DNA from: Acidobacteriota bacterium
GTDB lineage: Bacteria > Acidobacteriota > Terriglobia > Terriglobales > Acidobacteriaceae
Length of the DNA stretch: 64,000 nucleotides
Direction: 5' to 3'
Assembly: GCA_021803035.1 (NCBI GenBank)
Contig: JAJZME010000074.1
Span: forward strand, 1-64,000
Part shown: positions 1 to 64,000 of the stretch, in pieces
How the letters are laid out: the number at the start of each line of letters is the position of its first letter
Position numbering within the stretch: the first letter of the stretch is position 1
The notes under the pieces: generated by a model
The model's database searches: none
Told to the model about the DNA's origin: nothing
Seen by the model: only the letters and a program-made list of their open reading frames with translations
Translations under genes and position numbers: made by a program

Positions 1-44
1 ACGGCGCGGAAGGGCTGGTGTGGCGCGGCGGCTACACTTGAGAG

Positions 45-1268
45 ATGGGCGCTGGGCTGATTCTGGGCATTGAGACCTCGTGCGACGAGACCGCGGCGGC
101 GGTGGTGGAGCGCGGGGCGCGGACGCTTTCGTCGGTGGTGGCTTCGCAGATTCCCACCCATGCGCGCTATGGCGGGGTGGTTCCGGAGCTGGCCAGCCGC
201 GAACATCTGCGGGCCATTGTGCCGGTGATGCGCGAGGCGCTGGCCGTGGCCGGCGTGGCCCTGGACGATGTGGATGCGGTGGCGGTGACGGCGGGGCCGG
301 GACTGGCGGGGGCGCTGCTGGTGGGCATCAGCTATGCCAAGGCGCTGGCGTTTGCGCAGGGGATTCCGCTGATCGCGGTGAATCACCTGGAAGGGCATAT
401 TCACGCGGTGCTGCTGCAGGAGCGGGAAGAACAGCGGGCGGCGGCCCGGGATGGGGAGCCGGCCGAGGCCGGCGCGGAGGCCGAAGAGGTGCTGGCGCTG
501 GTGGTGTCTGGCGGGCACACGCATTTGTATGTGGCGCGGCCGGCGGCGGGGACGTGGAGTTACTCGCTGGTGGGGCGGACGGTGGACGACGCGGCCGGCG
601 AGGCGTATGACAAGGTGGCCAAGCTGCTGGGGCTGGGTTATCCGGGCGGGCCGTGGATCGACACGCTGGCGCGCTATGGGAATCCGCGGGCGGTGCCGTT
701 TTCGTTTGCGCAGATCAAGCCCAAGGCGCACTTGGCGGGCAAGACTCCGCGGACCAAGGCGGCAACGACGGCGCCCATTGCGGAGCTCGATCCGCGCTTT
801 CTGTTTTCCTTTTCCGGGATCAAGACGGCGGTGCTGCGGCATGTGGAAGTGTTTGGCTTGCGGGCGGAAGCACAGGAGCGCGCCCGACGCGTGCTGGCGC
901 ATCCGCGGCCGCCGCAGACGCGCGAAGAGGCGCTGGCGCTTTGCCCGCAGGCAACGCTGGACCTGGTGGCGAGCTTTCAGCACGCGGTGGTGGGCGATCT
1001 GCTGAAGAAGACCTTCGCGGCGCAGCGGGCGGTGGGCGCAAGGCGCATCCTGGTGACGGGCGGCGTGGCTGCCAACCGGGAGCTGCGCGCGCGCTTTGCC
1101 GCGGAGGCCGGGCGGCGCGGCGTGCGGGTTTCGTTTCCCACGCCGGCGCTTTCCACCGACAACGCCGCCATGATTGCCGCAGCGGCCTGGCCGCGGCTGA
1201 GCGCCGGGGAATTTGCGCCGCCGGGACTGACGGCCGAGCCTTCGCTGGCGCTGGGCAGCCGGATGTAG
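45..1268 (+). CDS. tsaD: tRNA N6-adenosine threonylcarbamoyltransferase TsaD
   Basis: TsaD transfers the threonylcarbamoyl group to A37 of ANN-decoding tRNAs, working with TsaB and TsaE in the cytoplasm. The protein starts [20 protein letters not shown], which holds the ASKHA phosphate-binding motif. H114 and H118 in NHLEGH are the family metal ligands. SGGHTHL, the [22 protein letters not shown] segment, [22 protein letters not shown] and STDNAA follow in the usual order. At 407 residues it is longer than the usual ~340 because of a charged Glu/Ala-rich insert at about 126-148 and a basic insert at about 222-249. The ATG has no Shine-Dalgarno site; a TACACT hexamer at 33-38 ends 6 nt before it, so the mRNA may be leaderless. 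It stands alone here; its upstream neighbour is outside the window. Confidence 0.96.
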
Positions 1269-1393
1269 AAGGCTGGCCGGCGCCCGATTCTCCGCCGGAT
1301 CGAATCGGGCGCAATCGCTGCATACATAAGGCGCTCTGTTTTCAGAACGGAGGTATACTTTCTCAACAATCAATCCCATCAGGGAGGCGGTAC

Positions 1394-2623
1394 GTGCGTA
1401 CGAAGCCAGTTTTTTTGCTCTTCCTTATGGGCCTTGCGGTAGCAGTCCAGCCTGTTCAGGCACAAAGCCCTAACGCTCTCCAAAATGCCCGCGCAACCGT
1501 CGTGGTGCCTGACTCCACCATCCAGCGTCTCGCCGACATCGGCATTCGCGCTCATACCAACCATCTGATTCTGGTGCGGCCCAACAAAGGCAAGCCGGTT
1601 CAGCCCAGCGGGCCCAGCGGCATGACACCAGCAACCATGTACTCCGTCTATCTGGGCGTGTCCTACCCCAGTCTGGGCGGCGGGGGGACCATCGCCATCG
1701 TGGATGCATACGACTACCCGACGGCAGAGAGCGACCTGAATGTCTTCTCCAGCCAGTTCGGCTTGCCCGCCTGCACCACGGCCAACGGATGCTTCAAGGT
1801 AGTATACGCAAGCGGCAGAAAACCCAAAGCGAATTGTGGCTGGGGCCAGGAGGCGGCAATCGACATTGAATGGGCTCACGCCATGGCGCCGGACGCCAAG
1901 ATTGTCCTGGTGGAAGCGGCCTCCAGCAGCTTCACCGACCTGTTTGCGGCGGTCGACGTCGCCACCCAGCAGGTAACCACCACCCCCGGCACGGGCAAGA
2001 GCGACAGCAAGGGCGAGGTATCGATGAGCTGGGGCGGCAGCGAGTTTTCCGACGAAACCAACTATGACAGCCACTTCCAAAACGACGGTGTTGTGTACTT
2101 CGGGGCCAGCGGCGACACTGGCGGCGCCACCATCTATCCCAGCGCCTCGCCCTATGTGGTGGCCGCAGGCGGCACAACGCTCAACCTTGGCCCGAGCGGG
2201 AGTTTCATCAGCGAAACGGGCTGGAGCGGCAGCGGAGGAGGACCATCGAAGTACGAAAGTCAGCCGTCGTATCAGAATGGAGTGAACGCGAACACGACGA
2301 AGCGGCTGGTTCCCGATGTTTCCTTCGACGCGGACCCCTACACCGGCGTCTCCGTTTACGATTCGGCCAGGTGCCAGGGAATGGCGGGCTGGCTGGTTTT
2401 CGGCGGCACCAGCGTGTCGGCGCCTTCACTGGCGGGCATCATCAACCGGGCAATGTCATTCGAGAGCAGCTCCGCGGACGAGCTCTCCACCATGTACATC
2501 AACCGCACCAACTCCAATGACTTTTACGACGTTACATCGGGCAAGGCGGGCAGCTATACCGCCGGGCCAGGATGGGATTTTGTAACCGGAATTGGCTCAT
2601 CGCGCGGTACGAACGGAAAATGA
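1394..2623 (+). CDS. Secreted S53 (sedolisin-like) serine-carboxyl peptidase
   Basis: This is a predicted exported acid peptidase of 409 residues. The GTG start is chosen because AGGGAGG lies at 1381-1387, 6 nt upstream, and the next residues form a signal peptide (RTKP, a hydrophobic stretch, then VQAQ). The sedolisin catalytic set is present: E153 and D157 (E-x3-D in GQEAAIDIEW), D241 in GASGDTG and S340 in FGGTSVSAP. The C-terminal GWDFVTGIG matches the calcium-site region of the family. Classical sedolisins carry a propeptide of about 170-190 residues. Here the catalytic fold begins near residue 80, so the pro-region is missing or very short. It shares a bidirectional terminator with nifJ. 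Substrate is unknown. Confidence 0.88.
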   Translation: MRTKPVFLLFLMGLAVAVQPVQAQSPNALQNARATVVVPDSTIQRLADIGIRAHTNHLILVRPNKGKPVQPSGPSGMTPATMYSVYLGVSYPSLGGGGTIAIVDAYDYPTAESDLNVFSSQFGLPACTTANGCFKVVYASGRKPKANCGWGQEAAIDIEWAHAMAPDAKIVLVEAASSSFTDLFAAVDVATQQVTTTPGTGKSDSKGEVSMSWGGSEFSDETNYDSHFQNDGVVYFGASGDTGGATIYPSASPYVVAAGGTTLNLGPSGSFISETGWSGSGGGPSKYESQPSYQNGVNANTTKRLVPDVSFDADPYTGVSVYDSARCQGMAGWLVFGGTSVSAPSLAGIINRAMSFESSSADELSTMYINRTNSNDFYDVTSGKAGSYTAGPGWDFVTGIGSSRGTNGK

Positions 2624-2690
2624 ACAGACCGGAGCGCAACACGGGCCATGAACGGCCGGTCCGCATGTGGCGGCTGCGCTGAGCGTTTAA

Positions 2691-2727
2691 GCAAAAAGCG
2701 CGGACCTTTGGGTCCGCGCTTGCTTTT
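2691..2727. terminator. Bidirectional intrinsic terminator between the S53 peptidase and nifJ
   Basis: A perfect 10-bp stem (AGCGCGGACC at 2697-2706 and GGTCCGCGCT at 2711-2720) encloses a TTTG loop. It has an A tract on the left (2693-2697) and TGCTTTT on the right, so a U-run follows the hairpin on either strand. It lies between the convergent stop codons at 2623 and 2750. Confidence 0.88.
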
Positions 2728-2749
2728 CAGTTGGGTTGCCGGTGGCGGC

Positions 2750-7453
<4,704 letters not shown>

Positions 7454-7864
7454 AGATTCTTCTCCATCGATCCGGTTCTTCTCTGCAATCTCTAATCTCT
7501 ATCTTCGCTCAGCATGGAGGCCGTCCGGCCCTTTTGAGCGAAGCACTTTTCAATCTCTCAGGCACTGCTTCCACCAGACCCTAACCTGCGCGCTGAAGCG
7601 CCCATGGTGTGTGCTCTGCTTGTTGGAGGCCGAAACCGGCCAGCAAGGCGTCCTGGGGGAAGAGCTGCCCGGGGGAAACGGTCCAACTATAAGTATGCAC
7701 CCGCCTGTGGGGACGATATCTCAGGAGGTGAGACCTCCGGGCGACGGGCCGCCAGCCGGCGCCGTGGCGAGCGGCGGGTATCTGTCTCTCCGGCTAACTA
7801 TCAAAGAATCAGTTACATGCTATCTCGCGTGCCGGTCTGCCCGCCAACGCCGTGTGGTCTTACC
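7454..7864 (-). promoter_or_regulatory. 411-nt structured leader/intergenic region upstream of nifJ
   Basis: No convincing gene lies between clc (stop at 7865) and nifJ (start at 7453). A perfect 9-bp inverted repeat, CTTCGCTCA (7503-7511) and TGAGCGAAG (7535-7543), encloses a second small GGCC/GGCC hairpin. A further hairpin (GGAGGT, GAG loop, ACCTCC) lies at about 7723-7737. These would fold in the nifJ 5' untranslated RNA, the larger one about 50-90 nt before the start codon. I could not match the region to a known riboswitch. Confidence 0.45.
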
Positions 7865-9694
7865 TCAACGGCTTCGCGCGGATCTGCCCAGCAAGGGTCC
7901 CCGGCTTGGCTCGCCATCTTCTTCCGTCAACAGCCAGCGGCGCAACTGCAGGATATCGTTGGCACGGACAATCCCGATGGGCCGCAGGTCCCGCGCCGAC
8001 TTCACCACCACCACGTTCTCCACGTTCTTCAGCAGCATCCTGCGATGCACCCGATCCACCGCCTCGCCGGGGGACGCCAGGACGTAATCCTGATGCATCA
8101 GTTCCTTCATGGTGAAGTGATGGTCGGGCGGTTCAGTGCGCATCAGGTCATGCGCCTCGACAATTCCAGTGAGATTTCCATCGCCATCCACGATGGGGAT
8201 GAAGTCCAATTGCTCCGGAGGCAACTTTTGAAGCACGGAGCGCAGCTCCTCGCCGCCCTGGAGTACCTGGAACTCGCTGCGCATGACCTGGTCGATGCGC
8301 GCCCGCATCAGCACCGGAACCCAGTAATCCTGGAGCACAATCAGGCCGCGTTTCACCAGCTTGACGGTCATGATGGAATCGCGGCTGAAGAGCCGGACCA
8401 CGCCGTCCGCGATCATGACGCACACGATCAGCGGCAGCAGGGCGTTGGGATCGTGGCTCAGTTCGAACAGGAACACGATGCTGGTGAAGGGGGCGCGCGC
8501 GATACAGCCAAAAACGCCCGCCATTGCCACCAGCGCGTAGAGCCCCGGATTGCTGACCAGGTGCGGGAAAATGTGTCTGCAGCCCATGGCAAATGCCGCG
8601 CCCAGCCCGCCGCCGACCACGAGCGATGGCGCAAACACGCCCCCCGTGGTGCCGGAGCCCAGCGAGATCACCAGCGCCCAGAATTTGGCGAATCCGATCC
8701 AGAGCAGGCTGCCGGGGGTGTACCGGTCATTGAGCATATTGCGGATCGTGTCATAGCTGGTGCCGAAGACCTGCGGGCAGAAATAGCCGATCACGCCCAG
8801 AATGAGCGCTCCGATTACCGGTGACCAGATCGCTGCTTTGGGAATCGGCAGCCGGTCGAAGAAATCTTCAAGCCAGGAGAGCGATCGGATCATGGCAATG
8901 CCGACCACGCCCGTCAAGACGCCGAGCAGTGCAAACAACCACAGTTCGCTGGTGCTTGTGATCCTGTATGGCGGAGTGGGAAACAGCGGCGCCCATCCGA
9001 CAAAGAAGATGCGCACCGCGGTGGCCGCGGCCGAGGCCAGCGCCACGGGAATGAAAGAGCGCGCGCGCAGCTCAAAGAGCAGCAGTTCCACCGCGACCAG
9101 AATTCCGGCCAGCGGCGCGGTAAATGTTGCCGCCATGCCCGCCGCCGCGCCGGCAGCAAGCAAGACCCGCCGGTAGTAGGGACTCAACCCCAATGCCTGC
9201 CCCAGCAGCGAACCGCAAGCACCGCCGGTCTGGATGATGGGGCCCTCGGCGCCAAACGGGCCTCCGGTGCCGATGGCCAGCGCGGTCGCCAGCGGCTTCA
9301 GAATCGCCACGCGGAAGCGCATGCGGCTCTGCCCGAACAGCACCGCTTCCATCGCCTCGGGAATGCCGTGGCCTTTCAGGGTGGGCTCGAAAAAGTAGAT
9401 CAGCAGCCCGACCACGAGCCCGCCGGCAGCCGGGATCAATATGACCCAAAAACCCACATGATTGTGCGTGGGATAGCTGATGGCGAACGAAAAGCGGCCA
9501 TAGAAGAAGAGGTTCGTGAAGAAATAGATCAGCTCCAGCAGTCCCTGCGCCACCAATCCGCCGATGACGCCCACGAGCAGGGCGTAGCCGCAGATTTTGA
9601 CTACCTGGGGCTCCAGCGCGACGCCGAATTGTTGATTGCCGCCGGGCGCCGGCTCCTGTCCATTGCCGGCCTCGGGAGTTGTATGTTTAGCCAT
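7865..9694 (-). CDS. ClC-family anion channel/antiporter with C-terminal CBS pair
   Basis: This integral membrane protein moves anions (chloride or a relative) across the inner membrane. The ClC signatures are recognisable: GHGIPEA at 109-115 in place of the canonical GSGIP, GAEGP at 149-153 with the gating glutamate E151, and SGTTGGVFAPSLVVGGG. About 11 hydrophobic segments precede two CBS domains in the last ~150 residues (VMRSEFQVLQGG and MKELMHQDYVLASPGEAVDRVHRR regions), which usually bind adenine nucleotides. The second of two tandem ATGs was chosen, 5 nt after GGGGAG. It lies 33 nt downstream of a second ClC gene, probably in one operon with marR. His replaces the central Ser that coordinates chloride, so ion selectivity cannot be assumed. 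Confidence 0.9.
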   Translation of the reverse strand: MAKHTTPEAGNGQEPAPGGNQQFGVALEPQVVKICGYALLVGVIGGLVAQGLLELIYFFTNLFFYGRFSFAISYPTHNHVGFWVILIPAAGGLVVGLLIYFFEPTLKGHGIPEAMEAVLFGQSRMRFRVAILKPLATALAIGTGGPFGAEGPIIQTGGACGSLLGQALGLSPYYRRVLLAAGAAAGMAATFTAPLAGILVAVELLLFELRARSFIPVALASAAATAVRIFFVGWAPLFPTPPYRITSTSELWLFALLGVLTGVVGIAMIRSLSWLEDFFDRLPIPKAAIWSPVIGALILGVIGYFCPQVFGTSYDTIRNMLNDRYTPGSLLWIGFAKFWALVISLGSGTTGGVFAPSLVVGGGLGAAFAMGCRHIFPHLVSNPGLYALVAMAGVFGCIARAPFTSIVFLFELSHDPNALLPLIVCVMIADGVVRLFSRDSIMTVKLVKRGLIVLQDYWVPVLMRARIDQVMRSEFQVLQGGEELRSVLQKLPPEQLDFIPIVDGDGNLTGIVEAHDLMRTEPPDHHFTMKELMHQDYVLASPGEAVDRVHRRMLLKNVENVVVVKSARDLRPIGIVRANDILQLRRWLLTEEDGEPSRGPLLGRSARSR

Positions 9695-9727
9695 CATGAC
9701 TCCCCATTGCTTCAGGTCTTCTCGACC

Positions 9728-11533
9728 TCACGCCGGGCTCGGCACCGCCAGTTCGTCTTCGCTGACAGGTTCGAGATGCGGCTGAAGAAGCGTTTGCAGC
9801 ACATCGGTCCTGGTCAAAATTCCCACCACCTTGTGTTTGTCTTCCACCACCAGCAGAGTGGGCTCACCGTCTTCGCGCAGCAGCAGGCGCAGCGCTTCGG
9901 CCAAATCCGTTTGCGGAGATATGCCGCCGGGATGCGGCTGCGTAATGTCGCGCACCGTCAGGGTGTTCCACTTCTCCGGCGGGACATGGCTCAAGGACCA
10001 AACACTGCATGTGCCGACGAGCCGGGCGCCATCGAAGACAGGAAAGACTTCATGGCGGGTATGCGGCGAGAGCATCGCCGCAAACTCCCGCAGGCGGAGA
10101 GAAACTGGCGCGAAGAGCACCTCGGTCTGCATCACGTCGCGCACCGCAATTCCCTTGAGGGCATGCGCCTTTACGGCCTCATGGAGACGCTGATCGCCCG
10201 AGGCCGAGGCATCGCCTGAAACCGCGTACGCAACGGCAGCACCGATGAGGCTGGGAATGATGAATGCGTGGCCGCCGGTGGCTTCGGCCACAAAGACCAC
10301 GGCCGCCAAGGGAGTCTTGTATCCCGCGGCGATGAAGGAGGCCATGCCCACAGCCGCATAGAGCGCCAGCGACGGGCTATGCGCCACGGACTGCGCAAAG
10401 GCAACGCCGAACGACCCGCCGGTCAGGAACAGCGGCACGAACATCGCACTGACGCCGCCGGCGCCGAGCGTGAAGAGCGTCGCCGCCAGCTTCAAGACGC
10501 CGAAGAGAACCAGCTCCGTGGAACTGTGCGGATGCTGCAGGATCAGTCCCACCGCCTCGTAGTTCGGTCCAAGGGGAGTCAAGGGCCCGTTGTAAAAATG
10601 AACGAACGTCCATCCGCACAAGGCCGTGAGCAGGCCGCCAATGGCGAACTTGACCCAGTGCGGCGCGCGCGCATGCACGCAGAAGGCGCGCACGCGACGG
10701 AAGGTGGTGACAAACGCCATGCTCACCAGGCCGATCGCCAGGCCGAGCAGCGCGCACCAGAGCAGGTCGCGGCGCGTAAACGACGGCTCCGCGGCGAAGT
10801 TGAAGAGCGGGGCGCTGCCGAGGAATGAGCTGAGGGTCATGAACGACACCACCGAGGCGATCAGCGAGGGCAGCAGGGCCTCGTGCGCCAGATCGTCCTT
10901 GTACGGCATCTCCAGCGCGAAGACGATGCCGGTGAGCGGCGCGCGAAAGACAGCCGACATGCCCGCAGCCGCGCCGCAGATCAACAGGATGCGCCGGTCG
11001 CGCGCATCCAGACGGAATCGCCCGGCGCTTCGGAACCGCTTCCACAGCCACGAGCCGATGGCGCCGCCGCTATAAATGCCCGGTCCTTCGAGCGCCGCGC
11101 TGCCGCCAAAGCCCACGGTGGCGATGGCCGCCAGCAGCTTAGGCAGAAACGGCCGCATGTTCACGTCGCCCTGGTGCTCGTGATAGGAGCGGATGATTTC
11201 TTCCGTAGAGTGCTCGTTCGGGTCGGGAGTAAAGTGCTGCATGATCAGGCCGGCCGCCGCGCAGCCCATCAGCAGTCCCGGCACCATGGCCCAGTGATGG
11301 CGCAGATAGAAGCCCAGGATGGCCGGCCACATGCGGTCCAGGATGATGATTACAATCGCCGTGGTGATCAGCCCCGTGACCACTCCGACGAGGGGGGCAA
11401 TCACCAGCCACTTGCGCAGATCGCGCGCGTAGATCGCGGACAGGTCTTCGCGCACCAGCGACGTATACTTGCGCAGCAGACGATGGCGGAAAATGCCGCC
11501 CTCTTGTTGAACTTTCCGGTTGTTTGCATTCAT
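9728..11533 (-). CDS. Second ClC-family anion transporter with CBS domains
   Basis: A 601-residue ClC homologue distinct from its neighbour. It keeps ALEGPGIYSGG with gate glutamate E149, GAAAGMSAVFRAPLTGIVFALE and the GAGGVSAMFVPLFLTGG selectivity helix. The GSGIP-type loop is not recognisable: residues 107-122 there are charged and His-rich (EHSTEEIIRSYHEHQG). Two CBS domains form the C-terminus (IAVRDVMQTEVLFAP and LTVRDITQPHPGGISP regions). A long basic, soluble N-terminus of about 40 residues precedes the first membrane segment. It follows marR by 78 nt and precedes the other ClC gene, so both may be controlled by that regulator. A heterodimeric pair is possible because ClC proteins are dimers, but this is inference. 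Confidence 0.86.
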   Translation of the reverse strand: MNANNRKVQQEGGIFRHRLLRKYTSLVREDLSAIYARDLRKWLVIAPLVGVVTGLITTAIVIIILDRMWPAILGFYLRHHWAMVPGLLMGCAAAGLIMQHFTPDPNEHSTEEIIRSYHEHQGDVNMRPFLPKLLAAIATVGFGGSAALEGPGIYSGGAIGSWLWKRFRSAGRFRLDARDRRILLICGAAAGMSAVFRAPLTGIVFALEMPYKDDLAHEALLPSLIASVVSFMTLSSFLGSAPLFNFAAEPSFTRRDLLWCALLGLAIGLVSMAFVTTFRRVRAFCVHARAPHWVKFAIGGLLTALCGWTFVHFYNGPLTPLGPNYEAVGLILQHPHSSTELVLFGVLKLAATLFTLGAGGVSAMFVPLFLTGGSFGVAFAQSVAHSPSLALYAAVGMASFIAAGYKTPLAAVVFVAEATGGHAFIIPSLIGAAVAYAVSGDASASGDQRLHEAVKAHALKGIAVRDVMQTEVLFAPVSLRLREFAAMLSPHTRHEVFPVFDGARLVGTCSVWSLSHVPPEKWNTLTVRDITQPHPGGISPQTDLAEALRLLLREDGEPTLLVVEDKHKVVGILTRTDVLQTLLQPHLEPVSEDELAVPSPA

Positions 11534-11611
11534 CGGTGTTTCCGGCAGGGCTCCTGAATATGTGGATCCATGCAGGCGCCGTACAAGGGCGCAATTGCAG
11601 GCCTTCCGCGC

Positions 11612-12019
11612 TCAGAATTGCTGGCGCAGGCGCTTCACTTCCTCGTGATGGAGCAGGGAAAGCTTCCTGAGAATCTCTTCGCCTCGCTCCGTCAGCGAAA
11701 CCACCACCACCCGCCGGTCCGTTGCGTCTTCGGCGCGCTGCACCAGGCCGCTCTGCACGGCGCGGTCCACCAGCCCCACCACGGAGTTGTGCTTCTCCTG
11801 CAAAAACTCCGCGATCTCGGAGATGCTGGCCTTGCCGGCGCCTGTAAAGCCGGCAATGCCAAGCATCATCTGGTGCTGTTGCGGCGTGATGCCGCAGGCG
11901 CGGGCCGCATCCTCGCTGAAGCGCAAAAACCTGCGCAGCTTGTGGCGGAAATCCGCCAGTTCCCGGAACATCTCTTTGTCTCTGGAGTTCATGGTTCGCA
12001 TTTCTCGGGCAGGCGCCAT
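11612..12019 (-). CDS. MarR-family transcriptional regulator
   Basis: A 135-residue winged-helix regulator. The recognition region runs through ITPQQHQMMLGIAG, ISEIAEFLQEKHNSVVGLVDRA and the wing DATDRRVVVVSLTERGEEIL, all typical of MarR proteins, with dimerising helices at both ends. Several in-frame ATGs exist; the one at 11992 (MNSRDKEMF) would shorten it by nine residues, and neither has a clear Shine-Dalgarno site. It is divergent from the ABM-domain gene and upstream of the two clc genes. A 15-bp palindrome in the divergent region is a natural operator candidate. The ligand is unknown; phenolics or other small organics are usual for the family. Confidence 0.88.
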   Translation of the reverse strand: MAPAREMRTMNSRDKEMFRELADFRHKLRRFLRFSEDAARACGITPQQHQMMLGIAGFTGAGKASISEIAEFLQEKHNSVVGLVDRAVQSGLVQRAEDATDRRVVVVSLTERGEEILRKLSLLHHEEVKRLRQQF

Positions 12020-12058
12020 CGCTCAGGGCGGCGCTTTCCGGCATTCATTATATCCTGA

Positions 12059-12073
12059 TGCGATAGAATCGCA
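12059..12073. promoter_or_regulatory. Palindrome in the marR/ABM divergent promoter, candidate MarR operator
   Basis: TGCGAT, AGA, ATCGCA is a perfect 6-bp inverted repeat with a 3-bp spacer, 39 bp upstream of the marR start. TAGAAT, a possible -10 element, lies inside it at 12064-12069. MarR proteins bind palindromes of about this size, but binding is not shown. Confidence 0.45.
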
Positions 12074-12182
12074 GAGCGATGCAAATTTGGCATTTTCCGG
12101 CGGCAAGCCCCTTCAGCCGGATCAAGCCCGGGGCTTACGGACGCTGCGCTACCATGAAAGAAAAGGGAAACGAGGCTCGAGT

Positions 12183-12479
12183 ATGTTTGTGGTGGTATGG
12201 CAGTTTGAGATCGCCGAGGAAAAGATTGCCGCTTTCGAGGCTGCCTATGGGGCGGACGGCTCCTGGGCGCAACTGTTCCGGACTTCGCCCAAGTACCTGG
12301 GCACGGAGCTGCTGCGCGACGCCTACGTTCCCGGCGCCTACCTCACCATCGACCGCTGGGCCAGCGAGGACGATTTTCGCGCCTTTCGCAAGGAGCACGA
12401 CCGGGAGTATGAGGCACTGGACCGCTCCTGCGACGACCTGACCGGGCGGGAAACGCGCATTGGGGCGTATACCGTATAA
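12183..12479 (+). CDS. Small antibiotic-biosynthesis-monooxygenase (ABM) fold protein
   Basis: A 98-residue protein starting [20 protein letters not shown]. The alternating hydrophobic strand at the N-terminus, the helix with [47 protein letters not shown] and the short length fit the dimeric alpha/beta-barrel ABM family. The closing helix with [12 protein letters not shown] is also typical. Members include quinol monooxygenases, heme-degrading enzymes and proteins without a known reaction, so no activity is assigned. GAGG at 12172-12175 lies 7 nt before the ATG. It faces marR, which may regulate it. Confidence 0.72.
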
Positions 12480-12619
12480 CACCCGCGCCATCTGAGGCGC
12501 GGCGGCGGCGGTGCGGCTATTGGAGGGCGGAAGGTTCCGGGATGCCAGAGCAGCAGGGCGCGCCTCAACTTTTCCCTTTTTTTCGCTTTTTCTACTATTC
12601 ATCGCCTGTCCCATCCTGC

Positions 12620-12625
12620 TACAAT
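12620..12625 (+). promoter_or_regulatory. Candidate -10 element of the recA promoter
   Basis: TACAAT lies 90 nt upstream of the recA start in an otherwise gene-free 236-nt gap. The hexamer 17-18 nt upstream (ATTCAT/TATTCA) is a poor -35, so the call is tentative. I found no clear LexA-type palindrome. Confidence 0.35.
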
Positions 12626-12715
12626 CCGACTCGAATCCAATGCAAGCCTGCGCCGTTTCCTGGAACGAAAAAGCCGAGATGCGCCGGGCAATTTCTTTAT
12701 TTTGAAGGAGCCACC

Positions 12716-13792
12716 ATGGCCATCGCCGACGACCGCGCCAAAGCTGTAGAACTAGCCCTTGCACAGATTGAAAAGCAGTTTGGCAAGGGATCGATTGTCC
12801 GCCTCGGCTCACGGGAGGCGATCCTGCCCATTGCGGTCATCTCCACCGGGTCGATCAGCTTCGACGCGGCGCTGGGGGTGGGCGGCATTCCGCGCGGCCG
12901 CGTTACTGAGGTCTTCGGGCCGGAGTCGTCGGGCAAAACCACCATTACTCTTCAGGTGATCGCGGAAGCGCAGCGGCTGGGCGGGATGGCGGCCTTCGTC
13001 GACGCCGAGCACGCGCTGGACCCGGGTTACGCCAAAAAACTCGGGGTGGACACCGACAACCTGCTGGTTTCACAGCCTGATAGCGGCGAGCAGGCCCTAG
13101 AGATTACCGAGGCGCTGGTGCGCTCGGGCGCCATTGACGTGCTGGTGGTCGACTCGGTGGCGGCGCTGGTTCCCAAGGCCGAGCTGGACGGGGAAATGGG
13201 CGACTCGCACGTCGGCCTACAGGCGCGGCTGATGTCGCAGGCGCTGCGCAAACTCACGGGCACGGTCTCGAAATCGCGCACCGCCCTGATCTTCATCAAC
13301 CAGATCCGGGAGAAGATCGGCGTCATGTTCGGCAATCCGGAAACCACCACCGGCGGCCGCGCCCTCAAGTTCTACTCCTCGGTGCGCATTGATATCCGCC
13401 GCATTGCCGCCGTGAAGGAAGGCGACCAGGTGGTCGGTTCGCGCACCAAGGTCAAGATCGTGAAGAACAAAGTGGCCGCGCCCTTCCGCGAAGCCGAGTT
13501 CGACATTCTTTACGGCGAAGGCATCAGCCGCGAAGGCGACGTGCTGGATCTGGCCGTAACCCATAACATCGTGGAAAAGTCCGGAGCGTGGTACAGCTAT
13601 GACGGCGAGCGCATCGGCCAGGGCCGCGAAAACACCCGCAGCTTCCTCAAGGAACACCGGGATGTCTTCGCCAAGATGGATGGCGAGCTGCGCAAGAAGC
13701 TGAATATCGGCGCCGCGAAGGTTGAGGTGCCGGAGGTGCCCGCCGCCGGCCCGGCAGAGGCCAAGGAGGCTGTCCGCAGCCGCAGAGGGTAA
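12716..13792 (+). CDS. recA: Recombinase RecA
   Basis: RecA is the ATP-dependent strand-exchange protein and LexA coprotease of homologous recombination. The 358-residue product has Walker [10 protein letters not shown] (68-76), the Walker B strand [21 protein letters not shown], the L2-adjacent [46 protein letters not shown] block and a short acidic/Ala-Pro C-terminal tail. The start is the ATG preceded by GAAGGAG at 12704-12710 with 5 nt spacing. A possible promoter is noted upstream. No recX follows: the next gene is a glycosyltransferase 225 nt downstream. Confidence 0.98.
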
Positions 13793-14017
13793 TTCTCTTC
13801 GCGCTGGACGAATTTCCGCAATCCGGGGGCAGGCTGATCCTTCATAATCCTTGCAATCAGCATCTGTTGAATGGACATCAAGTTCTATATCTGTAAGCAT
13901 ATCGGCAATTTTTCCCTTGGTTTTGTCCCATCAAATCGGGACCGTACGACCGCACGGAAAATGATTTTGATGCTCGAAGATTGAACGCAAGGCGGCGTCG
14001 CCGCAGGCCGGATATCT

Positions 14018-15202
14018 ATGCGATTTTTATGCCTGCATCACGGGGACATATTCAGCGAACAGCTCTGGTCCGGCATCCCGCTGAACATCATGAAGACGCT
14101 GAAGGCGCAGGGACACGAGGTTGTTGCCGTCGGCAACCTCAGACCGGGCGCGACCCTTCGGGGCCGCATCAAGGGACAACTATACAAGAGGCTCTTCCGC
14201 AAGCTCTACCTCATCAATCGCGACCCGCTTACAGCGGCCGCACGAGCCCGGGACGCCAACCGGCGCATCCGCGCGGCCGGAAAGGTAGACGCGATCATCG
14301 CCACCCAGCTTGCCGATGCGGCCTTCATCGAGGTGGAGGCGCCGATCATCACCGTGCACGACGCCACCTGGATCCAGCTTCTGGACTACTACCCGGGATA
14401 CGAGCGCAGCGGTTACGCCCCGGAAACGATCGCGGGCGGAATCGCCCTCGACAAGATGGGGCTGGAGCGGGCGGCGCATTGCATCTTTGCCTCCGAGTGG
14501 GCTGCACGGAGCGCCCACAAAGACTACGGAATTCCGCGATCCAAACTGAGTGTGGCCTCGCTGGGGGCCAATCTGCCCAGGATTCCCTCGCGGGAAGAAC
14601 ATCAATCTTGCCTGGAGCGGCGGGGTACGGGCGCCTGTAAGTTTCTCTTCCTTGGCTTGGAGTGGCAGCGGAAGGGCGGCAGGACGGCCGTTGCAATTCT
14701 GGATGAATTGAAGCGGCGCGGGCTGCCGGTTGAGTTGCACGTCGTGGGCTGCACGCCTGAAGGCGAAATGCCCGCCTTTGTGCGCAGCCACGGCAGGCTC
14801 TGGAAGAACGACCCGCGGCAGGCCGAAGAACTCGTCAACCTGTTCGAGAACGGCGATTTCTTTCTTCTTCCCACGCGCGCGGAGTGCTTCGGCCTGGTCT
14901 TCTGCGAAGCCGCGGCTTACGGACTGCCGGTGATTACCGCCGACACCGGTGGCGTGGCGGAAGTGGTCTCAGCAGATTGGGCCATTGCGAAGCCGTTGCC
15001 GATTCCGATCGCTGAATACGCGGACTGGATCATGGAGCACTATCGCGACCGGGAGAAGTATGCGCGCGCAAGCCTTGCGGCGCGCGAGGCCTTCGAGCAA
15101 AGGCTCAATTGGAATGTGCTTTGCCATCACATTGCGCAGGTTGCCGGGCGGTTGCAGGGAGATCCAGCGTCCCACCAGGCATCCCAGCAGCCGCGTGCGT
15201 AA
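14018..15202 (+). CDS. GT4-type glycosyltransferase
   Basis: A 394-residue retaining GT-B glycosyltransferase. The C-terminal nucleotide-sugar domain carries the family signature AECFGLVFCEAAAYGLPVITADTGGVAEVV (an E-x7-E motif near 290-300) and FLFLGLEWQRKGG, the start of the second Rossmann lobe. The N-terminal lobe begins MRFLCLHHGDIFSEQLWSG. The donor and acceptor cannot be read from sequence; cell-envelope or exopolysaccharide sugars are likely. The start has no convincing Shine-Dalgarno site. It is isolated between recA and the convergent NuoE/NuoF/HoxU operon, 26 nt from its last gene. Confidence 0.88.
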   Translation: MRFLCLHHGDIFSEQLWSGIPLNIMKTLKAQGHEVVAVGNLRPGATLRGRIKGQLYKRLFRKLYLINRDPLTAAARARDANRRIRAAGKVDAIIATQLADAAFIEVEAPIITVHDATWIQLLDYYPGYERSGYAPETIAGGIALDKMGLERAAHCIFASEWAARSAHKDYGIPRSKLSVASLGANLPRIPSREEHQSCLERRGTGACKFLFLGLEWQRKGGRTAVAILDELKRRGLPVELHVVGCTPEGEMPAFVRSHGRLWKNDPRQAEELVNLFENGDFFLLPTRAECFGLVFCEAAAYGLPVITADTGGVAEVVSADWAIAKPLPIPIAEYADWIMEHYRDREKYARASLAAREAFEQRLNWNVLCHHIAQVAGRLQGDPASHQASQQPRA

Positions 15203-15228
15203 GGGGCCGCATGGAGGCCGCACCTCCG

Positions 15229-15954
15229 TTACCGGCCGTTGGCCGGCCGGGTCAAGCGTTTGGCGGCCAGTTGGCTCACCACTTCGCCCGCTTTCACCAT
15301 CTCGTGAACGGCATGGCCCTTTTCGGCCAGCGCGCCGGTCGGGCAGGCCTGCACGCATTTTCCACAACTGGTGCAGTTTCGCGACGCGCCCCATTCTTCA
15401 TCGAGGTCGCAGACGATGTGCGAATGAATGCCCCGCGAGGCAACCGCCCACACGTTGGCGCCTTCAATCTCGGCGCAGACCCGCACGCAGCGCGTGCACA
15501 GGATGCAGCGGTTGTGATCGAAGACAAAACGGGGGTGCGTCATGTCCACCGGCAGCTGCGGATTGTTGTAGGCGTAGCGCACATGGGTGACGCCCAGCCG
15601 CTGCGCCAGCGATTGCAGCTCGCAGTGGCCATTGGAGACGCACGACGAGCAGATGTGGTTCCGCTCCACCAGCAGCAGCTCCACGGCCATGCGCCGGTAA
15701 AGCGTGAGCTTGGCGGACGCGGTCCGGATCGACATGCCTTCCTGCACCGGCGTGCTGCAGGCCGGCTGCAAGCGGCCGGTGCCGGTCAGCTCCACCACGC
15801 ACACGCGGCAGGCGCCGACCGCGCTCAGGCCCTGCAGATGGCAGAGCGTGGGAATCTCTTTTCCGTTGGCGCGGGCCACGTCGAGGATGGTTTCGCCCTC
15901 GCGCGCGGTCACCAGCTCGCCGTCAATGCGGACGGAAATGGTTTTGTTCGGCAC
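15229..15954 (-). CDS. HoxU-like iron-sulfur subunit (NuoG N-terminal type)
   Basis: A 241-residue electron-transfer subunit. It has the plant-type [2Fe-2S] set C38, C49, C52, C66; a His-ligated cluster site H100, C102, C105, C111; and two [4Fe-4S] ferredoxin motifs, C150-x2-C-x2-C-x3-C160 and C194-x2-C-x2-C-x3-C204. The segment [20 protein letters not shown] followed by [16 protein letters not shown] is strongly HoxU-like (the diaphorase subunit of NAD-reducing hydrogenases). No HoxY/HoxH hydrogenase genes lie in the window. It is the last gene of the operon, 50 nt after the NuoF-GltD fusion, and probably wires the NuoF flavin to ferredoxin or another acceptor. Confidence 0.86.
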
Positions 15955-16004
15955 CAGCTCGCTCCTTTCTCAATCCGCCGGGTGCGCGGCTCTGCCGGCC
16001 GCTT

Positions 16005-19000
16005 TCATGACGCGCCGTTCGCGGTCCGCAGATCGCAGCGCAGGCAGCGCCGGCACTCTTCGAGCGCCTCTTCAGCCGACAGCCCGGCGACCACCTCCTG
16101 CTGCGACTGCAGCCTGACCGCTGCCGGCAGCGGGCGCGCCGTGTGACGGCGGATGGGGCTGGGCTCGCCCGGCGCCTGTCTTCGGTAATCGAATTCCGGA
16201 AACAGCCGCTGCCACCGCTCGCCGGCGTCCGGCGCCGCGGCCATCAGGCGCTCGTCGATCTTGCGCGCCGCCTGCTTGCCTCCGCTCATCGCGTTGGCGA
16301 CGTTGGACGCGCCGGTAATCACGTCGCCGCCGGCATAAAAGCCCGCCCGGCTGGTCTCCTGAGTGAAGCGGTCGACGGTAATGGTGCCGTCATCCTTCAG
16401 TTCCAACCCAGACGCGCGGCAAAAATCCAGGTCGAAGGTCTCGCCCACCGCCAGAATTACGGTGTCGCACTCGAAGCGCTGCACCTCGTCGGTCGGGAAC
16501 GGGCGCCTGCGCCCTGAGCGGTCGTACTCGCCCAGCCGCGTCTTCACCAGCTCGACGGCCTTCACGTTGCCTTCCGCATCGCCGAGGATGCGGTGCGGCG
16601 CAACCAGAAAGACAAAGCGCACGCCCTCTTCCTCGGCCGCCTGAATCTCCTCGTCGATGGCGGGCATGTCGCCGCGGTCGCGCCGGTAGAAGATGGTCAC
16701 GTCGGCGCCCATGCGCAGCGCGGTGCGCGCCGAATCGATGGCCGCGTTGCCGCCGCCGATGATTGCAACCCCCCTGCCGATGGCCGCCGGCTGGCCCCGC
16801 GCCACCGATTCGAGAAACGGCAGGGCTGGGTAGACATTCTTCAGCTCGGTTCCCGGCAGATAGAGCCACGATTCCTTCCACGTCCCGATGGAGAGAAACG
16901 CCGCGTCGAAGCTGCTCGCCAGCTCGTTCAGGGGAAGCTCGAAGCCCACCCGCGTGTTGAACGCCATCTTTACGCCCACGCCTTCAATCAGATCCAGTTC
17001 GCGGCGCAGAACGGCCTTGGGCAGCCGGTACTCGGGAATGGCGAAGCGCAGCATGCCGCCCGCTTCGCCGCGCGCTTCAAACACCGTTACGTCATGTCCC
17101 AGCATGGCCAAGTAGAACGCGGCCGTCAGTCCCGTCGGCCCGGCACCGGCCACGGCCACCTTGCGTCCGGTCGGCGGCAGTTTGCGGGCGCAAACGCGCT
17201 CCAGCATCGCCGCAAAGCGGTCGGACTGGTAGACGGCATCAGCGATATAGCGGTGCACCTCGCGCATGTTCACCGGCTCGTCGAAGGACTGCCGGCGGCA
17301 GCGCGCGTCGCAAGGATGCTGGCATACGCGGCCTGTCGAAGCGGGCAGCGGGTTGTCGAGGATAACCGACTCGAAGGCGTCTTCCAGACGGCCCTCCTGG
17401 TACAGCTCCAGGAAGCGCGGAATGTTCATGTGCAGCGGGCAACTGTTTTCGCAGGGCGACAGCGCCAGCTCATGACACACGCCGGCCGGGCAGCGGTGGG
17501 CAAGAATGTGGTCTTCGTACTCGTCGCGGAAGTGGCGGAGAGTGGTCAGCACGGGGTTGGGCGCCATCTGCCCCAGGCCGCAGAGCGAGCACTCGCGGAT
17601 CATGCGGGCCAGCTCGTCGAGCAGGGCCACGTGCTCCATGGTTCCGCTGCCTTCCGTGATGGCAATGAGCATGCGCATGGCCTTGTCCAGCCCCACGCGG
17701 CAGGGGACACACTTGCCGCAGGACTCCGAGTGGGTGAACTCAATGAAGTAGCGCGCGATGTCGACCATGCAATTGTCTTCGTCCATTACGACCATGCCGC
17801 CCGAGCCCATGATCGATCCGAGCTGCGCCAGGTTCTCGTAATCGACGGGTGTATCGAACATCTCGGCGGGGATGCAGCCGCCCGAAGGCCCGCCGGTCTG
17901 CACCGCCTTGGCGCGCCGGCCGGCGACCACGCCTTCGCCGATGTCGTAAATGAAGGTGTTGAGCGGCGTGCCCAGCGGCACCTCTACCAGCCCGGTGTTG
18001 CGCACCTTGCCCACCAGCGAAAAGACCTTTGTCCCCGGGCTCTTGGCGCTGCCGGTCTCGGCAAACCACGCCGCGCCGCGGGTCACGATGGGGGCGATGT
18101 TGTACCAGGTTTCCACATTGTTGATGTTGGTCGGCTTGCCCCACACTCCGCTTTCGGCGGGGAACGGCGGGCGCGGATGCGGGCGGCCAGCCCGGCCCTC
18201 CAGCGAGGCGATCATGGCTGTTTCTTCGCCGCAGACAAAGGCTCCCGCGCCCTGCACGATCTCGATATTGAAGTTGAAGTTGCGTCCCAGAATGTTGTTG
18301 CCCAGCAGGCCGTATTCACGCGCCTGCTCGATGGCGCGGGTCAGGCGGCGCACGGCCAGCGGATAGTCGGCGCGCACGTAGACGATGCCTTCGGTGGCGC
18401 CCATCGCATAGCCGCCGATGATCATGCCCTCCAGCAGCGCATGAGGGTCGCCCTCAATTTCATTGCGGTTCATGTAGATGCCGGGATCGCCCTCGTCGGC
18501 GTTGCAGATGATGTACTTGGCGTCCGACCTGGCCCTGGCCAGGAAGTCCCACTTGTTGCCGGTGAGGAAGCCCGCGCCGCCGCGTCCGCGCAGCCGCGAT
18601 GCCTTTACCTGCTCGATGACGGCCTCCGGGCTGCTGCCGTTCAACACCTTGTAGAGCGCCCCATAGCCGCCCACGGCGATGTACTCCTCGATATCCGAGG
18701 GATTGATGAGGCCGCTGTTTCGCAGGACGATCTTCTTCTGGCTCTTGAAGAAGGGAAGGGTATCCCAGGACGGAATCTCCGCGTAGCCCTCCCCGTAGCG
18801 GACGAATCCAGTGATGTGATCCCACTCCTCGATCCTGCAGTAGGTCAGATCGGGCGGCATGGTCCCCGTTGCGAGGCTCTCCAGAATGCGCCCGGTGTCG
18901 TTGATGCGCACCCGGCCCAGCAGCACCAGCGGCCTATCGGGAAGGCGTACGCCCACCATCGGCTCCTGGAAACAGGAGCCGAAGCAGCCCACGCTCTTCA

Positions 19001-19184
19001 GCAGCACATCCAGCCCGTTGCGCTGAATGGCCTCGTTGAGCGCGTGATAGATCTCCTCGGCGCCACCGCCGCGGCCGCAGGTGCTCATGCCCACGGTGAT
19101 GCGCGGCGCCTCCGGCGTGAGCCTGGCGAGGCCGGATTCGCGCACGGCGTTGAATGTGTCGATGTTCTCAATGCGCGGCATCAT
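16005..19184 (-). CDS. NuoF-GltD fusion: NADH-binding flavoprotein joined to a GltD/NfnB-type FAD-NAD(P) oxidoreductase
   Basis: This 1059-residue fusion has three parts. Residues 1 to ~110 form a thioredoxin-like [2Fe-2S] domain (CGRGGGAEEI, VGCFGSCFQEP). About 130-570 is a NuoF/HoxF unit with the NADH/FMN motifs GRGGAGFLTGNKWDF (near 199), NADEGDPG and FVCGEETAMIASLEGR, then the [4Fe-4S] motif SCGKCVPCR...CSLCGLG (near 483). From ~565 it is GltD/NfnB-like: Cys-rich linker SPCENSCPLHMNIPR, FAD motif VAVAGAGPTGLTAAFYLA near 675, NAD(P) motif VAIIGGGNAAIDSARTA near 810 and GFYAGGDVITG. A terminal CRRCLRC motif lies near 1043. The start overlaps the NuoE-like stop in an ATGA, implying translational coupling. 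The parts list fits an NADH/NADPH/ferredoxin transhydrogenase, possibly bifurcating; activity is inferred. Confidence 0.9.
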   Translation of the reverse strand: MMPRIENIDTFNAVRESGLARLTPEAPRITVGMSTCGRGGGAEEIYHALNEAIQRNGLDVLLKSVGCFGSCFQEPMVGVRLPDRPLVLLGRVRINDTGRILESLATGTMPPDLTYCRIEEWDHITGFVRYGEGYAEIPSWDTLPFFKSQKKIVLRNSGLINPSDIEEYIAVGGYGALYKVLNGSSPEAVIEQVKASRLRGRGGAGFLTGNKWDFLARARSDAKYIICNADEGDPGIYMNRNEIEGDPHALLEGMIIGGYAMGATEGIVYVRADYPLAVRRLTRAIEQAREYGLLGNNILGRNFNFNIEIVQGAGAFVCGEETAMIASLEGRAGRPHPRPPFPAESGVWGKPTNINNVETWYNIAPIVTRGAAWFAETGSAKSPGTKVFSLVGKVRNTGLVEVPLGTPLNTFIYDIGEGVVAGRRAKAVQTGGPSGGCIPAEMFDTPVDYENLAQLGSIMGSGGMVVMDEDNCMVDIARYFIEFTHSESCGKCVPCRVGLDKAMRMLIAITEGSGTMEHVALLDELARMIRECSLCGLGQMAPNPVLTTLRHFRDEYEDHILAHRCPAGVCHELALSPCENSCPLHMNIPRFLELYQEGRLEDAFESVILDNPLPASTGRVCQHPCDARCRRQSFDEPVNMREVHRYIADAVYQSDRFAAMLERVCARKLPPTGRKVAVAGAGPTGLTAAFYLAMLGHDVTVFEARGEAGGMLRFAIPEYRLPKAVLRRELDLIEGVGVKMAFNTRVGFELPLNELASSFDAAFLSIGTWKESWLYLPGTELKNVYPALPFLESVARGQPAAIGRGVAIIGGGNAAIDSARTALRMGADVTIFYRRDRGDMPAIDEEIQAAEEEGVRFVFLVAPHRILGDAEGNVKAVELVKTRLGEYDRSGRRRPFPTDEVQRFECDTVILAVGETFDLDFCRASGLELKDDGTITVDRFTQETSRAGFYAGGDVITGASNVANAMSGGKQAARKIDERLMAAAPDAGERWQRLFPEFDYRRQAPGEPSPIRRHTARPLPAAVRLQSQQEVVAGLSAEEALEECRRCLRCDLRTANGAS

Positions 19185-19720
19185 TTCCTCTCTCGCGCCC
19201 GGGCCCTCACTTCCCGATGCAGCGTGCGCTCGTTCACATGGGCGAGCACGCGGTGGTTCACCTCGACGACCGGCGCCATGGCGCACTGGCCGAAGCAGGC
19301 CACCGTGCGCAGCGTGAAACTGCGGTCGGGCGTAGCCAGCGCCAGCTTGTCGGCTTCGCCGGTTCCGCTCATGGCGTCCCAGTCCAGGCCCAGGTCAAGG
19401 CTCACCTTTTCCAGCAGGTCGCGTGATCCGCGTGTGTGGCAGGCAGTTCCGCGGCAGACGCAGACTACGTTTTCGCCCTGCGGCGTCAGGTTGAAGAGCG
19501 CATAAAAGGTGGCCACGCTATACACCTGTGCCGGAGGAAGGCCTGTTTTTTCCGCGATGTAGGCGAGGGCGGCGGCAGAAAGGTATTTGCGGGGATTAGC
19601 CTCCTGCACCATCTCCAGAATTCCCAGCAGCGCGCCGGGGCGGTTCCGCTGCGCGGCAATCGCCTGGTCGATCAGCAGTCTCTCGTGAGCGTCAGGGAGC
19701 CCGGCGGCATCATTGCGCAT
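19181..19720 (-). CDS. NuoE/HoxE-like [2Fe-2S] thioredoxin-fold subunit
   Basis: A 179-residue NuoE-type protein, first gene of the operon. An N-terminal helical bundle (LLGILEMVQEANPRKYLSAA, then AEKTGLPPAQVYSVATFYALF) is followed by a thioredoxin-like domain with cluster ligands C89-x4-C94 (CRGTACHTRG) and C142-x3-C146 (CFGQCAMAP). The family passes electrons to or from the NuoF FMN. The start is the ATG preceded by GGGAGGG with about 4 nt spacing. It overlaps the next gene by 4 nt. The Nuo assignment is to the family; the rest of complex I is absent from the window. Confidence 0.9.
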   Translation of the reverse strand: MRNDAAGLPDAHERLLIDQAIAAQRNRPGALLGILEMVQEANPRKYLSAAALAYIAEKTGLPPAQVYSVATFYALFNLTPQGENVVCVCRGTACHTRGSRDLLEKVSLDLGLDWDAMSGTGEADKLALATPDRSFTLRTVACFGQCAMAPVVEVNHRVLAHVNERTLHREVRARARERK

Positions 19721-19782
19721 GATCCCTCCCTGCAGTGCGCGCCGGCGCCGATGCGCGCCGCGCAAACTCTCTTCACCGCACT

Positions 19783-19845
19783 TTGATCCCGATTGTGTTA
19801 CGCCGATGTGCCTTTAATCACAGGCTGCTGTGATAGCCGGATCAA
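19783..19845. promoter_or_regulatory. Nested inverted repeats in the divergent nuoE-like / molybdoenzyme promoter region
   Basis: The gap 19721-19994 separates two divergent operons. ATCACAG (19817-19823), GCTG, CTGTGAT (19828-19834) is a perfect 7-bp inverted repeat. It sits between TTGATCC (19783-19789) and its exact complement GGATCAA (19839-19845). The half-sites resemble those of CRP/FNR-type regulators in composition but not in spacing. It could control either operon. Confidence 0.4.
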
Positions 19846-19994
19846 TCACTTCCACAAGGGCGCCGCGGCAAGTTGCCCTCCGGGCGCAGATTGCCTGCGG
19901 CGGCGGGCCGTCAAAATTGCCGCGCGATCCCGACCGGCTGCGCTATGCTGTTCGTTATGCACGGCTCCTTCCCCGTCGGCATGAGGAGAATGGA

Positions 19995-20465
19995 ATGGGC
20001 CACTATGTTCTCTCCGTTAACGGCGCGCGTGTGCGTGTCGATGCTCCCGACAGCGAACCGCTGCTGTACGTGCTGCGCAACCGCCTGCACATGACCGGGA
20101 CCAAGTACGGCTGCGGCGAAGGCCAGTGCGGCGCCTGCACGGTGCTGCTCGACGGCCTCGCCATGCGTTCGTGCCTTATCCCGCTCTCGGCGGCGGCCAA
20201 AACCACGATCGTCACCATCGAGGGCCTGGAAGAAAACGGCAAGCTCTCCGCCGTGCAACAGGCATTCCTGGATGAAGGCGCCATGCAGTGCGGTTACTGC
20301 ACCACCGGGATGGTGATGAGCGCCACCGGGCTGCTGCGCCAGACGCCGCATCCCACCGACCAGCAGATCGAGATGGCCATGAACGGCAACATCTGCCGCT
20401 GTGGCACCTATCCGCGCATTGTGGCCGCGATCCGCCGCGCCGAGTTGTCCGGGGAGGCCGTCTGA
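19995..20465 (+). CDS. Small [2Fe-2S] subunit of a xanthine-oxidase-family molybdenum hydroxylase (IorA type)
   Basis: A 156-residue subunit with two [2Fe-2S] clusters: C40, C45, C48, C60 in the plant-type domain (KYGCGEGQCGACTVLLDG) and C99, C102, C134, C136 in the helical domain (QCGYCTTGM, CRCGTYP). It carries electrons from the molybdenum cofactor in the large subunit. AGGAG at 19984-19988 lies 6 nt before the ATG. The stop overlaps the start of the large-subunit gene by one base (TGATG), so the two are coupled. There is no FAD-subunit gene, as in the two-subunit isoquinoline 1-oxidoreductase type. It has no signal peptide and would have to be co-exported with its partner. Confidence 0.92.
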   Translation: MGHYVLSVNGARVRVDAPDSEPLLYVLRNRLHMTGTKYGCGEGQCGACTVLLDGLAMRSCLIPLSAAAKTTIVTIEGLEENGKLSAVQQAFLDEGAMQCGYCTTGMVMSATGLLRQTPHPTDQQIEMAMNGNICRCGTYPRIVAAIRRAELSGEAV

Positions 20466-22591
20466 TGAGCGCACGCAACGCCTTTGAGGTTGAGTTTTAC
20501 GAGGGCGGCTGCGCCGATGCGCAGGGCACGCTCCAGTTCGACCGTCGCGCCTTTCTCAAGCTCTTCGGCGGCGGCCTGCTCATCGGCCTGGCGCCGGAAG
20601 TGCCGTGGGCGCAGGAATCCGGCGGCGGCTTCCGCCGCCACGTACTGCCCAAAGACATCAGTGCCTGGCTGCACATCGGGGCCGACAGCCATGTGACCAT
20701 CTTCACCGGCAAGGTTGAAGTCGGCCAGAACATCCGCACTTCGCTTGCCCAGCAGGTGGCCGAAGAGCTGCGTACGTCCTTCGATTCCATCTCCATGGTC
20801 ATGGGCGACACCGCCCGCACGCCGTGGGACATGGGCACCTTCGGCAGCCGCACCACGCCGACCATGGGTCCGGAGCTGCGCAAGATGTCCGTGGCCGCGC
20901 GCCTGCTGCTGGTGCAGATGGCCGCCGAGCGCTGGCATGTGGATGCCAGCAGCCTTGAAGCCGCCGGCGGCAAGGTCACCGATCCCGCTCATGCGCGCTC
21001 ACTCACCTATGGCGAGCTGACCGACGGCAAGGATCTGGTGAAGATCGTCACTGGCGAGGAGCCGCTGACGCCGGCGACCGAGTGGAAGATCGCCGGAACC
21101 TCCGTGCCCAAGGTCAACGCGCGCGACTTCGTCACCGGCAAGCACATCTTTCCTTCCGACGTGACGCGCCCCGGCATGCTGTTTGGCGTGATGGTGCGCC
21201 CCGCCGGCTATAACGCCACGCTGGAATCGCTGGACACCAGCGGGGCGGAAAAGCTGCCCGGCGTGCAAATTGTGCATGAGGGCAACTTTATCGCCGTGGT
21301 CGCACCCGACCACAACACCGCGCAAAACGCCGTCTACGCCGTCAAGGCCAAGTGGAATGTGCCGCCGCAGCCCTCCAATGCCGAGCTGTTCGCCATCCTG
21401 AAAAAGGGCGAGGGCAATGGCCGCGGTCCCGACTATGTCTCCGGCTCTGTGGAACAGGGGCTGGCCGGCGCGGCGTTAAAGTACGACCAGGAATACACCG
21501 TCCAGTACATCCAGCACGCGCCGCTTGAGCCGCGCGCCGCCCTGGCGGAGTGGAACGGGCCGCACCTGACGGTGTGGACCGGAACGCAGCGGCCCTTCGG
21601 CGTGCGCGACCAGCTCGCCGAAGCCTTCAACATGCCCGCCGAGCAGGTGCGCGTTATCCAGCCCGACATGGGCAGCGGCTACGGCGGCAAGCACACCGGC
21701 GAAGCGGCCGTGGAAGCCGCGCGCATGGCCAAGGCCGTGGGCAAGCCCGTGGAAGTGTGCTGGACGCGCTGCGAAGAGTTCACCTGGGCCTACTTCCGCC
21801 CGGCCGGCGTCATCGACATCCGCGCCGGCGCCACGCGCGACGGCAAGCTGATGGCCTGGGAGCATCACAACTACAACTCCGGGGCCGCGGCCATCGGCAC
21901 GCCCTACGACGTGCCCAACCAGCTCATTCAGTTCCATCCCGCCGATTCGCCGCTGCGCCAGGGCTCATACCGCTCGCTGGCTGCGGCGGCCAACAACTTT
22001 GCCCGCGAGTCGCACATGGACATGCTGGCGCACCAGGCCGGACTTGATCCGCTGGAGTTTCGGCTCAAAAATCTGAGCAACCCGCGCATGAGGGCGGTGT
22101 TGCAGGCCGCCGCCGAGCGCTTCGGCTGGAGCCGTGTCAAATCCACGCCCCAGCGCGGCTACGGCATCGCCTGCGGCACCGACAAGGGCGGCCACGTGGC
22201 CACCTGCGCCGAGATCGACATCGACGCGAAGAACGGCAAGCTCCACATCCGCCGTGTGGCGCAGGCCTGGGAGTCAGGCGCCATCATCAATCCCGAGGGT
22301 TTACACAACCAGCAGATGGGCGCCATCGTGCAGGCCATCGGCGGCGCGCTCTTCGAGCAGATCCTCTTCGCCAACGGCCGCATTCTCAACCCCTACTTCC
22401 GCGAGTACCGGGTGCCGCGCTTCAGCGATGCGCCGCAGATCGACATCGTGCTTCTGGACCGCAAGGATCTGCCCTCGGCTGGCGCCGGCGAGATCGGCCT
22501 CATCGGCCTGGCGCCCGCGGTCGGCAATGCCTACTTCGCCGCCACCGGCGTCCGTTTGCACCAGATGCCGATGGCGCCCAAGCGCAGTTAG
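20465..22591 (+). CDS. Molybdopterin-binding large subunit, isoquinoline 1-oxidoreductase beta type (IorB-like)
   Basis: A 708-residue molybdenum hydroxylase. A twin-arginine-like segment DRRAFLKLFGGGLLIGLAP begins near residue 26, preceded by an unusually long acidic N-terminus, which suggests Tat export. Molybdopterin-binding motifs include WTGTQRPFGVRDQLAEAF, DMGSGYGGKHTGEAA and RQGSYRSLAAAANNFARES. E676 in AGAGEIGLIGLAPAVGNA is the expected catalytic glutamate. Family members hydroxylate N-heterocycles or oxidise aldehydes, with electrons leaving through the small subunit to a cytochrome. The substrate is not predictable. No cytochrome or XdhC-like cofactor-insertion gene is adjacent. Confidence 0.88.
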   Translation: MSARNAFEVEFYEGGCADAQGTLQFDRRAFLKLFGGGLLIGLAPEVPWAQESGGGFRRHVLPKDISAWLHIGADSHVTIFTGKVEVGQNIRTSLAQQVAEELRTSFDSISMVMGDTARTPWDMGTFGSRTTPTMGPELRKMSVAARLLLVQMAAERWHVDASSLEAAGGKVTDPAHARSLTYGELTDGKDLVKIVTGEEPLTPATEWKIAGTSVPKVNARDFVTGKHIFPSDVTRPGMLFGVMVRPAGYNATLESLDTSGAEKLPGVQIVHEGNFIAVVAPDHNTAQNAVYAVKAKWNVPPQPSNAELFAILKKGEGNGRGPDYVSGSVEQGLAGAALKYDQEYTVQYIQHAPLEPRAALAEWNGPHLTVWTGTQRPFGVRDQLAEAFNMPAEQVRVIQPDMGSGYGGKHTGEAAVEAARMAKAVGKPVEVCWTRCEEFTWAYFRPAGVIDIRAGATRDGKLMAWEHHNYNSGAAAIGTPYDVPNQLIQFHPADSPLRQGSYRSLAAAANNFARESHMDMLAHQAGLDPLEFRLKNLSNPRMRAVLQAAAERFGWSRVKSTPQRGYGIACGTDKGGHVATCAEIDIDAKNGKLHIRRVAQAWESGAIINPEGLHNQQMGAIVQAIGGALFEQILFANGRILNPYFREYRVPRFSDAPQIDIVLLDRKDLPSAGAGEIGLIGLAPAVGNAYFAATGVRLHQMPMAPKRS

Positions 22592-22685
22592 AAGCTCAGG
22601 CAGAGGCCGCGGGAGAGGCAGTCTGGACGCAATGCGACCGGGCTGCCGGACCTGGGCCGGACTCTCGCGCTATGCTGGTGGCACG

Positions 22686-23258
22686 ATGCGCATCATTGCC
22701 GGACGATTCCGCTCGCGGACGCTGGAGGCTCCGGCGGGAATGGCTACCCGCCCCAGCAGCGACCGGCTGCGCGAAACCCTGTTCAATGTGCTCGTCCCGC
22801 GGATCGAAGGCGCCGCGTTCCTCGACCTCTACGCCGGGTCGGGCGCGGTGGGGATCGAGGCATTGAGCCGCGGCGCGGCCAGTGTGGTCTTTGTGGAGCG
22901 CGCGCCGGCCGCCCTCAAAGTTCTGCGCGGCAACCTGGCCCGGCTGGGCATCGATACGGGATTCCGTATCGCGCCCGGCGCGGCAGGCGCTTATCTGCGC
23001 CGGGCGCGCCAAGGCCGAGCGGCCGGCTTCAAGCTGGTCTTTCTCGATCCTCCCTACGACGCCGGCGAGGAATACGCGGCCACACTAGGCCTGCTGGGCG
23101 GCGCGGCGGCCGGCATGCTGGAGGCGGATGCGCTCGTCATCGCCGAGCACCGGCGCAAGCAGCAGCTTGAGCCGGCCTACGGCCGTCTGCATCGCGTGCG
23201 CCTGCTGGAGCAGGGTGATGCCGCCCTGAGCTTTTATGAAGTGGCGGCCGCGATTTAG
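22686..23258 (+). CDS. rsmD: 16S rRNA (guanine(966)-N(2))-methyltransferase RsmD
   Basis: RsmD methylates G966 of 16S rRNA during 30S assembly using S-adenosylmethionine. The 190-residue product starts MRIIAGRFRSRTLEAP, followed by TRPSSDRLRETLFNVL, the SAM-binding LDLYAGSGAVGIEALSRGA (47-65) and catalytic DPPY at 121-124, all diagnostic. There is no Shine-Dalgarno site; TATGCT at 22671-22676 ends 9 nt before the ATG, suggesting a very short leader. It stands alone. Often rsmD is followed by coaD, which is not so here. Confidence 0.93.
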   Translation: MRIIAGRFRSRTLEAPAGMATRPSSDRLRETLFNVLVPRIEGAAFLDLYAGSGAVGIEALSRGAASVVFVERAPAALKVLRGNLARLGIDTGFRIAPGAAGAYLRRARQGRAAGFKLVFLDPPYDAGEEYAATLGLLGGAAAGMLEADALVIAEHRRKQQLEPAYGRLHRVRLLEQGDAALSFYEVAAAI

Positions 23259-23603
23259 GGCCCGCTCCGCAAGATGGAGCGCAAATGCGCGCCATGGATG
23301 ACACCGGCGGAGGAACAGAATCCGCATCCAGTCGAGTGGTAGAAAATGTTCAGGATTCCGGCGGGCGAACTAACCGCCGGGGGAAAATTCCGCCATCCGG
23401 TCGTGACCGGGATGGTAGATCCTTTCTTAATTGGCAAAAGTGCTTTATTAGCTGGCAAAGACTCGGCAAGCTTTGCAAGAATGGTTGCTAATCGCCGGTA
23501 AGGAGAATCACTTCCAAGTTCATTGACAGAGGCTGGAAGTAGGTTAAGAATGGCGGGTTGTAGCAAGCCGAATCATTTCATGCGGTCTGATGGAGGAGGA
23601 AAC
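23259..23603 (+). promoter_or_regulatory. 345-nt intergenic region with hairpins and a sigma70-like promoter
   Basis: No gene is supported here. A small hairpin (CGCTCC/GGAGCG) follows rsmD. CCGGCGG (23358-23364) pairs with CCGCCGG (23374-23380), and CCATCCGGTC (23393-23402) pairs with GACCGGGATGG (23405-23415) with one bulge. TTGACA at 23523-23528 and TAAGAA at 23545-23550 form a -35/-10 pair 16 nt apart that would give a ~45-nt leader for the lipoprotein gene. Confidence 0.45.
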
Positions 23604-24194
23604 GTGAGAAGTAGTTTGAAGTTGAAGGCCCTGAGCGCAATGTTGCTTTTGGGCGCGGGGTTTTTATTGGCTGGTTGTAAGTCGGCACCGCCTCTGACCA
23701 AAGCGGAGGCGCAGACATTAATCCAGGCTAAGTACGATCAGGCTCCTCCGAGTCACCTTACAATCGTTGTGAATGACCTGGGCATGAGACAAGGCGCTGC
23801 CGCCGGTTACTGGAAGCGGACGCTGATCTTTCCCAACCGTTACTGGGCCAACTTTGAGCTGACCCCCGAAGGCCAGAAGCTGGTCACGCTGCAGGGGGGA
23901 GGCAAGGAAATTAAGTGGCGGCCCATGAACCCCACCGACTCGCACTTTACGGTCACCCTGACCACAACAGCCGCCAATCGTTTGAAGGTGCTCAGCATCA
24001 GCAACATCGCACCTGAAACGCTGGCGGGCGCAAGCAAAGCCATGGGCGTCGACTACGTCGAGGGCGTCAGCTTTAAAGGCCTTCCTGCTCCCCTGGTTCA
24101 GATCGGCCAGAATCCCGGCAACCAGTTGAGCACGCAGCGCCACGCGGACTTTGCGCTGGTGAACGGAGCCTGGAAGCTGCAGTCGATCGAATAA
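23604..24194 (+). CDS. Predicted lipoprotein of unknown function
   Basis: A 196-residue exported lipoprotein. The GTG start is chosen because GGAGGAGG at 23592-23599 precedes it by about 5 nt. The signal peptide is RSSLKLKALSAMLLLGAGFL followed by lipobox LAGC, giving a lipidated Cys near residue 26. After that come LTKAEAQTLIQAKYDQAPP, a conserved-looking central strand region (YWKRTLIFPNRYWANFELTPEG) and the C-terminal ADFALVNGAWKLQSIE, which resembles the end of many small envelope proteins. I recognise no domain. Base composition is visibly less GC-rich than its neighbours, so acquisition or lower codon optimisation is possible. Confidence 0.8.
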   Translation: MRSSLKLKALSAMLLLGAGFLLAGCKSAPPLTKAEAQTLIQAKYDQAPPSHLTIVVNDLGMRQGAAAGYWKRTLIFPNRYWANFELTPEGQKLVTLQGGGKEIKWRPMNPTDSHFTVTLTTTAANRLKVLSISNIAPETLAGASKAMGVDYVEGVSFKGLPAPLVQIGQNPGNQLSTQRHADFALVNGAWKLQSIE

Positions 24195-24641
24195 GAGCGG
24201 AAGGCGGAGAAACCTTCCGTACTACATCCTGGCAGGCGGCCGCGCAGCAGGCCCTTGACGCGCGGCCATATCCGGAGCTAGGGTGGGCTTACACGGGAAA
24301 GGAGGTTGATCCAGCCAAATGCAAAGTGATTTATGCAGTTTCTTACGTGAGGTGACTGAGGCCTGAGGCCCTTGCGCCCCAGCCCCGGAAATCAACTCGG
24401 CGGAGGCTTCTCCGTCATGGCTCCGGTCGTCGCGGATGCGCGAGGGCCCCAGTCCAATCCCAACAGATCACCGGCGACGGCCTGAGAACACTCGTTCTCA
24501 GGCCGTTGTTGCCTAAGGAGATAGCGCGCAAGTGAAAGATCGGCGCGAAGGCTGTTCTTGCGGCTTTCAGCGCGCACGCTGCGGCGCGGCGCGAAAGCAG
24601 CGGCGGCAGCCTCCGCCGTATCCCACAGAAAAAGAGGCACA
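24195..24641 (+). other. 447-nt intergenic region holding an anti-16S-like motif and a terminator
   Basis: No convincing gene. AAAGGAGGTTGATCCAGCC at 24298-24316 is the complement of the conserved 16S rRNA 3' end apart from one extra T, in effect an extended Shine-Dalgarno. It is followed 13 nt after AGGAGG by an ATG opening a 15-codon ORF (24319-24366), too short and too far from the motif to call. A strong hairpin closes the region at 24477-24506. A small RNA ending at that hairpin is possible. Confidence 0.4.
24477..24510 (+). terminator. Strong 12-bp intrinsic-terminator-like hairpin
   Basis: ACGGCCTGAGAA (24477-24488) pairs perfectly with TTCTCAGGCCGT (24495-24506) around a CACTCG loop, followed by TGTT. 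It lies 283 nt after the lipoprotein stop and 135 nt before the MscS gene, so it would end a transcript from the left or a small RNA. Confidence 0.65.
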
Positions 24642-25754
24642 ATGATCCAATTCATCATGCACGACTGGCGGCAGATCCTTTGGTCTGCCGGAGGTCTGGG
24701 CGCGGCGATCGGGATCGGGTTTCTGGCCCGGGCTGTCGTTTTCTGGGCGCTGCAGGAGGTTGACCGCCGGAAAGGCAGCGCGCTCGGCCATTCTCTGGTA
24801 AAGCACGGCCAAGGCCCTTCGCGCTGGATCTTTCCGCTTCTGGCCGTACTCTGTGTGCTGCCGGGCCTTCCGCTGGCGCCGCGCCTCATGTCGGCGCTGG
24901 AGCACATCACCGGCATCGGCCTCATCGTCGCCGTTTCCTGGCTCGCCATCCTCCTTGTCGACGTCACCGCCGACATGCTTGCCAGCCGATACCGCGTCGA
25001 CGTAGCCGACAACCTGGTGGCCCGGCGCATTCAGACGCAGTTTCAGATGCTGCATCACATCGTGGTCGTGCTGGTTTCGGTGGTAGGGCTGGCGATCATC
25101 CTCATGACGATCCCCGCCATCAGGCATATCGGCATGAGCCTCCTGGCTTCGGCGGGCCTGGCCAGCCTGGTCGTCGGCATGGCCATGAAGGGCACTCTCG
25201 CCAACCTTATCGCCGGCGTGCAGATCGCCTTCGCCCAGCCTTTTCGCATGGGCGACGCGGTGGTGATCCAAGGCGAGTGGGGATGGATCGAGGAGATCGG
25301 CACCATGTACGTGGTAGTCCGCATCTGGGACCTGCGCCGGCTGGTGATCCCACTATCCTATTTCCTTGACAACTCTTTCCAGAACTGGACGCGCACGAAC
25401 GCCGAACTCCTCGGTCACTGCTTCATCTACACCGATTACACGGTTCCGGTGGATGCGCTGCGCGCCGAGCTGCGCCGCATCTGCGAAGCCTCGCCGCTGT
25501 GGAACCGCAAGGTGTGCGTTCTCCAGGTCTCAGATTGCGAGCAGAACACGCTGCAGTTGCGCGCGCTCATGGACGCCCGCAATTCCGGCGAGGCATGGGA
25601 CCTGCGCTGCGAAGTGCGCGAAAAACTCGTCGATTTTCTGCAGAAGAACTATCCGGGAAGCCTGCCGCGCTATCGCGGGGAGTTTCAGGGCGCCGCCAAA
25701 GACCGCGCCTTGCAGGGGCCGGAGCCGGCGCTGGGAGCAAATGCCGGCCGGTAA
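24642..25754 (+). CDS. MscS-family mechanosensitive channel
   Basis: A 370-residue inner-membrane channel that would release solutes on hypo-osmotic shock. Four hydrophobic segments precede the pore-lining TM3 region SLLASAGLASLVVGMAMKGT and LANLIAGVQIAFAQPF, the Gly/Ala-rich helix typical of MscS. Next is the beta domain RMGDAVVIQGEWGWIEEIG and VVRIWDLRRLVIPLSYFLDNSFQNW. A soluble alpha/beta C-terminus follows (residues ~260-370). The ATG at 24642 follows AGAGG at 24633-24637. It stands between the terminator hairpin and nrdR. Confidence 0.9.
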   Translation: MIQFIMHDWRQILWSAGGLGAAIGIGFLARAVVFWALQEVDRRKGSALGHSLVKHGQGPSRWIFPLLAVLCVLPGLPLAPRLMSALEHITGIGLIVAVSWLAILLVDVTADMLASRYRVDVADNLVARRIQTQFQMLHHIVVVLVSVVGLAIILMTIPAIRHIGMSLLASAGLASLVVGMAMKGTLANLIAGVQIAFAQPFRMGDAVVIQGEWGWIEEIGTMYVVVRIWDLRRLVIPLSYFLDNSFQNWTRTNAELLGHCFIYTDYTVPVDALRAELRRICEASPLWNRKVCVLQVSDCEQNTLQLRALMDARNSGEAWDLRCEVREKLVDFLQKNYPGSLPRYRGEFQGAAKDRALQGPEPALGANAGR

Positions 25755-25882
25755 GCGGATCCGCCGGTGGTGGCCGGAACGCAACGGGCGAAAGAGCGCT
25801 TCGCTCCATCCGTAGCAAACCGGCTTCCTGTCTCATCGTGGATGACTTATGCGCTCCTCGATGCCGTAAAATCGGCCTAAGC

Positions 25883-26368
25883 ATGAAGTGTCCTTATTGC
25901 GGTTTCGGTCAGGACCGGGTGGTGGACTCGCGCGAAAGCAAAGAGGCCGACTCGATCCGGCGGCGGCGGGAGTGCGAAAAGTGCGGCCGGCGCTTCACCA
26001 CCTACGAGCGCATCGACGAGATCCCTTACATGGTGGTGAAAAAGGACGGGCGGCGCGAGCGCTTCGACCGCCAGAAGGTGCTCAACGGCCTGCTGCGCGC
26101 CTGCGAAAAACGGCCGGTGCCCTCCAGCACGCTGGAAAGCATTGTGGACTCCGTGGAGAGCTTTCTGGTGGATGCGCCGGAGCGTGAGCGCACCACCCGG
26201 GAGATCGGCGAGCTGATCATGCAGCACCTGAAAGGCCTGGACACGGTCGCCTACATCCGCTTTGCGTCGGTCTATCGCGACTTCAAGGATGTGCGCGAGT
26301 TCAAGCAAGAACTGGAAGACCTGCTGGAAGGCCATCGGACCCGGAAGGGCAAGACGCAGCAAGGGTAA
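25883..26368 (+). CDS. nrdR: Transcriptional repressor NrdR
   Basis: NrdR represses ribonucleotide reductase genes in response to ATP/dATP. The 161-residue product begins MKCPYCGFGQDRVVDSRESK, with zinc-ribbon ligands C3, C6 and a second CEKC pair near residues 33-36, then an ATP-cone domain (VVKKDGRRERFDRQKVLNGL onward) ending KGLDTVAYIRFASVYRDF. There is no Shine-Dalgarno site; TAAAAT at 25867-25872, flanked by GCCG/CGGC, ends 10 nt before the ATG. It lies 26 nt upstream of the M24 gene. Its usual targets, nrd genes, are not in the window. Confidence 0.96.
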   Translation: MKCPYCGFGQDRVVDSRESKEADSIRRRRECEKCGRRFTTYERIDEIPYMVVKKDGRRERFDRQKVLNGLLRACEKRPVPSSTLESIVDSVESFLVDAPERERTTREIGELIMQHLKGLDTVAYIRFASVYRDFKDVREFKQELEDLLEGHRTRKGKTQQG

Positions 26369-26394
26369 ACGCCGGCGAGGAGGTTGATGTTGCC

Positions 26395-27558
26395 ATGCCG
26401 AATGAGATGCTAGATGAATCTGCGGAGCGCGGCGCCGCCGCTGGCGGAACACTCAGGCCGGAGCGAATCCGCGCCGCCCAGCAGCGCATGCGGCAAGCCG
26501 GGATCGATGCGTATATGATCCTGACGCACGACGACTACATCTATTTCTTCGGCGAAGACCGCTTTCAGCCCCGCGCCATTCTTCCCGCCCAGGGCCCGCC
26601 GATCGTAATCGCGTTTCGCGGCGAGGAAGAGGAGATCAAGGCCACTCTGGGCCTGTCCAAGGTCCGCGTCTTTGGCACCGTCGGCCAGCAGATCAAAGAT
26701 GTTGTCGAGTCGATGCGCGAGATGTTTGCCGCCAAGCCCAATCCCGTGGTCGGCGTACAGATGTGGTTCGCCACGCCGGCCTTCCTGCTCACCATGTTTC
26801 AGAAGGCTAATCCCAAGCTCCAGGTCGTAGACATTGCGCCCGTCATGGACGAGCTGCGCATGGTGAAAGATCCTGAGGAGATCGGCCTGATGAGCAAGGC
26901 CGGCGCCATTGCCGCCACCGGCATGGAGGCTGCCGTGCGCACGCTCCGTCCCGGCGTCACCGAAAATGAGGTTGCCGCCGAGGCCGAGTACGCGATGCGC
27001 AAAGCGGGCGGATCGGGGACGGCAACACCAATCTTTGTCAACTCCGGCGTGCGCTCCGCCTGGCTGCATGGCTGCGCCACCGACCGCAAGATCCAGGAGG
27101 GCGATCTGGTCGTCGTCGATCTGGTCCCTGTGTACCGCGGATACTGCGCCAACTTATGCCGCACATTTGTGATGGGCGCGCCTTCCGAGACGCAGAAGAA
27201 GCTGTTCGCAACCTACAAGAGCGCGCAACAGGCCGGCATCGCAGCGCTGCAGATCGGCGCCCGCATGACCGACATCGACGCGGCGGCGCGCGCTGCCTTT
27301 CAGGCGGCCGGCTATGATGACTTTTTCGTGCCCGGCATCAGCCACAGCATTGGCCTCTCGTTCGAGGAGGCTCCGGCTCCCACCATCAGGCCCCAGCATG
27401 CAGCATTTCCACTCCGCGAGAATATGACTGTGACCGTGGGCCACTCCGTTCTTTCCGTCCCCGGTGTAGGGGGCGTTCGTCTGGAGGACACCTTTCACGT
27501 CACATCGAACCAGCCGCGGCCGCTGACCAGCTTTCCCGCCGAATTCGCCATATTTTAG
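26395..27558 (+). CDS. M24-family (Xaa-Pro peptidase/creatinase fold) protein with altered metal ligands
   Basis: A 387-residue protein with an N-terminal creatinase-like domain and the pita-bread fold (SGVRSAWLHGCATDRKIQEG). In M24 metallopeptidases five ligands (D, D, H, E, E) hold two metals. Here the first Asp (D242), the His (H317 in GISHSIGL) and the last Glu (E364 in RLEDTFHV) are present. The second Asp is N253 (CANLCRT instead of the usual SDxTRT), and the first Glu of the EPG motif is G349 (MTVTVGHSVLSVPG). It may be a metal-independent hydrolase, as creatinase is, or inactive. It follows nrdR by 26 nt and precedes IDH by 26 nt. Confidence 0.82.
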   Translation: MPNEMLDESAERGAAAGGTLRPERIRAAQQRMRQAGIDAYMILTHDDYIYFFGEDRFQPRAILPAQGPPIVIAFRGEEEEIKATLGLSKVRVFGTVGQQIKDVVESMREMFAAKPNPVVGVQMWFATPAFLLTMFQKANPKLQVVDIAPVMDELRMVKDPEEIGLMSKAGAIAATGMEAAVRTLRPGVTENEVAAEAEYAMRKAGGSGTATPIFVNSGVRSAWLHGCATDRKIQEGDLVVVDLVPVYRGYCANLCRTFVMGAPSETQKKLFATYKSAQQAGIAALQIGARMTDIDAAARAAFQAAGYDDFFVPGISHSIGLSFEEAPAPTIRPQHAAFPLRENMTVTVGHSVLSVPGVGGVRLEDTFHVTSNQPRPLTSFPAEFAIF

Positions 27559-27584
27559 CAATGATTTGAAGAGGAAAAGAATAT

Positions 27585-28601
27585 ATGAGTGAACAAAAGA
27601 CTCACAAGGTCACACTTATCCCCGGTGACGGCATTGGCCCCGAAGTGACGCAGGCCGTGGTCCGCATCCTTGAAGCTACCGGCGTCCGGTTCGAGTGGGA
27701 GCGTTACGCCGCCGGCGCTGAAGCCTTCGAGATTCACGGCGAGTACATCCCCGCCGCGCTCTACGATTCCATCGAGCGCAACCGCGTGGCGCTCAAAGGC
27801 CCCGTCACTACTCCCATCGGCGGCGGCTTCAAAAGCATCAACGTCACGCTGCGCAAAAAGTTCGATCTGTTCGCCAACCTACGCCCCGTCCACATGCTGC
27901 CCGGCCTTGAGACCAAGTGGCCCGGCGTGGACCTGATCGTGGTGCGCGAAAACACCGAGGGCGAGTACGTGGGGCTGGAACACGAGGTCGTTCCCGGCGT
28001 GGTGGAGAGCATCAAGGTGATCAGCGAAAGAGGCTCGACGCGCATCGCTCGCTTTGCCTTTGACTACGCGCGCAAGCACGGCCGCAAAAAGATCCACGCC
28101 ATCCATAAGGCCAACATCATGAAGCTCTCCGACGGGCTGTTTCTGCGCTGCGCGCGCAAGGTTGCCGAGGAGTTTCCCGAAGTTGTGTACCGCGAGCACC
28201 TGATCGACAACACCTGCATGCAGTTGGTCATGAATCCCTTCCAATACGACATGCTGCTGCTGGAGAACCTCTACGGCGACATCGTCAGCGACCTTTGCGC
28301 CGGCCTGGTAGGCGGCCTGGGCCTGGTTCCCGGGGCAAATCTCGGCACGGAGTGCGCCATCTTCGAGGCCGTACACGGCTCGGCACCCGACATTGCCGGC
28401 AAAGATGTGGCGAATCCCACGGCGCTGCTGCAGTCGGCCATCCTGATGCTGCACCACCTGGACGAGCCCGCCGCCGCCGACAAAACGCAAAAGGCGCTGG
28501 AGAAGGTCTACGCCGACCGCAAGATCCTTACCCGCGACGTGGGCGGAACGGCGGGAACCAGCCAGTTTGCCGACGCGATTCTGGCGGCCATGGCCGGTTA
28601 G
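27585..28601 (+). CDS. Isocitrate/isopropylmalate-family dehydrogenase, probably NAD-dependent isocitrate dehydrogenase
   Basis: A 338-residue beta-decarboxylating dehydrogenase that probably converts isocitrate to 2-oxoglutarate in the TCA cycle. It begins with the HKVTLIPGDGIGPEVTQAVV motif. The substrate loop FKSINVTLRKKFDLFANLRP supplies S84, N86 and R90 as in isocitrate dehydrogenases. RENTEGEYVG, the HKANIMK lysine, LLENLYGDIVSDLCAGLVGG and the nucleotide-binding HGSAPDIAGKDVANPTALLQ complete the fold. The short length and loop sequence fit the NAD-type group rather than E. coli-type NADP enzymes. 3-isopropylmalate dehydrogenase is the main alternative. It sits 26 nt after the M24 gene. 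Confidence 0.85.
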   Translation: MSEQKTHKVTLIPGDGIGPEVTQAVVRILEATGVRFEWERYAAGAEAFEIHGEYIPAALYDSIERNRVALKGPVTTPIGGGFKSINVTLRKKFDLFANLRPVHMLPGLETKWPGVDLIVVRENTEGEYVGLEHEVVPGVVESIKVISERGSTRIARFAFDYARKHGRKKIHAIHKANIMKLSDGLFLRCARKVAEEFPEVVYREHLIDNTCMQLVMNPFQYDMLLLENLYGDIVSDLCAGLVGGLGLVPGANLGTECAIFEAVHGSAPDIAGKDVANPTALLQSAILMLHHLDEPAAADKTQKALEKVYADRKILTRDVGGTAGTSQFADAILAAMAG

Positions 28602-28813
28602 AGGAATTCATGCATCGCCATTTTGACAGGATCGAGACGATTCTGTTCCCCAGCCTTGACTGTGGTCCCGGATTTTTCCATGATTATGGCCTCAGGTCCG
28701 TGCAATCTTCGCGGACCTCGGCCTCCCCAAGAGTGTCGGTAAATTACGGTTGTTAGCTAGAAAATCGCCGTCGCGGAGCTCTTCCCGGGATCGAGAAAGC
28801 CAGGAGGTTCGTG

Positions 28814-29689
28814 ATGAAGGGTATTCCTTTTACCCTCTTGCTCGTCCTGCTCGGCACACCAATTCCCGTCTTCGCTGCTGAGCAGCTTGTTCCCGCAGGT
28901 TCTCTCCTCCAGTGCTCGATGTCAGAACCTAAGTTTTCATCCAAAACCGCGGCCGTCGGAGATCCGGTGCTCTGCCAGCTTGGCATGACGGCACTGGATG
29001 GGCCGGCCATTCTGCCCTTTAACAGCTATCTCGAGGGACGGTTCCAGGCATACAAGAACCCCGGCCACTTTGTGGGCAAAGGCTGGCTGCAATTGAGCTT
29101 CGACCGCATGTTCATCGAACCGGACACGGTGATTCCTGTTCAGACAAAGATCGTTAATGTATCGGGTTTCAACATTAACCGGCAGGGCGAGATCCTGGGC
29201 CGCGGCCATGCCGTCCGCGACACGGTGGAATGGATGATTCCGATTTTGTGGCCGATTGACCTCGTCATGTTGCCCCGACGCGGCCCGCGGCCGACGCTGG
29301 GGTCGGAGACAGAAATTACGCTGAAGGTGATGAACGACTTTGCGCTTCCGATGACGCCGCGGCCACGCCGTGATCGCGCAGGCTTGTTGCGCCGTCCGGC
29401 GTCGTATTCCAATCGACGACCAGCCGCCGCGCCCGCCCAGCCCATTCAGCAATCTGATGTTCCGCCAGCGCAACAGAGCGTGATTGCGGCATCCGCGCCA
29501 GAGGCACCGCCCTATCCGGAAGAATCTTTCCGGCCGGCATATTATGCGCCGCCGCCAGAGTATTACTACCCACCACCATCGGAGTATTACTATCAGCCGC
29601 GGCCGCAGTACTACTATCCGCCGGCGTACTATCCGTATCCGGAGGGTCCGGGTTACGGCTCTCCGTACGGGCCCTGGAACGCGCCATAA
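28814..29689 (+). CDS. Secreted protein with a Tyr/Pro-rich C-terminal tail
   Basis: A 291-residue exported protein of unknown function. The ATG at 28814 is preferred over the in-frame GTG at 28811 because AGGAGG (28802-28807) is 6 nt from it. A signal peptide (MKGIPFTLLLVLLG, ending VFAAE) leads to a beta-rich domain of about 160 residues with LQCSMSEPKFSSKTAAVGDP and PFNSYLEGRF. A basic Arg/Pro linker (PRPRRDRAGLLRRP) follows. The last ~60 residues repeat EYYYPPP-like units rich in Tyr and Pro. Such tails are seen in envelope-associated low-complexity proteins, but no domain is recognised. It is flanked by gaps of 212 and 241 nt. Confidence 0.78.
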   Translation: MKGIPFTLLLVLLGTPIPVFAAEQLVPAGSLLQCSMSEPKFSSKTAAVGDPVLCQLGMTALDGPAILPFNSYLEGRFQAYKNPGHFVGKGWLQLSFDRMFIEPDTVIPVQTKIVNVSGFNINRQGEILGRGHAVRDTVEWMIPILWPIDLVMLPRRGPRPTLGSETEITLKVMNDFALPMTPRPRRDRAGLLRRPASYSNRRPAAAPAQPIQQSDVPPAQQSVIAASAPEAPPYPEESFRPAYYAPPPEYYYPPPSEYYYQPRPQYYYPPAYYPYPEGPGYGSPYGPWNAP

Positions 29690-29906
29690 GAACGCCGCGT
29701 GTGGCAGCAAGTTTTGCCCGCGTGAACCCGCAATGAGCAGCGATTGAGGTTGGTCACAGCGGGCGGAACACTGCTTTCCGCGGCAGATTGCGGGAGGGAT
29801 GAGCCGCCGCTGGCGGGCCCTCGGAAGCGCGCTCTGGAAGAGACGGGATTCCGGGCTGGATGACCCTGCCCGCAGCCTCCAGACTGATGCTCTTTGCGCT
29901 CCTCCT

Positions 29907-29928
29907 CCTGTACACTGGAGTGTACAGG
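29907..29928. promoter_or_regulatory. 22-bp perfect palindrome overlapping the asd promoter and ribosome-binding region
   Basis: CCTGTACACT (29907-29916) and AGTGTACAGG (29919-29928) are exact complements separated by GG. The repeat ends 2 nt before the asd ATG. It contains TACACT, a possible -10, and GGAG, a possible Shine-Dalgarno site. It could be an operator or an RNA hairpin that hides the ribosome-binding site. Confidence 0.6.
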
Positions 29929-29930
29929 TC

Positions 29931-31019
29931 ATGACAAAGAAATACCCCATTGGTATCCTCGGTGCGACCGGCATGGTCGGCCAGCGTTTCATCCAACTGC
30001 TTGAAAACCACCCGTGGTTTCAAATCACCTGGCTGGCGGCCAGCGACCGCTCCAGCGGCAAGCTTTATGGCGAAGCCGCCAAGTGGCGTCTCGATACGCC
30101 CCTGCCCGAACAGATCGCCGGCATGACTGTTTCGCCAGCCGATCCCGCCGGCGCGCCGAAGATCATCTTTGCCGCGCTTGATGCTGCCTTTGCCCGCGAG
30201 CTGGAGCCGAAGTTCGCCAACGCGGGCTGCGCCGTGGTGTCGAACTCCAGCGCCTACCGCATGGCGCCCAATGTGCCGCTGGTGATTCCCGAAATCAACG
30301 CCGCGCACCTGCACCTGATCGAGGAGCAGCCTTCGCGCCGCGAGTCGGGCGGTTACATGGTGACCAACCCCAACTGCTCCACCATTGGCCTGGTCATGGC
30401 GCTCAAGCCCATCGAAGAGCGCTTCGGCATCGAGCGGATTATGGTCACGACCATGCAGGCCGTCTCCGGCGCCGGCTACCCCGGCGTGCCTTCCATGGAC
30501 ATTCTGGGCAACGTGGTGCCCTACATCGGCAGCGAAGAAGAGAAGATGGAGGCGGAGACGCTGAAGCTGCTGGGCCGGCTGGAGGGTCATGCCGTCACGC
30601 CGCTTGCGGCGCGCATCAGCGCGCATTGCAACCGCGTCGCGGTGGAAGACGGCCACACCGAGAGCGTGTCAATCCAGCTTGGCAACAAGCTGGGGCGGCC
30701 GGTTACGCACGAAGACATTCTGGCCGCATGGGACGAGTTCCGGCCGCTGGCAGGTCAGGAGCTGCCTTCCGCGCCGGACCTGCCCGTTCAGTGGGCGCCG
30801 CAGCAAGACCGGCCGCAGCCGCGGCTGGACCGCAACCGCGGCAAGGGCATGGCCGTTACCGTGGGCCGGCTGCGTCCCTGCAACGTGCTGGACTGGAAGT
30901 TCACCGTCCTCTCGCACAACACCATTCGCGGAGCCGCCGGCGCCGCCATCCTGAACGCGGAACTGCTGGCCAGTTTGGGCAAGCTTGAACCTGTTGCCGC
31001 CACCGCGGCCGGCGCTTAA
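29931..31019 (+). CDS. asd: Aspartate-semialdehyde dehydrogenase
   Basis: Asd reduces aspartyl-4-phosphate to aspartate-4-semialdehyde with NADPH, the branch toward lysine/diaminopimelate, threonine and methionine. The 362-residue product starts MTKKYPIGILGATGMVGQRF with the nucleotide-binding GATGMVGQ. NPNCST holds the catalytic C149. QAVSGAGYPG and the substrate-binding HCNRVAVEDGHTESV region follow. Sequence and length fit the archaeal/fungal-type Asd rather than the E. coli type. It leads the asd-lysC-dapB cluster, with lysC 49 nt downstream. The palindrome over its start region suggests it is the control point of the cluster. Confidence 0.93.
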   Translation: MTKKYPIGILGATGMVGQRFIQLLENHPWFQITWLAASDRSSGKLYGEAAKWRLDTPLPEQIAGMTVSPADPAGAPKIIFAALDAAFARELEPKFANAGCAVVSNSSAYRMAPNVPLVIPEINAAHLHLIEEQPSRRESGGYMVTNPNCSTIGLVMALKPIEERFGIERIMVTTMQAVSGAGYPGVPSMDILGNVVPYIGSEEEKMEAETLKLLGRLEGHAVTPLAARISAHCNRVAVEDGHTESVSIQLGNKLGRPVTHEDILAAWDEFRPLAGQELPSAPDLPVQWAPQQDRPQPRLDRNRGKGMAVTVGRLRPCNVLDWKFTVLSHNTIRGAAGAAILNAELLASLGKLEPVAATAAGA

Positions 31020-31068
31020 AAGGCGCAATTGCGGCAGCCAGATGGCAACAAACAATGGGAATGCGCGC

Positions 31069-32493
31069 ATGAATCTGGTGGTAATGAAGTTTGGCGGCAC
31101 GTCGGTTGAGGATGCGGCCGCCATTGACCGCACGGCTAAAATCGTGGCCGGCCGCGTGGCCGCCGGCAAGAGCCCGGTGGTGGTGGTCAGCGCCATGGCC
31201 AAGGTCACGGACCAGTTGCTGCGCGCCGCCGCGTCTGCCGCACAGGGCGACCGCACCGGAGCACTGGCCATCAGTTCGCGGCTGCGCTCGCGCCATCGCG
31301 ACACAACGGCGGAACTCGTCAAGAACCCGGCCGACTGCGCCGAGCTGACCACCTGGATCGATCAGAAGTTCGACTCGCTCGACGAGGTTTTGCGCGGGCT
31401 GGCGGCGATTCTGGAGCTCACGCCGCGCATCAGCGACCTGATCGTCAGCTACGGCGAGCGTCTTTCCAGCCGCATGGTGGCGGCCGCTTTTCGCGAGCGC
31501 GGCATTGACGCGGCGCATGTGGATGCGCGCCAGGTCATCATCACCGATTCGCAGTATCAAAAGGCTGTTCCCCAGGACCAGTTGATCGAAATCCGCGCCG
31601 CCGAAAAGCTGCGCCCACTGGCCGCCGAGGGTAAAGTGCCGGTGATGGGCGGCTTCATCGGCTCGAACGAGGCCGGCATCACCACCACCCTGGGCCGCGG
31701 CGGTTCCGACTTTACCGGCGCGCTGGTGGGCGGCGCGCTCGCGGCCGAAGCCATTGAAATCTGGACCGACGTCGACGGCATCATGACTACCGATCCGCGC
31801 GTCTGCCCCGATGCGCTGCGCGTTAAAGTCATCAGCTTTGAAGAGGCAGCCGAACTAGCCTACTTCGGCGCCAAGGTGCTGCACCCGGCCACCATCCTGC
31901 CGGCGGTCAAGAAGAACATCCCCGTGCTGGTGCTGAACAGCCGCAACGCAAGCTGCGAGGGCACGCGCATCATCTCGCTGGCGCCGCACTGCAAGAGCCC
32001 GTTCAAATCCATCGCCGTCAAGAAGAAGCTGAGCATCATCGACGTGGTGGCCAGCCGCATGCTGATGACGCACGGCTACCTGCGCCAGATCTTCGAGGTC
32101 TTCGACAAACACAAGTGCCCGGTGGACATGGTTTCCACCAGCGAAGTATCGGTCTCGCTCACCGTCGACTCCAACCAGCAACTTCCGGCCATCGCCGCCG
32201 ACCTGAGCACGCTCGCCGACGTGAAATACGAGGGCAAGAAGGCGCTGGTCTGTTTGGTGGGCGAAGATATTCGCGGGCAGAACGGTATCGCCGCGCAGGT
32301 TTTTGCGGCCATCCGGCACATCAACGTGCGCATGATCTCGCAGGGAGCAAGCGAGATCAACATGAGTTTCATGATCGAGGAAGACGACGCCGATGAAGCC
32401 GTGCGCTCGCTGCACGCGGCGTTCTTCAAGGATCCCGATCCGGCGATTTTTGACGTCGAAGCGAGAAAGCAGCTTTTAGCTTCCAGCTCCTAG
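31069..32493 (+). CDS. lysC: Aspartate kinase
   Basis: Aspartate kinase phosphorylates aspartate, the first step to lysine, threonine and methionine. The 474-residue product starts MNLVVMKFGGTSV, with the KFGGTS nucleotide site at 7-12. Then come SYGERLSSRMVAAAF, GFIGSNEAGITTTLGRGGSD and WTDVDGIMTTDPR, all typical. Two ACT regulatory domains form the C-terminus (SIIDVVASRMLMTHGYLRQI and KALVCLVGEDIRGQNGIAAQ regions), so lysine or threonine feedback is expected. No homoserine dehydrogenase is fused. An upstream in-frame ATG at 31042 is possible; the chosen start has GGGA about 8 nt upstream. A 143-nt repeat-bearing gap separates it from dapB. Confidence 0.95.
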   Translation: MNLVVMKFGGTSVEDAAAIDRTAKIVAGRVAAGKSPVVVVSAMAKVTDQLLRAAASAAQGDRTGALAISSRLRSRHRDTTAELVKNPADCAELTTWIDQKFDSLDEVLRGLAAILELTPRISDLIVSYGERLSSRMVAAAFRERGIDAAHVDARQVIITDSQYQKAVPQDQLIEIRAAEKLRPLAAEGKVPVMGGFIGSNEAGITTTLGRGGSDFTGALVGGALAAEAIEIWTDVDGIMTTDPRVCPDALRVKVISFEEAAELAYFGAKVLHPATILPAVKKNIPVLVLNSRNASCEGTRIISLAPHCKSPFKSIAVKKKLSIIDVVASRMLMTHGYLRQIFEVFDKHKCPVDMVSTSEVSVSLTVDSNQQLPAIAADLSTLADVKYEGKKALVCLVGEDIRGQNGIAAQVFAAIRHINVRMISQGASEINMSFMIEEDDADEAVRSLHAAFFKDPDPAIFDVEARKQLLASSS

Positions 32494-32631
32494 CTTCCAG
32501 CCGGAGTAACCACGAACCTGGTTGCCTCATCCTTGTCTGTCCGCCAAAGGTGGAGAGAATGCATCGGTGGCCACCAAGACTCACCACCCATCCTCTTTTT
32601 GCTAGGAGCTAGAAGCTAGCGGCTAGGAGCT
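32485..32631. repeat. Inverted/direct copies of a 10-bp repeat between lysC and dapB
   Basis: AGCTCCTAGC at 32485-32494, overlapping the lysC stop, is the exact complement of GCTAGGAGCT at 32601-32610 and of a second copy at 32622-32631. Related AGCTTCCAG/CTAGAAGCTAG units lie around them. The last copy provides the AGGAG ribosome-binding site of dapB. If paired, lysC-end RNA could sequester dapB initiation. Confidence 0.5.
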
Positions 32632-32636
32632 GATTC

Positions 32637-33314
32637 ATGCTGATTCTCATCCTTGGCCGGGGAAAGACCGGCAGCCTGGTGGCGCAGATTGCGCGGGAGC
32701 GCGGCCACGGCGTACGCACGCTCGACATCGACGAAAACCTGCACGCCTCGGCGCTGACCGCGCCCAGCCTGGCGGGCGTGGATGTGGTGGTGGACTTCAC
32801 CACTCCGGAGGCCGCGGTCGAGAACATGCGCGCCGTGCTCTCGGTGGGCGGGCACATGGTGGTGGGCACCACCGGCTGGTATGCGCATGTCGAAGAGATG
32901 AAGGCTCTGGCCATCAAGCGCGGCGGCGGGCTCCTCTACGGAACCAATTTTTCTCTCGGCGTGCAAAAGCTCTTCCGGCTGACGGCCGAGCTGGCCCGGC
33001 TCGAAGGCTATGCATTTTCCATCGACGAGACGCATCACACCTCCAAACTCGACGCGCCCTCGGGCACCGCGCTGACGCTGAAGGAGATCATTCAGTCGGT
33101 GCGTCCCGGCATTGAGGTTCCCATCGCGTCGCACCGCATCGGTGACGCCAAGGGCGAGCACGTCGTGACTGCCAGGAGCGATCACGACACGCTGGAGCTG
33201 CGCCACGACGCGCAGAGCCGCCGCGGCTTTGCCCTGGGCGCGGTGCGCGGCGCCGAATGGCTGGCCGGAAAATCGGGCGCCTGGGAGTTCCGCGAGATCT
33301 TCGACCAGATATAG
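32637..33314 (+). CDS. dapB: 4-hydroxy-tetrahydrodipicolinate reductase
   Basis: DapB reduces hydroxytetrahydrodipicolinate to tetrahydrodipicolinate for lysine and peptidoglycan diaminopimelate. The 225-residue product has an N-terminal Rossmann motif LILGRGKTGSLV, which differs from the usual GAxGRMG, then VVDFTTPEAA and GTTGW. The signature THHTSKLDAPSGTAL holds H133, H134 and K137. It is about 40-50 residues shorter than E. coli DapB, mostly in loops. The ribosome-binding AGGAG lies in a repeat 8 nt upstream. It belongs to the asd-lysC-dapB cluster and works with dapA, which follows after an opposing gene. Confidence 0.93.
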   Translation: MLILILGRGKTGSLVAQIARERGHGVRTLDIDENLHASALTAPSLAGVDVVVDFTTPEAAVENMRAVLSVGGHMVVGTTGWYAHVEEMKALAIKRGGGLLYGTNFSLGVQKLFRLTAELARLEGYAFSIDETHHTSKLDAPSGTALTLKEIIQSVRPGIEVPIASHRIGDAKGEHVVTARSDHDTLELRHDAQSRRGFALGAVRGAEWLAGKSGAWEFREIFDQI

Positions 33315-33329
33315 TGCCGGCCGCCGCCG

Positions 33330-34097
33330 CTATTTGCTGGCCGACACTCTGTGCACCCTGGCCGGCAGCTTCAAAAATTGCGATGGAGGCAGAGCGCGCG
33401 GCGTCATGCGTGCCATCAGAATCGCACCCCGGAAATAGTATTTGTGGTTGATCCGCATTCCCACTGACGAACGGCCCGGAAGCTGCGCCTTGAGCGTCAG
33501 CGGCCCTTCGCCCTGCAACTGGCCGTCCACGTAATTGCGCAGTTCCTTGCCGTTATAAACAGCCGTCACCACATACCACCTGCCCAGCGGGTGCATCAGC
33601 TTGCAGTTCAGCAGCGTGCGGTGCTGCGTGCCCGATGCCGCAAAGCTGTCCAGGCACCACTGCCCGTTGATCACGCGAACCTCGAAGAGCATCCGGTTGG
33701 TGGTATCCATGCCGGTGACGGGATTTTGCTCCTGGAGGTCAAAGAACCGCTGTGCGAACGGCCCGCCGTCGGGCCGGAAGATCACTTCCCACGTATACGT
33801 CGAGGCTCCGGCCAGCGGATGCTCGGGGACAATCAGCCCGTCGTTGACGCCGTTGAACCAGACCGCCTTCCCATAGGGCGTTGCGATCACGCGCGGATGC
33901 CCGAAGACCTGCGTCTTCAGTCCGTCGATTTTGTGGATATTGTCGAAGCGCCAGATCCGGGTCTGCGGAACTGCGGCGGCGGCGCTTTCCGCCTTTGCCT
34001 TCCCGGCTTGTCCCGCCGCCGCCCGCACTCCGATCAGCAGCACGCAAGCCAACAACAACGCAATAGAACTGCGGCACTTCCGCTTCATCCGACGCAT
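33330..34097 (-). CDS. Secreted LamG/concanavalin-like domain protein
   Basis: A 255-residue exported protein. The signal peptide is basic (MRRMKRKCRSS) then hydrophobic (IALLLACVLLIGV). The mature part has the jelly-roll strand pattern of LamG-type lectin domains: VWFNGVNDGLIVPEHPLAG, YTWEVIFRPDGG, WYVVTAVYNGKELRNYVDGQ and VGMRINHKYYFRGAI. Such domains bind carbohydrates or act as adhesion modules, but none of the typical enzymatic partners is fused. It lies opposite to and between dapB and dapA, ending 15 nt from dapB, so it splits the diaminopimelate cluster. Confidence 0.78.
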   Translation of the reverse strand: MRRMKRKCRSSIALLLACVLLIGVRAAAGQAGKAKAESAAAAVPQTRIWRFDNIHKIDGLKTQVFGHPRVIATPYGKAVWFNGVNDGLIVPEHPLAGASTYTWEVIFRPDGGPFAQRFFDLQEQNPVTGMDTTNRMLFEVRVINGQWCLDSFAASGTQHRTLLNCKLMHPLGRWYVVTAVYNGKELRNYVDGQLQGEGPLTLKAQLPGRSSVGMRINHKYYFRGAILMARMTPRALPPSQFLKLPARVHRVSASK

Positions 34098-34226
34098 AGC
34101 TTCCTCCTGGGGCTTGGGTTCAATTTTCCATGCTACAGCAGGCGGCGGGCGCCCGAGCCTGGCGGCGCATATCTGTCTGGCGCTGGCGTGGGAAGGGATG
34201 CCTGGTTCGTTATAAACTCATCTGTT

Positions 34227-35153
34227 ATGGAAACGACAGGTTGCGGAACAGCGATCGTTACGCCATTCCGGGCGGACGGATCGATCGACGAGCCAGCGCT
34301 GTGGTCGCTGGCAAACTGGCAGGTCGAATCCGGCATCGACTTTCTGGTCGCGTGCGGATCCACGGGCGAAGCCGCCACGCTCGACGAGGAGGAATGGCTG
34401 CGCGCCGTGCGCATCGTGGTGGAGGCGGCCGCCGGCCGCGTGCCGGTATGGGCCGGCTGCACGCACAACTCCACACGCGCGCTGGTGCGCCAGGCAACCT
34501 TGCTGCGCAACATTCACGGCGTGGATGCCGTGCTTTCCGCCAATCCCTATTACAACAAGCCCACGCAGGAGGGCCAGTTCCAGCACTTCATGGCGCTGGC
34601 CAAGGCCGTCTATCCGTTGCCCGTCTGCGTTTACAACGTGCCCGGACGAACCGCCGCCAACCTTGAACCGGCCACGGTGCTGCGCCTGGCCACCGAGGCC
34701 CGTAACATCCAGGCCATCAAGGAGGCCAGCGGCAAGGTGACGCAGATTGCCGAGCTGGTGCACACGCTGCCGCGCGGCTTCAAAATCTTCTCGGGCGACG
34801 ACAACCTGGCGCTGGCCGCCATCGGCGTCGGCGCACACGGGCTCATCAGCGTGGCCTCCAATGAAGCTCCCGCCGAGGTCGGCCGCATGATCCGCGCCGC
34901 GCTGCTCAACGACTGGACGCAGGCCCGCGAGATCGAGCGCAAATATGCGCGGCTCTTCGAGGCCAACTTCTGGGAGTCGAATCCCGGCCCGGTGAAGACC
35001 GTGCTCAACCTGATGGGCAAATGCGCGGACCATGTGCGCCTGCCGCTGGTTCCTCCCGCGGCCGGCACACACGCCCGGCTGGAACGCCTGGCCGGCGAAC
35101 TGGGGCTGCTCAAATACGCTCCGTCGCCGGAAGGCGGCGTGGGGCTCTTCTAA
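34227..35153 (+). CDS. dapA: 4-hydroxy-tetrahydrodipicolinate synthase
   Basis: DapA condenses aspartate semialdehyde and pyruvate. The 308-residue TIM-barrel protein has GSTGEAATLDEEE, NPYYNKPTQEG, Y136 and R141 in VYNVPGRTAA and the Schiff-base K165 in IKEASGK. Later come IFSGDDNLALAAIGVGAHG and ESNPGPVKTVLNLMG. There is no Shine-Dalgarno site; TATAAA at 34211-34216 ends 10 nt before the ATG, consistent with its own promoter and a very short leader. It completes the asd-lysC-dapB-dapA set but is transcribed separately because a LamG-like gene lies between. Confidence 0.95.
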   Translation: METTGCGTAIVTPFRADGSIDEPALWSLANWQVESGIDFLVACGSTGEAATLDEEEWLRAVRIVVEAAAGRVPVWAGCTHNSTRALVRQATLLRNIHGVDAVLSANPYYNKPTQEGQFQHFMALAKAVYPLPVCVYNVPGRTAANLEPATVLRLATEARNIQAIKEASGKVTQIAELVHTLPRGFKIFSGDDNLALAAIGVGAHGLISVASNEAPAEVGRMIRAALLNDWTQAREIERKYARLFEANFWESNPGPVKTVLNLMGKCADHVRLPLVPPAAGTHARLERLAGELGLLKYAPSPEGGVGLF

Positions 35154-35166
35154 GGCTGGTTGCCCG

Positions 35167-35532
35167 TCAGTCGCCGTTTACAATGCGCGATGCGCGGCCA
35201 TAGGAGCCCAGATTGAAGGCATTGGCGTAGCCCATGGCGTTCAGCTTCTTTTTGGCCGCTCCGCTGCGCATGCCGCTGTGGCAGTGCAGCAGAAGAATCT
35301 GGCTCTTGTCCTTCACGCGGCGCGGCAGGCTGGATTCAATCTGGTCGAGCGGCAGATTGATGGCGCGGGGCAAGTGGCCGGAGCTGAATTCGTGCGGGGT
35401 ACGCACGTCGATGATCAGGGCACCGTCTTTCAGGTGCGCCCGGGCTGCGCTTTCGTCGATCTGGCCCGAGCGCGTGATGATATAAAAAAGAATTACGACA
35501 ACCGCAAAAACGGCGATGGCGATCCAATGCAT
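35167..35532 (-). CDS. Membrane-anchored rhodanese-domain protein
   Basis: A 121-residue protein with one N-terminal membrane helix (MHWIAIAVFAVVVILFYIIT) and a single rhodanese domain: LIIDVRTPHEFSSGHLPRAI, then the active loop HCHSGMRSG with catalytic C84. The family moves sulfane sulfur from a persulfide. Only the short form is accepted because the membrane helix begins at this ATG. Upstream, TAAGCT (minus strand, 35540-35545) ends 7 nt from the start. It converges with dapA with a 13-nt gap and follows the molybdopterin oxidoreductase gene; a role supplying sulfur to that enzyme is possible but speculative. Confidence 0.85.
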   Translation of the reverse strand: MHWIAIAVFAVVVILFYIITRSGQIDESAARAHLKDGALIIDVRTPHEFSSGHLPRAINLPLDQIESSLPRRVKDKSQILLLHCHSGMRSGAAKKKLNAMGYANAFNLGSYGRASRIVNGD

Positions 35533-35581
35533 ATCTTCTAGCTTACCGTTTTTCCACTTGCCTTCGCATCCGCGCCTTGCT

Positions 35582-37750
35582 TCAGGCCCTGGCCACTTCC
35601 ACCAGCACTGAATAGAAGGTTGCCCCGGCGCCCAGGTCGGTGAGACGTTCGCTGGTGAGCGCATTCACGTTTCCGCCGTCGGGGTGCAGCTTGGCCCAGT
35701 CCAGCCGCGCGGCCACTACGCCGCGGGGTACGCTGCCGTTGATCCGTGCCAGCAGCCGCAGCGAGCCGCGATCATTGAAGACGCGCACCGGGTCGCCGTC
35801 AGCGATGCCGCGGGGCCGGGCGTCATCGGCGTGCATCTCCAGGAGCCCGCCGCAGCGCGCTTCCATCTTGCGATGGCCTTCGAGGTGAGCGAAGGTGGAG
35901 TTCATGTAGTTGTCGGCCTTGCGGCTGAGGAATTCCAGCGGATAGCGTGCCGCGGCTTTGCCCCAGCGCGATTCCTCGGCCGGGTGGAAGGCCGGAAGCG
36001 GATCGAGGCCGGCGGCGGCCAGCTCCTCGGAGTAGAACTCGATCTTGCCCGAAGGCGTGGGAACCGTGCCCGATGCATAGGGCTGGAAGGGCTGCTGCGC
36101 GGGATCGCAATGGAAGGCGAGCGGGATGTGGCCCTGCTCCTCCAGGTCTTCCAGCGTGATGTGCTCCATCGCGGGGTTTGTGGAGCGGCCGTCAGGACCG
36201 ATGCCGAGCGCCTGGCGGATCATCTCTTCCGGCGTATCGCGGAAGCAGGCTTCAGGAAAGCCCATGCGCTGCGCCAGTTGGCCGAAGAGCCAGACATTCG
36301 GCCGCGCCTCGCCCGGCGGCTCGATGGCCTGGCGGGAGAGCTGCACAAAGTAGTGGCCGTAAGCGCCCTGCACGTCGGTGTGCTCCAGAAAGGTTGTTGC
36401 CGGCAGGATGTAGTCGGCGTAGTCCGTGGTGTCGGTGAAGAACAGTTCGTGGACCACAGTGAACAGATCCTGGCGCGCCAGCCCGCGGCGCACGGCGTTC
36501 TGGTTGGGCGCCACGGCGCCGGGGTTGGAGTTGTAGACAAAGAGCGCCTTGACCGGCGGCCCATCATGCGGCGTTGTTCCCAGCCCGGTGAGCGCGCGCC
36601 CCAGGTTGGACATGTTGACGAGCCGTGCTGGCCGGCCGAGCGGCGAGGCCAGCGCGAGATCGGGCCGATCGAGCGCCTGCCGGTTCCAGGCGAAACCGCC
36701 CGAAGTGGAAAGCTGCGCGCCGCCGCCGCGATATTTCCATGCGCCGGTGAGCGCTGGCAGCATGGCGATGGCGCGCGCCGCCGTGCCGCCGTTTTCGCAC
36801 CGCTGCACGCCGTAGTTCATGCGCAGGGCGGCGGGTTGCGTGGTGGCGTACTCGCGCGCAAGCTGTTCGACTTCGGCCGCCGTCATGCCCGTCCATGCGG
36901 CCACACGCTCGGGCGTGTACTCCCGCGCGCGCTCGGCAAGCTGCTCGCTGCCGTGCGTCATTGCGGCGATGTAGGCGCGGTCTTCAAGGCCCTCGTTGAG
37001 AATGACGTGCATCATCCCCAGCGCCAGCGCGGCGTCGGTGCCGGGGCGGATGGGGATGTGCCAGTCGGCCAGCGCGGCGGTGCGCGTGCGGTAGGGATCA
37101 ATGACGATGAGCCGGGCGCCGTTGCGGCGGGCCTGCTCAATCATCGGCCACAGATGAATGTTGTTGCCGTGGATGTTGGCGCCCCAGGCAAGGATCAGCC
37201 GGGCCAGACGGAAGTCCTCCGAAACCATGCCGAGCTTCCTGCCGTAGACCAGATTCCAGGCCACGCCGCCGGCTTCAGAGCAGATGGTGCGATCAAGCCG
37301 GCTTGCGCCCAGACGGTGAAAGAAGCGGCGATCCATGGAGCCGTAGCCAAGCACGCCGATGGTGCCGGCGTAGCTGTAAGGCAGGATCGACTCGGGACCG
37401 TGCGTGTCGGCAATTTGCTTTAGCCGCGCGGCGATTGCATCCAGGGCTTCGTCCCAGCTCACGCGCTCGAAGACATCGTGCTCGCGCCCGCGGGGCTGCG
37501 GGCCTTTGGGCGCGCCGGGCTTGCGCTTGAGCGGATAGAGGATGCGCTCGGGCGCGTAGACGCGATCGAGATATTTAGCCACCTTGCCACACAGAAAGCC
37601 CTGCGTGAAGGGATGCGCGGGATCGCCCTGCACTTTAACGGCGCGGCCTTCGGCGTTGACGGTCACCAACACGCCGCAGGAGTCGGGGCAGTCGTGCGAA
37701 CAGACCGTGTGGATCACGCGGAGGGCCGGGGACGTTGCGGCATGGGACAT
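35582..37750 (-). CDS. Molybdopterin oxidoreductase of the DMSO-reductase/formate dehydrogenase superfamily
   Basis: A 722-residue molybdo-bis-MGD enzyme. The [4Fe-4S] motif is C17-x3-C21-x3-C25 with C54 in GFLCG. Later motifs include ERVSWDEALDAIAARL, the ICSEAGG loop near the metal, WGANIHGNNIH, VIDPYRTRTAALAD, YNSNPGAVAPNQ and a MopB C-terminal domain (SRKADNYMNSTFAHLEGHRK; HADDARPRGIADGDPVRVFN). No Fe-S or membrane-anchor partner genes are adjacent and there is no clear Tat signal, so it is likely a soluble single subunit. Substrate is unknown. Minus-strand TACAAT ends 6 nt before the ATG (37757-37762) and no Shine-Dalgarno is present. Confidence 0.88.
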   Translation of the reverse strand: MSHAATSPALRVIHTVCSHDCPDSCGVLVTVNAEGRAVKVQGDPAHPFTQGFLCGKVAKYLDRVYAPERILYPLKRKPGAPKGPQPRGREHDVFERVSWDEALDAIAARLKQIADTHGPESILPYSYAGTIGVLGYGSMDRRFFHRLGASRLDRTICSEAGGVAWNLVYGRKLGMVSEDFRLARLILAWGANIHGNNIHLWPMIEQARRNGARLIVIDPYRTRTAALADWHIPIRPGTDAALALGMMHVILNEGLEDRAYIAAMTHGSEQLAERAREYTPERVAAWTGMTAAEVEQLAREYATTQPAALRMNYGVQRCENGGTAARAIAMLPALTGAWKYRGGGAQLSTSGGFAWNRQALDRPDLALASPLGRPARLVNMSNLGRALTGLGTTPHDGPPVKALFVYNSNPGAVAPNQNAVRRGLARQDLFTVVHELFFTDTTDYADYILPATTFLEHTDVQGAYGHYFVQLSRQAIEPPGEARPNVWLFGQLAQRMGFPEACFRDTPEEMIRQALGIGPDGRSTNPAMEHITLEDLEEQGHIPLAFHCDPAQQPFQPYASGTVPTPSGKIEFYSEELAAAGLDPLPAFHPAEESRWGKAAARYPLEFLSRKADNYMNSTFAHLEGHRKMEARCGGLLEMHADDARPRGIADGDPVRVFNDRGSLRLLARINGSVPRGVVAARLDWAKLHPDGGNVNALTSERLTDLGAGATFYSVLVEVARA

Positions 37751-37943
37751 ACCGTCATTGTATTTCGAATGTGGAGGAGGTGATTCGGCTTGCACACGAT
37801 GGAGCTCGGGCAGCGGGCATGGGCAAAGAATCTTCCCGCAACGGCCGCGAATCAAACGAGGACAAAGATTTTTCGATCCCGTGGAGAAACCTCCCTTGCC
37901 CCTGTCAGCTCATGAAACTCACCATCTGAAGCGCGCGCCCGAA

Positions 37944-38519
37944 ATGGAGGGCGTGCTGCCTGTCTTTCACCATCGTTGGAGCCCGCGCTCGTTTGCCGAC
38001 CGGGAGGTAGATCCGGCACTGCTGTCAAAGGTGTTTGAGGCGGCGAGGTGGGCGGCTTCCTGTTACAACGAACAGCCGTGGCGCTTTTTCGTGGGCATGC
38101 GCAACTCCAACACGTACAAGAAGATCTTCGACTCGCTTTCCGAGGCGAACCAGGCTTGGGCGCGCACGGCGCCGGTGTTGATGGTGGGCGCCACGCATGC
38201 CAAGTTCAGTCGCAACGGCGTGCCGAACCGCGTTGCGCTGTATGACCTGGGCGCGGCCGCTTCGTATCTGACGCTGCAGGCCGCTGCACTGGGGCTGGCT
38301 ACGCACCAGATGGCGGGCTTCAACCTGGAGACGACGCGCCGCGCGTTGGCAATCCCGGAGGACTACATCATGGGCACCGCAATTGCGCTGGGATACCAGG
38401 GTGAACCGGCGGCACTGGCCAGTGAAGCGTTGCTTCGATCGGAGACCGCGCCCCGCACCCGCAAGCCGCTGTCGGAGATTGTCTTGTCGGAGTGGGGCCA
38501 GGCGGCGAAGCTGAGCTGA
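37944..38519 (+). CDS. Nitroreductase-family FMN protein
   Basis: A 191-residue FMN-dependent nitroreductase-like protein that would reduce nitro compounds, quinones or flavins with NAD(P)H. The FMN-binding RWSPRSFADREVDPALLSKV starts the fold. AARWAASCYNEQPWRFFVGM, LYDLGAAASYLTLQAAALGLATHQMAGF and GTAIALGYQGEP are typical. The ATG was chosen but has no Shine-Dalgarno site. The in-frame TTG at 37896 (GGAG 9 nt upstream) or GTG at 37881 would add 16-21 residues, including a HHLKRAPEMEG segment that reads as coding. It diverges from the molybdopterin oxidoreductase. Confidence 0.86.
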   Translation: MEGVLPVFHHRWSPRSFADREVDPALLSKVFEAARWAASCYNEQPWRFFVGMRNSNTYKKIFDSLSEANQAWARTAPVLMVGATHAKFSRNGVPNRVALYDLGAAASYLTLQAAALGLATHQMAGFNLETTRRALAIPEDYIMGTAIALGYQGEPAALASEALLRSETAPRTRKPLSEIVLSEWGQAAKLS

Positions 38520-38600
38520 CGCAGCATTCATCCCGGCTGGTTGCCGGTAGAGACGGGATGCGCGGCCGGCACGATAGAGTGAAAGCAGAGGCATCCCGCA

Positions 38601-39284
38601 TTGGCCAGTGAACCATCCCGCACGCGCCCGGCGGCGCGCAGAAGGCCGCGCAAAACCGTGCGGCGGCGCGGCTTCGCGAGCTGGCTGCTGAAGCTTGCGG
38701 TGGCAGCAGCCGTAGCGGTGATGGCGCTGCTGGCCTGGGGCGATCTTGCCCGGCGGTTTGCGCCCGTTTCGAATACATCGCTGCAGCGCTGCGACGCCAT
38801 TGTCGTGCTTGGCTCGCCCGCGGAATCGGACGGCAACCCAAGCCCCATTGAACTGGCAAGAACAACGGAGGCGGTGCGCGAGTATGAGCGCGGCGTGGCG
38901 CCGCGGCTGATCTTCACCGGCGGGGATGTCGCCAATCGCTTTGTGGAGGCGCGTGTGATGGCGCAAGTTGCCGAAGCGCAGGGGATTCCGGCAGCGGCCG
39001 TGGTGTTGGAGACGCACGCGCGGGACACAATCGAAAACGCCTGCTACGCGACAAGAATCATGCAGGCACACGGGTGGAATTCGGCAGAGGTGGTCACCAG
39101 TCGCAGTCACGCGCCGCGCGCGGCAATGATCTTCAGCCGGATGCCGCTCAAGTGGCGCATGCATGTGGCGCCCTCGCTCGAACCGGAATCGACTCTGCAA
39201 AGAGATGTCCTGTCGCTGTGGGAGGACGCAAAGACGGCGCGGTATCTGGTGTGGGCGCGGCAGATGGAGCACTGCCAGCCGTAG
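38601..39284 (+). CDS. YdcF/DUF218-family membrane-anchored protein
   Basis: A 227-residue protein with a very basic N-terminus (RRRPRKTVRRRG) and one membrane helix (WLLKLAVAAAVAVMALLAW), then a DUF218 domain: CDAIVVLGSPAESDG, RLIFTGGDVANRFVEARVMA, DTIENACYATRI and VVTSRSHAPRAAMIF. The family includes SanA and ElyC, envelope proteins acting in peptidoglycan or polysaccharide metabolism; the reaction is unproven. The only in-frame start before the helix is a TTG with AGAGG 10 nt upstream, so the start is uncertain. It follows the nitroreductase by 81 nt. Confidence 0.84.
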   Translation: MASEPSRTRPAARRRPRKTVRRRGFASWLLKLAVAAAVAVMALLAWGDLARRFAPVSNTSLQRCDAIVVLGSPAESDGNPSPIELARTTEAVREYERGVAPRLIFTGGDVANRFVEARVMAQVAEAQGIPAAAVVLETHARDTIENACYATRIMQAHGWNSAEVVTSRSHAPRAAMIFSRMPLKWRMHVAPSLEPESTLQRDVLSLWEDAKTARYLVWARQMEHCQP

Positions 39285-39316
39285 CCGGAGCGCGCATAAT
39301 GCCGCAGGCGCGCGGA

Positions 39317-39802
39317 TCAGGATGGAAACAGCGAATCGGAAGCCGAGGGAAGCGCCGTCAGGCGGCTGCGGCGGCGCGGCAGATGCGGAACAGGCGAGGC
39401 AAGCAAGCCGGCAATCTCTCGCAGCTCGGCGCGGGCGCGGCCGACGGCCGCCGCCGCCGTATCGAGCCGCTGGGTTGCGTCGCCGGCTGGCTGCCGCGTG
39501 CCGGATTGCGGGCCGCGTTGGCGATGACCTTGTTCCAGTGCCTGACGGGCGCCGGAGAGCGTATATCCTTCGGCGTGAACCAGGCGCTTGATCTCCAGCG
39601 CCAACTCCACATCGCGCCGTCGATAGAGGCGCTGGCCGGTGCCGCTCTTGTTGGGCTTGAGCTGCGGAAACTGCGTCTCCCAAAAACGCAGAACATAGGT
39701 CTCCACATCGCAGATGCGGGCGACGTCTCCAATCTTGAAGTAGAGACGGTCAGGGATCACCGGTGTTTCAACAACGCGCTTGCGGGAAAGCTGTGTAGCC
39801 AT
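39317..39802 (-). CDS. MerR-family transcriptional regulator
   Basis: A 161-residue regulator. The MerR winged-helix domain runs LYFKIGDVARICDVETYVLR, FWETQFPQLKPNKSGTGQRL, YRRRDVELALEIKRLVHAEG and YTLSGARQALEQ. The FWE-FPQLxP pattern matches the HspR/SkgA-like short-MerR subgroup often found near translation or stress genes, rather than metal-sensing MerR. The Arg/Ala-rich C-terminus shows no Cys metal site. The ATG at 39802 starts just before the domain; an upstream ATG at 39865 would add an unrelated Ala/Arg stretch. Minus-strand TATACT at 39854-39859 is a candidate -10. Confidence 0.86.
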   Translation of the reverse strand: MATQLSRKRVVETPVIPDRLYFKIGDVARICDVETYVLRFWETQFPQLKPNKSGTGQRLYRRRDVELALEIKRLVHAEGYTLSGARQALEQGHRQRGPQSGTRQPAGDATQRLDTAAAAVGRARAELREIAGLLASPVPHLPRRRSRLTALPSASDSLFPS

Positions 39803-39909
39803 ATTGGCAGCGAGGAGGCGGCGGCCACAGGCCGCAAGCCTGGCTCTTAAGGCAGTATAGGCCACATTTTCGGCAGCTTGTGCAGCACCGGGCCGGACAA
39901 GGCACCATA

Positions 39910-39941
39910 TTGGTCACCGGAAGCTAAGCGCTTTGGTCACC
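39910..39941. repeat. Direct repeat upstream of the MerR gene
   Basis: TTGGTCACC occurs at 39910-39918 and 39933-39941, 23 bp apart, in the 181-nt gap between the MerR gene and the flavin oxidoreductase. Both are followed by a purine-rich GGA/AGGA. The spacing of about two helical turns would suit a dimeric or paired DNA-binding protein. Confidence 0.35.
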
Positions 39942-39983
39942 AGGAGAAACCGCTGCATGTCCTCGCCCGCCGTTGGCGGCCGC

Positions 39984-41096
39984 TCAACTATTTTCAGGAC
40001 GGGCAGCGGGCGCGCGCGCCGGCGACCCTTGCGGCGCCGCACGGAGATACTGGACCGGCCAGGCGACCTGCTCGTTCAGCGCAGCCGCGGCGTGGAGCGG
40101 CCAGTATGGATCGCGCAGCATCTGACGGGCCAGCAGTACCATGTCGGCTTCGCCCTGGGCAATGATGGCGTTGGCCTGCGCGGGTTCGGTGATGAGACCC
40201 ACGGCGGCAGTGGGAATGCCGGCCTCGCGGCGGATGCGGGCGGCAAACGGCACCTGAAAGCCGGGGGCGGCGGGAATTTGCGCGTTGGGAATCATGCCGC
40301 CCGAGGAGACATCGATCAGGTCCACGCCCAGATCGCGCAAGAGACCGGCAAGGCGGACGGATTCATCCGGAGTCCAGCCACCCTCAGCCCAATCGGTAGC
40401 GGAGATGCGGACAGAGAGCGGCAGGTGGGCAGGCCACTCGGCGCGGACGATCTGGGAAATCTCCAGCAGCAGCCGGGCACGATTTTCAAAGCTGCCGCCA
40501 TAACCATCGGTGCGGCGGTTGGCGAGCGGCGAAAGGAACTCGTGGAGCAGATAGCCGTGCGCAGCGTGGATCTCGATGATGTCGAAGCCGGCCTTGAGCG
40601 CCCGATGCGCGGCCAGGCGAAAGCCTTCGATCACGGCGTCGATACCGCTGCGGTCAAGCGCGCGCGGCATGGGATAGTTGGGCGCGAAGGCCAAAGCACT
40701 GGGGGCAACCGGCTCCCAACCGCCATCCTCCGGCTGCGCCGCGCCTTCACCAAGGAACGGCGGTTTGGTGCTGCCTTTGCGTCCGGCGTGGGCCAATTGA
40801 ATGCCGGCCCGCGCGCCCTGGGAGTGCAGGAACTCCACGATGCGCGCAAGGCCGGGAATGTGCTCGTCCTTCCAGATGCCGTGGTCGGCGGGCGAGATGC
40901 GTCCTTCAGGCAGCACGGCGGAGGCTTCCGTTATGACCAGGCCCGCGCCGCCCTGGGCGCGGGCGCCTAGGTGGACAAGATGCCAGTCGGTAGAAAATCC
41001 GTCCTGGGAGGAGTATTGGCACATGGGCGAGACGCCGATGCGGTTGGCAAATTCAACTGAGCGTAGCCGGAGAGGCGAAAAAAGCGGATGCTCCAT
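39984..41096 (-). CDS. Old Yellow Enzyme-family NADH:flavin oxidoreductase (YqjM-like)
   Basis: A 370-residue FMN TIM-barrel ene-reductase that would reduce activated C=C bonds with NAD(P)H. SPMCQYSSQDG puts a Cys at position 26, as in the thermophilic-like/YqjM class where it tunes the flavin. QLAHAGRKGS, the substrate-anchoring HAAHGYLLHEFLSPLANRRT, DGYGGSFENRARLLLEI, RISATDWAEGG and ADMVLLARQMLRDPYWPL complete the fold. The ATG at 41096 is preferred because homology begins at once. It lies 45 nt downstream of the DUF3857 pair on the same strand, with no functional link evident. Confidence 0.93.
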   Translation of the reverse strand: MEHPLFSPLRLRSVEFANRIGVSPMCQYSSQDGFSTDWHLVHLGARAQGGAGLVITEASAVLPEGRISPADHGIWKDEHIPGLARIVEFLHSQGARAGIQLAHAGRKGSTKPPFLGEGAAQPEDGGWEPVAPSALAFAPNYPMPRALDRSGIDAVIEGFRLAAHRALKAGFDIIEIHAAHGYLLHEFLSPLANRRTDGYGGSFENRARLLLEISQIVRAEWPAHLPLSVRISATDWAEGGWTPDESVRLAGLLRDLGVDLIDVSSGGMIPNAQIPAAPGFQVPFAARIRREAGIPTAAVGLITEPAQANAIIAQGEADMVLLARQMLRDPYWPLHAAAALNEQVAWPVQYLRAAPQGSPARAPAARPENS

Positions 41097-41141
41097 AGCT
41101 AAATGGATAACAGCCGCAGCGCCGGGTTGCAAAGTCCGCAG

Positions 41142-43136
41142 TTACTGTTTCTTGAGGACCACCATTCCCCTTTCGTCGCTGAGGATCGCACTTTCCAGCT
41201 TGCGAAAGGCGGGCGCGTCGGTGGCCGGAATCACCGGCTGCCGGAGAACGTAATCGCGCTGGTAGTGGAGCACGCCGCCCTTGACCGCAACCGAAGAAGT
41301 GTAGCTGGCAAACGGCTCTTGCACGCTCACGGGACCGGGCGTTCCGTCGAGGGCATAACCGGCGGGCAGCTTGATGTCGAAGCTGTCAGTCCAGCGGCCC
41401 GGATGCCCCATCTCGATTGGATAGACGCGGGGCTTGCCTGCCATCACGCCGGGGACATCGCGCAGGTCGCTGCCCAGCACACGCGGGCGGATCAGCAGCA
41501 GCGGGCCGGCGTCGTGCGCGTAGCCGGCAACCCTCAAGCGCAGATCGAGGCTGATCGGTTTGCTGGAGTTGGAAGGCTCCTGAAATTGGAAGTGGTCGAG
41601 AGACAGGCCCGGCAGGGCTGAGCCGAGGCTTTCCTCCCAATCTCTGCGCACGTCGTGGGCGCCCAGATCCTTCAAATCGAGGCGCTCGCTGGCGGCCTCG
41701 CCGCCGGTGAACGTGTAGGTGAGACTGCCGGTCAGCGTGCCGTCCGCATCCAGCACAAAGGAGCCTTCGCGGGCCAGGACAGCCGAAGACGGCGGCAGAA
41801 CCGGCATTCGGATAAGCTGGCTGTCTGCGCCGTCGGCGAGATTGCCATAGGCTCCCTGCAACTGGCCGCGAATCAGCCCAACGGGGGTTGCGGTATCGGT
41901 GGGATCGAAGATGAGCAGATCCTTGCCATCGGAGGTCTTCACGCGGGCGATCAGGCGCGGATCGTTCTCTCCGGGCGGCAGCTCGATGGCCGTAACCATG
42001 TGGTCGCCGACAAGCGAGGGCGCCTTGGGGTTGATAACGCCGCGTTCGCTGTCCACATGCAGGTAATAGGCGCGGATACCGATGGCCTTGAGCATGGCGA
42101 TGAGCAGCGTGGTCTTGTCTTTGCAGTCGCCGTAGCCGTTGCGATAAATGTCAGCCGCATAGTGCGCCTGAAAACCGCCGATGCCCCGCATGACAATGAA
42201 ATAGCGAATGTTGTTCTGAATGTAGCTGGTGATGCGGCTCAGTTTGGCGTAAAAATCGGGCGCGCCGGCGATGAGCGCCTGCGCCTTGGCGGCGATCTGG
42301 GGCGTTGGATCATCGCGGCCCGCCTCCAGTTGATCGATCCACTCGCCGATCTGGCGCCACTGATTGGCCACGCCGTTTACCGCCGACGGACCCCACTTGA
42401 CCGACATGCGCGCGGCCAGCGCTTCCCATGGCGGAGTGGCGTGGTGGTTGTCGAGATTCAGCGCCGGCATGTTTTTGATCTCCCAGCGAAGAGCGCCGGA
42501 CGGCATCTTGGAGGGCTGGACGGGCGCGTATCGGCTCCAGGAGACGGCGTAGCGGCCGCCGGGAGGCAGCGCCAACTCCAGCGATTCAAACACGACGGGG
42601 AAGGATTGCTGAATCTGCCAGTCCTTACTGCTGAAATAAGGCGGCAACTGCTTTTCGGTTTCGCAGGCCACCACCGAGCCCGGATCGGCGGCCGGCGGAT
42701 TGAGGATGCGAAAGCGGTCGGTGGATTGCATGTCCACGTCGCCGTAGTCGCCAACATCCTTAAAGTCGGACGGCATGGCAAGGAACTGGCGTCCCGTGGC
42801 GGTGATGGTCCAGGCGCGGAAGTAGCGGAGCCGGTCGCCCGAGTCGTATTCCACCATGCAATCGGCGTCGTCGCGGCCCTCGGGCTCGAGAATACGCGTC
42901 GCCCAGCGCTCGCGCTCCACGGCGTGGTCCTGCGCGTCGACGGTGATCACGTATTCGTCCGAGAGCAATACAGCGCGGGCATTCTCTGCGCTGGCAGGCG
43001 TGGGCACCTTTGCGGCCGCGACAGCCCAGGCAGGCGCGGCCCGGTCACGCGCCGCTGCGGGAACCGCGGCACAAAGACCTGCTGTCAGGAAACAGGCCGC
43101 CGCTCGGGTGGCCATGCGAACCCGGTGAGACCGCAT
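41142..43136 (-). CDS. DUF3857 / transglutaminase-domain secreted protein with intact active site
   Basis: A 664-residue exported protein. After a signal peptide (ATRAAACFLTAGLCAAVPAA) comes a DUF3857 beta domain (DEYVITVDAQDHAVERERWA; FRILNPPA), then a transglutaminase-like core with ITSYIQNNIRYF and the active loop YGDCKDKTTLLIAML (nucleophile C338). GDHMVTAIEL (His) and LLIFDPTD (Asp) supply the rest of the triad. A DUF3858-like C-terminal beta domain follows. The reaction is unknown; members may be peptidases or cross-linkers in the envelope. Its start overlaps the stop of the upstream paralogue by one base (TGATG), so the pair is co-translated. Confidence 0.86.
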   Translation of the reverse strand: MRSHRVRMATRAAACFLTAGLCAAVPAAARDRAAPAWAVAAAKVPTPASAENARAVLLSDEYVITVDAQDHAVERERWATRILEPEGRDDADCMVEYDSGDRLRYFRAWTITATGRQFLAMPSDFKDVGDYGDVDMQSTDRFRILNPPAADPGSVVACETEKQLPPYFSSKDWQIQQSFPVVFESLELALPPGGRYAVSWSRYAPVQPSKMPSGALRWEIKNMPALNLDNHHATPPWEALAARMSVKWGPSAVNGVANQWRQIGEWIDQLEAGRDDPTPQIAAKAQALIAGAPDFYAKLSRITSYIQNNIRYFIVMRGIGGFQAHYAADIYRNGYGDCKDKTTLLIAMLKAIGIRAYYLHVDSERGVINPKAPSLVGDHMVTAIELPPGENDPRLIARVKTSDGKDLLIFDPTDTATPVGLIRGQLQGAYGNLADGADSQLIRMPVLPPSSAVLAREGSFVLDADGTLTGSLTYTFTGGEAASERLDLKDLGAHDVRRDWEESLGSALPGLSLDHFQFQEPSNSSKPISLDLRLRVAGYAHDAGPLLLIRPRVLGSDLRDVPGVMAGKPRVYPIEMGHPGRWTDSFDIKLPAGYALDGTPGPVSVQEPFASYTSSVAVKGGVLHYQRDYVLRQPVIPATDAPAFRKLESAILSDERGMVVLKKQ

Positions 43137-45148
43137 CAGTTGCCCTTCCGCGTGGGAGCCTTGGTCAGCACCATCTCCGATTGGTCGGCGGTAGCCACCT
43201 TTTGATAAAAGCTGCGCAGGTTCTGGTACTGGTCGGCCTTGAGGAGGTCGAAGGCGCGGGCCAGAGTACGGTCAACGGTGATTTCGTCCGGCGTCTGCTG
43301 CGCCTTCAGGATGTACTCGGCGTGCCCCTGCCAGGGAATCTGCACGTTCTGTGGCGCCCCTTCCACCGTGTAGCCGGAGGGCAGATGGTAGATAACGTGG
43401 TCCGTGGTCTCATCGGCGTAATGCATGTCAACCGGCTCAAGCCGCTTGGCCTGCTTGATAAAAGGCTCGCGGCCGCGGCTCTCGAAAAAGAGGCCCGGCA
43501 GCAACAGCATTCCCTGGGAGGTTGACGTCCCCAGTGTGCCCGTAGCCTTGACGTAGGCGATCAGGTTCTCCTGCGGGTTGTCGAGGCCCAGAAAGTGATC
43601 CACGTGCGCCTCGACGCCCACCGGCATCATGGGTTGCAGCCATTGATCGAAGTGCTTTTTCACGTCGGTTGTATCGTTTTCAAGCGCGTCCTGGCGCCAG
43701 CGCAGCGCATCCTGACCGCTCATGATAAAGGTGAAGGTGCCGGTCATGGCGCCATGATCGTCCACGGTAACATCGCCCTGGCGGTTAAGCTGGTTTTCGT
43801 CATAGCCCAGAGCTGGAGTCTTGGCATAGCCGGCACCGCTGGCGCTCTGGCGGATTCCGCCGGCATCGGCGTGCTTCCAGCTCAGATCGCCGAAGGGGCA
43901 CATCTTTTCGCCGGGATCGACCAGGACCCCCTGGCCGTTGACGCCGACCAGAACCAGGGTGCTGTCGAGCTGGCCCGTATTCATGTAGCTGGGATCGAAG
44001 ACGCCCTGGTCGCGATCGACCACCTTCAAGGCATAGGCGGTCAACCCCGCGGCCCGCGCCATGGCCAGATAGAGCAGCGCGATCTCATTGCTTGACCCGG
44101 CCTTCTGTTGCCAGACATCGCCGGCGTTGCGGATGGGTTTCAGCTTGAGCTGCTGCATCTCCGATGCGCTTTTGGCGCGCGAATAATCGGTGTTGTTCAG
44201 CGCCTGCACCGCTTTGTAGAGTTTTTGCGCCTTGACCAGATCGCTGTCGCCGGGCGCGACCAAGCCGGCCACTGCCCGCCGGATCGTCTTGGATGGCGCG
44301 GCGAACTTGTCCACCTCCTTGGACCAGTCCTTGGCCGCGGAGACCCAGAACTGCTGCGCATTCGGAGTGCTTTCGTAATAGAAAAGGACCTTGTAGAGAA
44401 CGCTTTCGATCGGCGGCATCCACTCCTCGTTGGGAATGGGAGGAATATCGGTGACGTCCACTTTGTAGCTGTGCATGGTGGTCTTGACCGCGACGCCCTT
44501 GGGCAGGTTGTACCACCAGACGAGGCTGTGGATCACGTGGCCTTTGGAGTTCTCCAGATAGGTGCTGGTAGTCAGCCCGCTTTCGCCGGAGTGAGGCATG
44601 AACTGCTGAAAGGGGGTGAAGGAGTAGTGCGCCTGCTCGACAAAATGCCCGCGTTGAATCTGCCAGAACGGCGAGGAATATTCGTCGTCGTTGAAGAGAA
44701 TCCGATAGCGGTATTGGATAATGCTGCCGACCTCGACGCTGGGCAGGGTGAAGACCGCCCGGCGGATCTCGTTTTTTCCGCTCTTTGCGGTCATCAGGCG
44801 CTCCGGTTTCCCCGTAAGCCGGATGACGGTGCCGTCGGGATGGATGGTGCGGCCCTTGACGCTTACGATCGTGTAGCTGCGCATTACATAAGGCAGATCG
44901 ACGGTGGCCAGTTGCTTGCCCTTGGCCGTGAGAACCTTGATGCACGCGTAAATGCTCTCGGTGTGGAGTGGATCGTTGTCGTGCTCCACGTAGTCGAGGT
45001 AGACGGCGTCCGCGCCCGGAGCCTTCGGGTCGGAGGTCATTTTGAGCTCCGCCGGTGTAGGCATCTGGAACTCCTGGGCATGCAACACGAGAGGAAGCGC
45101 GGCGGCCAACAGCAAGGCTGCTCCGCGGAGATGAACAAAAGGACCCAT
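43136..45148 (-). CDS. DUF3857 / transglutaminase-like secreted protein lacking the catalytic cysteine
   Basis: A 670-residue paralogue of the next gene. It has a signal peptide (FVHLRGAALLLAAALPLVLH), a DUF3857 domain (VSVKGRTIHPDGTVIRLTGK; RAVFTLPSVEVGSIIQYRYR) and a transglutaminase-like core. The position of the nucleophile reads AGSSNEIALLYLAMARAAGL, Ser (about 352-353) instead of Cys, and the His position reads QLDSTLVLV. Only the Asp region (VLVDPGEKM) is kept. It is therefore probably not a cysteine enzyme and may be a structural partner of the coupled active paralogue. It heads the pair; upstream is maf, 135 nt away. Confidence 0.84.
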   Translation of the reverse strand: MGPFVHLRGAALLLAAALPLVLHAQEFQMPTPAELKMTSDPKAPGADAVYLDYVEHDNDPLHTESIYACIKVLTAKGKQLATVDLPYVMRSYTIVSVKGRTIHPDGTVIRLTGKPERLMTAKSGKNEIRRAVFTLPSVEVGSIIQYRYRILFNDDEYSSPFWQIQRGHFVEQAHYSFTPFQQFMPHSGESGLTTSTYLENSKGHVIHSLVWWYNLPKGVAVKTTMHSYKVDVTDIPPIPNEEWMPPIESVLYKVLFYYESTPNAQQFWVSAAKDWSKEVDKFAAPSKTIRRAVAGLVAPGDSDLVKAQKLYKAVQALNNTDYSRAKSASEMQQLKLKPIRNAGDVWQQKAGSSNEIALLYLAMARAAGLTAYALKVVDRDQGVFDPSYMNTGQLDSTLVLVGVNGQGVLVDPGEKMCPFGDLSWKHADAGGIRQSASGAGYAKTPALGYDENQLNRQGDVTVDDHGAMTGTFTFIMSGQDALRWRQDALENDTTDVKKHFDQWLQPMMPVGVEAHVDHFLGLDNPQENLIAYVKATGTLGTSTSQGMLLLPGLFFESRGREPFIKQAKRLEPVDMHYADETTDHVIYHLPSGYTVEGAPQNVQIPWQGHAEYILKAQQTPDEITVDRTLARAFDLLKADQYQNLRSFYQKVATADQSEMVLTKAPTRKGN

Positions 45149-45283
45149 GGGATTTTTCCTTTGTCAAACAGGTAGCGACCATTCTAGCGCGGCGTTACTA
45201 ATTAGCAAACATTAATTTTGATCGGCCAACAGCGAGCGGGCCGGCGCGATGCGGCAGGAGCAGGGAAACGAGTGGCAGGAGGG

Positions 45284-45877
45284 TTACAGGCGGTCGATTT
45301 GACGGGAGTCGAGCAGCGCGCCGACCAGCGCCAGGGGCAGCCCGACGACGTTGAAGTAGCAGCCCTCGATGCGGGGAATCCAGCGGGCCGCGCGGCCCTG
45401 GATGGCGTAGGCGCCAGCCTTGTCCATGGGCTCGCCGGTGGCCACGTAGGCGGCAATCTCTTCATCGCCCAGGGTGAGGAAGCGGACGGCCGTTGCCTCG
45501 GCGGCGACCTCAGTGGCTTCGGCGGTAACCAGAGCGACGCCGGTGATGACACGATGCGTGCGGCCGGAGAGCAGGCGCAACATGCGGGCCGCATCGGCCG
45601 CGTCTTCCGGCTTGCCCAGGATGTGGTTGTCAAGGGTGACAGTGGTGTCGGCGCCCAGCACGGCAAGGGTCTTGCCGTCAGATGCGCCGTCTTGCGCGGC
45701 AAGCCGGCGACGATAGACAGCTTCGGCCTTTTCACGCGCCAGGCGCACTACGTAGGCAACGGGATCTTCGCCCGGCAGCGGATCTTCGACCACCTCCGCG
45801 GGCTCGACCTGAAAGGAGTATCCGGTTTGCGTAAGCAGTTCGCGGCGGCGCGGCGAGGCCGAGGCTAAAACCAACAT
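45284..45877 (-). CDS. maf: Maf-family nucleotide pyrophosphatase (dTTP/UTP type)
   Basis: Maf hydrolyses non-canonical or pyrimidine nucleoside triphosphates and is linked to septum control. The 197-residue product begins MLVLASASPRRRELLTQTGY (Maf signature). GADTTVTLDNHILGKPEDAADAARML, SGRTHRVITGVALV and YAIQGRAARWIPRIEGCYFNVVGLPLALV follow. QGRAA is typical of the YhdE-type dTTP/UTP pyrophosphatase group. No Shine-Dalgarno is seen; minus-strand CATAAT ends 6 nt before the ATG (45884-45889), again compatible with a leaderless mRNA. Confidence 0.93.
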   Translation of the reverse strand: MLVLASASPRRRELLTQTGYSFQVEPAEVVEDPLPGEDPVAYVVRLAREKAEAVYRRRLAAQDGASDGKTLAVLGADTTVTLDNHILGKPEDAADAARMLRLLSGRTHRVITGVALVTAEATEVAAEATAVRFLTLGDEEIAAYVATGEPMDKAGAYAIQGRAARWIPRIEGCYFNVVGLPLALVGALLDSRQIDRL

Positions 45878-45993
45878 ATTCAAATTATGGCAGCGCGGCG
45901 GGGGATGGCGCTGCCTGAAGGGCTTAGCAGCACTTGGAATTACACTTGATATAAAGCCGCGCAACTGATTGGCGCGGGTAAGGCAAGGGGTTC

Positions 45994-46803
45994 ATGCACT
46001 TTCACTTCAGTTTTACCGCGGTCCAGATTCTTTGGACGCTGACCTTTGCGGCGCTGTTGGTGTTGTTGGCGGTCCTTTTTGGGCGGGAACGGGCGCGCCG
46101 CTTCCCGTGGTTCACGGCAAGTATTGTGCTGCTGACGCTGCACCTGCTGATCGACCGGCTGCTCTACGGGCGACTGGCGCCGCTGACGACGAGCATCATC
46201 TTCCTCGTCCTCGCTGACTTGGCGATGTTGTTGAATCTACTAGTGTTGCTGGAGATGGCACGCAGGGCCTTCGGCAAGGCGAGCCGCAGGAGCCGGCTGG
46301 TGGGCCTGCTGGTGCTGTTGGGTGTGGGCGGCGGCCTGGTGGCGGCGTGGGGACCGTGGCCACCATGGCAAACGCTTACCGCCGGCACGGTGCTGTCCAC
46401 GCTCCGGCTGATGCAGATGTGCAGCCAGAAAGGTGATTTGCTGGCGGCCCTGCTGGCGGCCCTGCTGGGCGTGCTGGTGGTTCTGCTGGGACGCCGCTTC
46501 AAAGCCGGCTGGCAGAGCCACACGCAGCGCATCGTCATCGGACTTTCAGCCGCGGGCCTGGCGCACCTGACCACGCAGGGAATCTTCAATGCCATCGGCA
46601 TGCATGTCACGATCCACAGCCACAAGGAGCTGGCCCGTTTGCTGGCGCTCCAGGGAAGGCTGTTCGACGCCAACAGCACCGTTTACCTGGCCGTGCTGGT
46701 GTGGTGGATCGCCTGCCTCTGGAAGGACGAGCCGGGCGAAGCGCCGCAAGCAGCTGCGGACGGTGCGCCGCAGGCGCCCGATGACGAAGCCGTCAGCGGC
46801 TAA
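45994..46803 (+). CDS. Polytopic membrane protein of unknown function
   Basis: A 269-residue integral membrane protein with about seven hydrophobic segments (ILWTLTFAALLVLLAVLF; ASIVLLTLHLLI; IIFLVLADLAMLLNLLVLLE; LVGLLVLLGVGGGLVAAW; LLAALLAALLGVLVVLL; IVIGLSAAGLAHL; VYLAVLVWWIACLW). The membrane parts are separated by basic loops, and it ends in a short Ala/acidic cytoplasmic tail. I recognise no family. It precedes the lptFG fusion by 92 nt on the same strand and may be co-transcribed. TATAAA at about 45950 may be its -10. Confidence 0.75.
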   Translation: MHFHFSFTAVQILWTLTFAALLVLLAVLFGRERARRFPWFTASIVLLTLHLLIDRLLYGRLAPLTTSIIFLVLADLAMLLNLLVLLEMARRAFGKASRRSRLVGLLVLLGVGGGLVAAWGPWPPWQTLTAGTVLSTLRLMQMCSQKGDLLAALLAALLGVLVVLLGRRFKAGWQSHTQRIVIGLSAAGLAHLTTQGIFNAIGMHVTIHSHKELARLLALQGRLFDANSTVYLAVLVWWIACLWKDEPGEAPQAAADGAPQAPDDEAVSG

Positions 46804-46895
46804 GCAAAAGACGGCCGCCGCGCCGGCGCGCATGCGCTTGATTCCGTGCTGACGGGCGCGGCCGGCGGCGGTCTAAACTGTGAGCAGGACTTTCA

Positions 46896-49250
46896 GTGCG
46901 CAGGCTCACCCGCTACATCCTCGGCGAAATTCTCTCCCATGCGCTGATCAGCTGCGCGCTTTTCACCTTCATCCTCTTCATGCCCAAGCTGCCGCGCATT
47001 CTTGAGGTGGTGGTGCGCAACACCTCCACGCTCACCAATGTGTTGCTGATCTTCCTCTTCACCCTGCCCAACCTGTTCAAGGTCACCATTCCCATGGCGG
47101 TGCTGGTGGGGGTGCTGCTGGGATTGAGCCGCCTGGCCGCCGACAGCGAGATCGTGGCCATGCGCGCATCCGGGCTGGGTGTCGGCTATATTGCCCGCGT
47201 TGCTTCCATCGTGGCCTTTGGCGGAATGCTGCTGGGGCTGGCCAACACGCTTTTCCTGGCGCCGCTGGCCAACCAGGCCATTTTGCGCATGCAGCACGCC
47301 CTCGAAACCTCGGAGGCCTCCTATGTGATTCAGCCGCGGGTGTTCTACGAGGACTTCCGCAACTTCGTGCTCTATGTGCAGGATGTGCGCTCGGGCGCGG
47401 GCGCGGCCAACTGGCGCAAGGTCTTCATGGCCAACGTCTCCGATCCTGCCAATCCCATCATCACCACCGCCGCATCGGCCACCGTTGTCACCGAGTCGAC
47501 AAAAGAGCTGCTGATGCGGCTGCGCAACGGAGAGCAGCACGAGATGAAGCCGGGCCACCCGGGCCGGTACAAGATCACGGCCTTCAGCAGCACGGAGCGC
47601 CCGCTGCAGATGAACGCGCAAGGCAGCGTGCAACTGGGACGGATGGAAATTGCCCTGTATGCGATGCCCACCGCTACGCTCCTCGCGCATATTCACAGTC
47701 CTGATCCCACTCGTTATCTGATTGAGCTGAATGAGCGCTTCTCCTACCCCTTCGCATGCCTGGTGCTGATGCTGCTGGGCGTGCCGCTGGGCGCGGCGTC
47801 AAGGCGCGGCGGCAAAAGCTCGGCGTTCGTCTTCGCCCTGCTGCTGGTCTCGCTGTATTACTTTCTTTCCACGGTCGGGGTTGCGATGGGCGAGCAGGGC
47901 AGGGCCCCGGCTTTCCTGGCTGTGTGGATGGCCAATTTGCTCTTTGCCGCGGCGGGGTTGTTCCTGCTCTGGCAGATGGCTACGGGCGGGCGCATGTTGA
48001 GCGCCCTCGCAAGCTGGACCGGACGCATTCCCCGGCCCGCGCCGGCCGCCGGCAAGATCAATGGCGCCCAGCGTCCCGGCCTGTTGCAAAGGTTGCGCAC
48101 GCGCCCCGCGCATGCGGCCAGCCGCGGCAACTATCCGCGCCTGCTCGACGCCTACGTGGTGCGCGAGTTTTTCGGCGTCTTCCTGTTGGTTATGGTGGGA
48201 TTCGTCATCCTCATGCTGATCTTTACCTTTTTCGACCTGATGGGACACATCCTGCACAATCACAGCTCGCTCATCACGGTCGGCGACTACCTGGTAAACC
48301 TGACCCCCAGCATGAGCTACCAGGTCACGCCGCTGGCGGTGCTTATCGCCACCCTGGTCACCTTCGGCATACTCAACCGCAACAGCGAAGTTGTCGCCAT
48401 GAAGGCTGCCGGCATCAGCCTCTACCGGCTGGTGATCCCCATTGTCACCATCGCCGCGGTCATGGCCGTCAGCCTGTTTTTCTTCGACCAGTATTATCTG
48501 CCCCAGGCCAACCGCCGGCAGGAGGCGCTGCGCAATATCATCAAGGGCAACCCGCCGCAGACCTATCAGCACCCCGGGCAGCAGTGGATCTTCGGCTCGC
48601 CGCTCCCCGGCGAGCCCGGCCGCATCTTCTATTACCGTTTCTTCGATCCCGTCCACAACGAGTTCGCCAACCTGTCGATCTTCGAGTTCAACCCTGCAAC
48701 CTTCCATCTCACGCGGCGCATCTTCGCCGCCCGCGTTTACTGGGATGCGAATGCCGACACCTGGCATTTTCAGAACGGGTGGGTCAGCACCTTCCACGGC
48801 GCGGACGTCACCGGTTTCCGCAGGTTCCAGCAGGCGACCTTCCCGGAGATTCACGAAAGGCCCAGCTACTTCAAGAAGGAAGCCCTGAGGGCATCGGTGC
48901 AGTCGCAGGAAATGAACTTCGGCCAGCTCAAGGCTTACATCCGCGACATGCGCCAAAGCGGCTTCGACACCATGCCGCTTCGCGTGGCCCTGTGGCACAA
49001 GCTCGCCTATCCGCTGACCACCGTGATCATGGTCATACTCGCCATTCCCTTCGCGCTTTCCATGGGCCGGCGCGGGTCGCTCACCGCCGTTGCCGTAGCG
49101 GTTGGCGTCGCCCTGAGTTACCGCGTTCTGGACGGCCTGTTTGGCGCCATGGGCAACGTCAATTACCTGCCGGCCGCCATGGCCGCATGGTCGGCGGATG
49201 TGCTGTTTGCGCTGGTGGGAAGCTATCTGCTGCTGCGCACGCCCACGTAG
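46896..49250 (+). CDS. Fused LptF-LptG lipopolysaccharide export permease
   Basis: LptF and LptG are the paired permeases of the LptB2FG ABC extractor that moves LPS out of the inner membrane. Here both are in one 784-residue chain. The first unit (~1-375) begins MRRLTRYILGEILSHALISC and contains LPNLFKVTIPMAVLVGVLLGLSRLAADSEIVAMRASGL. A Pro/Arg-rich linker (~376-412) leads to the second unit (~415-784), starting LLDAYVVREFFGVFLLVMVG with TPLAVLIATLVTFGILNRNS and EVVAMKAAGISLYRLVIP. Each unit has membrane helices on both sides of a jelly-roll periplasmic domain. The GTG start has AGGA 6 nt upstream. LptB is not in the window. Confidence 0.9.
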   Translation: MRRLTRYILGEILSHALISCALFTFILFMPKLPRILEVVVRNTSTLTNVLLIFLFTLPNLFKVTIPMAVLVGVLLGLSRLAADSEIVAMRASGLGVGYIARVASIVAFGGMLLGLANTLFLAPLANQAILRMQHALETSEASYVIQPRVFYEDFRNFVLYVQDVRSGAGAANWRKVFMANVSDPANPIITTAASATVVTESTKELLMRLRNGEQHEMKPGHPGRYKITAFSSTERPLQMNAQGSVQLGRMEIALYAMPTATLLAHIHSPDPTRYLIELNERFSYPFACLVLMLLGVPLGAASRRGGKSSAFVFALLLVSLYYFLSTVGVAMGEQGRAPAFLAVWMANLLFAAAGLFLLWQMATGGRMLSALASWTGRIPRPAPAAGKINGAQRPGLLQRLRTRPAHAASRGNYPRLLDAYVVREFFGVFLLVMVGFVILMLIFTFFDLMGHILHNHSSLITVGDYLVNLTPSMSYQVTPLAVLIATLVTFGILNRNSEVVAMKAAGISLYRLVIPIVTIAAVMAVSLFFFDQYYLPQANRRQEALRNIIKGNPPQTYQHPGQQWIFGSPLPGEPGRIFYYRFFDPVHNEFANLSIFEFNPATFHLTRRIFAARVYWDANADTWHFQNGWVSTFHGADVTGFRRFQQATFPEIHERPSYFKKEALRASVQSQEMNFGQLKAYIRDMRQSGFDTMPLRVALWHKLAYPLTTVIMVILAIPFALSMGRRGSLTAVAVAVGVALSYRVLDGLFGAMGNVNYLPAAMAAWSADVLFALVGSYLLLRTPT

Positions 49251-49325
49251 AAAAGTAGAGGGAAGACGCCGAGCAGACCCGGCACGGCTCCTGCCCGGAA
49301 ACTCCAACCCCGCTACAATAAACCC

Positions 49326-51122
49326 ATGCTGCGCGATCTCGCCCCCTTATTCCGGTATATGCGCCGCTATCGCCGGGGCTACGTGTGGGGCGCGCTCACC
49401 TGCATTGCCACCAACCTGGTCACGGTCCAGTTCCCCTACGTGCTGGGCATCGCCATAGACGACCTGAAAAAAGGCTCGTCGCGCGAAAGAATCTTCCTCT
49501 TCGCCTGCCTGTTGGTGGGCATTTACCTGGTCAGGGGCATCTTTCTTTATGCCCAGCGCTGGATTCTCATCGGCATCTCGCGCAAGATCGAATTCGACCT
49601 GCGCAACGATCTCTTCAGCAAGCTCGAAACCCAGGACACGGGCTTCTACGAGCGCTACCGCACCGGCGACATCATGGCGCGCATGACCAACGACCTGAGC
49701 GCCGTGCGCATGGTGCTGGGCCCGGGCCTGATGTACAGCTTCAACACCGTTGTGCTGTCGGTCTTCGCGCTGGTCTTCATGCTGCACATCAGCCCCTATC
49801 TGACGCTCTGTGCGCTGGCCCCCATGCCCTTTGCCAGCATCGTGGTGCAGTACTTCGGGCACCGTATCCACGAGCGGTTCGAGCGCATCCAGGCCAGCTT
49901 CTCCGATATCTCCGCGCAGGCCCAGGAAAACTACTCCGGGGCGCGGCTGGTGCGCGCCTTCGCCCGCGAGGAATCAGAGATAAACCTCTTCGAACGGCTC
50001 AACCGGCAGTACGTGGGCCGCGCCCTGCGCCTGGTGCAGCTGATGGGCATGCTGTGGCCCACCATCGAGTTCATTCTGGGCATCTCGATGATGATCACGC
50101 TGCTGGTGGGCGGCCATCTGGTGCTTGCCCATCGCATTTCGGTGGGCGAGTTCGTGGCCTTCAATACCTACATGATCCTGCTCACCTTCCCCATCATCGC
50201 CATCGGCTGGGTCCTGAATATCTTCCAGCGGGGAACGGCGTCGCTGAAGCGCATCGACGAGCTGCTCCACTCCGAGCCGGCCATCAACGACGACCGCGCC
50301 GCGGAATTCCCCTTGGGGCCGGATTACGCGATGCAAGGCGAGATCGAATTTCGCCATCTGCGCTTCAGCTACGGCGATGCGCCGGCGCTCCACCCCACGA
50401 ACCAAAAGCCGTCCGCGGGCATCCCGGTGCTTCGCGACGTTTCGCTGCGCATTCCCGCGCGTTCCAGCCTGGCGATCGTCGGCCCGACCGGCTCCGGCAA
50501 ATCCACTCTGGTCAACCTGTTGCCACGGCTCTATGAAGCGCCCGAGGGCTCGATTTTGATCGACGGCCGGCCGCTGCGCGAGTATCCGCTGGCCGTGCTG
50601 CGCCGCAACATCGGCATGGTGCCGCAGGAGACCTTCCTCTTCAGCGAGACAATCCGCGAAAACATCTCCTTCGGCGCGCCCGACGCCGGCGCCGAAGAGA
50701 TGCTTGCAGCCGCCGATGCGGCGCAGATCCGCCGCGAGTTCGAGGAGTTTCCGCACGGTTTTGAGACCATCATCGGCGAGCGCGGCGTTACGCTCTCCGG
50801 CGGCCAGAAGCAGCGCTCCGCCATCGCCCGCGCGCTGCTGCGCCGGCCGGCCATCCTCATCCTGGACGATGCCCTGGCCAGCGTGGACACGGATACGGAA
50901 GAGCGCATTCTCAACAATCTGGGCGTGTATACCGCCAACTGCACCACGATCCTGATCTCGCACCGCATTTCGACCGTGCGCCACGCCGACCAGATCGCCG
51001 TGCTGGAACGGGGCCGGATCGTAGAGCTGGGCCGGCACGAGGAGCTGCTGGCGCTGGACGGCTACTACGCCGATCTCTACCGGAAGCAGCAGTTGGAAGA
51101 AGAGCTTACCGTGGCCAGTTAA
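49326..51122 (+). CDS. ABC transporter, fused transmembrane and ATPase (MsbA/MdlB-type exporter)
   Basis: A 598-residue half-exporter. Six membrane helices occupy residues 1-~320. The ATPase domain has Walker A GPTGSGKST (386-394), Q-loop MVPQETFLF, signature LSGGQKQR (490-497) and Walker B ILILDDALASVD. The residue after Walker B Asp is D515, not the usual catalytic Glu, as in one half of MdlAB/YheI-type heterodimeric exporters. H-loop LISHRIST is present. The substrate could be lipid or drug; position after lptFG suggests an envelope role. TACAAT at 49314-49319 ends 6 nt before the ATG and there is no Shine-Dalgarno site. Confidence 0.92.
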   Translation: MLRDLAPLFRYMRRYRRGYVWGALTCIATNLVTVQFPYVLGIAIDDLKKGSSRERIFLFACLLVGIYLVRGIFLYAQRWILIGISRKIEFDLRNDLFSKLETQDTGFYERYRTGDIMARMTNDLSAVRMVLGPGLMYSFNTVVLSVFALVFMLHISPYLTLCALAPMPFASIVVQYFGHRIHERFERIQASFSDISAQAQENYSGARLVRAFAREESEINLFERLNRQYVGRALRLVQLMGMLWPTIEFILGISMMITLLVGGHLVLAHRISVGEFVAFNTYMILLTFPIIAIGWVLNIFQRGTASLKRIDELLHSEPAINDDRAAEFPLGPDYAMQGEIEFRHLRFSYGDAPALHPTNQKPSAGIPVLRDVSLRIPARSSLAIVGPTGSGKSTLVNLLPRLYEAPEGSILIDGRPLREYPLAVLRRNIGMVPQETFLFSETIRENISFGAPDAGAEEMLAAADAAQIRREFEEFPHGFETIIGERGVTLSGGQKQRSAIARALLRRPAILILDDALASVDTDTEERILNNLGVYTANCTTILISHRISTVRHADQIAVLERGRIVELGRHEELLALDGYYADLYRKQQLEEELTVAS

Positions 51123-51179
51123 AGGCCGCACGCAGCAGACCCGCGGCAACAAGGGGCCGTGTACGCAGGTGCACGCACT

Positions 51180-51632
51180 TCAGGCCGTCCAGCGGGAGGC
51201 GGCGGCCGCTTCCGCCGGAACGCCGTCGCTGTCCATCTCCGCCGGCCGGCGCATTGCAACGGAGCCGGCATTAACCGCGGGCTCCCGCGCCACCTCGCGC
51301 CAGGCGTCGCGGACGTTGCGGACGCACTCGATGGCGTGCTCGAACTTGGCCCGGGAGGCCGACTGCGAGGCTTGCAGGATCTGCGCGAAGATGGCGGCGT
51401 AGAACTCGCTGAGCGCCTGCGCGGGCCGGCCGCCCACATCCATGCGCAGCCGCGCCTGCAGGTGAATGATGATGTCCAGGGCGCGCTTGACGGCCACCCG
51501 CCGCTCTTCCGCGTTGCCGCGCTCCACGGCCGCCGCGGCCGCATAGAGAAAGCGGAGGATGCCGTCATAAAGCGCCACCACGAGGTCGACCGCTGAAGCC
51601 CCGTCCAGCGCGTGTTCCCGATAATTGCTCAT
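51180..51632 (-). CDS. fliS: Flagellar export chaperone FliS
   Basis: FliS binds flagellin in the cytoplasm and delivers it to the flagellar export gate. The 150-residue helical protein starts MSNYREHALDGASAVDLVVA and LYDGILRFLYAAAAAVERGN, matching the LYxGxxxFL FliS core. Later helices include AVKRALDIIIHLQARLRMDV and LSEFYAAIFAQILQAS. The last ~30 residues are an Ala-rich disordered tail. It lies 15 nt after fliD, the usual order. Flagellin itself is not in the window. Confidence 0.9.
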   Translation of the reverse strand: MSNYREHALDGASAVDLVVALYDGILRFLYAAAAAVERGNAEERRVAVKRALDIIIHLQARLRMDVGGRPAQALSEFYAAIFAQILQASQSASRAKFEHAIECVRNVRDAWREVAREPAVNAGSVAMRRPAEMDSDGVPAEAAAASRWTA

Positions 51633-51647
51633 GATAGGTAAGGCTCC

Positions 51648-53336
51648 TTAGCCGTTGGTGTTCTGGTTGTAGCCGGTGATGGCCGCGTAGAGCTCGTTGA
51701 CCCCCTGCAATTGCGAGGGCAGCTGCTGCAGGATCTCATTGGCGCTGCTCAGCTCCGCCGTCAGGCTCGTCTGCTGGGCCGAGATCAGGCTCTGCTCCCG
51801 GGAGATCTCCGCGTTGAGCGTGGATTCCATGCTGCTGTTCGAGTTCTGGGCCAGCTTCAGAATGCCCGTGGAAGAGCTTGTGCCGGCGTTGGTGAGCATG
51901 GTGGAAAAGCTCTGCCCCCAGCTGTTGGCGTTCTGGAAGAATCCGACCACGCTGTTGTAGTCGGAGTTCAGCACCGCATCGAGCGAGCTGGCATCAAAGG
52001 TCAGCGAGCCATCGTTGTTGACGCTGATGCCGAGCGCGGTCAGGCTGCCGATGTCCGTTCCGCCGTTGCTGTAGTTCAGCGTCGAACCGGTGGTTGTATC
52101 GGTGACGGACGAGGTCACCTGCAGCGCGCCGGCGGCCCCGGCGGTGTTCGACAACAGCTCCAGTTGCGACCCGGTGCTGTTGGTCACCACATTGGCGGTG
52201 ACGCCGAGATTGGCCGTGTTGATGGCCTGCGCCAGCCCCGCCAGCGTGTCGGGCGTGGACGAGTCGCCCACGTTGACGGTCTGCGCTGTCCCGCCGCCCA
52301 CCTGGACGGTGATGGAGCCGGAAAGCGCGTCGGCGGCGTTGCTGACAGGGTCGAGGTATCCGTTCGGATTCTGCGTGTTCAGGCCGCTCAGCAGCTCCTG
52401 CTGCAGCAGCGAAAGCGTGGGCGAGCCGAAGAGTGGCTCCGGATTGCCCGAAGTGTCGTTGCCCTCCTGCGTATTGATGGCGCTGATGAGCGCGTTGTAG
52501 TCGCTGACAAAGCTGTTGATTGTGCTCTCGACGCCCGTGTTGTCGTTGCCAATGACGACCTGCACCTGGGAGCCCGCGGCGCTGGTGCCCAGCAGCTGAA
52601 AAGTGATGCCGGGAATAAGATTCGAGACCGTGTTCGAGGCACTGGTCAGGTTCACGCCGTCCACGGTCAGGCTGGCGTCGGCGCCCGAGACGGCGGAGGT
52701 ATAGCCGAGAGTGCCGCTCGAAGTGGTGGCGTCGGCAATGGTGTTTGAGCTGACTGTAATGTTCCCGTTGGCGCCCGAGCTTCCGGAGACCAGACTCAGC
52801 CGCGAGCCGGAAGAATCGGTGAGCACGCTGGCGGTGATGCCCACACCCGAGGAGTTGATGGCGGCGGCCAGCCCTGCCAGCGTCTGATTCGACAGGCTGC
52901 TCATGTCGATAGTCTGCGCCGTGCCGTTGCCCGCCTGCAGCGTGATCGAGCCGGAGAGCGTATCGGCACCATTGGTAATGGGCGCCAGATAGCCGCTCGA
53001 GGTCTGCGCCAGGCTGTTGACCACCACCGTGTGCGTGCCGGCCGTGGCCGAGGAGGTGGCCGCGGTCAGCTCCAGCACATTGGTGTCGGAGCTCGATCCG
53101 GTTTTCTCCGCCAGAATGCCCTGAAAATCCGTGAGCGAGCTAATGTCATTGGAGAGATTGGAAAACAGCGACCCCAGGGTGGAAATCGCCGCATCCTGGT
53201 TTTGCAGCTTGGTGAGCTGGTTCTTCCACGGCGTCTCCACATTCTGCAGATTGCTCACGATCGCAGCCACGGTCGAGCTGACGTCGAAACCTTCTCCGCT
53301 GGTTGGCGAGCCGAAGCTCAAGCCCACTGTGCCCAT
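51648..53336 (-). CDS. fliD: Flagellar cap protein FliD with two hook-IN modules
   Basis: FliD caps the flagellar filament and assists flagellin polymerisation. The 562-residue product starts MGTVGLSFGSPTSGEGFDVS after GGAGG (5 nt spacing). The N-terminal FliD domain has VSNLQNVETPWKNQLTKLQN, and the C-terminal FliD domain ends in heptad-rich helices (EISREQSLISAQQTSLTAEL). Two modules of about 69 residues, 117-185 and 328-396, are clear duplicates: each has NGADTLSGSIT/NAADALSGSIT, GTAQT, LAGLA.AIN and a TDSSGSRL/TNSTGSQL strand. Overall it is rich in Ser, Thr, Asn and Gly, as surface appendage proteins are. It forms an operon with fliS. Confidence 0.93.
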   Translation of the reverse strand: MGTVGLSFGSPTSGEGFDVSSTVAAIVSNLQNVETPWKNQLTKLQNQDAAISTLGSLFSNLSNDISSLTDFQGILAEKTGSSSDTNVLELTAATSSATAGTHTVVVNSLAQTSSGYLAPITNGADTLSGSITLQAGNGTAQTIDMSSLSNQTLAGLAAAINSSGVGITASVLTDSSGSRLSLVSGSSGANGNITVSSNTIADATTSSGTLGYTSAVSGADASLTVDGVNLTSASNTVSNLIPGITFQLLGTSAAGSQVQVVIGNDNTGVESTINSFVSDYNALISAINTQEGNDTSGNPEPLFGSPTLSLLQQELLSGLNTQNPNGYLDPVSNAADALSGSITVQVGGGTAQTVNVGDSSTPDTLAGLAQAINTANLGVTANVVTNSTGSQLELLSNTAGAAGALQVTSSVTDTTTGSTLNYSNGGTDIGSLTALGISVNNDGSLTFDASSLDAVLNSDYNSVVGFFQNANSWGQSFSTMLTNAGTSSSTGILKLAQNSNSSMESTLNAEISREQSLISAQQTSLTAELSSANEILQQLPSQLQGVNELYAAITGYNQNTNG

Positions 53337-53554
53337 CGCTTCCTCCAGGAAGGGATCCGAGCAGCCGGATCGCCAGCCGGCCCGGCGCCGGATTGGAAAA
53401 GTCTCACGCGCTGGCCGGACTGCGGCCGCGCCGGACGGCCTCACGCAGCGGTTATCGGCGGAATGGGACAAGAGATGAGGCGGAAGGGCTTTGGCTGAAT
53501 GCGGATGCGAGCTTCTGGCTTGCGGAGTGTGTAATATTTCTGGGATGTACGGAA

Positions 53555-53641
53555 CGTGTCACGGTGCCGTCGCCGGGCAGGGAGGTATCGCAAGGGAGGC
53601 TCCGTTCCATTGAGAAGCAGGCCGGCATCCGGCTGGAGTAG
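53555..53641 (+). pseudogene. Truncated hicA toxin remnant
   Basis: The 28 codons RVTVPSPGREVSQGRLRSIE through the TAG match the C-terminus of HicA toxins, where GRVTVPHP and GTLRSIxKQAG are conserved. The ~35-residue N-terminal half, with the catalytic His in the GSHHxF motif, is absent from the upstream sequence in all three frames. The remnant ends 10 nt before the hicB start, the usual hicA-hicB spacing, so the toxin gene was probably lost by deletion at the fliD promoter side. Confidence 0.65.
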
Positions 53642-53651
53642 GCAGGAACGC

Positions 53652-54095
53652 ATGGAATACATCGCATATTTGCACAAGGACGCTGGCTCGGATTATGGGG
53701 TCAGCTTCCCCGATTTTCCGGGCTGCGTCACGGCGGGCCCTACATTGGAAGAGGCGCGCCGGATGGCTGCGGAGGTTCTTTCGCTGCATATCGCAGGCAT
53801 GCGCGCGGACGGAGAGAGCGTGCCTGAGCCGTCCACCCTTGATGACCTGCGCCGAGACCCCGCGATGAAGGGCGCGGTCGCGTTTCTGGTAGAAGCGGCC
53901 GAAGCGGAGAAGACAGTTCGGTTCAACATCACCGCCCGCGAGAGCCAGCTTAAGGAAATCGACAGCCGCGCCCGGGCAGCCAGGCTTAGCCGCTCGGCCT
54001 ATATGGTTCACAGCGCATTGGGCCAGAAGGGAGCGGGGGTGGTTCGCCTTTCGGTTGCAGGGCGGATGCCAGCGCGGCGCAAGAAATCCGCGTAG
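53652..54095 (+). CDS. hicB: HicB-family antitoxin, orphaned
   Basis: A 147-residue HicB-type protein. The N-terminal partial-RNase-H-like domain is MEYIAYLHKDAGSDYGVSFP, DFPGCVTAGPTLEEARRMAA, where YGVSFPDFPGC is the HicB signature. The C-terminus (RFNITARESQLKEIDSRARA, ARLSRSAYMVHSAL) is a ribbon-helix-helix DNA-binding domain. AGGAA at 53644-53648 precedes the ATG by 3-4 nt. Its toxin partner survives only as a C-terminal fragment just upstream, so it may now be a solitary regulator. A 15-bp hairpin follows the stop. Confidence 0.85.
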   Translation: MEYIAYLHKDAGSDYGVSFPDFPGCVTAGPTLEEARRMAAEVLSLHIAGMRADGESVPEPSTLDDLRRDPAMKGAVAFLVEAAEAEKTVRFNITARESQLKEIDSRARAARLSRSAYMVHSALGQKGAGVVRLSVAGRMPARRKKSA

Positions 54096-54099
54096 AGGC

Positions 54100-54134
54100 T
54101 GGCGTGGCCCATCCGTCAGGGATGGGCCACGCCA
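54100..54134. terminator. Long perfect hairpin between hicB and cspA
   Basis: GGCGTGGCCCATCC (54101-54114) pairs with GGATGGGCCACGCC (54120-54133) around GTCAG; one flanking T-A pair extends it to 15 bp. It starts 4 nt after the hicB stop. No U-run follows on either strand, so termination is likely but not certain. A second imperfect hairpin (54153-54176) lies between it and the cspA stop. Confidence 0.6.
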
Positions 54135-54217
54135 CAGGCGGCGCATACACGAAAGGCCGGGATCGCTCCCAGCCTTCCATGTCGTTGCTAGATTCTGCCG
54201 GAATCCCGGCCACTAGG

Positions 54218-54418
54218 CTAGAGAGGCTGCACGTCGGCAGCCTGCCATCCCTTGGGCCCCTTCACGACGTTGAACTGCACGGCTTGGCCTTCCTGCAAGC
54301 TCTTGAAACCATTCGAATTGATCGCAGAGTAATGCACGAAAACATCTTCACCGTTCTGACGCGAGATAAAGCCAAAGCCCTTCGCATCATTAAACCACTT
54401 CACGGTACCTTGTTCCAT
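54218..54418 (-). CDS. Cold-shock protein, CspA family
   Basis: A 66-residue single-domain cold-shock protein that binds single-stranded RNA/DNA as a chaperone. RNP1 is KGFGFI (13-18) and RNP2 is VFVHYSAI (26-33). It starts [17 protein letters not shown] and ends QAADVQPL, full length for the family. AGGAA lies about 11 nt before the ATG. The 245-nt divergent gap to the PLP decarboxylase could hold the long structured 5' leader common in csp mRNAs, but I see no diagnostic cold-box. It converges with hicB. Confidence 0.95.
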
Positions 54419-54663
54419 TTGGTCGTATTTCCTGGATTGAATTGCGCTGGATGAATCGGAGCGATCACTGGCAGAATCTTGCTTGGGCGAGTACTGCTCA
54501 CGCCCGGTTCGGTTCTAACGCTGGTCCCAGTGTACCATCCCTGCTGAAGAGGAACGTATGAATTCTCGTCTTGAGGGGCCGTACCGGATTCCCATTTCCG
54601 GAAACTGTTGTTAGCAATAGGCTTAAAGGAACCTCGGCGGCTATGTTACTTTGGTAGGACATC

Positions 54664-56028
54664 ATGCCTCACGATCCTGTTCCCGCGCTGTTGGCGCGCG
54701 CCACACAGTTGCTGGAAGCTGAATTCGCGCTGTTGCCGGAGTTCGGCGCCGCCCCGGACCTGGCGGGAATGGAGCGCGTGCTCGAGGCGACCGCCCGGCG
54801 GCTGGCCGACAACTATCCCTACTTCCATCCTCTCTATGCCGGCCAGATGCTGAAGCCGCCGCATCCCGTGGCGCGCGCCGCCTATGCGCTGGCCATGACG
54901 CTGAACCCCAACAATCACGCCCGGGACGGCGGGCGCGCCAGCTCCGCGATGGAGATGGAAGCGGTGGCCCAGATCGCCGGCATGTTTGGCTGGACGGAGT
55001 TCCTCGGCCACCTGACCTCGGGAGGCACATTCGCCAACCTGGAGGCGCTTTGGGTGGCGGGCCGGCTGGCGCCAGGGCGGCGCATTGTGGGCTCGGAGCA
55101 GGCGCACTACACGCACCGGCGCATCAGCGGCGTGCTTCAGCTTCCCTATGCCGGGATTGCGGCCGATAGCCGCGGCCGCATGGACGTGGACGCCCTGGAA
55201 GCCGAAGTGCGCAAAGGCGATGTGGGCGCGGTGGTGGTCACGCTGGGCACCACCGCCGCGGGCGCTGTTGACCCGCTGGACCGCGTGCTGGAGCTGCGCC
55301 GGCGATACGGCTTCCGCGTCCACGTGGATGCGGCCTATGGCGGCTACTTCCGCCTGATTCCCGAGGCGCTCGACGAGCCCGCGCGGCGCGCCTACGCGGT
55401 GCTGGGCGAGGCCGATTCCATCGTCATCGATCCCCATAAGCACGGGCTGCAGCCCTACGGATGCGGCTGCGTGCTTTTTCGCGATCCATCGGTGGGCCGC
55501 TTCTACAAGCATGACTCGCCGTACACGTATTTCACCTCGAAGCAATTGCACCTGGGCGAGATCAGCCTGGAGTGCTCGCGGGCCGGCGCTTCGGCCGTTG
55601 CGCTGTGGGCCACGCAGCAACTGCTGCCGCTGGTGGAGGGCGGCGAGTTTGCCCGCGGTTTGGCCCGCGGACGGGCAGCCGCCCTGGAACTGGACCGGCG
55701 CCTGCGCGCCGATGCCCACTTTGAGCCGCTGGCAGCCGGTGGGCCGGAGCTGGACATCGTGGTGTGGAAACTGCGTGCGCCCACGGCGGAACAAGCGTCG
55801 GAGCTGGCGCGCAAGCTCTTTGCGGCCTGCGCCGCGCGTGATCTGCACCTGGCTCTTGTACAATTGCCGCATTCTTGGTTTGCGCCCGCTAGCCCGGCCG
55901 GGAGCGGCAATCACGAGGGGCCGGTTACCTGTTTGCGCTCCGTGCTGATGAAGCCCGAGCACGAAGCCTGGCTTCAAAGGATCTGGGAAAGACTCTCCGC
56001 AGCCTGCGCGGAGACTGTGGGGGAGTAG
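54664..56028 (+). CDS. Group II pyridoxal-phosphate-dependent decarboxylase
   Basis: A 454-residue fold-type I PLP enzyme of the glutamate/aromatic-amino-acid decarboxylase group. Motifs are MTLNPNNHARDGGRASSAME, HLTSGGTFANLEALWVAGRL, HVDAAYGGYFRLIP (Asp to the pyridine N) and IDPHKHGLQPYGCGCVLF (Schiff-base K259). The substrate is not predictable; the DAAYGG/DPHKHG forms suit tyrosine, tryptophan, aspartate or cysteine-sulfinate-type enzymes equally. AGGA (54656-54659) is 4 nt before the ATG, and TATGTT at 54642-54647 may be the -10. No transporter or regulator for an amine pathway is adjacent. Confidence 0.88.
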   Translation: MPHDPVPALLARATQLLEAEFALLPEFGAAPDLAGMERVLEATARRLADNYPYFHPLYAGQMLKPPHPVARAAYALAMTLNPNNHARDGGRASSAMEMEAVAQIAGMFGWTEFLGHLTSGGTFANLEALWVAGRLAPGRRIVGSEQAHYTHRRISGVLQLPYAGIAADSRGRMDVDALEAEVRKGDVGAVVVTLGTTAAGAVDPLDRVLELRRRYGFRVHVDAAYGGYFRLIPEALDEPARRAYAVLGEADSIVIDPHKHGLQPYGCGCVLFRDPSVGRFYKHDSPYTYFTSKQLHLGEISLECSRAGASAVALWATQQLLPLVEGGEFARGLARGRAAALELDRRLRADAHFEPLAAGGPELDIVVWKLRAPTAEQASELARKLFAACAARDLHLALVQLPHSWFAPASPAGSGNHEGPVTCLRSVLMKPEHEAWLQRIWERLSAACAETVGE

Positions 56029-56174
56029 GACGAATGCCGGGGAAGAGAAGGATTAAGTTTCAGAAAGAAAACGTTCTCATGGTAGCGCGTTGCCTTGTTT
56101 CGCCTCTTCCTGCGACTTGTTCCGCCGCCGGGCCATCCGAATTGCGAATTCATATTTTTGAGGAATGATCTGAG

Positions 56175-57329
56175 ATGCACGATCCCGCTGTTTTGCGCTC
56201 CATGCACACGACCCGCTTCAAGGCCGACCCAGCCGTCTTCGTCGCTCCCGGCCGCGTCAACCTGATCGGTGAGCACACGGATTACGCCGAGGGCTTTGTG
56301 ATGCCCGCGGCCATCAACTTCGCCTGTCTGGCCGGTATCTCACCGCGCACCGACGGCAAGATCGTCGTCTACTCGGAGAACTACGTCGAAGAACGGACCT
56401 TTGACGCAGCCGCGCTGCCCGCTCACGGCAGCAAGCACTGGAGCGACTATCCAATGGGAGTGGTTTCGGTGCTGGCGGGCGAGGGACACAGGATTCCGGG
56501 CTTCAGCCTGAGCCTGTGGGGTGATGTGCCGCTCGGCTCGGGGCTGTCCAGCTCTGCGGCGATCGAGGTAGCCTCGGCGCTGGCGGTGTTGTCGATGGTG
56601 GGCGCAAGCTACCCCGGCCCGGTGCTGGCGCGGCTGTGCCAGCGCGCCGAAAACGAGTTTGTCGGCGCCAATTGCGGCATCATGGACCAGTTCATCTCCG
56701 TCAACGGGCAAGAGAACCATGCCCTGCTGCTCGACTGCCGCAGCCTGGAGTTCAAGCCGGCGCCGATTCCCGATCACGTGGCGCTGGTCATCGCCAACAC
56801 CATGGTCAAGCACTCGGTGGCCGGCGGCGATTACAAGACGCGCCGCGCCGAGTCCGAGGCCGCCTGCGCCGTCATCGCCCGCCATCGGCCGGGCGTGCCG
56901 TTTTTGCGCGACGCCACGCTGGACGATCTGAAAAAGTGGGGCGATGAGATGGCGCCCAAGTCGCTGATGCGCGCCCGCCATGTGATCAGCGAAAATCTGC
57001 GCACCGTGGCCGCCTGCGACGCGCTGCTGCGCGGTGATATGGCCGGGGTGGGCCGGCTGATGGCCGAGGCGCACACCAGCTACAGCGTTGATTTTGAAGG
57101 CAGTTGCGTGGAAGCTGACGCCATGGTGGCCCTGGCGCAGGATCTGCCCGGGCTGATCGGCGCGCGGCTGACCGGCGGAGGGTTTGGCGGCTGCACCGTC
57201 AATCTGGTGGAGCAGGCTGAGGCCGCGGAGTTTGCCGAGGCGCTGGGCGCGCGCTACGCCGAGCAGATTGGAATTGTCCCGCAGATTCACATTTGTCACG
57301 CTTCGGGAGGCGCGCACCAGCTTGCGTAG
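56175..57329 (+). CDS. galK: Galactokinase
   Basis: GalK phosphorylates galactose at C1 with ATP, the entry of the Leloir pathway. The 384-residue GHMP kinase has the galactose-binding PGRVNLIGEHTDYAEGFVMP (25-44), the ATP loop VPLGSGLSSSAAIEVASALA, CGIMDQFISVNGQ with the catalytic Asp, KHSVAGGDYKTRR and C-terminal RLTGGGFGGCTVNLV. galT, galE and galM are not beside it; glycogen phosphorylase follows 253 nt downstream. TTGAGGAATGATCTGAG before the ATG offers GAGG at 10-12 nt. An in-frame ATG at residue 10 is an alternative start. Confidence 0.95.
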   Translation: MHDPAVLRSMHTTRFKADPAVFVAPGRVNLIGEHTDYAEGFVMPAAINFACLAGISPRTDGKIVVYSENYVEERTFDAAALPAHGSKHWSDYPMGVVSVLAGEGHRIPGFSLSLWGDVPLGSGLSSSAAIEVASALAVLSMVGASYPGPVLARLCQRAENEFVGANCGIMDQFISVNGQENHALLLDCRSLEFKPAPIPDHVALVIANTMVKHSVAGGDYKTRRAESEAACAVIARHRPGVPFLRDATLDDLKKWGDEMAPKSLMRARHVISENLRTVAACDALLRGDMAGVGRLMAEAHTSYSVDFEGSCVEADAMVALAQDLPGLIGARLTGGGFGGCTVNLVEQAEAAEFAEALGARYAEQIGIVPQIHICHASGGAHQLA

Positions 57330-57463
57330 GTTATTTATATTTATACCGGTTATTTATGCCGGTTCCGGGGGCAGGCGGCGCGCAGCGTGCCACGGCTTCC
57401 CACAAAAAGGGGATTCTCCGCACAGAATCGAAATGCGGAATGGAAATATTTCCTTGCTAAACT
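57329..57463 (+). promoter_or_regulatory. AT-rich, palindrome-bearing region upstream of glgP
   Basis: GGTTATTTAT is repeated directly at 57329-57338 and 57348-57357. GATTCT, CCGCAC, AGAATC (57413-57430) is an inverted repeat. GGAAATATTTCC (57442-57453) is a perfect 12-bp palindrome, just before TTGCTAAACT, where TAAACT could be a -10. The cluster suggests a regulated promoter for glgP, about 110 nt before its start. Confidence 0.4.
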
Positions 57464-57582
57464 AAGACGATGCGCGCCTGAAAGAGCACGTAGGCAGCTA
57501 TACCCTGTATCCGGACATCCGAGCTTCAGATTCAAGGGCCGCAACTCTGCACGGCTCAGTTCGCCGCGGAGACCAGAAAACG

Positions 57583-59346
57583 ATGCCATCGATGTCGCCG
57601 AAGTCTTCTTCTTTCGGAAATTTCCCCGTTTCGGGCCATGTGGCGTACTTCTCCATGGAGATCGCCATTTGTCCGGAGATGCCCACCTATTCAGGCGGGT
57701 TGGGCGTTCTCGCCGGGGACACGCTGCGGTCGGCCGCCGATCTCGGCATTCCTCTTGTTGCCTTCACCCTGCTGCACCGTAAGGGCTACTTCCGGCAGCA
57801 TTTAGACCCTTCAGGCCTGCAAACCGAAGAGATTCAGCTCTGGAACCCAGCCGATTTCTGCACCGAAGAGCCCGCCCGCATCATGGTGTCGATCGAAAAT
57901 CGCGCAGTCACGGTTCGCGCCTGGCGCTACGACCTGGCCGGCTCAACCGGCCATATTGTGCCCATTTACCTGCTCGACACCGACCTGGATGAAAACTCGG
58001 GATGGGACCGCGGCCTCACCGACCACCTTTACGGGGGCGACACGAATTACCGCCTCCAGCAGGAGATCGTGCTGGGCATGGGCGGCGTGCGCATGGCTCA
58101 CGCACTGGGCCTGCACGTGAACGTCTATCACATGAACGAGGGCCATGCGGCTCTGCTCACCCTGGCCCTGCTTGAGAGCGAGCTGGGCGGCGGCCTGCTT
58201 GGCGCGGCCACGGAAGCGGATGTAGAGCAGGTGCGCCGCAAGTGCGTCTTCACCACCCACACGCCCGTGCCGGCCGGCCACGACCGCTTCTCGACCGAGC
58301 AGACCATTCGCATTCTGGGAAGCGAGCGCACCGCGCGGCTGGAGCAGCAGGGCTGCTTCCGCGACGGCCTGCTGAACATGACCCTGCTGGCGCTCCGCTT
58401 CTCCCGCTATGCCAACGGCGTAGCGATGCGGCACGGCCAGGTCTCCCGGGAGATGTTTCCGGAGTTCACCATCGGTTCAATTACCAACGGCGTGCACGCC
58501 CCAACCTGGACCTCGGAGCCCTTCCAGCAGATGCTGGACGAACACATTCCCGCCTGGCGGCGCGACACTCTGTACTTGCGCAACGCCATCGACCTGCCGG
58601 AAGAGAAGATCCTTACTGCTCACGCCCGCGCCAAAGACGCGCTGCTGGCCGGAGTCGCCACGCGCACCGGCGCCGTTCTCGATCCCAAAGTGCTCACGCT
58701 CGGCTTTGCCCGCCGCGCTGCCACCTACAAGCGTGCCACGCTGATGTTCAGTGACCCGGAGCGGCTGCAGAAGATCGCCGCCGCCGCTGGCGGCCTGCAG
58801 ATTCTCTACGCCGGCAAGGCTCACCCTCAGGATGAGCCCGGCAAGGCGCTGATTCATCTGGTGATGGAGAACGCCGCGCGCTTCTCCGACGGCGCATTGC
58901 GCATCGTCTACCTCGAGAATTACGCCTGGGACCTGGGCGCGATGCTGACCGCCGGCGTGGATGTGTGGATCAACACGCCGCGCCGTCCCTATGAAGCCTC
59001 CGGCACCAGTGGCATGAAAGCCGCGCTGAACGGCGTTCCCAGCCTCTCGATTCTCGATGGCTGGTGGATCGAGGGTTGGGTCGAAGGCATTACCGGCTGG
59101 GCCATCGAAGACGGCGCCAGCGACCAGCAGGAAGCCGAAGCGTTTTACAACAAACTGGAATCCGCCGTAGTGCCGCTCTACCGTGCCGAGCCAGAGCAAT
59201 GGGCGCGCATGATGCGCACCACGCTGGCCTTCAACGGCTCCTTCTTCAACACGGACCGCATGGTGAAGCAGTACCTGCGCAACGCCTACTACCCCGTCAA
59301 GTTGGCCGAGCCGGCAAAGGTCAACGAAGAGAGCCTGGTCGGCTGA
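57583..59346 (+). CDS. glgP: Alpha-glucan (glycogen) phosphorylase, short form
   Basis: GlgP releases glucose-1-phosphate from alpha-1,4-glucans. The 587-residue GT35 protein belongs to the short type without the long N-terminal regulatory region of the ~800-residue enzymes. It has [20 protein letters not shown] and [60 protein letters not shown] and the PLP site [20 protein letters not shown] with K479. GGAG lies 11 nt before the first ATG; a second ATG is at residue 4. It follows galK, so both feed the hexose-phosphate pool. Confidence 0.93.
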
Positions 59347-59414
59347 ACCGCCCGCGGAACCAGTGAAACCGGCCGGCCAAGCCACCCGACAGATTGCGCC
59401 TGATGAGCCGCGGC

Positions 59415-59951
59415 TTACTTGCTCGCGTAAGCCTCTGAGACGTGTACCAGGTTCATGCGCCGCAGCAGGACGGGAACGCCAAAGGCCAAGGCGCAGACGA
59501 TAGCGGTCGAAGCCAGATCGTTGCGGTAGAAGGGAATGCCCGCCAGCATACAGGTTTCCAGCCCGGCCATGGTATGGGGATACATCCCGCTGCCGGCCCA
59601 GACGGCAAAGTTGGTGAGCACATAGAACGAGGTCGGCCCCAGCACCACGCCGGCCGCCACGCGCAGGAATGTGGTCCGGCTGCGCAGCAGGATCATGCCC
59701 AGCACGATCATCGCCGCATACCAGGACCAGGACATGGCATAAGCTCCCCAAACAAAGGCGTAGTGATAGGAGTGAACCGTCAGGAAGTAGTCAGTCGCCA
59801 TGAGCGCCACCAGGGGAAAGACCATCTCGCGCAGGGGACGCCGTGCGCCGAAGTACAGCAGAGCGCCGCCCACGGCAGTAAAGTTCCACCACCCGGCATG
59901 GGGCAGGACGCGGGTCAGTACGGCAAGCAGCACGAGCAAGTAAGCGAACAT
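59415..59951 (-). CDS. Small membrane protein, DUF6580-like / ECF S-component-like
   Basis: A 178-residue membrane protein with five to six helices (FAYLLVLLAVLTRVL; NFTAVGGALLYFG; VFPLVALMATDYFL; AAMIVLGMILL; VAAGVVLGPTSFYVLTNFAV; ASTAIVCALAFGVPVLL). The NFTAVGGALLYFGARRP start and FYVLTNFAVW segment resemble a family distantly related to ECF-transporter substrate-binding components; no solute can be named. GAGG lies 5 nt before the ATG at 59951. An upstream ATG at 59993 would add an acidic stretch with no clear purpose. It follows the YdjM-like gene on the same strand. Confidence 0.72.
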   Translation of the reverse strand: MFAYLLVLLAVLTRVLPHAGWWNFTAVGGALLYFGARRPLREMVFPLVALMATDYFLTVHSYHYAFVWGAYAMSWSWYAAMIVLGMILLRSRTTFLRVAAGVVLGPTSFYVLTNFAVWAGSGMYPHTMAGLETCMLAGIPFYRNDLASTAIVCALAFGVPVLLRRMNLVHVSEAYASK

Positions 59952-60116
59952 GAAAACCTCGATCTCTTCGATTTCCGGAACGTCTCCCCGCACTCAGCAT
60001 GGAAAAACGCTTCGGGGATGGAACTGGACTCACTTCATTCTCAGGTGTGGGCGTAAGCCGGTCAACTGCAATCATTTCACCGGGCCAATAAATTTTTCCA
60101 TCCCAGGCAAAGCCTG

Positions 60117-61235
60117 CTACCGCTGCTCTTTGCCATCCATCGCCTCGCCCGCAACCTCGTGTCCGTCGACGATATAAACCCAGCCGCTGAGCGGCGAGCG
60201 GCTGGCCGGGCCACGGTTGGGCAGAAACGAATAGCGAAAGCGCAGATCGGAGAACTCGACCGTCGTCCACTCGTGTCCGGGAGGCGGCTTTGGCGGCTCC
60301 ATGCCGGGCGCCGGCTCCTGGCCCACATCGCGCACCACGGCCCAGCTTCCCCAATTCAGGTACTCGCGGCCCAGGAAGCTTCGCCTGGCGGCCTCGACGG
60401 CGGGTGTCGCACGCGGTTTGTAGAGCACGTCGCGGTACGGGTCGCTGTTGATGGAGAGGGTCCAGGTATTAACCTCGGCGGTCTGGTAGAAGTTCGCGGT
60501 CTCAAGGATCACATGCCAGCGGAAGGGATTCAAGGGGTAAGGCTCAGCCGCGATGCGCGTGACCGGCGCCGCGGCAATAGTGGAGTTTTCAGCCAGGGTC
60601 ATGGCTTCGGCATGCTGCCACCAGCGCAGACAGCCCAGCGCCGCCATGGCCGAGAGCGCAAAGATGGCCCAGCCGCGCCCGCGAAACGGCTTGCGCCGCG
60701 CACCGATCTCGCGATCGGCCAGCCCCAGGAGCCACGGCATGATGAGAGCCGCCAGAAGCAGCGCCCACAACAGCGGATCAGCCACAAACATGAAGCTGCC
60801 CGCATACCAGCGGGCATTGAAGGGCAGAAACGGCCGTACGCCGTAGTTGTTGGTCCAGTCGAGCAGCACGTGGCTGAGCGCGGCCAGGAGCGCGGTGCAA
60901 TAAAGCCAGGGCCAGCGGACCGGCTGGCGCGGCGGCAGCGTTTCTCCATCGCGGCTGGGTGTCGTGCTCTTGCGGGCGCGGCGCCGCTGCCGCCAGAGAT
61001 GCCCCAGCCAGATGCCTCCCGCGACCACGCCGGCCATGACGGCCGCGCCCAGGAGGCTGTGCGTAAAGCCGCGATGATGCTTCAGCTCCTCGACCGGCCC
61101 GGCAAATCCCCAGAGCATGTCCAGGTCGGCGGCTTCGGCGGCCAGCACCGCGGCCAGCGTGGCGTAGGCCGTCTTGCGATTCAGCCCGGCGCGGCCGATG
61201 CAGGCCCCGGTGAGAAGGTGGGTGACAGGCTCCAT
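60117..61235 (-). CDS. YdjM/DUF457-type membrane-bound metal-dependent hydrolase
   Basis: A 372-residue protein. It begins MEPVTHLLTGACIGRAGLNR and has the conserved metal-site pattern of this family: THLLTG, an acidic EAADLDMLWG, HHRGFTHSLLG and HVLLDWTNNYGVRPFLPFNA. Five or so membrane helices end at about residue 220. The C-terminal ~150 residues are soluble and presumably periplasmic (RWHVILETANFYQTAEVNTW and FRYSFLP). The enzymatic activity of the family is predicted, not shown. A weak CAGGC-TTT-GCCTG hairpin at about 60105-60117 ends the gene. It diverges from the M3 peptidase. Confidence 0.83.
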   Translation of the reverse strand: MEPVTHLLTGACIGRAGLNRKTAYATLAAVLAAEAADLDMLWGFAGPVEELKHHRGFTHSLLGAAVMAGVVAGGIWLGHLWRQRRRARKSTTPSRDGETLPPRQPVRWPWLYCTALLAALSHVLLDWTNNYGVRPFLPFNARWYAGSFMFVADPLLWALLLAALIMPWLLGLADREIGARRKPFRGRGWAIFALSAMAALGCLRWWQHAEAMTLAENSTIAAAPVTRIAAEPYPLNPFRWHVILETANFYQTAEVNTWTLSINSDPYRDVLYKPRATPAVEAARRSFLGREYLNWGSWAVVRDVGQEPAPGMEPPKPPPGHEWTTVEFSDLRFRYSFLPNRGPASRSPLSGWVYIVDGHEVAGEAMDGKEQR

Positions 61236-61385
61236 GGAAATGTTACTTAGAGCATGGCACAACGCGCAGGCTGTGCGAAGAACTGATTCGGCCCGGAAAG
61301 CCGAATAGCAGGCGGAATTGACCAAACAGGCGAGTCGCTCTCAGAATGGTGGATACATTCACAAACAACAGGGGGCAGAGACGCT

Positions 61386-63557
61386 ATGAAGTTGTGCGCC
61401 GGGCCAAATCTTAGAGCATTCATCCTTCCAACCTGGATTGCGCTGGCCGCCATAGCGGCTGGGGGCTGCGTGGCGCAGGCGCAGCCCCCAGCCGCGAAGT
61501 TCGGGCCCTCGAATCCCTTTTACGCGTCCAGCACGCTGCCGTTTCATGCGCCGCCGTTCAACAAGATCAAGGACAGCGACTACCAGCCGGCCATCGAGGC
61601 CGGCATGGCGCGGCAATTGAAGGAGGTGGAGGCCATCGCCAACAATCCGGCGCCGCCCACCTTCGAGAACACGCTGGTGGCGCTGGAAAAGACAGGCCGG
61701 TTGCTCAACCGCGTGATGCAGGCGTTCAACTGCGTCACCGGCGCCAACACCGATCCGGCGCTGCAGAAGGTGCAGGCGGTGGAAGCACCGCGGCTGGCCG
61801 CGCACCAGGATGCGATCTATCTGAATGCGCGGCTGTTTGCGCGCATCAAGACGGTCTATGCCGAGCGGGCGGCGCTGCATCTGGATCCGGAGTCGCAACG
61901 CCTGCTCCAGTACGACTACGAGGAGTTTGTGAAGGCGGGCGCGCTGCTGTCCCCCGCCGACAAGGTGCGGCTGAAGAAGATCGACGAGACAGACTCGACG
62001 CTGGAAACTGCCTTCATGACCAGGCTGCTGGCAGCCACCAAGGCCGGGGGCTACTCCACCACCAACCCGGCGGCGCTGGCTGGCCTGAGTCCGGCGCAAA
62101 TGGACGCGGCCGCGCAGGCGGCGAAGGCGCGCGGCCAAAAGGGCTGGTTGCTGCCCCTGCAAAACACCACACAGCAGCCCGACCTGGCTTTTCTGACGGA
62201 CCGGGCCACCCGCAAGGCGCTGTTTGAGGACTCGTGGAATCGCACCGAGCGCGGCGGACCCAATGACACGCGCATTCTCATTGCGAGGCTGGCGAAGCTG
62301 CGCGCCGAAAAGGCCGCACTGCTGGGATTCCCGAACTACGCGGCCTGGGAGCTGACCGACCAGATGGCCAAAACCCCGCAGGCGGCCATCCACTTTGTGA
62401 ACGAGCTGGTTCCGGCGGCAACGGCCAAGGCGGCCAGCGAGGCCGCGGCGATCCAGGCGCTCATCGACAAACAGGGCGGCAACTTCAAGCTGCAGCCGTG
62501 GGACTGGGAGTTCTACGCGCAGCAGGTGCGCAAAGCCAAATACGACTTCGACGAAAACCAGGTGAAGCAGTACCTTGTGCTCAACAACGTGCTCGAAGAC
62601 GGCGTCTTCTATGCCGCCCACCAGCTCTACGGCATCACCTTCAAGGAGCTGCACAACATCCCGGTCTATCAGCCGGACGTGCGCGTCTTCGAGGTCTACG
62701 ACGCCAACGGCAAGCCGCTGGCGCTGTTCTACTGCGACTACTTCAAGCGCGACAACAAGCAGGGCGGCGCGTGGATGGACAACCTGGTGACCCAATCGAA
62801 GCTGCTGCACCGGATGCCGGTGGTCTACAACGTGGCCAACTTCACCAAGCCCGCGCCCGGGCAGCCGGCGCTGATCAGCTTCAGTGACGTGACCACCATG
62901 TTTCACGAGTTCGGCCACGCGCTGAACGCCATCTTTGCTGACACCGAGTACCCAAGCCTCTCGGGCGTGCAGACGCCGCGCGACTGGGTCGAGTTTCCTT
63001 CGCAGTTCAACGAGCACTGGGCCAGCTATCCGCAGGTCTTCAACCACTACGCGCGAGACTGGAAGACCGGCGCGCCCATGCCGGCCGCGCTGGAAGCCAG
63101 GCTGATGAAGGCCGCCACCTTCAACCAGGGATATAAGCTGACGGAGCTGCTGGCCGCGGCCGAGCTCGACCTGCAATGGCACACCCTGCCGGCCAGCGCG
63201 CCGCAGCAGAACCCTGACACCTTCGAGACCGCGGCGCTCAAAAAGACGCACCTGGACATCAGCTACGTTCCGCCACGCTACCGCTCGACTTATTTCCTGC
63301 ATATCTGGGCCGAAGGCTATGCGGCCGGCTACTACTCCTACCTGTGGACGGAGATGCTGGACGACGACGCATTCCAGTGGTTCCTGGATCATGGCGGCAT
63401 GACGCGGGCCAACGGCGACCGTTTCCGCCAGATGATCCTTTCCCGCGGTAACACCGAGGATCTGGCGAAGATGTACCGCAACTGGCTGGGCGCCGAGCCA
63501 AGCATCGAACCGATGCTGAAGTTCCGTGGACTGACGGAAACCTCGGGCGCAAAGTAA
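61386..63557 (+). CDS. Exported M3-family (oligopeptidase A/Dcp-type) metallopeptidase
   Basis: A 723-residue zinc peptidase that would degrade oligopeptides outside the inner membrane. The N-terminus has a hydrophobic export signal (FILPTWIALAAIAAGG) with a possible lipobox AAGGC at C28; signal peptidase I cleavage after AQA is the alternative. The zinc motif is FHEFGHALNAIF, with H507, E508 and H511, and the downstream ligand Glu lies in the FPSQFNEHWASYP region. YFLHIWAEGYAAGYYSYLWT and the GNTEDLAKMYRNWLG end are typical. It precedes ligA by 38 nt. Confidence 0.93.
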   Translation: MKLCAGPNLRAFILPTWIALAAIAAGGCVAQAQPPAAKFGPSNPFYASSTLPFHAPPFNKIKDSDYQPAIEAGMARQLKEVEAIANNPAPPTFENTLVALEKTGRLLNRVMQAFNCVTGANTDPALQKVQAVEAPRLAAHQDAIYLNARLFARIKTVYAERAALHLDPESQRLLQYDYEEFVKAGALLSPADKVRLKKIDETDSTLETAFMTRLLAATKAGGYSTTNPAALAGLSPAQMDAAAQAAKARGQKGWLLPLQNTTQQPDLAFLTDRATRKALFEDSWNRTERGGPNDTRILIARLAKLRAEKAALLGFPNYAAWELTDQMAKTPQAAIHFVNELVPAATAKAASEAAAIQALIDKQGGNFKLQPWDWEFYAQQVRKAKYDFDENQVKQYLVLNNVLEDGVFYAAHQLYGITFKELHNIPVYQPDVRVFEVYDANGKPLALFYCDYFKRDNKQGGAWMDNLVTQSKLLHRMPVVYNVANFTKPAPGQPALISFSDVTTMFHEFGHALNAIFADTEYPSLSGVQTPRDWVEFPSQFNEHWASYPQVFNHYARDWKTGAPMPAALEARLMKAATFNQGYKLTELLAAAELDLQWHTLPASAPQQNPDTFETAALKKTHLDISYVPPRYRSTYFLHIWAEGYAAGYYSYLWTEMLDDDAFQWFLDHGGMTRANGDRFRQMILSRGNTEDLAKMYRNWLGAEPSIEPMLKFRGLTETSGAK

Positions 63558-63568
63558 CCAGACGCACA

Positions 63569-63612
63569 GCGGCCGGCTCACTATAATCCTTAGCTATGAG
63601 TGAGCCGGCCGC
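63569..63612. repeat. 13-bp perfect inverted repeat bracketing the ligA -10 and start codon
   Basis: GCGGCCGGCTCAC (63569-63581) and GTGAGCCGGCCGC (63600-63612) are exact complements around an 18-nt centre that contains TATAAT (63582-63587) and the ligA ATG (63596-63598). The right arm encodes residues 2-6 of LigA. The element could be an operator or a cruciform. Confidence 0.7.
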
Positions 63613-64000
63613 GCACAAGATCGAAAAGCTGCGGGACGAGATTCGCCGCCACGAACATCTTTATTACGTCCTCGACGCACCCGAGATCAGCGACGCGCAG
63701 TACGACGCGCTGATGAACGAACTGAAGCGCATGGAAGCCGGGCATCCGGAGCTGATCACGCCGGACTCACCCACCCAGCGCGTGGGCGGCAAGCCCGCCG
63801 AAGGCTTCAGGAAGGCGGCCCACTCGCGTCCCATGCTCAGCCTCGACAACGCCTACTCCGCCGAGGAGCTGGCCGACTGGGACCGCCGCGTACGCGAACT
63901 GGCCGGCAATTTGCCGGTGGAGTACACGGCCGAGCTCAAGCTCGACGGCCTGAGCGTGGCGCTGCTTTACACGCCGGCGCGCGACGGCGGAGTGGCGCTT
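63596..64000 (+). CDS. ligA: NAD-dependent DNA ligase LigA (5' part, runs off the window)
   Basis: LigA seals nicks in DNA replication and repair using NAD+. Only the first 135 codons are present. MSEPAAHKIEKLRDEIRRHE, HLYYVLDAPEISDAQYDALM and NELKRMEAGHPELITPDSPT form the Ia domain that binds NMN. YTAELKLDGLSVALLY near the edge holds the adenylated lysine of the KxDG motif. TATAAT ends 8 nt before the ATG and there is no Shine-Dalgarno site. A perfect inverted repeat surrounds the start. Confidence 0.95.
   Translation, partial: MSEPAAHKIEKLRDEIRRHEHLYYVLDAPEISDAQYDALMNELKRMEAGHPELITPDSPTQRVGGKPAEGFRKAAHSRPMLSLDNAYSAEELADWDRRVRELAGNLPVEYTAELKLDGLSVALLYTPARDGGVAL

Follow-up and report, generated by a model that had tools for sequence, protein, structure and literature searches.

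A perfect palindrome before the asd start codon of an Acidobacteriaceae genome: most likely a coincidental overlay on a -10 promoter element

Does an exact 22-bp palindrome that ends just before the start codon of asd act as a control switch for diaminopimelate and lysine synthesis, or does it owe its symmetry to something else? The palindrome, CCTGTACACTGGAGTGTACAGG, lies at 29907-29928 of the window, by which we mean the whole 64,000-nucleotide (64-kb) stretch of DNA that was analysed, and consists of two 10-bp arms that are 100% complementary, CCTGTACACT (29907-29916) and AGTGTACAGG (29919-29928), around a GG centre. It is followed by TC and then by the ATG of asd at 29931, leaving a gap of 2 nt. 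The left arm contains the hexamer TACACT (29911-29916), and two Shine-Dalgarno-like strings are found inside the palindrome, GGAG at 29917-29920 (10 nt from the ATG) and AGG at 29926-29928. The sequence and position given for the palindrome in a preliminary description were exact, and the gene identities agree with its placement at the head of an asd-lysC-dapB cluster. These genes, all on the forward strand, are asd (aspartate-semialdehyde dehydrogenase, 29931-31019; NCBIfam NF006416 and TIGR00978, above cut-off), lysC (aspartate kinase, 31069-32493; NCBIfam NF006570, above cut-off when searched from 31072, the start being taken from the translation) and dapB (32637-33314; NCBIfam TIGR00036, above cut-off). 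Between dapB and the next gene in the order, dapA, the opposite strand carries an ORF (33330-34097) with a laminin-G-like domain (PF13385). As set out below, we consider it very probable that the functional feature is a -10 promoter element that gives the message a very short leader, and that the exact palindrome is incidental to it.

The palindrome as such is within chance for a 64-kb window, because shuffled windows yield such palindromes often. Inverted repeats whose arms reach 10 bp or more and whose loop is no longer than 2 nt were present in 24 of 60 dinucleotide shuffles of the window (a mean of 0.48 per shuffle), and with loops of up to 8 nt the mean over 60 shuffles was 1.2. Under these wider limits (arms of 10 bp or more, loops of up to 8 nt), the window contains four further inverted repeats, with arms of 11, 10, 13 and 15 bp. 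Perfect inverted repeats at 24477-24506 and 54100-54134, with 13- and 15-bp arms, respectively, exceed the reported palindrome in arm length. Only the place of the palindrome is notable: a palindrome placed directly at a start codon would be expected less often than the shuffle counts indicate, but this was counted post hoc.

Two collections of asd upstream regions of relatives were used, one covering 35 genomes of the genus and the other 80 named loci, which were the best 80 of 164 and come from Acidobacteriaceae, including Terracidiphilus gabretensis and Occallatibacter savannae; some genomes are present in both collections, and for two asd loci from other families (L040 and L048) no protein anchor was obtained. 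Among the 35 genus loci, 27 have TGTACACT near the ATG, three have AGTACACT, two TGTAAACT and one TGTAAAAT, and in two the string is displaced; all variants, which include TAAACT and TAAAAT, retain TAnAnT. When the 80 named loci were compared together with the window's own region, the left arm was kept as [TA]GTACACT in 58 of the 81 regions. Fifty-three of the 81 match the selection pattern beside the start (51 with TGTACACT, two with AGTACACT), and in these the 14-nt core TCCTGTACACTGGA (29906-29919, forward strand) is nearly fixed. It is important to note that the conservation of the pattern columns is partly built in: to enter the table of 53 rows, a region had to carry, 20-45 nt from the protein anchor, a string agreeing with a selection pattern in which [TA]GTA[CA]A[CA]T is largely fixed; core columns -4 to -1 and 8 to 10 lie outside that pattern. 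The columns of GGAG have G in 46, G in 41, A in 50 and G in 32 of the 53 regions. None of the columns from -35 to -20 exceeds 0.32 bits in this table. The asd start codon takes the same position in these relatives; the hexamer ends 14 nt before the ATG in the window, 14-17 nt before it in 48 of the 53 regions (mostly 15 nt) and 9 nt before it in five.

In four of the 58 regions that keep the left arm (L081, L093, L099 and L134), it sits over 100 nt upstream of the asd start (141-157 nt ahead of the protein anchor), and in two of these four the right arm is missing. The displaced left arm is followed by GGAGTGTTCAGAG in L081 and L093, while L099 and L134 keep CTCCTGTACACT and continue with AGAAAGAAAAAG and ATTTAGAAACAAG, respectively, so that the right arm is absent. 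In L130 the left arm is present and the start codon is farther from the anchor. TACACT is present in nine of the remaining 23 regions, set in other flanks (for example TTTACACTATCG) at 83-171 nt before the anchor, and the other 14 have TATAAA, TAAAAT or TAAACT within 220 nt, which is a weak criterion. Seven of those 14 carry TATAAAAT close before the ATG, and some of the seven have (A/G)TTCA near the ATG afterwards, like the genus; that string therefore needs no left-arm partner. Retention of the left arm far from the start codon, and in genomes that lack the right arm, is what a promoter would show, and the preliminary description of TACACT as -10-like is borne out by the retention of the hexamer at asd in the genus and, in other flanks, in the nine further relatives.

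We propose that the conserved element is a -10 promoter of the form TCC-TG-TACACT-GGA, without a conserved -35, situated 14 nt before the asd start codon. The RNA would start approximately 7-10 nt downstream of the hexamer, around 29923-29926, giving a leader of about 5-8 nt and an asd message that would be nearly leaderless, with translation presumably starting without a classical Shine-Dalgarno site. Recognition would be by a sigma factor, probably with no dedicated regulator. GGA beside the -10 box would have a discriminator role, and the right arm would comprise discriminator, start-site and leader sequence that happens to mirror the left arm in this genome. By its position and column counts, GGAG (forward strand) probably serves as discriminator-like bases adjoining the -10 rather than as a working Shine-Dalgarno site. 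The earlier suggestion that the palindrome contains the Shine-Dalgarno site is doubtful, both because GGAG adjoins the -10 and lies upstream of the expected RNA start, and because just 9 nt separate hexamer and ATG in the five relatives mentioned above. A consensus promoter scan found no promoter at the palindrome, its one hit starting at 29931. We nonetheless read TACACT as a -10 because its variants, its displaced copies and its recurrence before dapA and nadK all fit a promoter. At the level of sequence comparison, the analysis shows which bases are kept, that the left arm also occurs far from the start and with no right arm beside it, and that the hexamer recurs at these two genes.

That recurrence was scored in 20 dapA and 21 nadK loci of the genus, from 30 loci found for each, this genome being counted within both sets; the choice of hexamer favours TA-N-A-N-T at 5-20 nt before the start. 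TAnACT ends 7-9 nt before the ATG in 19 of the 20 dapA loci (TACACT in 10, TAAACT in eight, TAGACT in one) and in 16 of the 21 nadK loci (TACACT in 14, TAAACT in two). No anchor was obtained for dapA L235 and nadK L203, no start for nadK L192 and L206, and no hexamer for L190 and L199, although nadK L190 was scored from a wrong start and TACACT is in fact present there. The dapA gene of the same cluster has its own TATAAACT (34211-34229) ending 8 nt before the ATG at 34227, and, judged from its sequence, is likely a leaderless gene. At L266 (G000 contig 82, 63478-63494), the nadK hexamer TACACT ends 8 nt before the ATG (TACACTGGGACCGCATG) and is kept in the genus. The 14-nt spacing of asd exceeds the 7-9 nt of dapA and nadK, which counts against the short-leader reading.

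A class of genes of this type has been described. In a survey, TA-led genes were reported in three of three Acidobacteria genomes, at 9.7-19.4%, with a TANNNT -10 box whose first T lies about 12 bp from the start codon (Zheng et al. 2011, PMC3160421), and experiments in Deinococcus are reported to show that such a motif acts as a -10 region (PMC12340547). The asd gene resembles TA-led or leaderless genes in having TANNNT near the start and no conserved -35, an arrangement kept in relatives, and dapA and nadK of the genus fit the class well. The asd hexamer differs in that its first T lies 20 nt from the ATG, versus about 10-12 bp in the class; the shorter spacing is seen in five of the 53 relatives. 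Because the spacing in this genome exceeds that of the class, asd is filed as a short-leader relative of the TA-led class and not as a strict member. Short-leader or leaderless messages are thus suggested for asd, dapA and nadK in Acidobacteriaceae, and such short leaders bear on gene-start annotation and on the expression mode of these genes.

Within the genome, TACACT placed 7-9 nt before an ATG gave 21 matches versus 15 for the reversed control, and at 13-16 nt before an ATG 28 matches versus 24, so the latter arrangement is not enriched genome-wide. Coding-like frames (at least 100 codons with third-position G+C bias) are opened in 14 of the 21 and in four of the 28 matches, respectively, asd being among the four; the 14 were counted under the same rule, and one match (L258, which is L291) is in both sets. 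Several of the N-termini at the shorter distance resemble by eye alaS, leuS, dnaB and rdgB. TACACT close to an ATG therefore appears to be a genuine start signal in this genome, with asd having the longer distance. Before 367 roughly called genes, TACACT occurs four times at -24 to -11, twice at -60 to -25 and once at -130 to -61, counts that go in the right direction but are few, one of the four being asd itself. Shine-Dalgarno-like strings dominate in 175 sampled genes, and since most of them carry such strings, the asd type of start belongs to a minority.

Conservation of the 14-base core is tighter than a -10 box calls for, and this remains odd. It is conceivable, though improbable, that the core is more than a -10 box, and that a regulator or an RNA polymerase accessory factor reads one or both halves and thereby sets the supply of diaminopimelate and lysine; we give this some room because the genome has no other copy of TCCTGTACACTGGA at 0 or 1 mismatch and because the core is kept genus-wide even where it is displaced. 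The core has 16 further places in the genome, all at 2 mismatches, versus three for the reversed control. A regulon of such sites was rejected; each of the 16 falls within a frame, on one strand or the other, that runs for 150 codons or more without a stop, and frames of this kind are common in such DNA. Four of the 16 (L151, L152, L159 and L162), each followed 20-33 nt later by an ATG with an open frame of 140 to 489 codons, may be promoters. The arm CCTGTACACT occurs at two further places: at L053 (about 1502-1511) it is followed after 43-46 nt by an ATG with about 485 open codons and may be another promoter of the asd type, and at L050 there is no start of the searched kind within 150 nt.

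Palindromic repressor operators that overlap promoters are a well-known kind of control site, and the exact dyad over the -10 region of asd occupies the classical operator position. A dimeric repressor of the diaminopimelate/lysine pathway binding there would block RNA polymerase; the left half would be doubly constrained, as promoter and as operator, and the right half degenerate. Along the right arm, the symmetric base was found in the 53 regions as follows: A in 50, G in 32, T in 33, G in 48, T in 46, A in three, C in 29, A in 44, G in 15 and G in 34. At the sixth of these positions, which needs A for symmetry, 41 of the 53 have T. With the 2-nt spacer, all 10 bases match in a single region, the window's own, nine match in six regions, eight in five, seven in 16, six in 13 and fewer in 12; nine or 10 match at some spacer of 0-6 in eight of the 53. 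Independent columns would be expected to give 0.07 exact palindromes in 53 regions, and one was seen, in the case chosen for it. L103 and L104 also have GTGTACAGG as the right half, and L020 nearly so, but in L099 and L134 the right arm is absent, as described above. Compensation was examined in 64 regions (66 distinct regions less two without a left arm near the ATG) at the 2-nt spacer: none of eight changes within the left-arm TGTACACT had its pairing restored on the right. Changes at the two outer C bases were matched in six of 10 cases, but nine of the 10 fall at the second C, and in the column that pairs with it A is the most frequent base anyway.

In the operator's favor, the mean left-right complementarity in the 53 regions was 7.0, versus 4.7 for permuted left arms, and only two of 3000 permutations reached the observed value over spacers 0-6 (none of 3000 at spacer 2), a result to which we give limited weight because the rows are related by descent and symmetry was the reason for choosing the site. 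It is owing to this result that the operator keeps a place among the alternatives, albeit as a distinctly improbable one. The permutation control points one way and the orthologous promoters the other, in that dyad symmetry is not kept among them. Regions differ by a few bases in their distance to the ATG, implying halves without fixed spacing. No second copy of the palindrome occurs in the genome at up to 3 mismatches, nor any other pair of TGTACACT and AGTGTWCA with a spacer of 0-6, although a single-target repressor would not need one. The preliminary description had proposed the palindrome as a control site and staked this on a second genomic site and on conservation upstream of asd orthologues; the genome yielded no second site, while the left half did prove to be conserved upstream of asd in relatives. 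With no second site, a right arm that drifts and none of the eight changes compensated, the control-site proposal is not sustained. Exact symmetry is confined to this genome among those compared, comparison of the relatives' sequences shows the right arm to be dispensable, and the perfect symmetry is most likely a coincidence and not a control switch. An eye-catching perfect palindrome at a promoter can thus arise by chance on top of an ordinary -10 element.

It is very improbable that the conserved bases form something other than a promoter, such as an activator half site or a site for an unusual sigma factor, and that transcription really begins elsewhere. The 14-nt core is indeed kept more strictly than TANNNT predicts and lacks another copy within 1 mismatch in the genome, but the TAAACT and TAAAAT variants and the TATAAAAT replacement in distant relatives fit a -10 box, and the same hexamer precedes dapA and nadK. 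An RNA hairpin, in which the transcribed palindrome would fold over the ribosome-binding site and control asd translation, is likewise very improbable. A 9-bp stem with a UGGA loop is predicted (-16.8 kcal/mol for 61 nt), with a folding z of -2.03 and 10 of 200 shuffles folding as well. However, if TACACT is the -10, the left arm would be untranscribed from this promoter; moreover, the pairing is not kept in relatives, the changes within TGTACACT being uncompensated as noted, and the window has no Rfam family at gathering score. Operator and hairpin were both rejected as the main reading, though the permutation and folding results lean their way, and the earlier view that a protein or RNA-hairpin mechanism is the more likely is not supported. 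A lysine riboswitch, which would control the same pathway, was rejected: the window has no Rfam riboswitch match at gathering score, in line with the preliminary description, and a search of 29500-30100 under permissive settings returned a single irrelevant match at chance level (E 8.6).

Lastly, about 100 nt separate the asd promoter from the asd start in L081 and L093. This stretch has AGCATTTCTCGAA at one edge and, at the other, its inverted counterpart (TTCGAGAAATGCT in L081, a poorer match in L093), and looks like a small mobile or repeat element.
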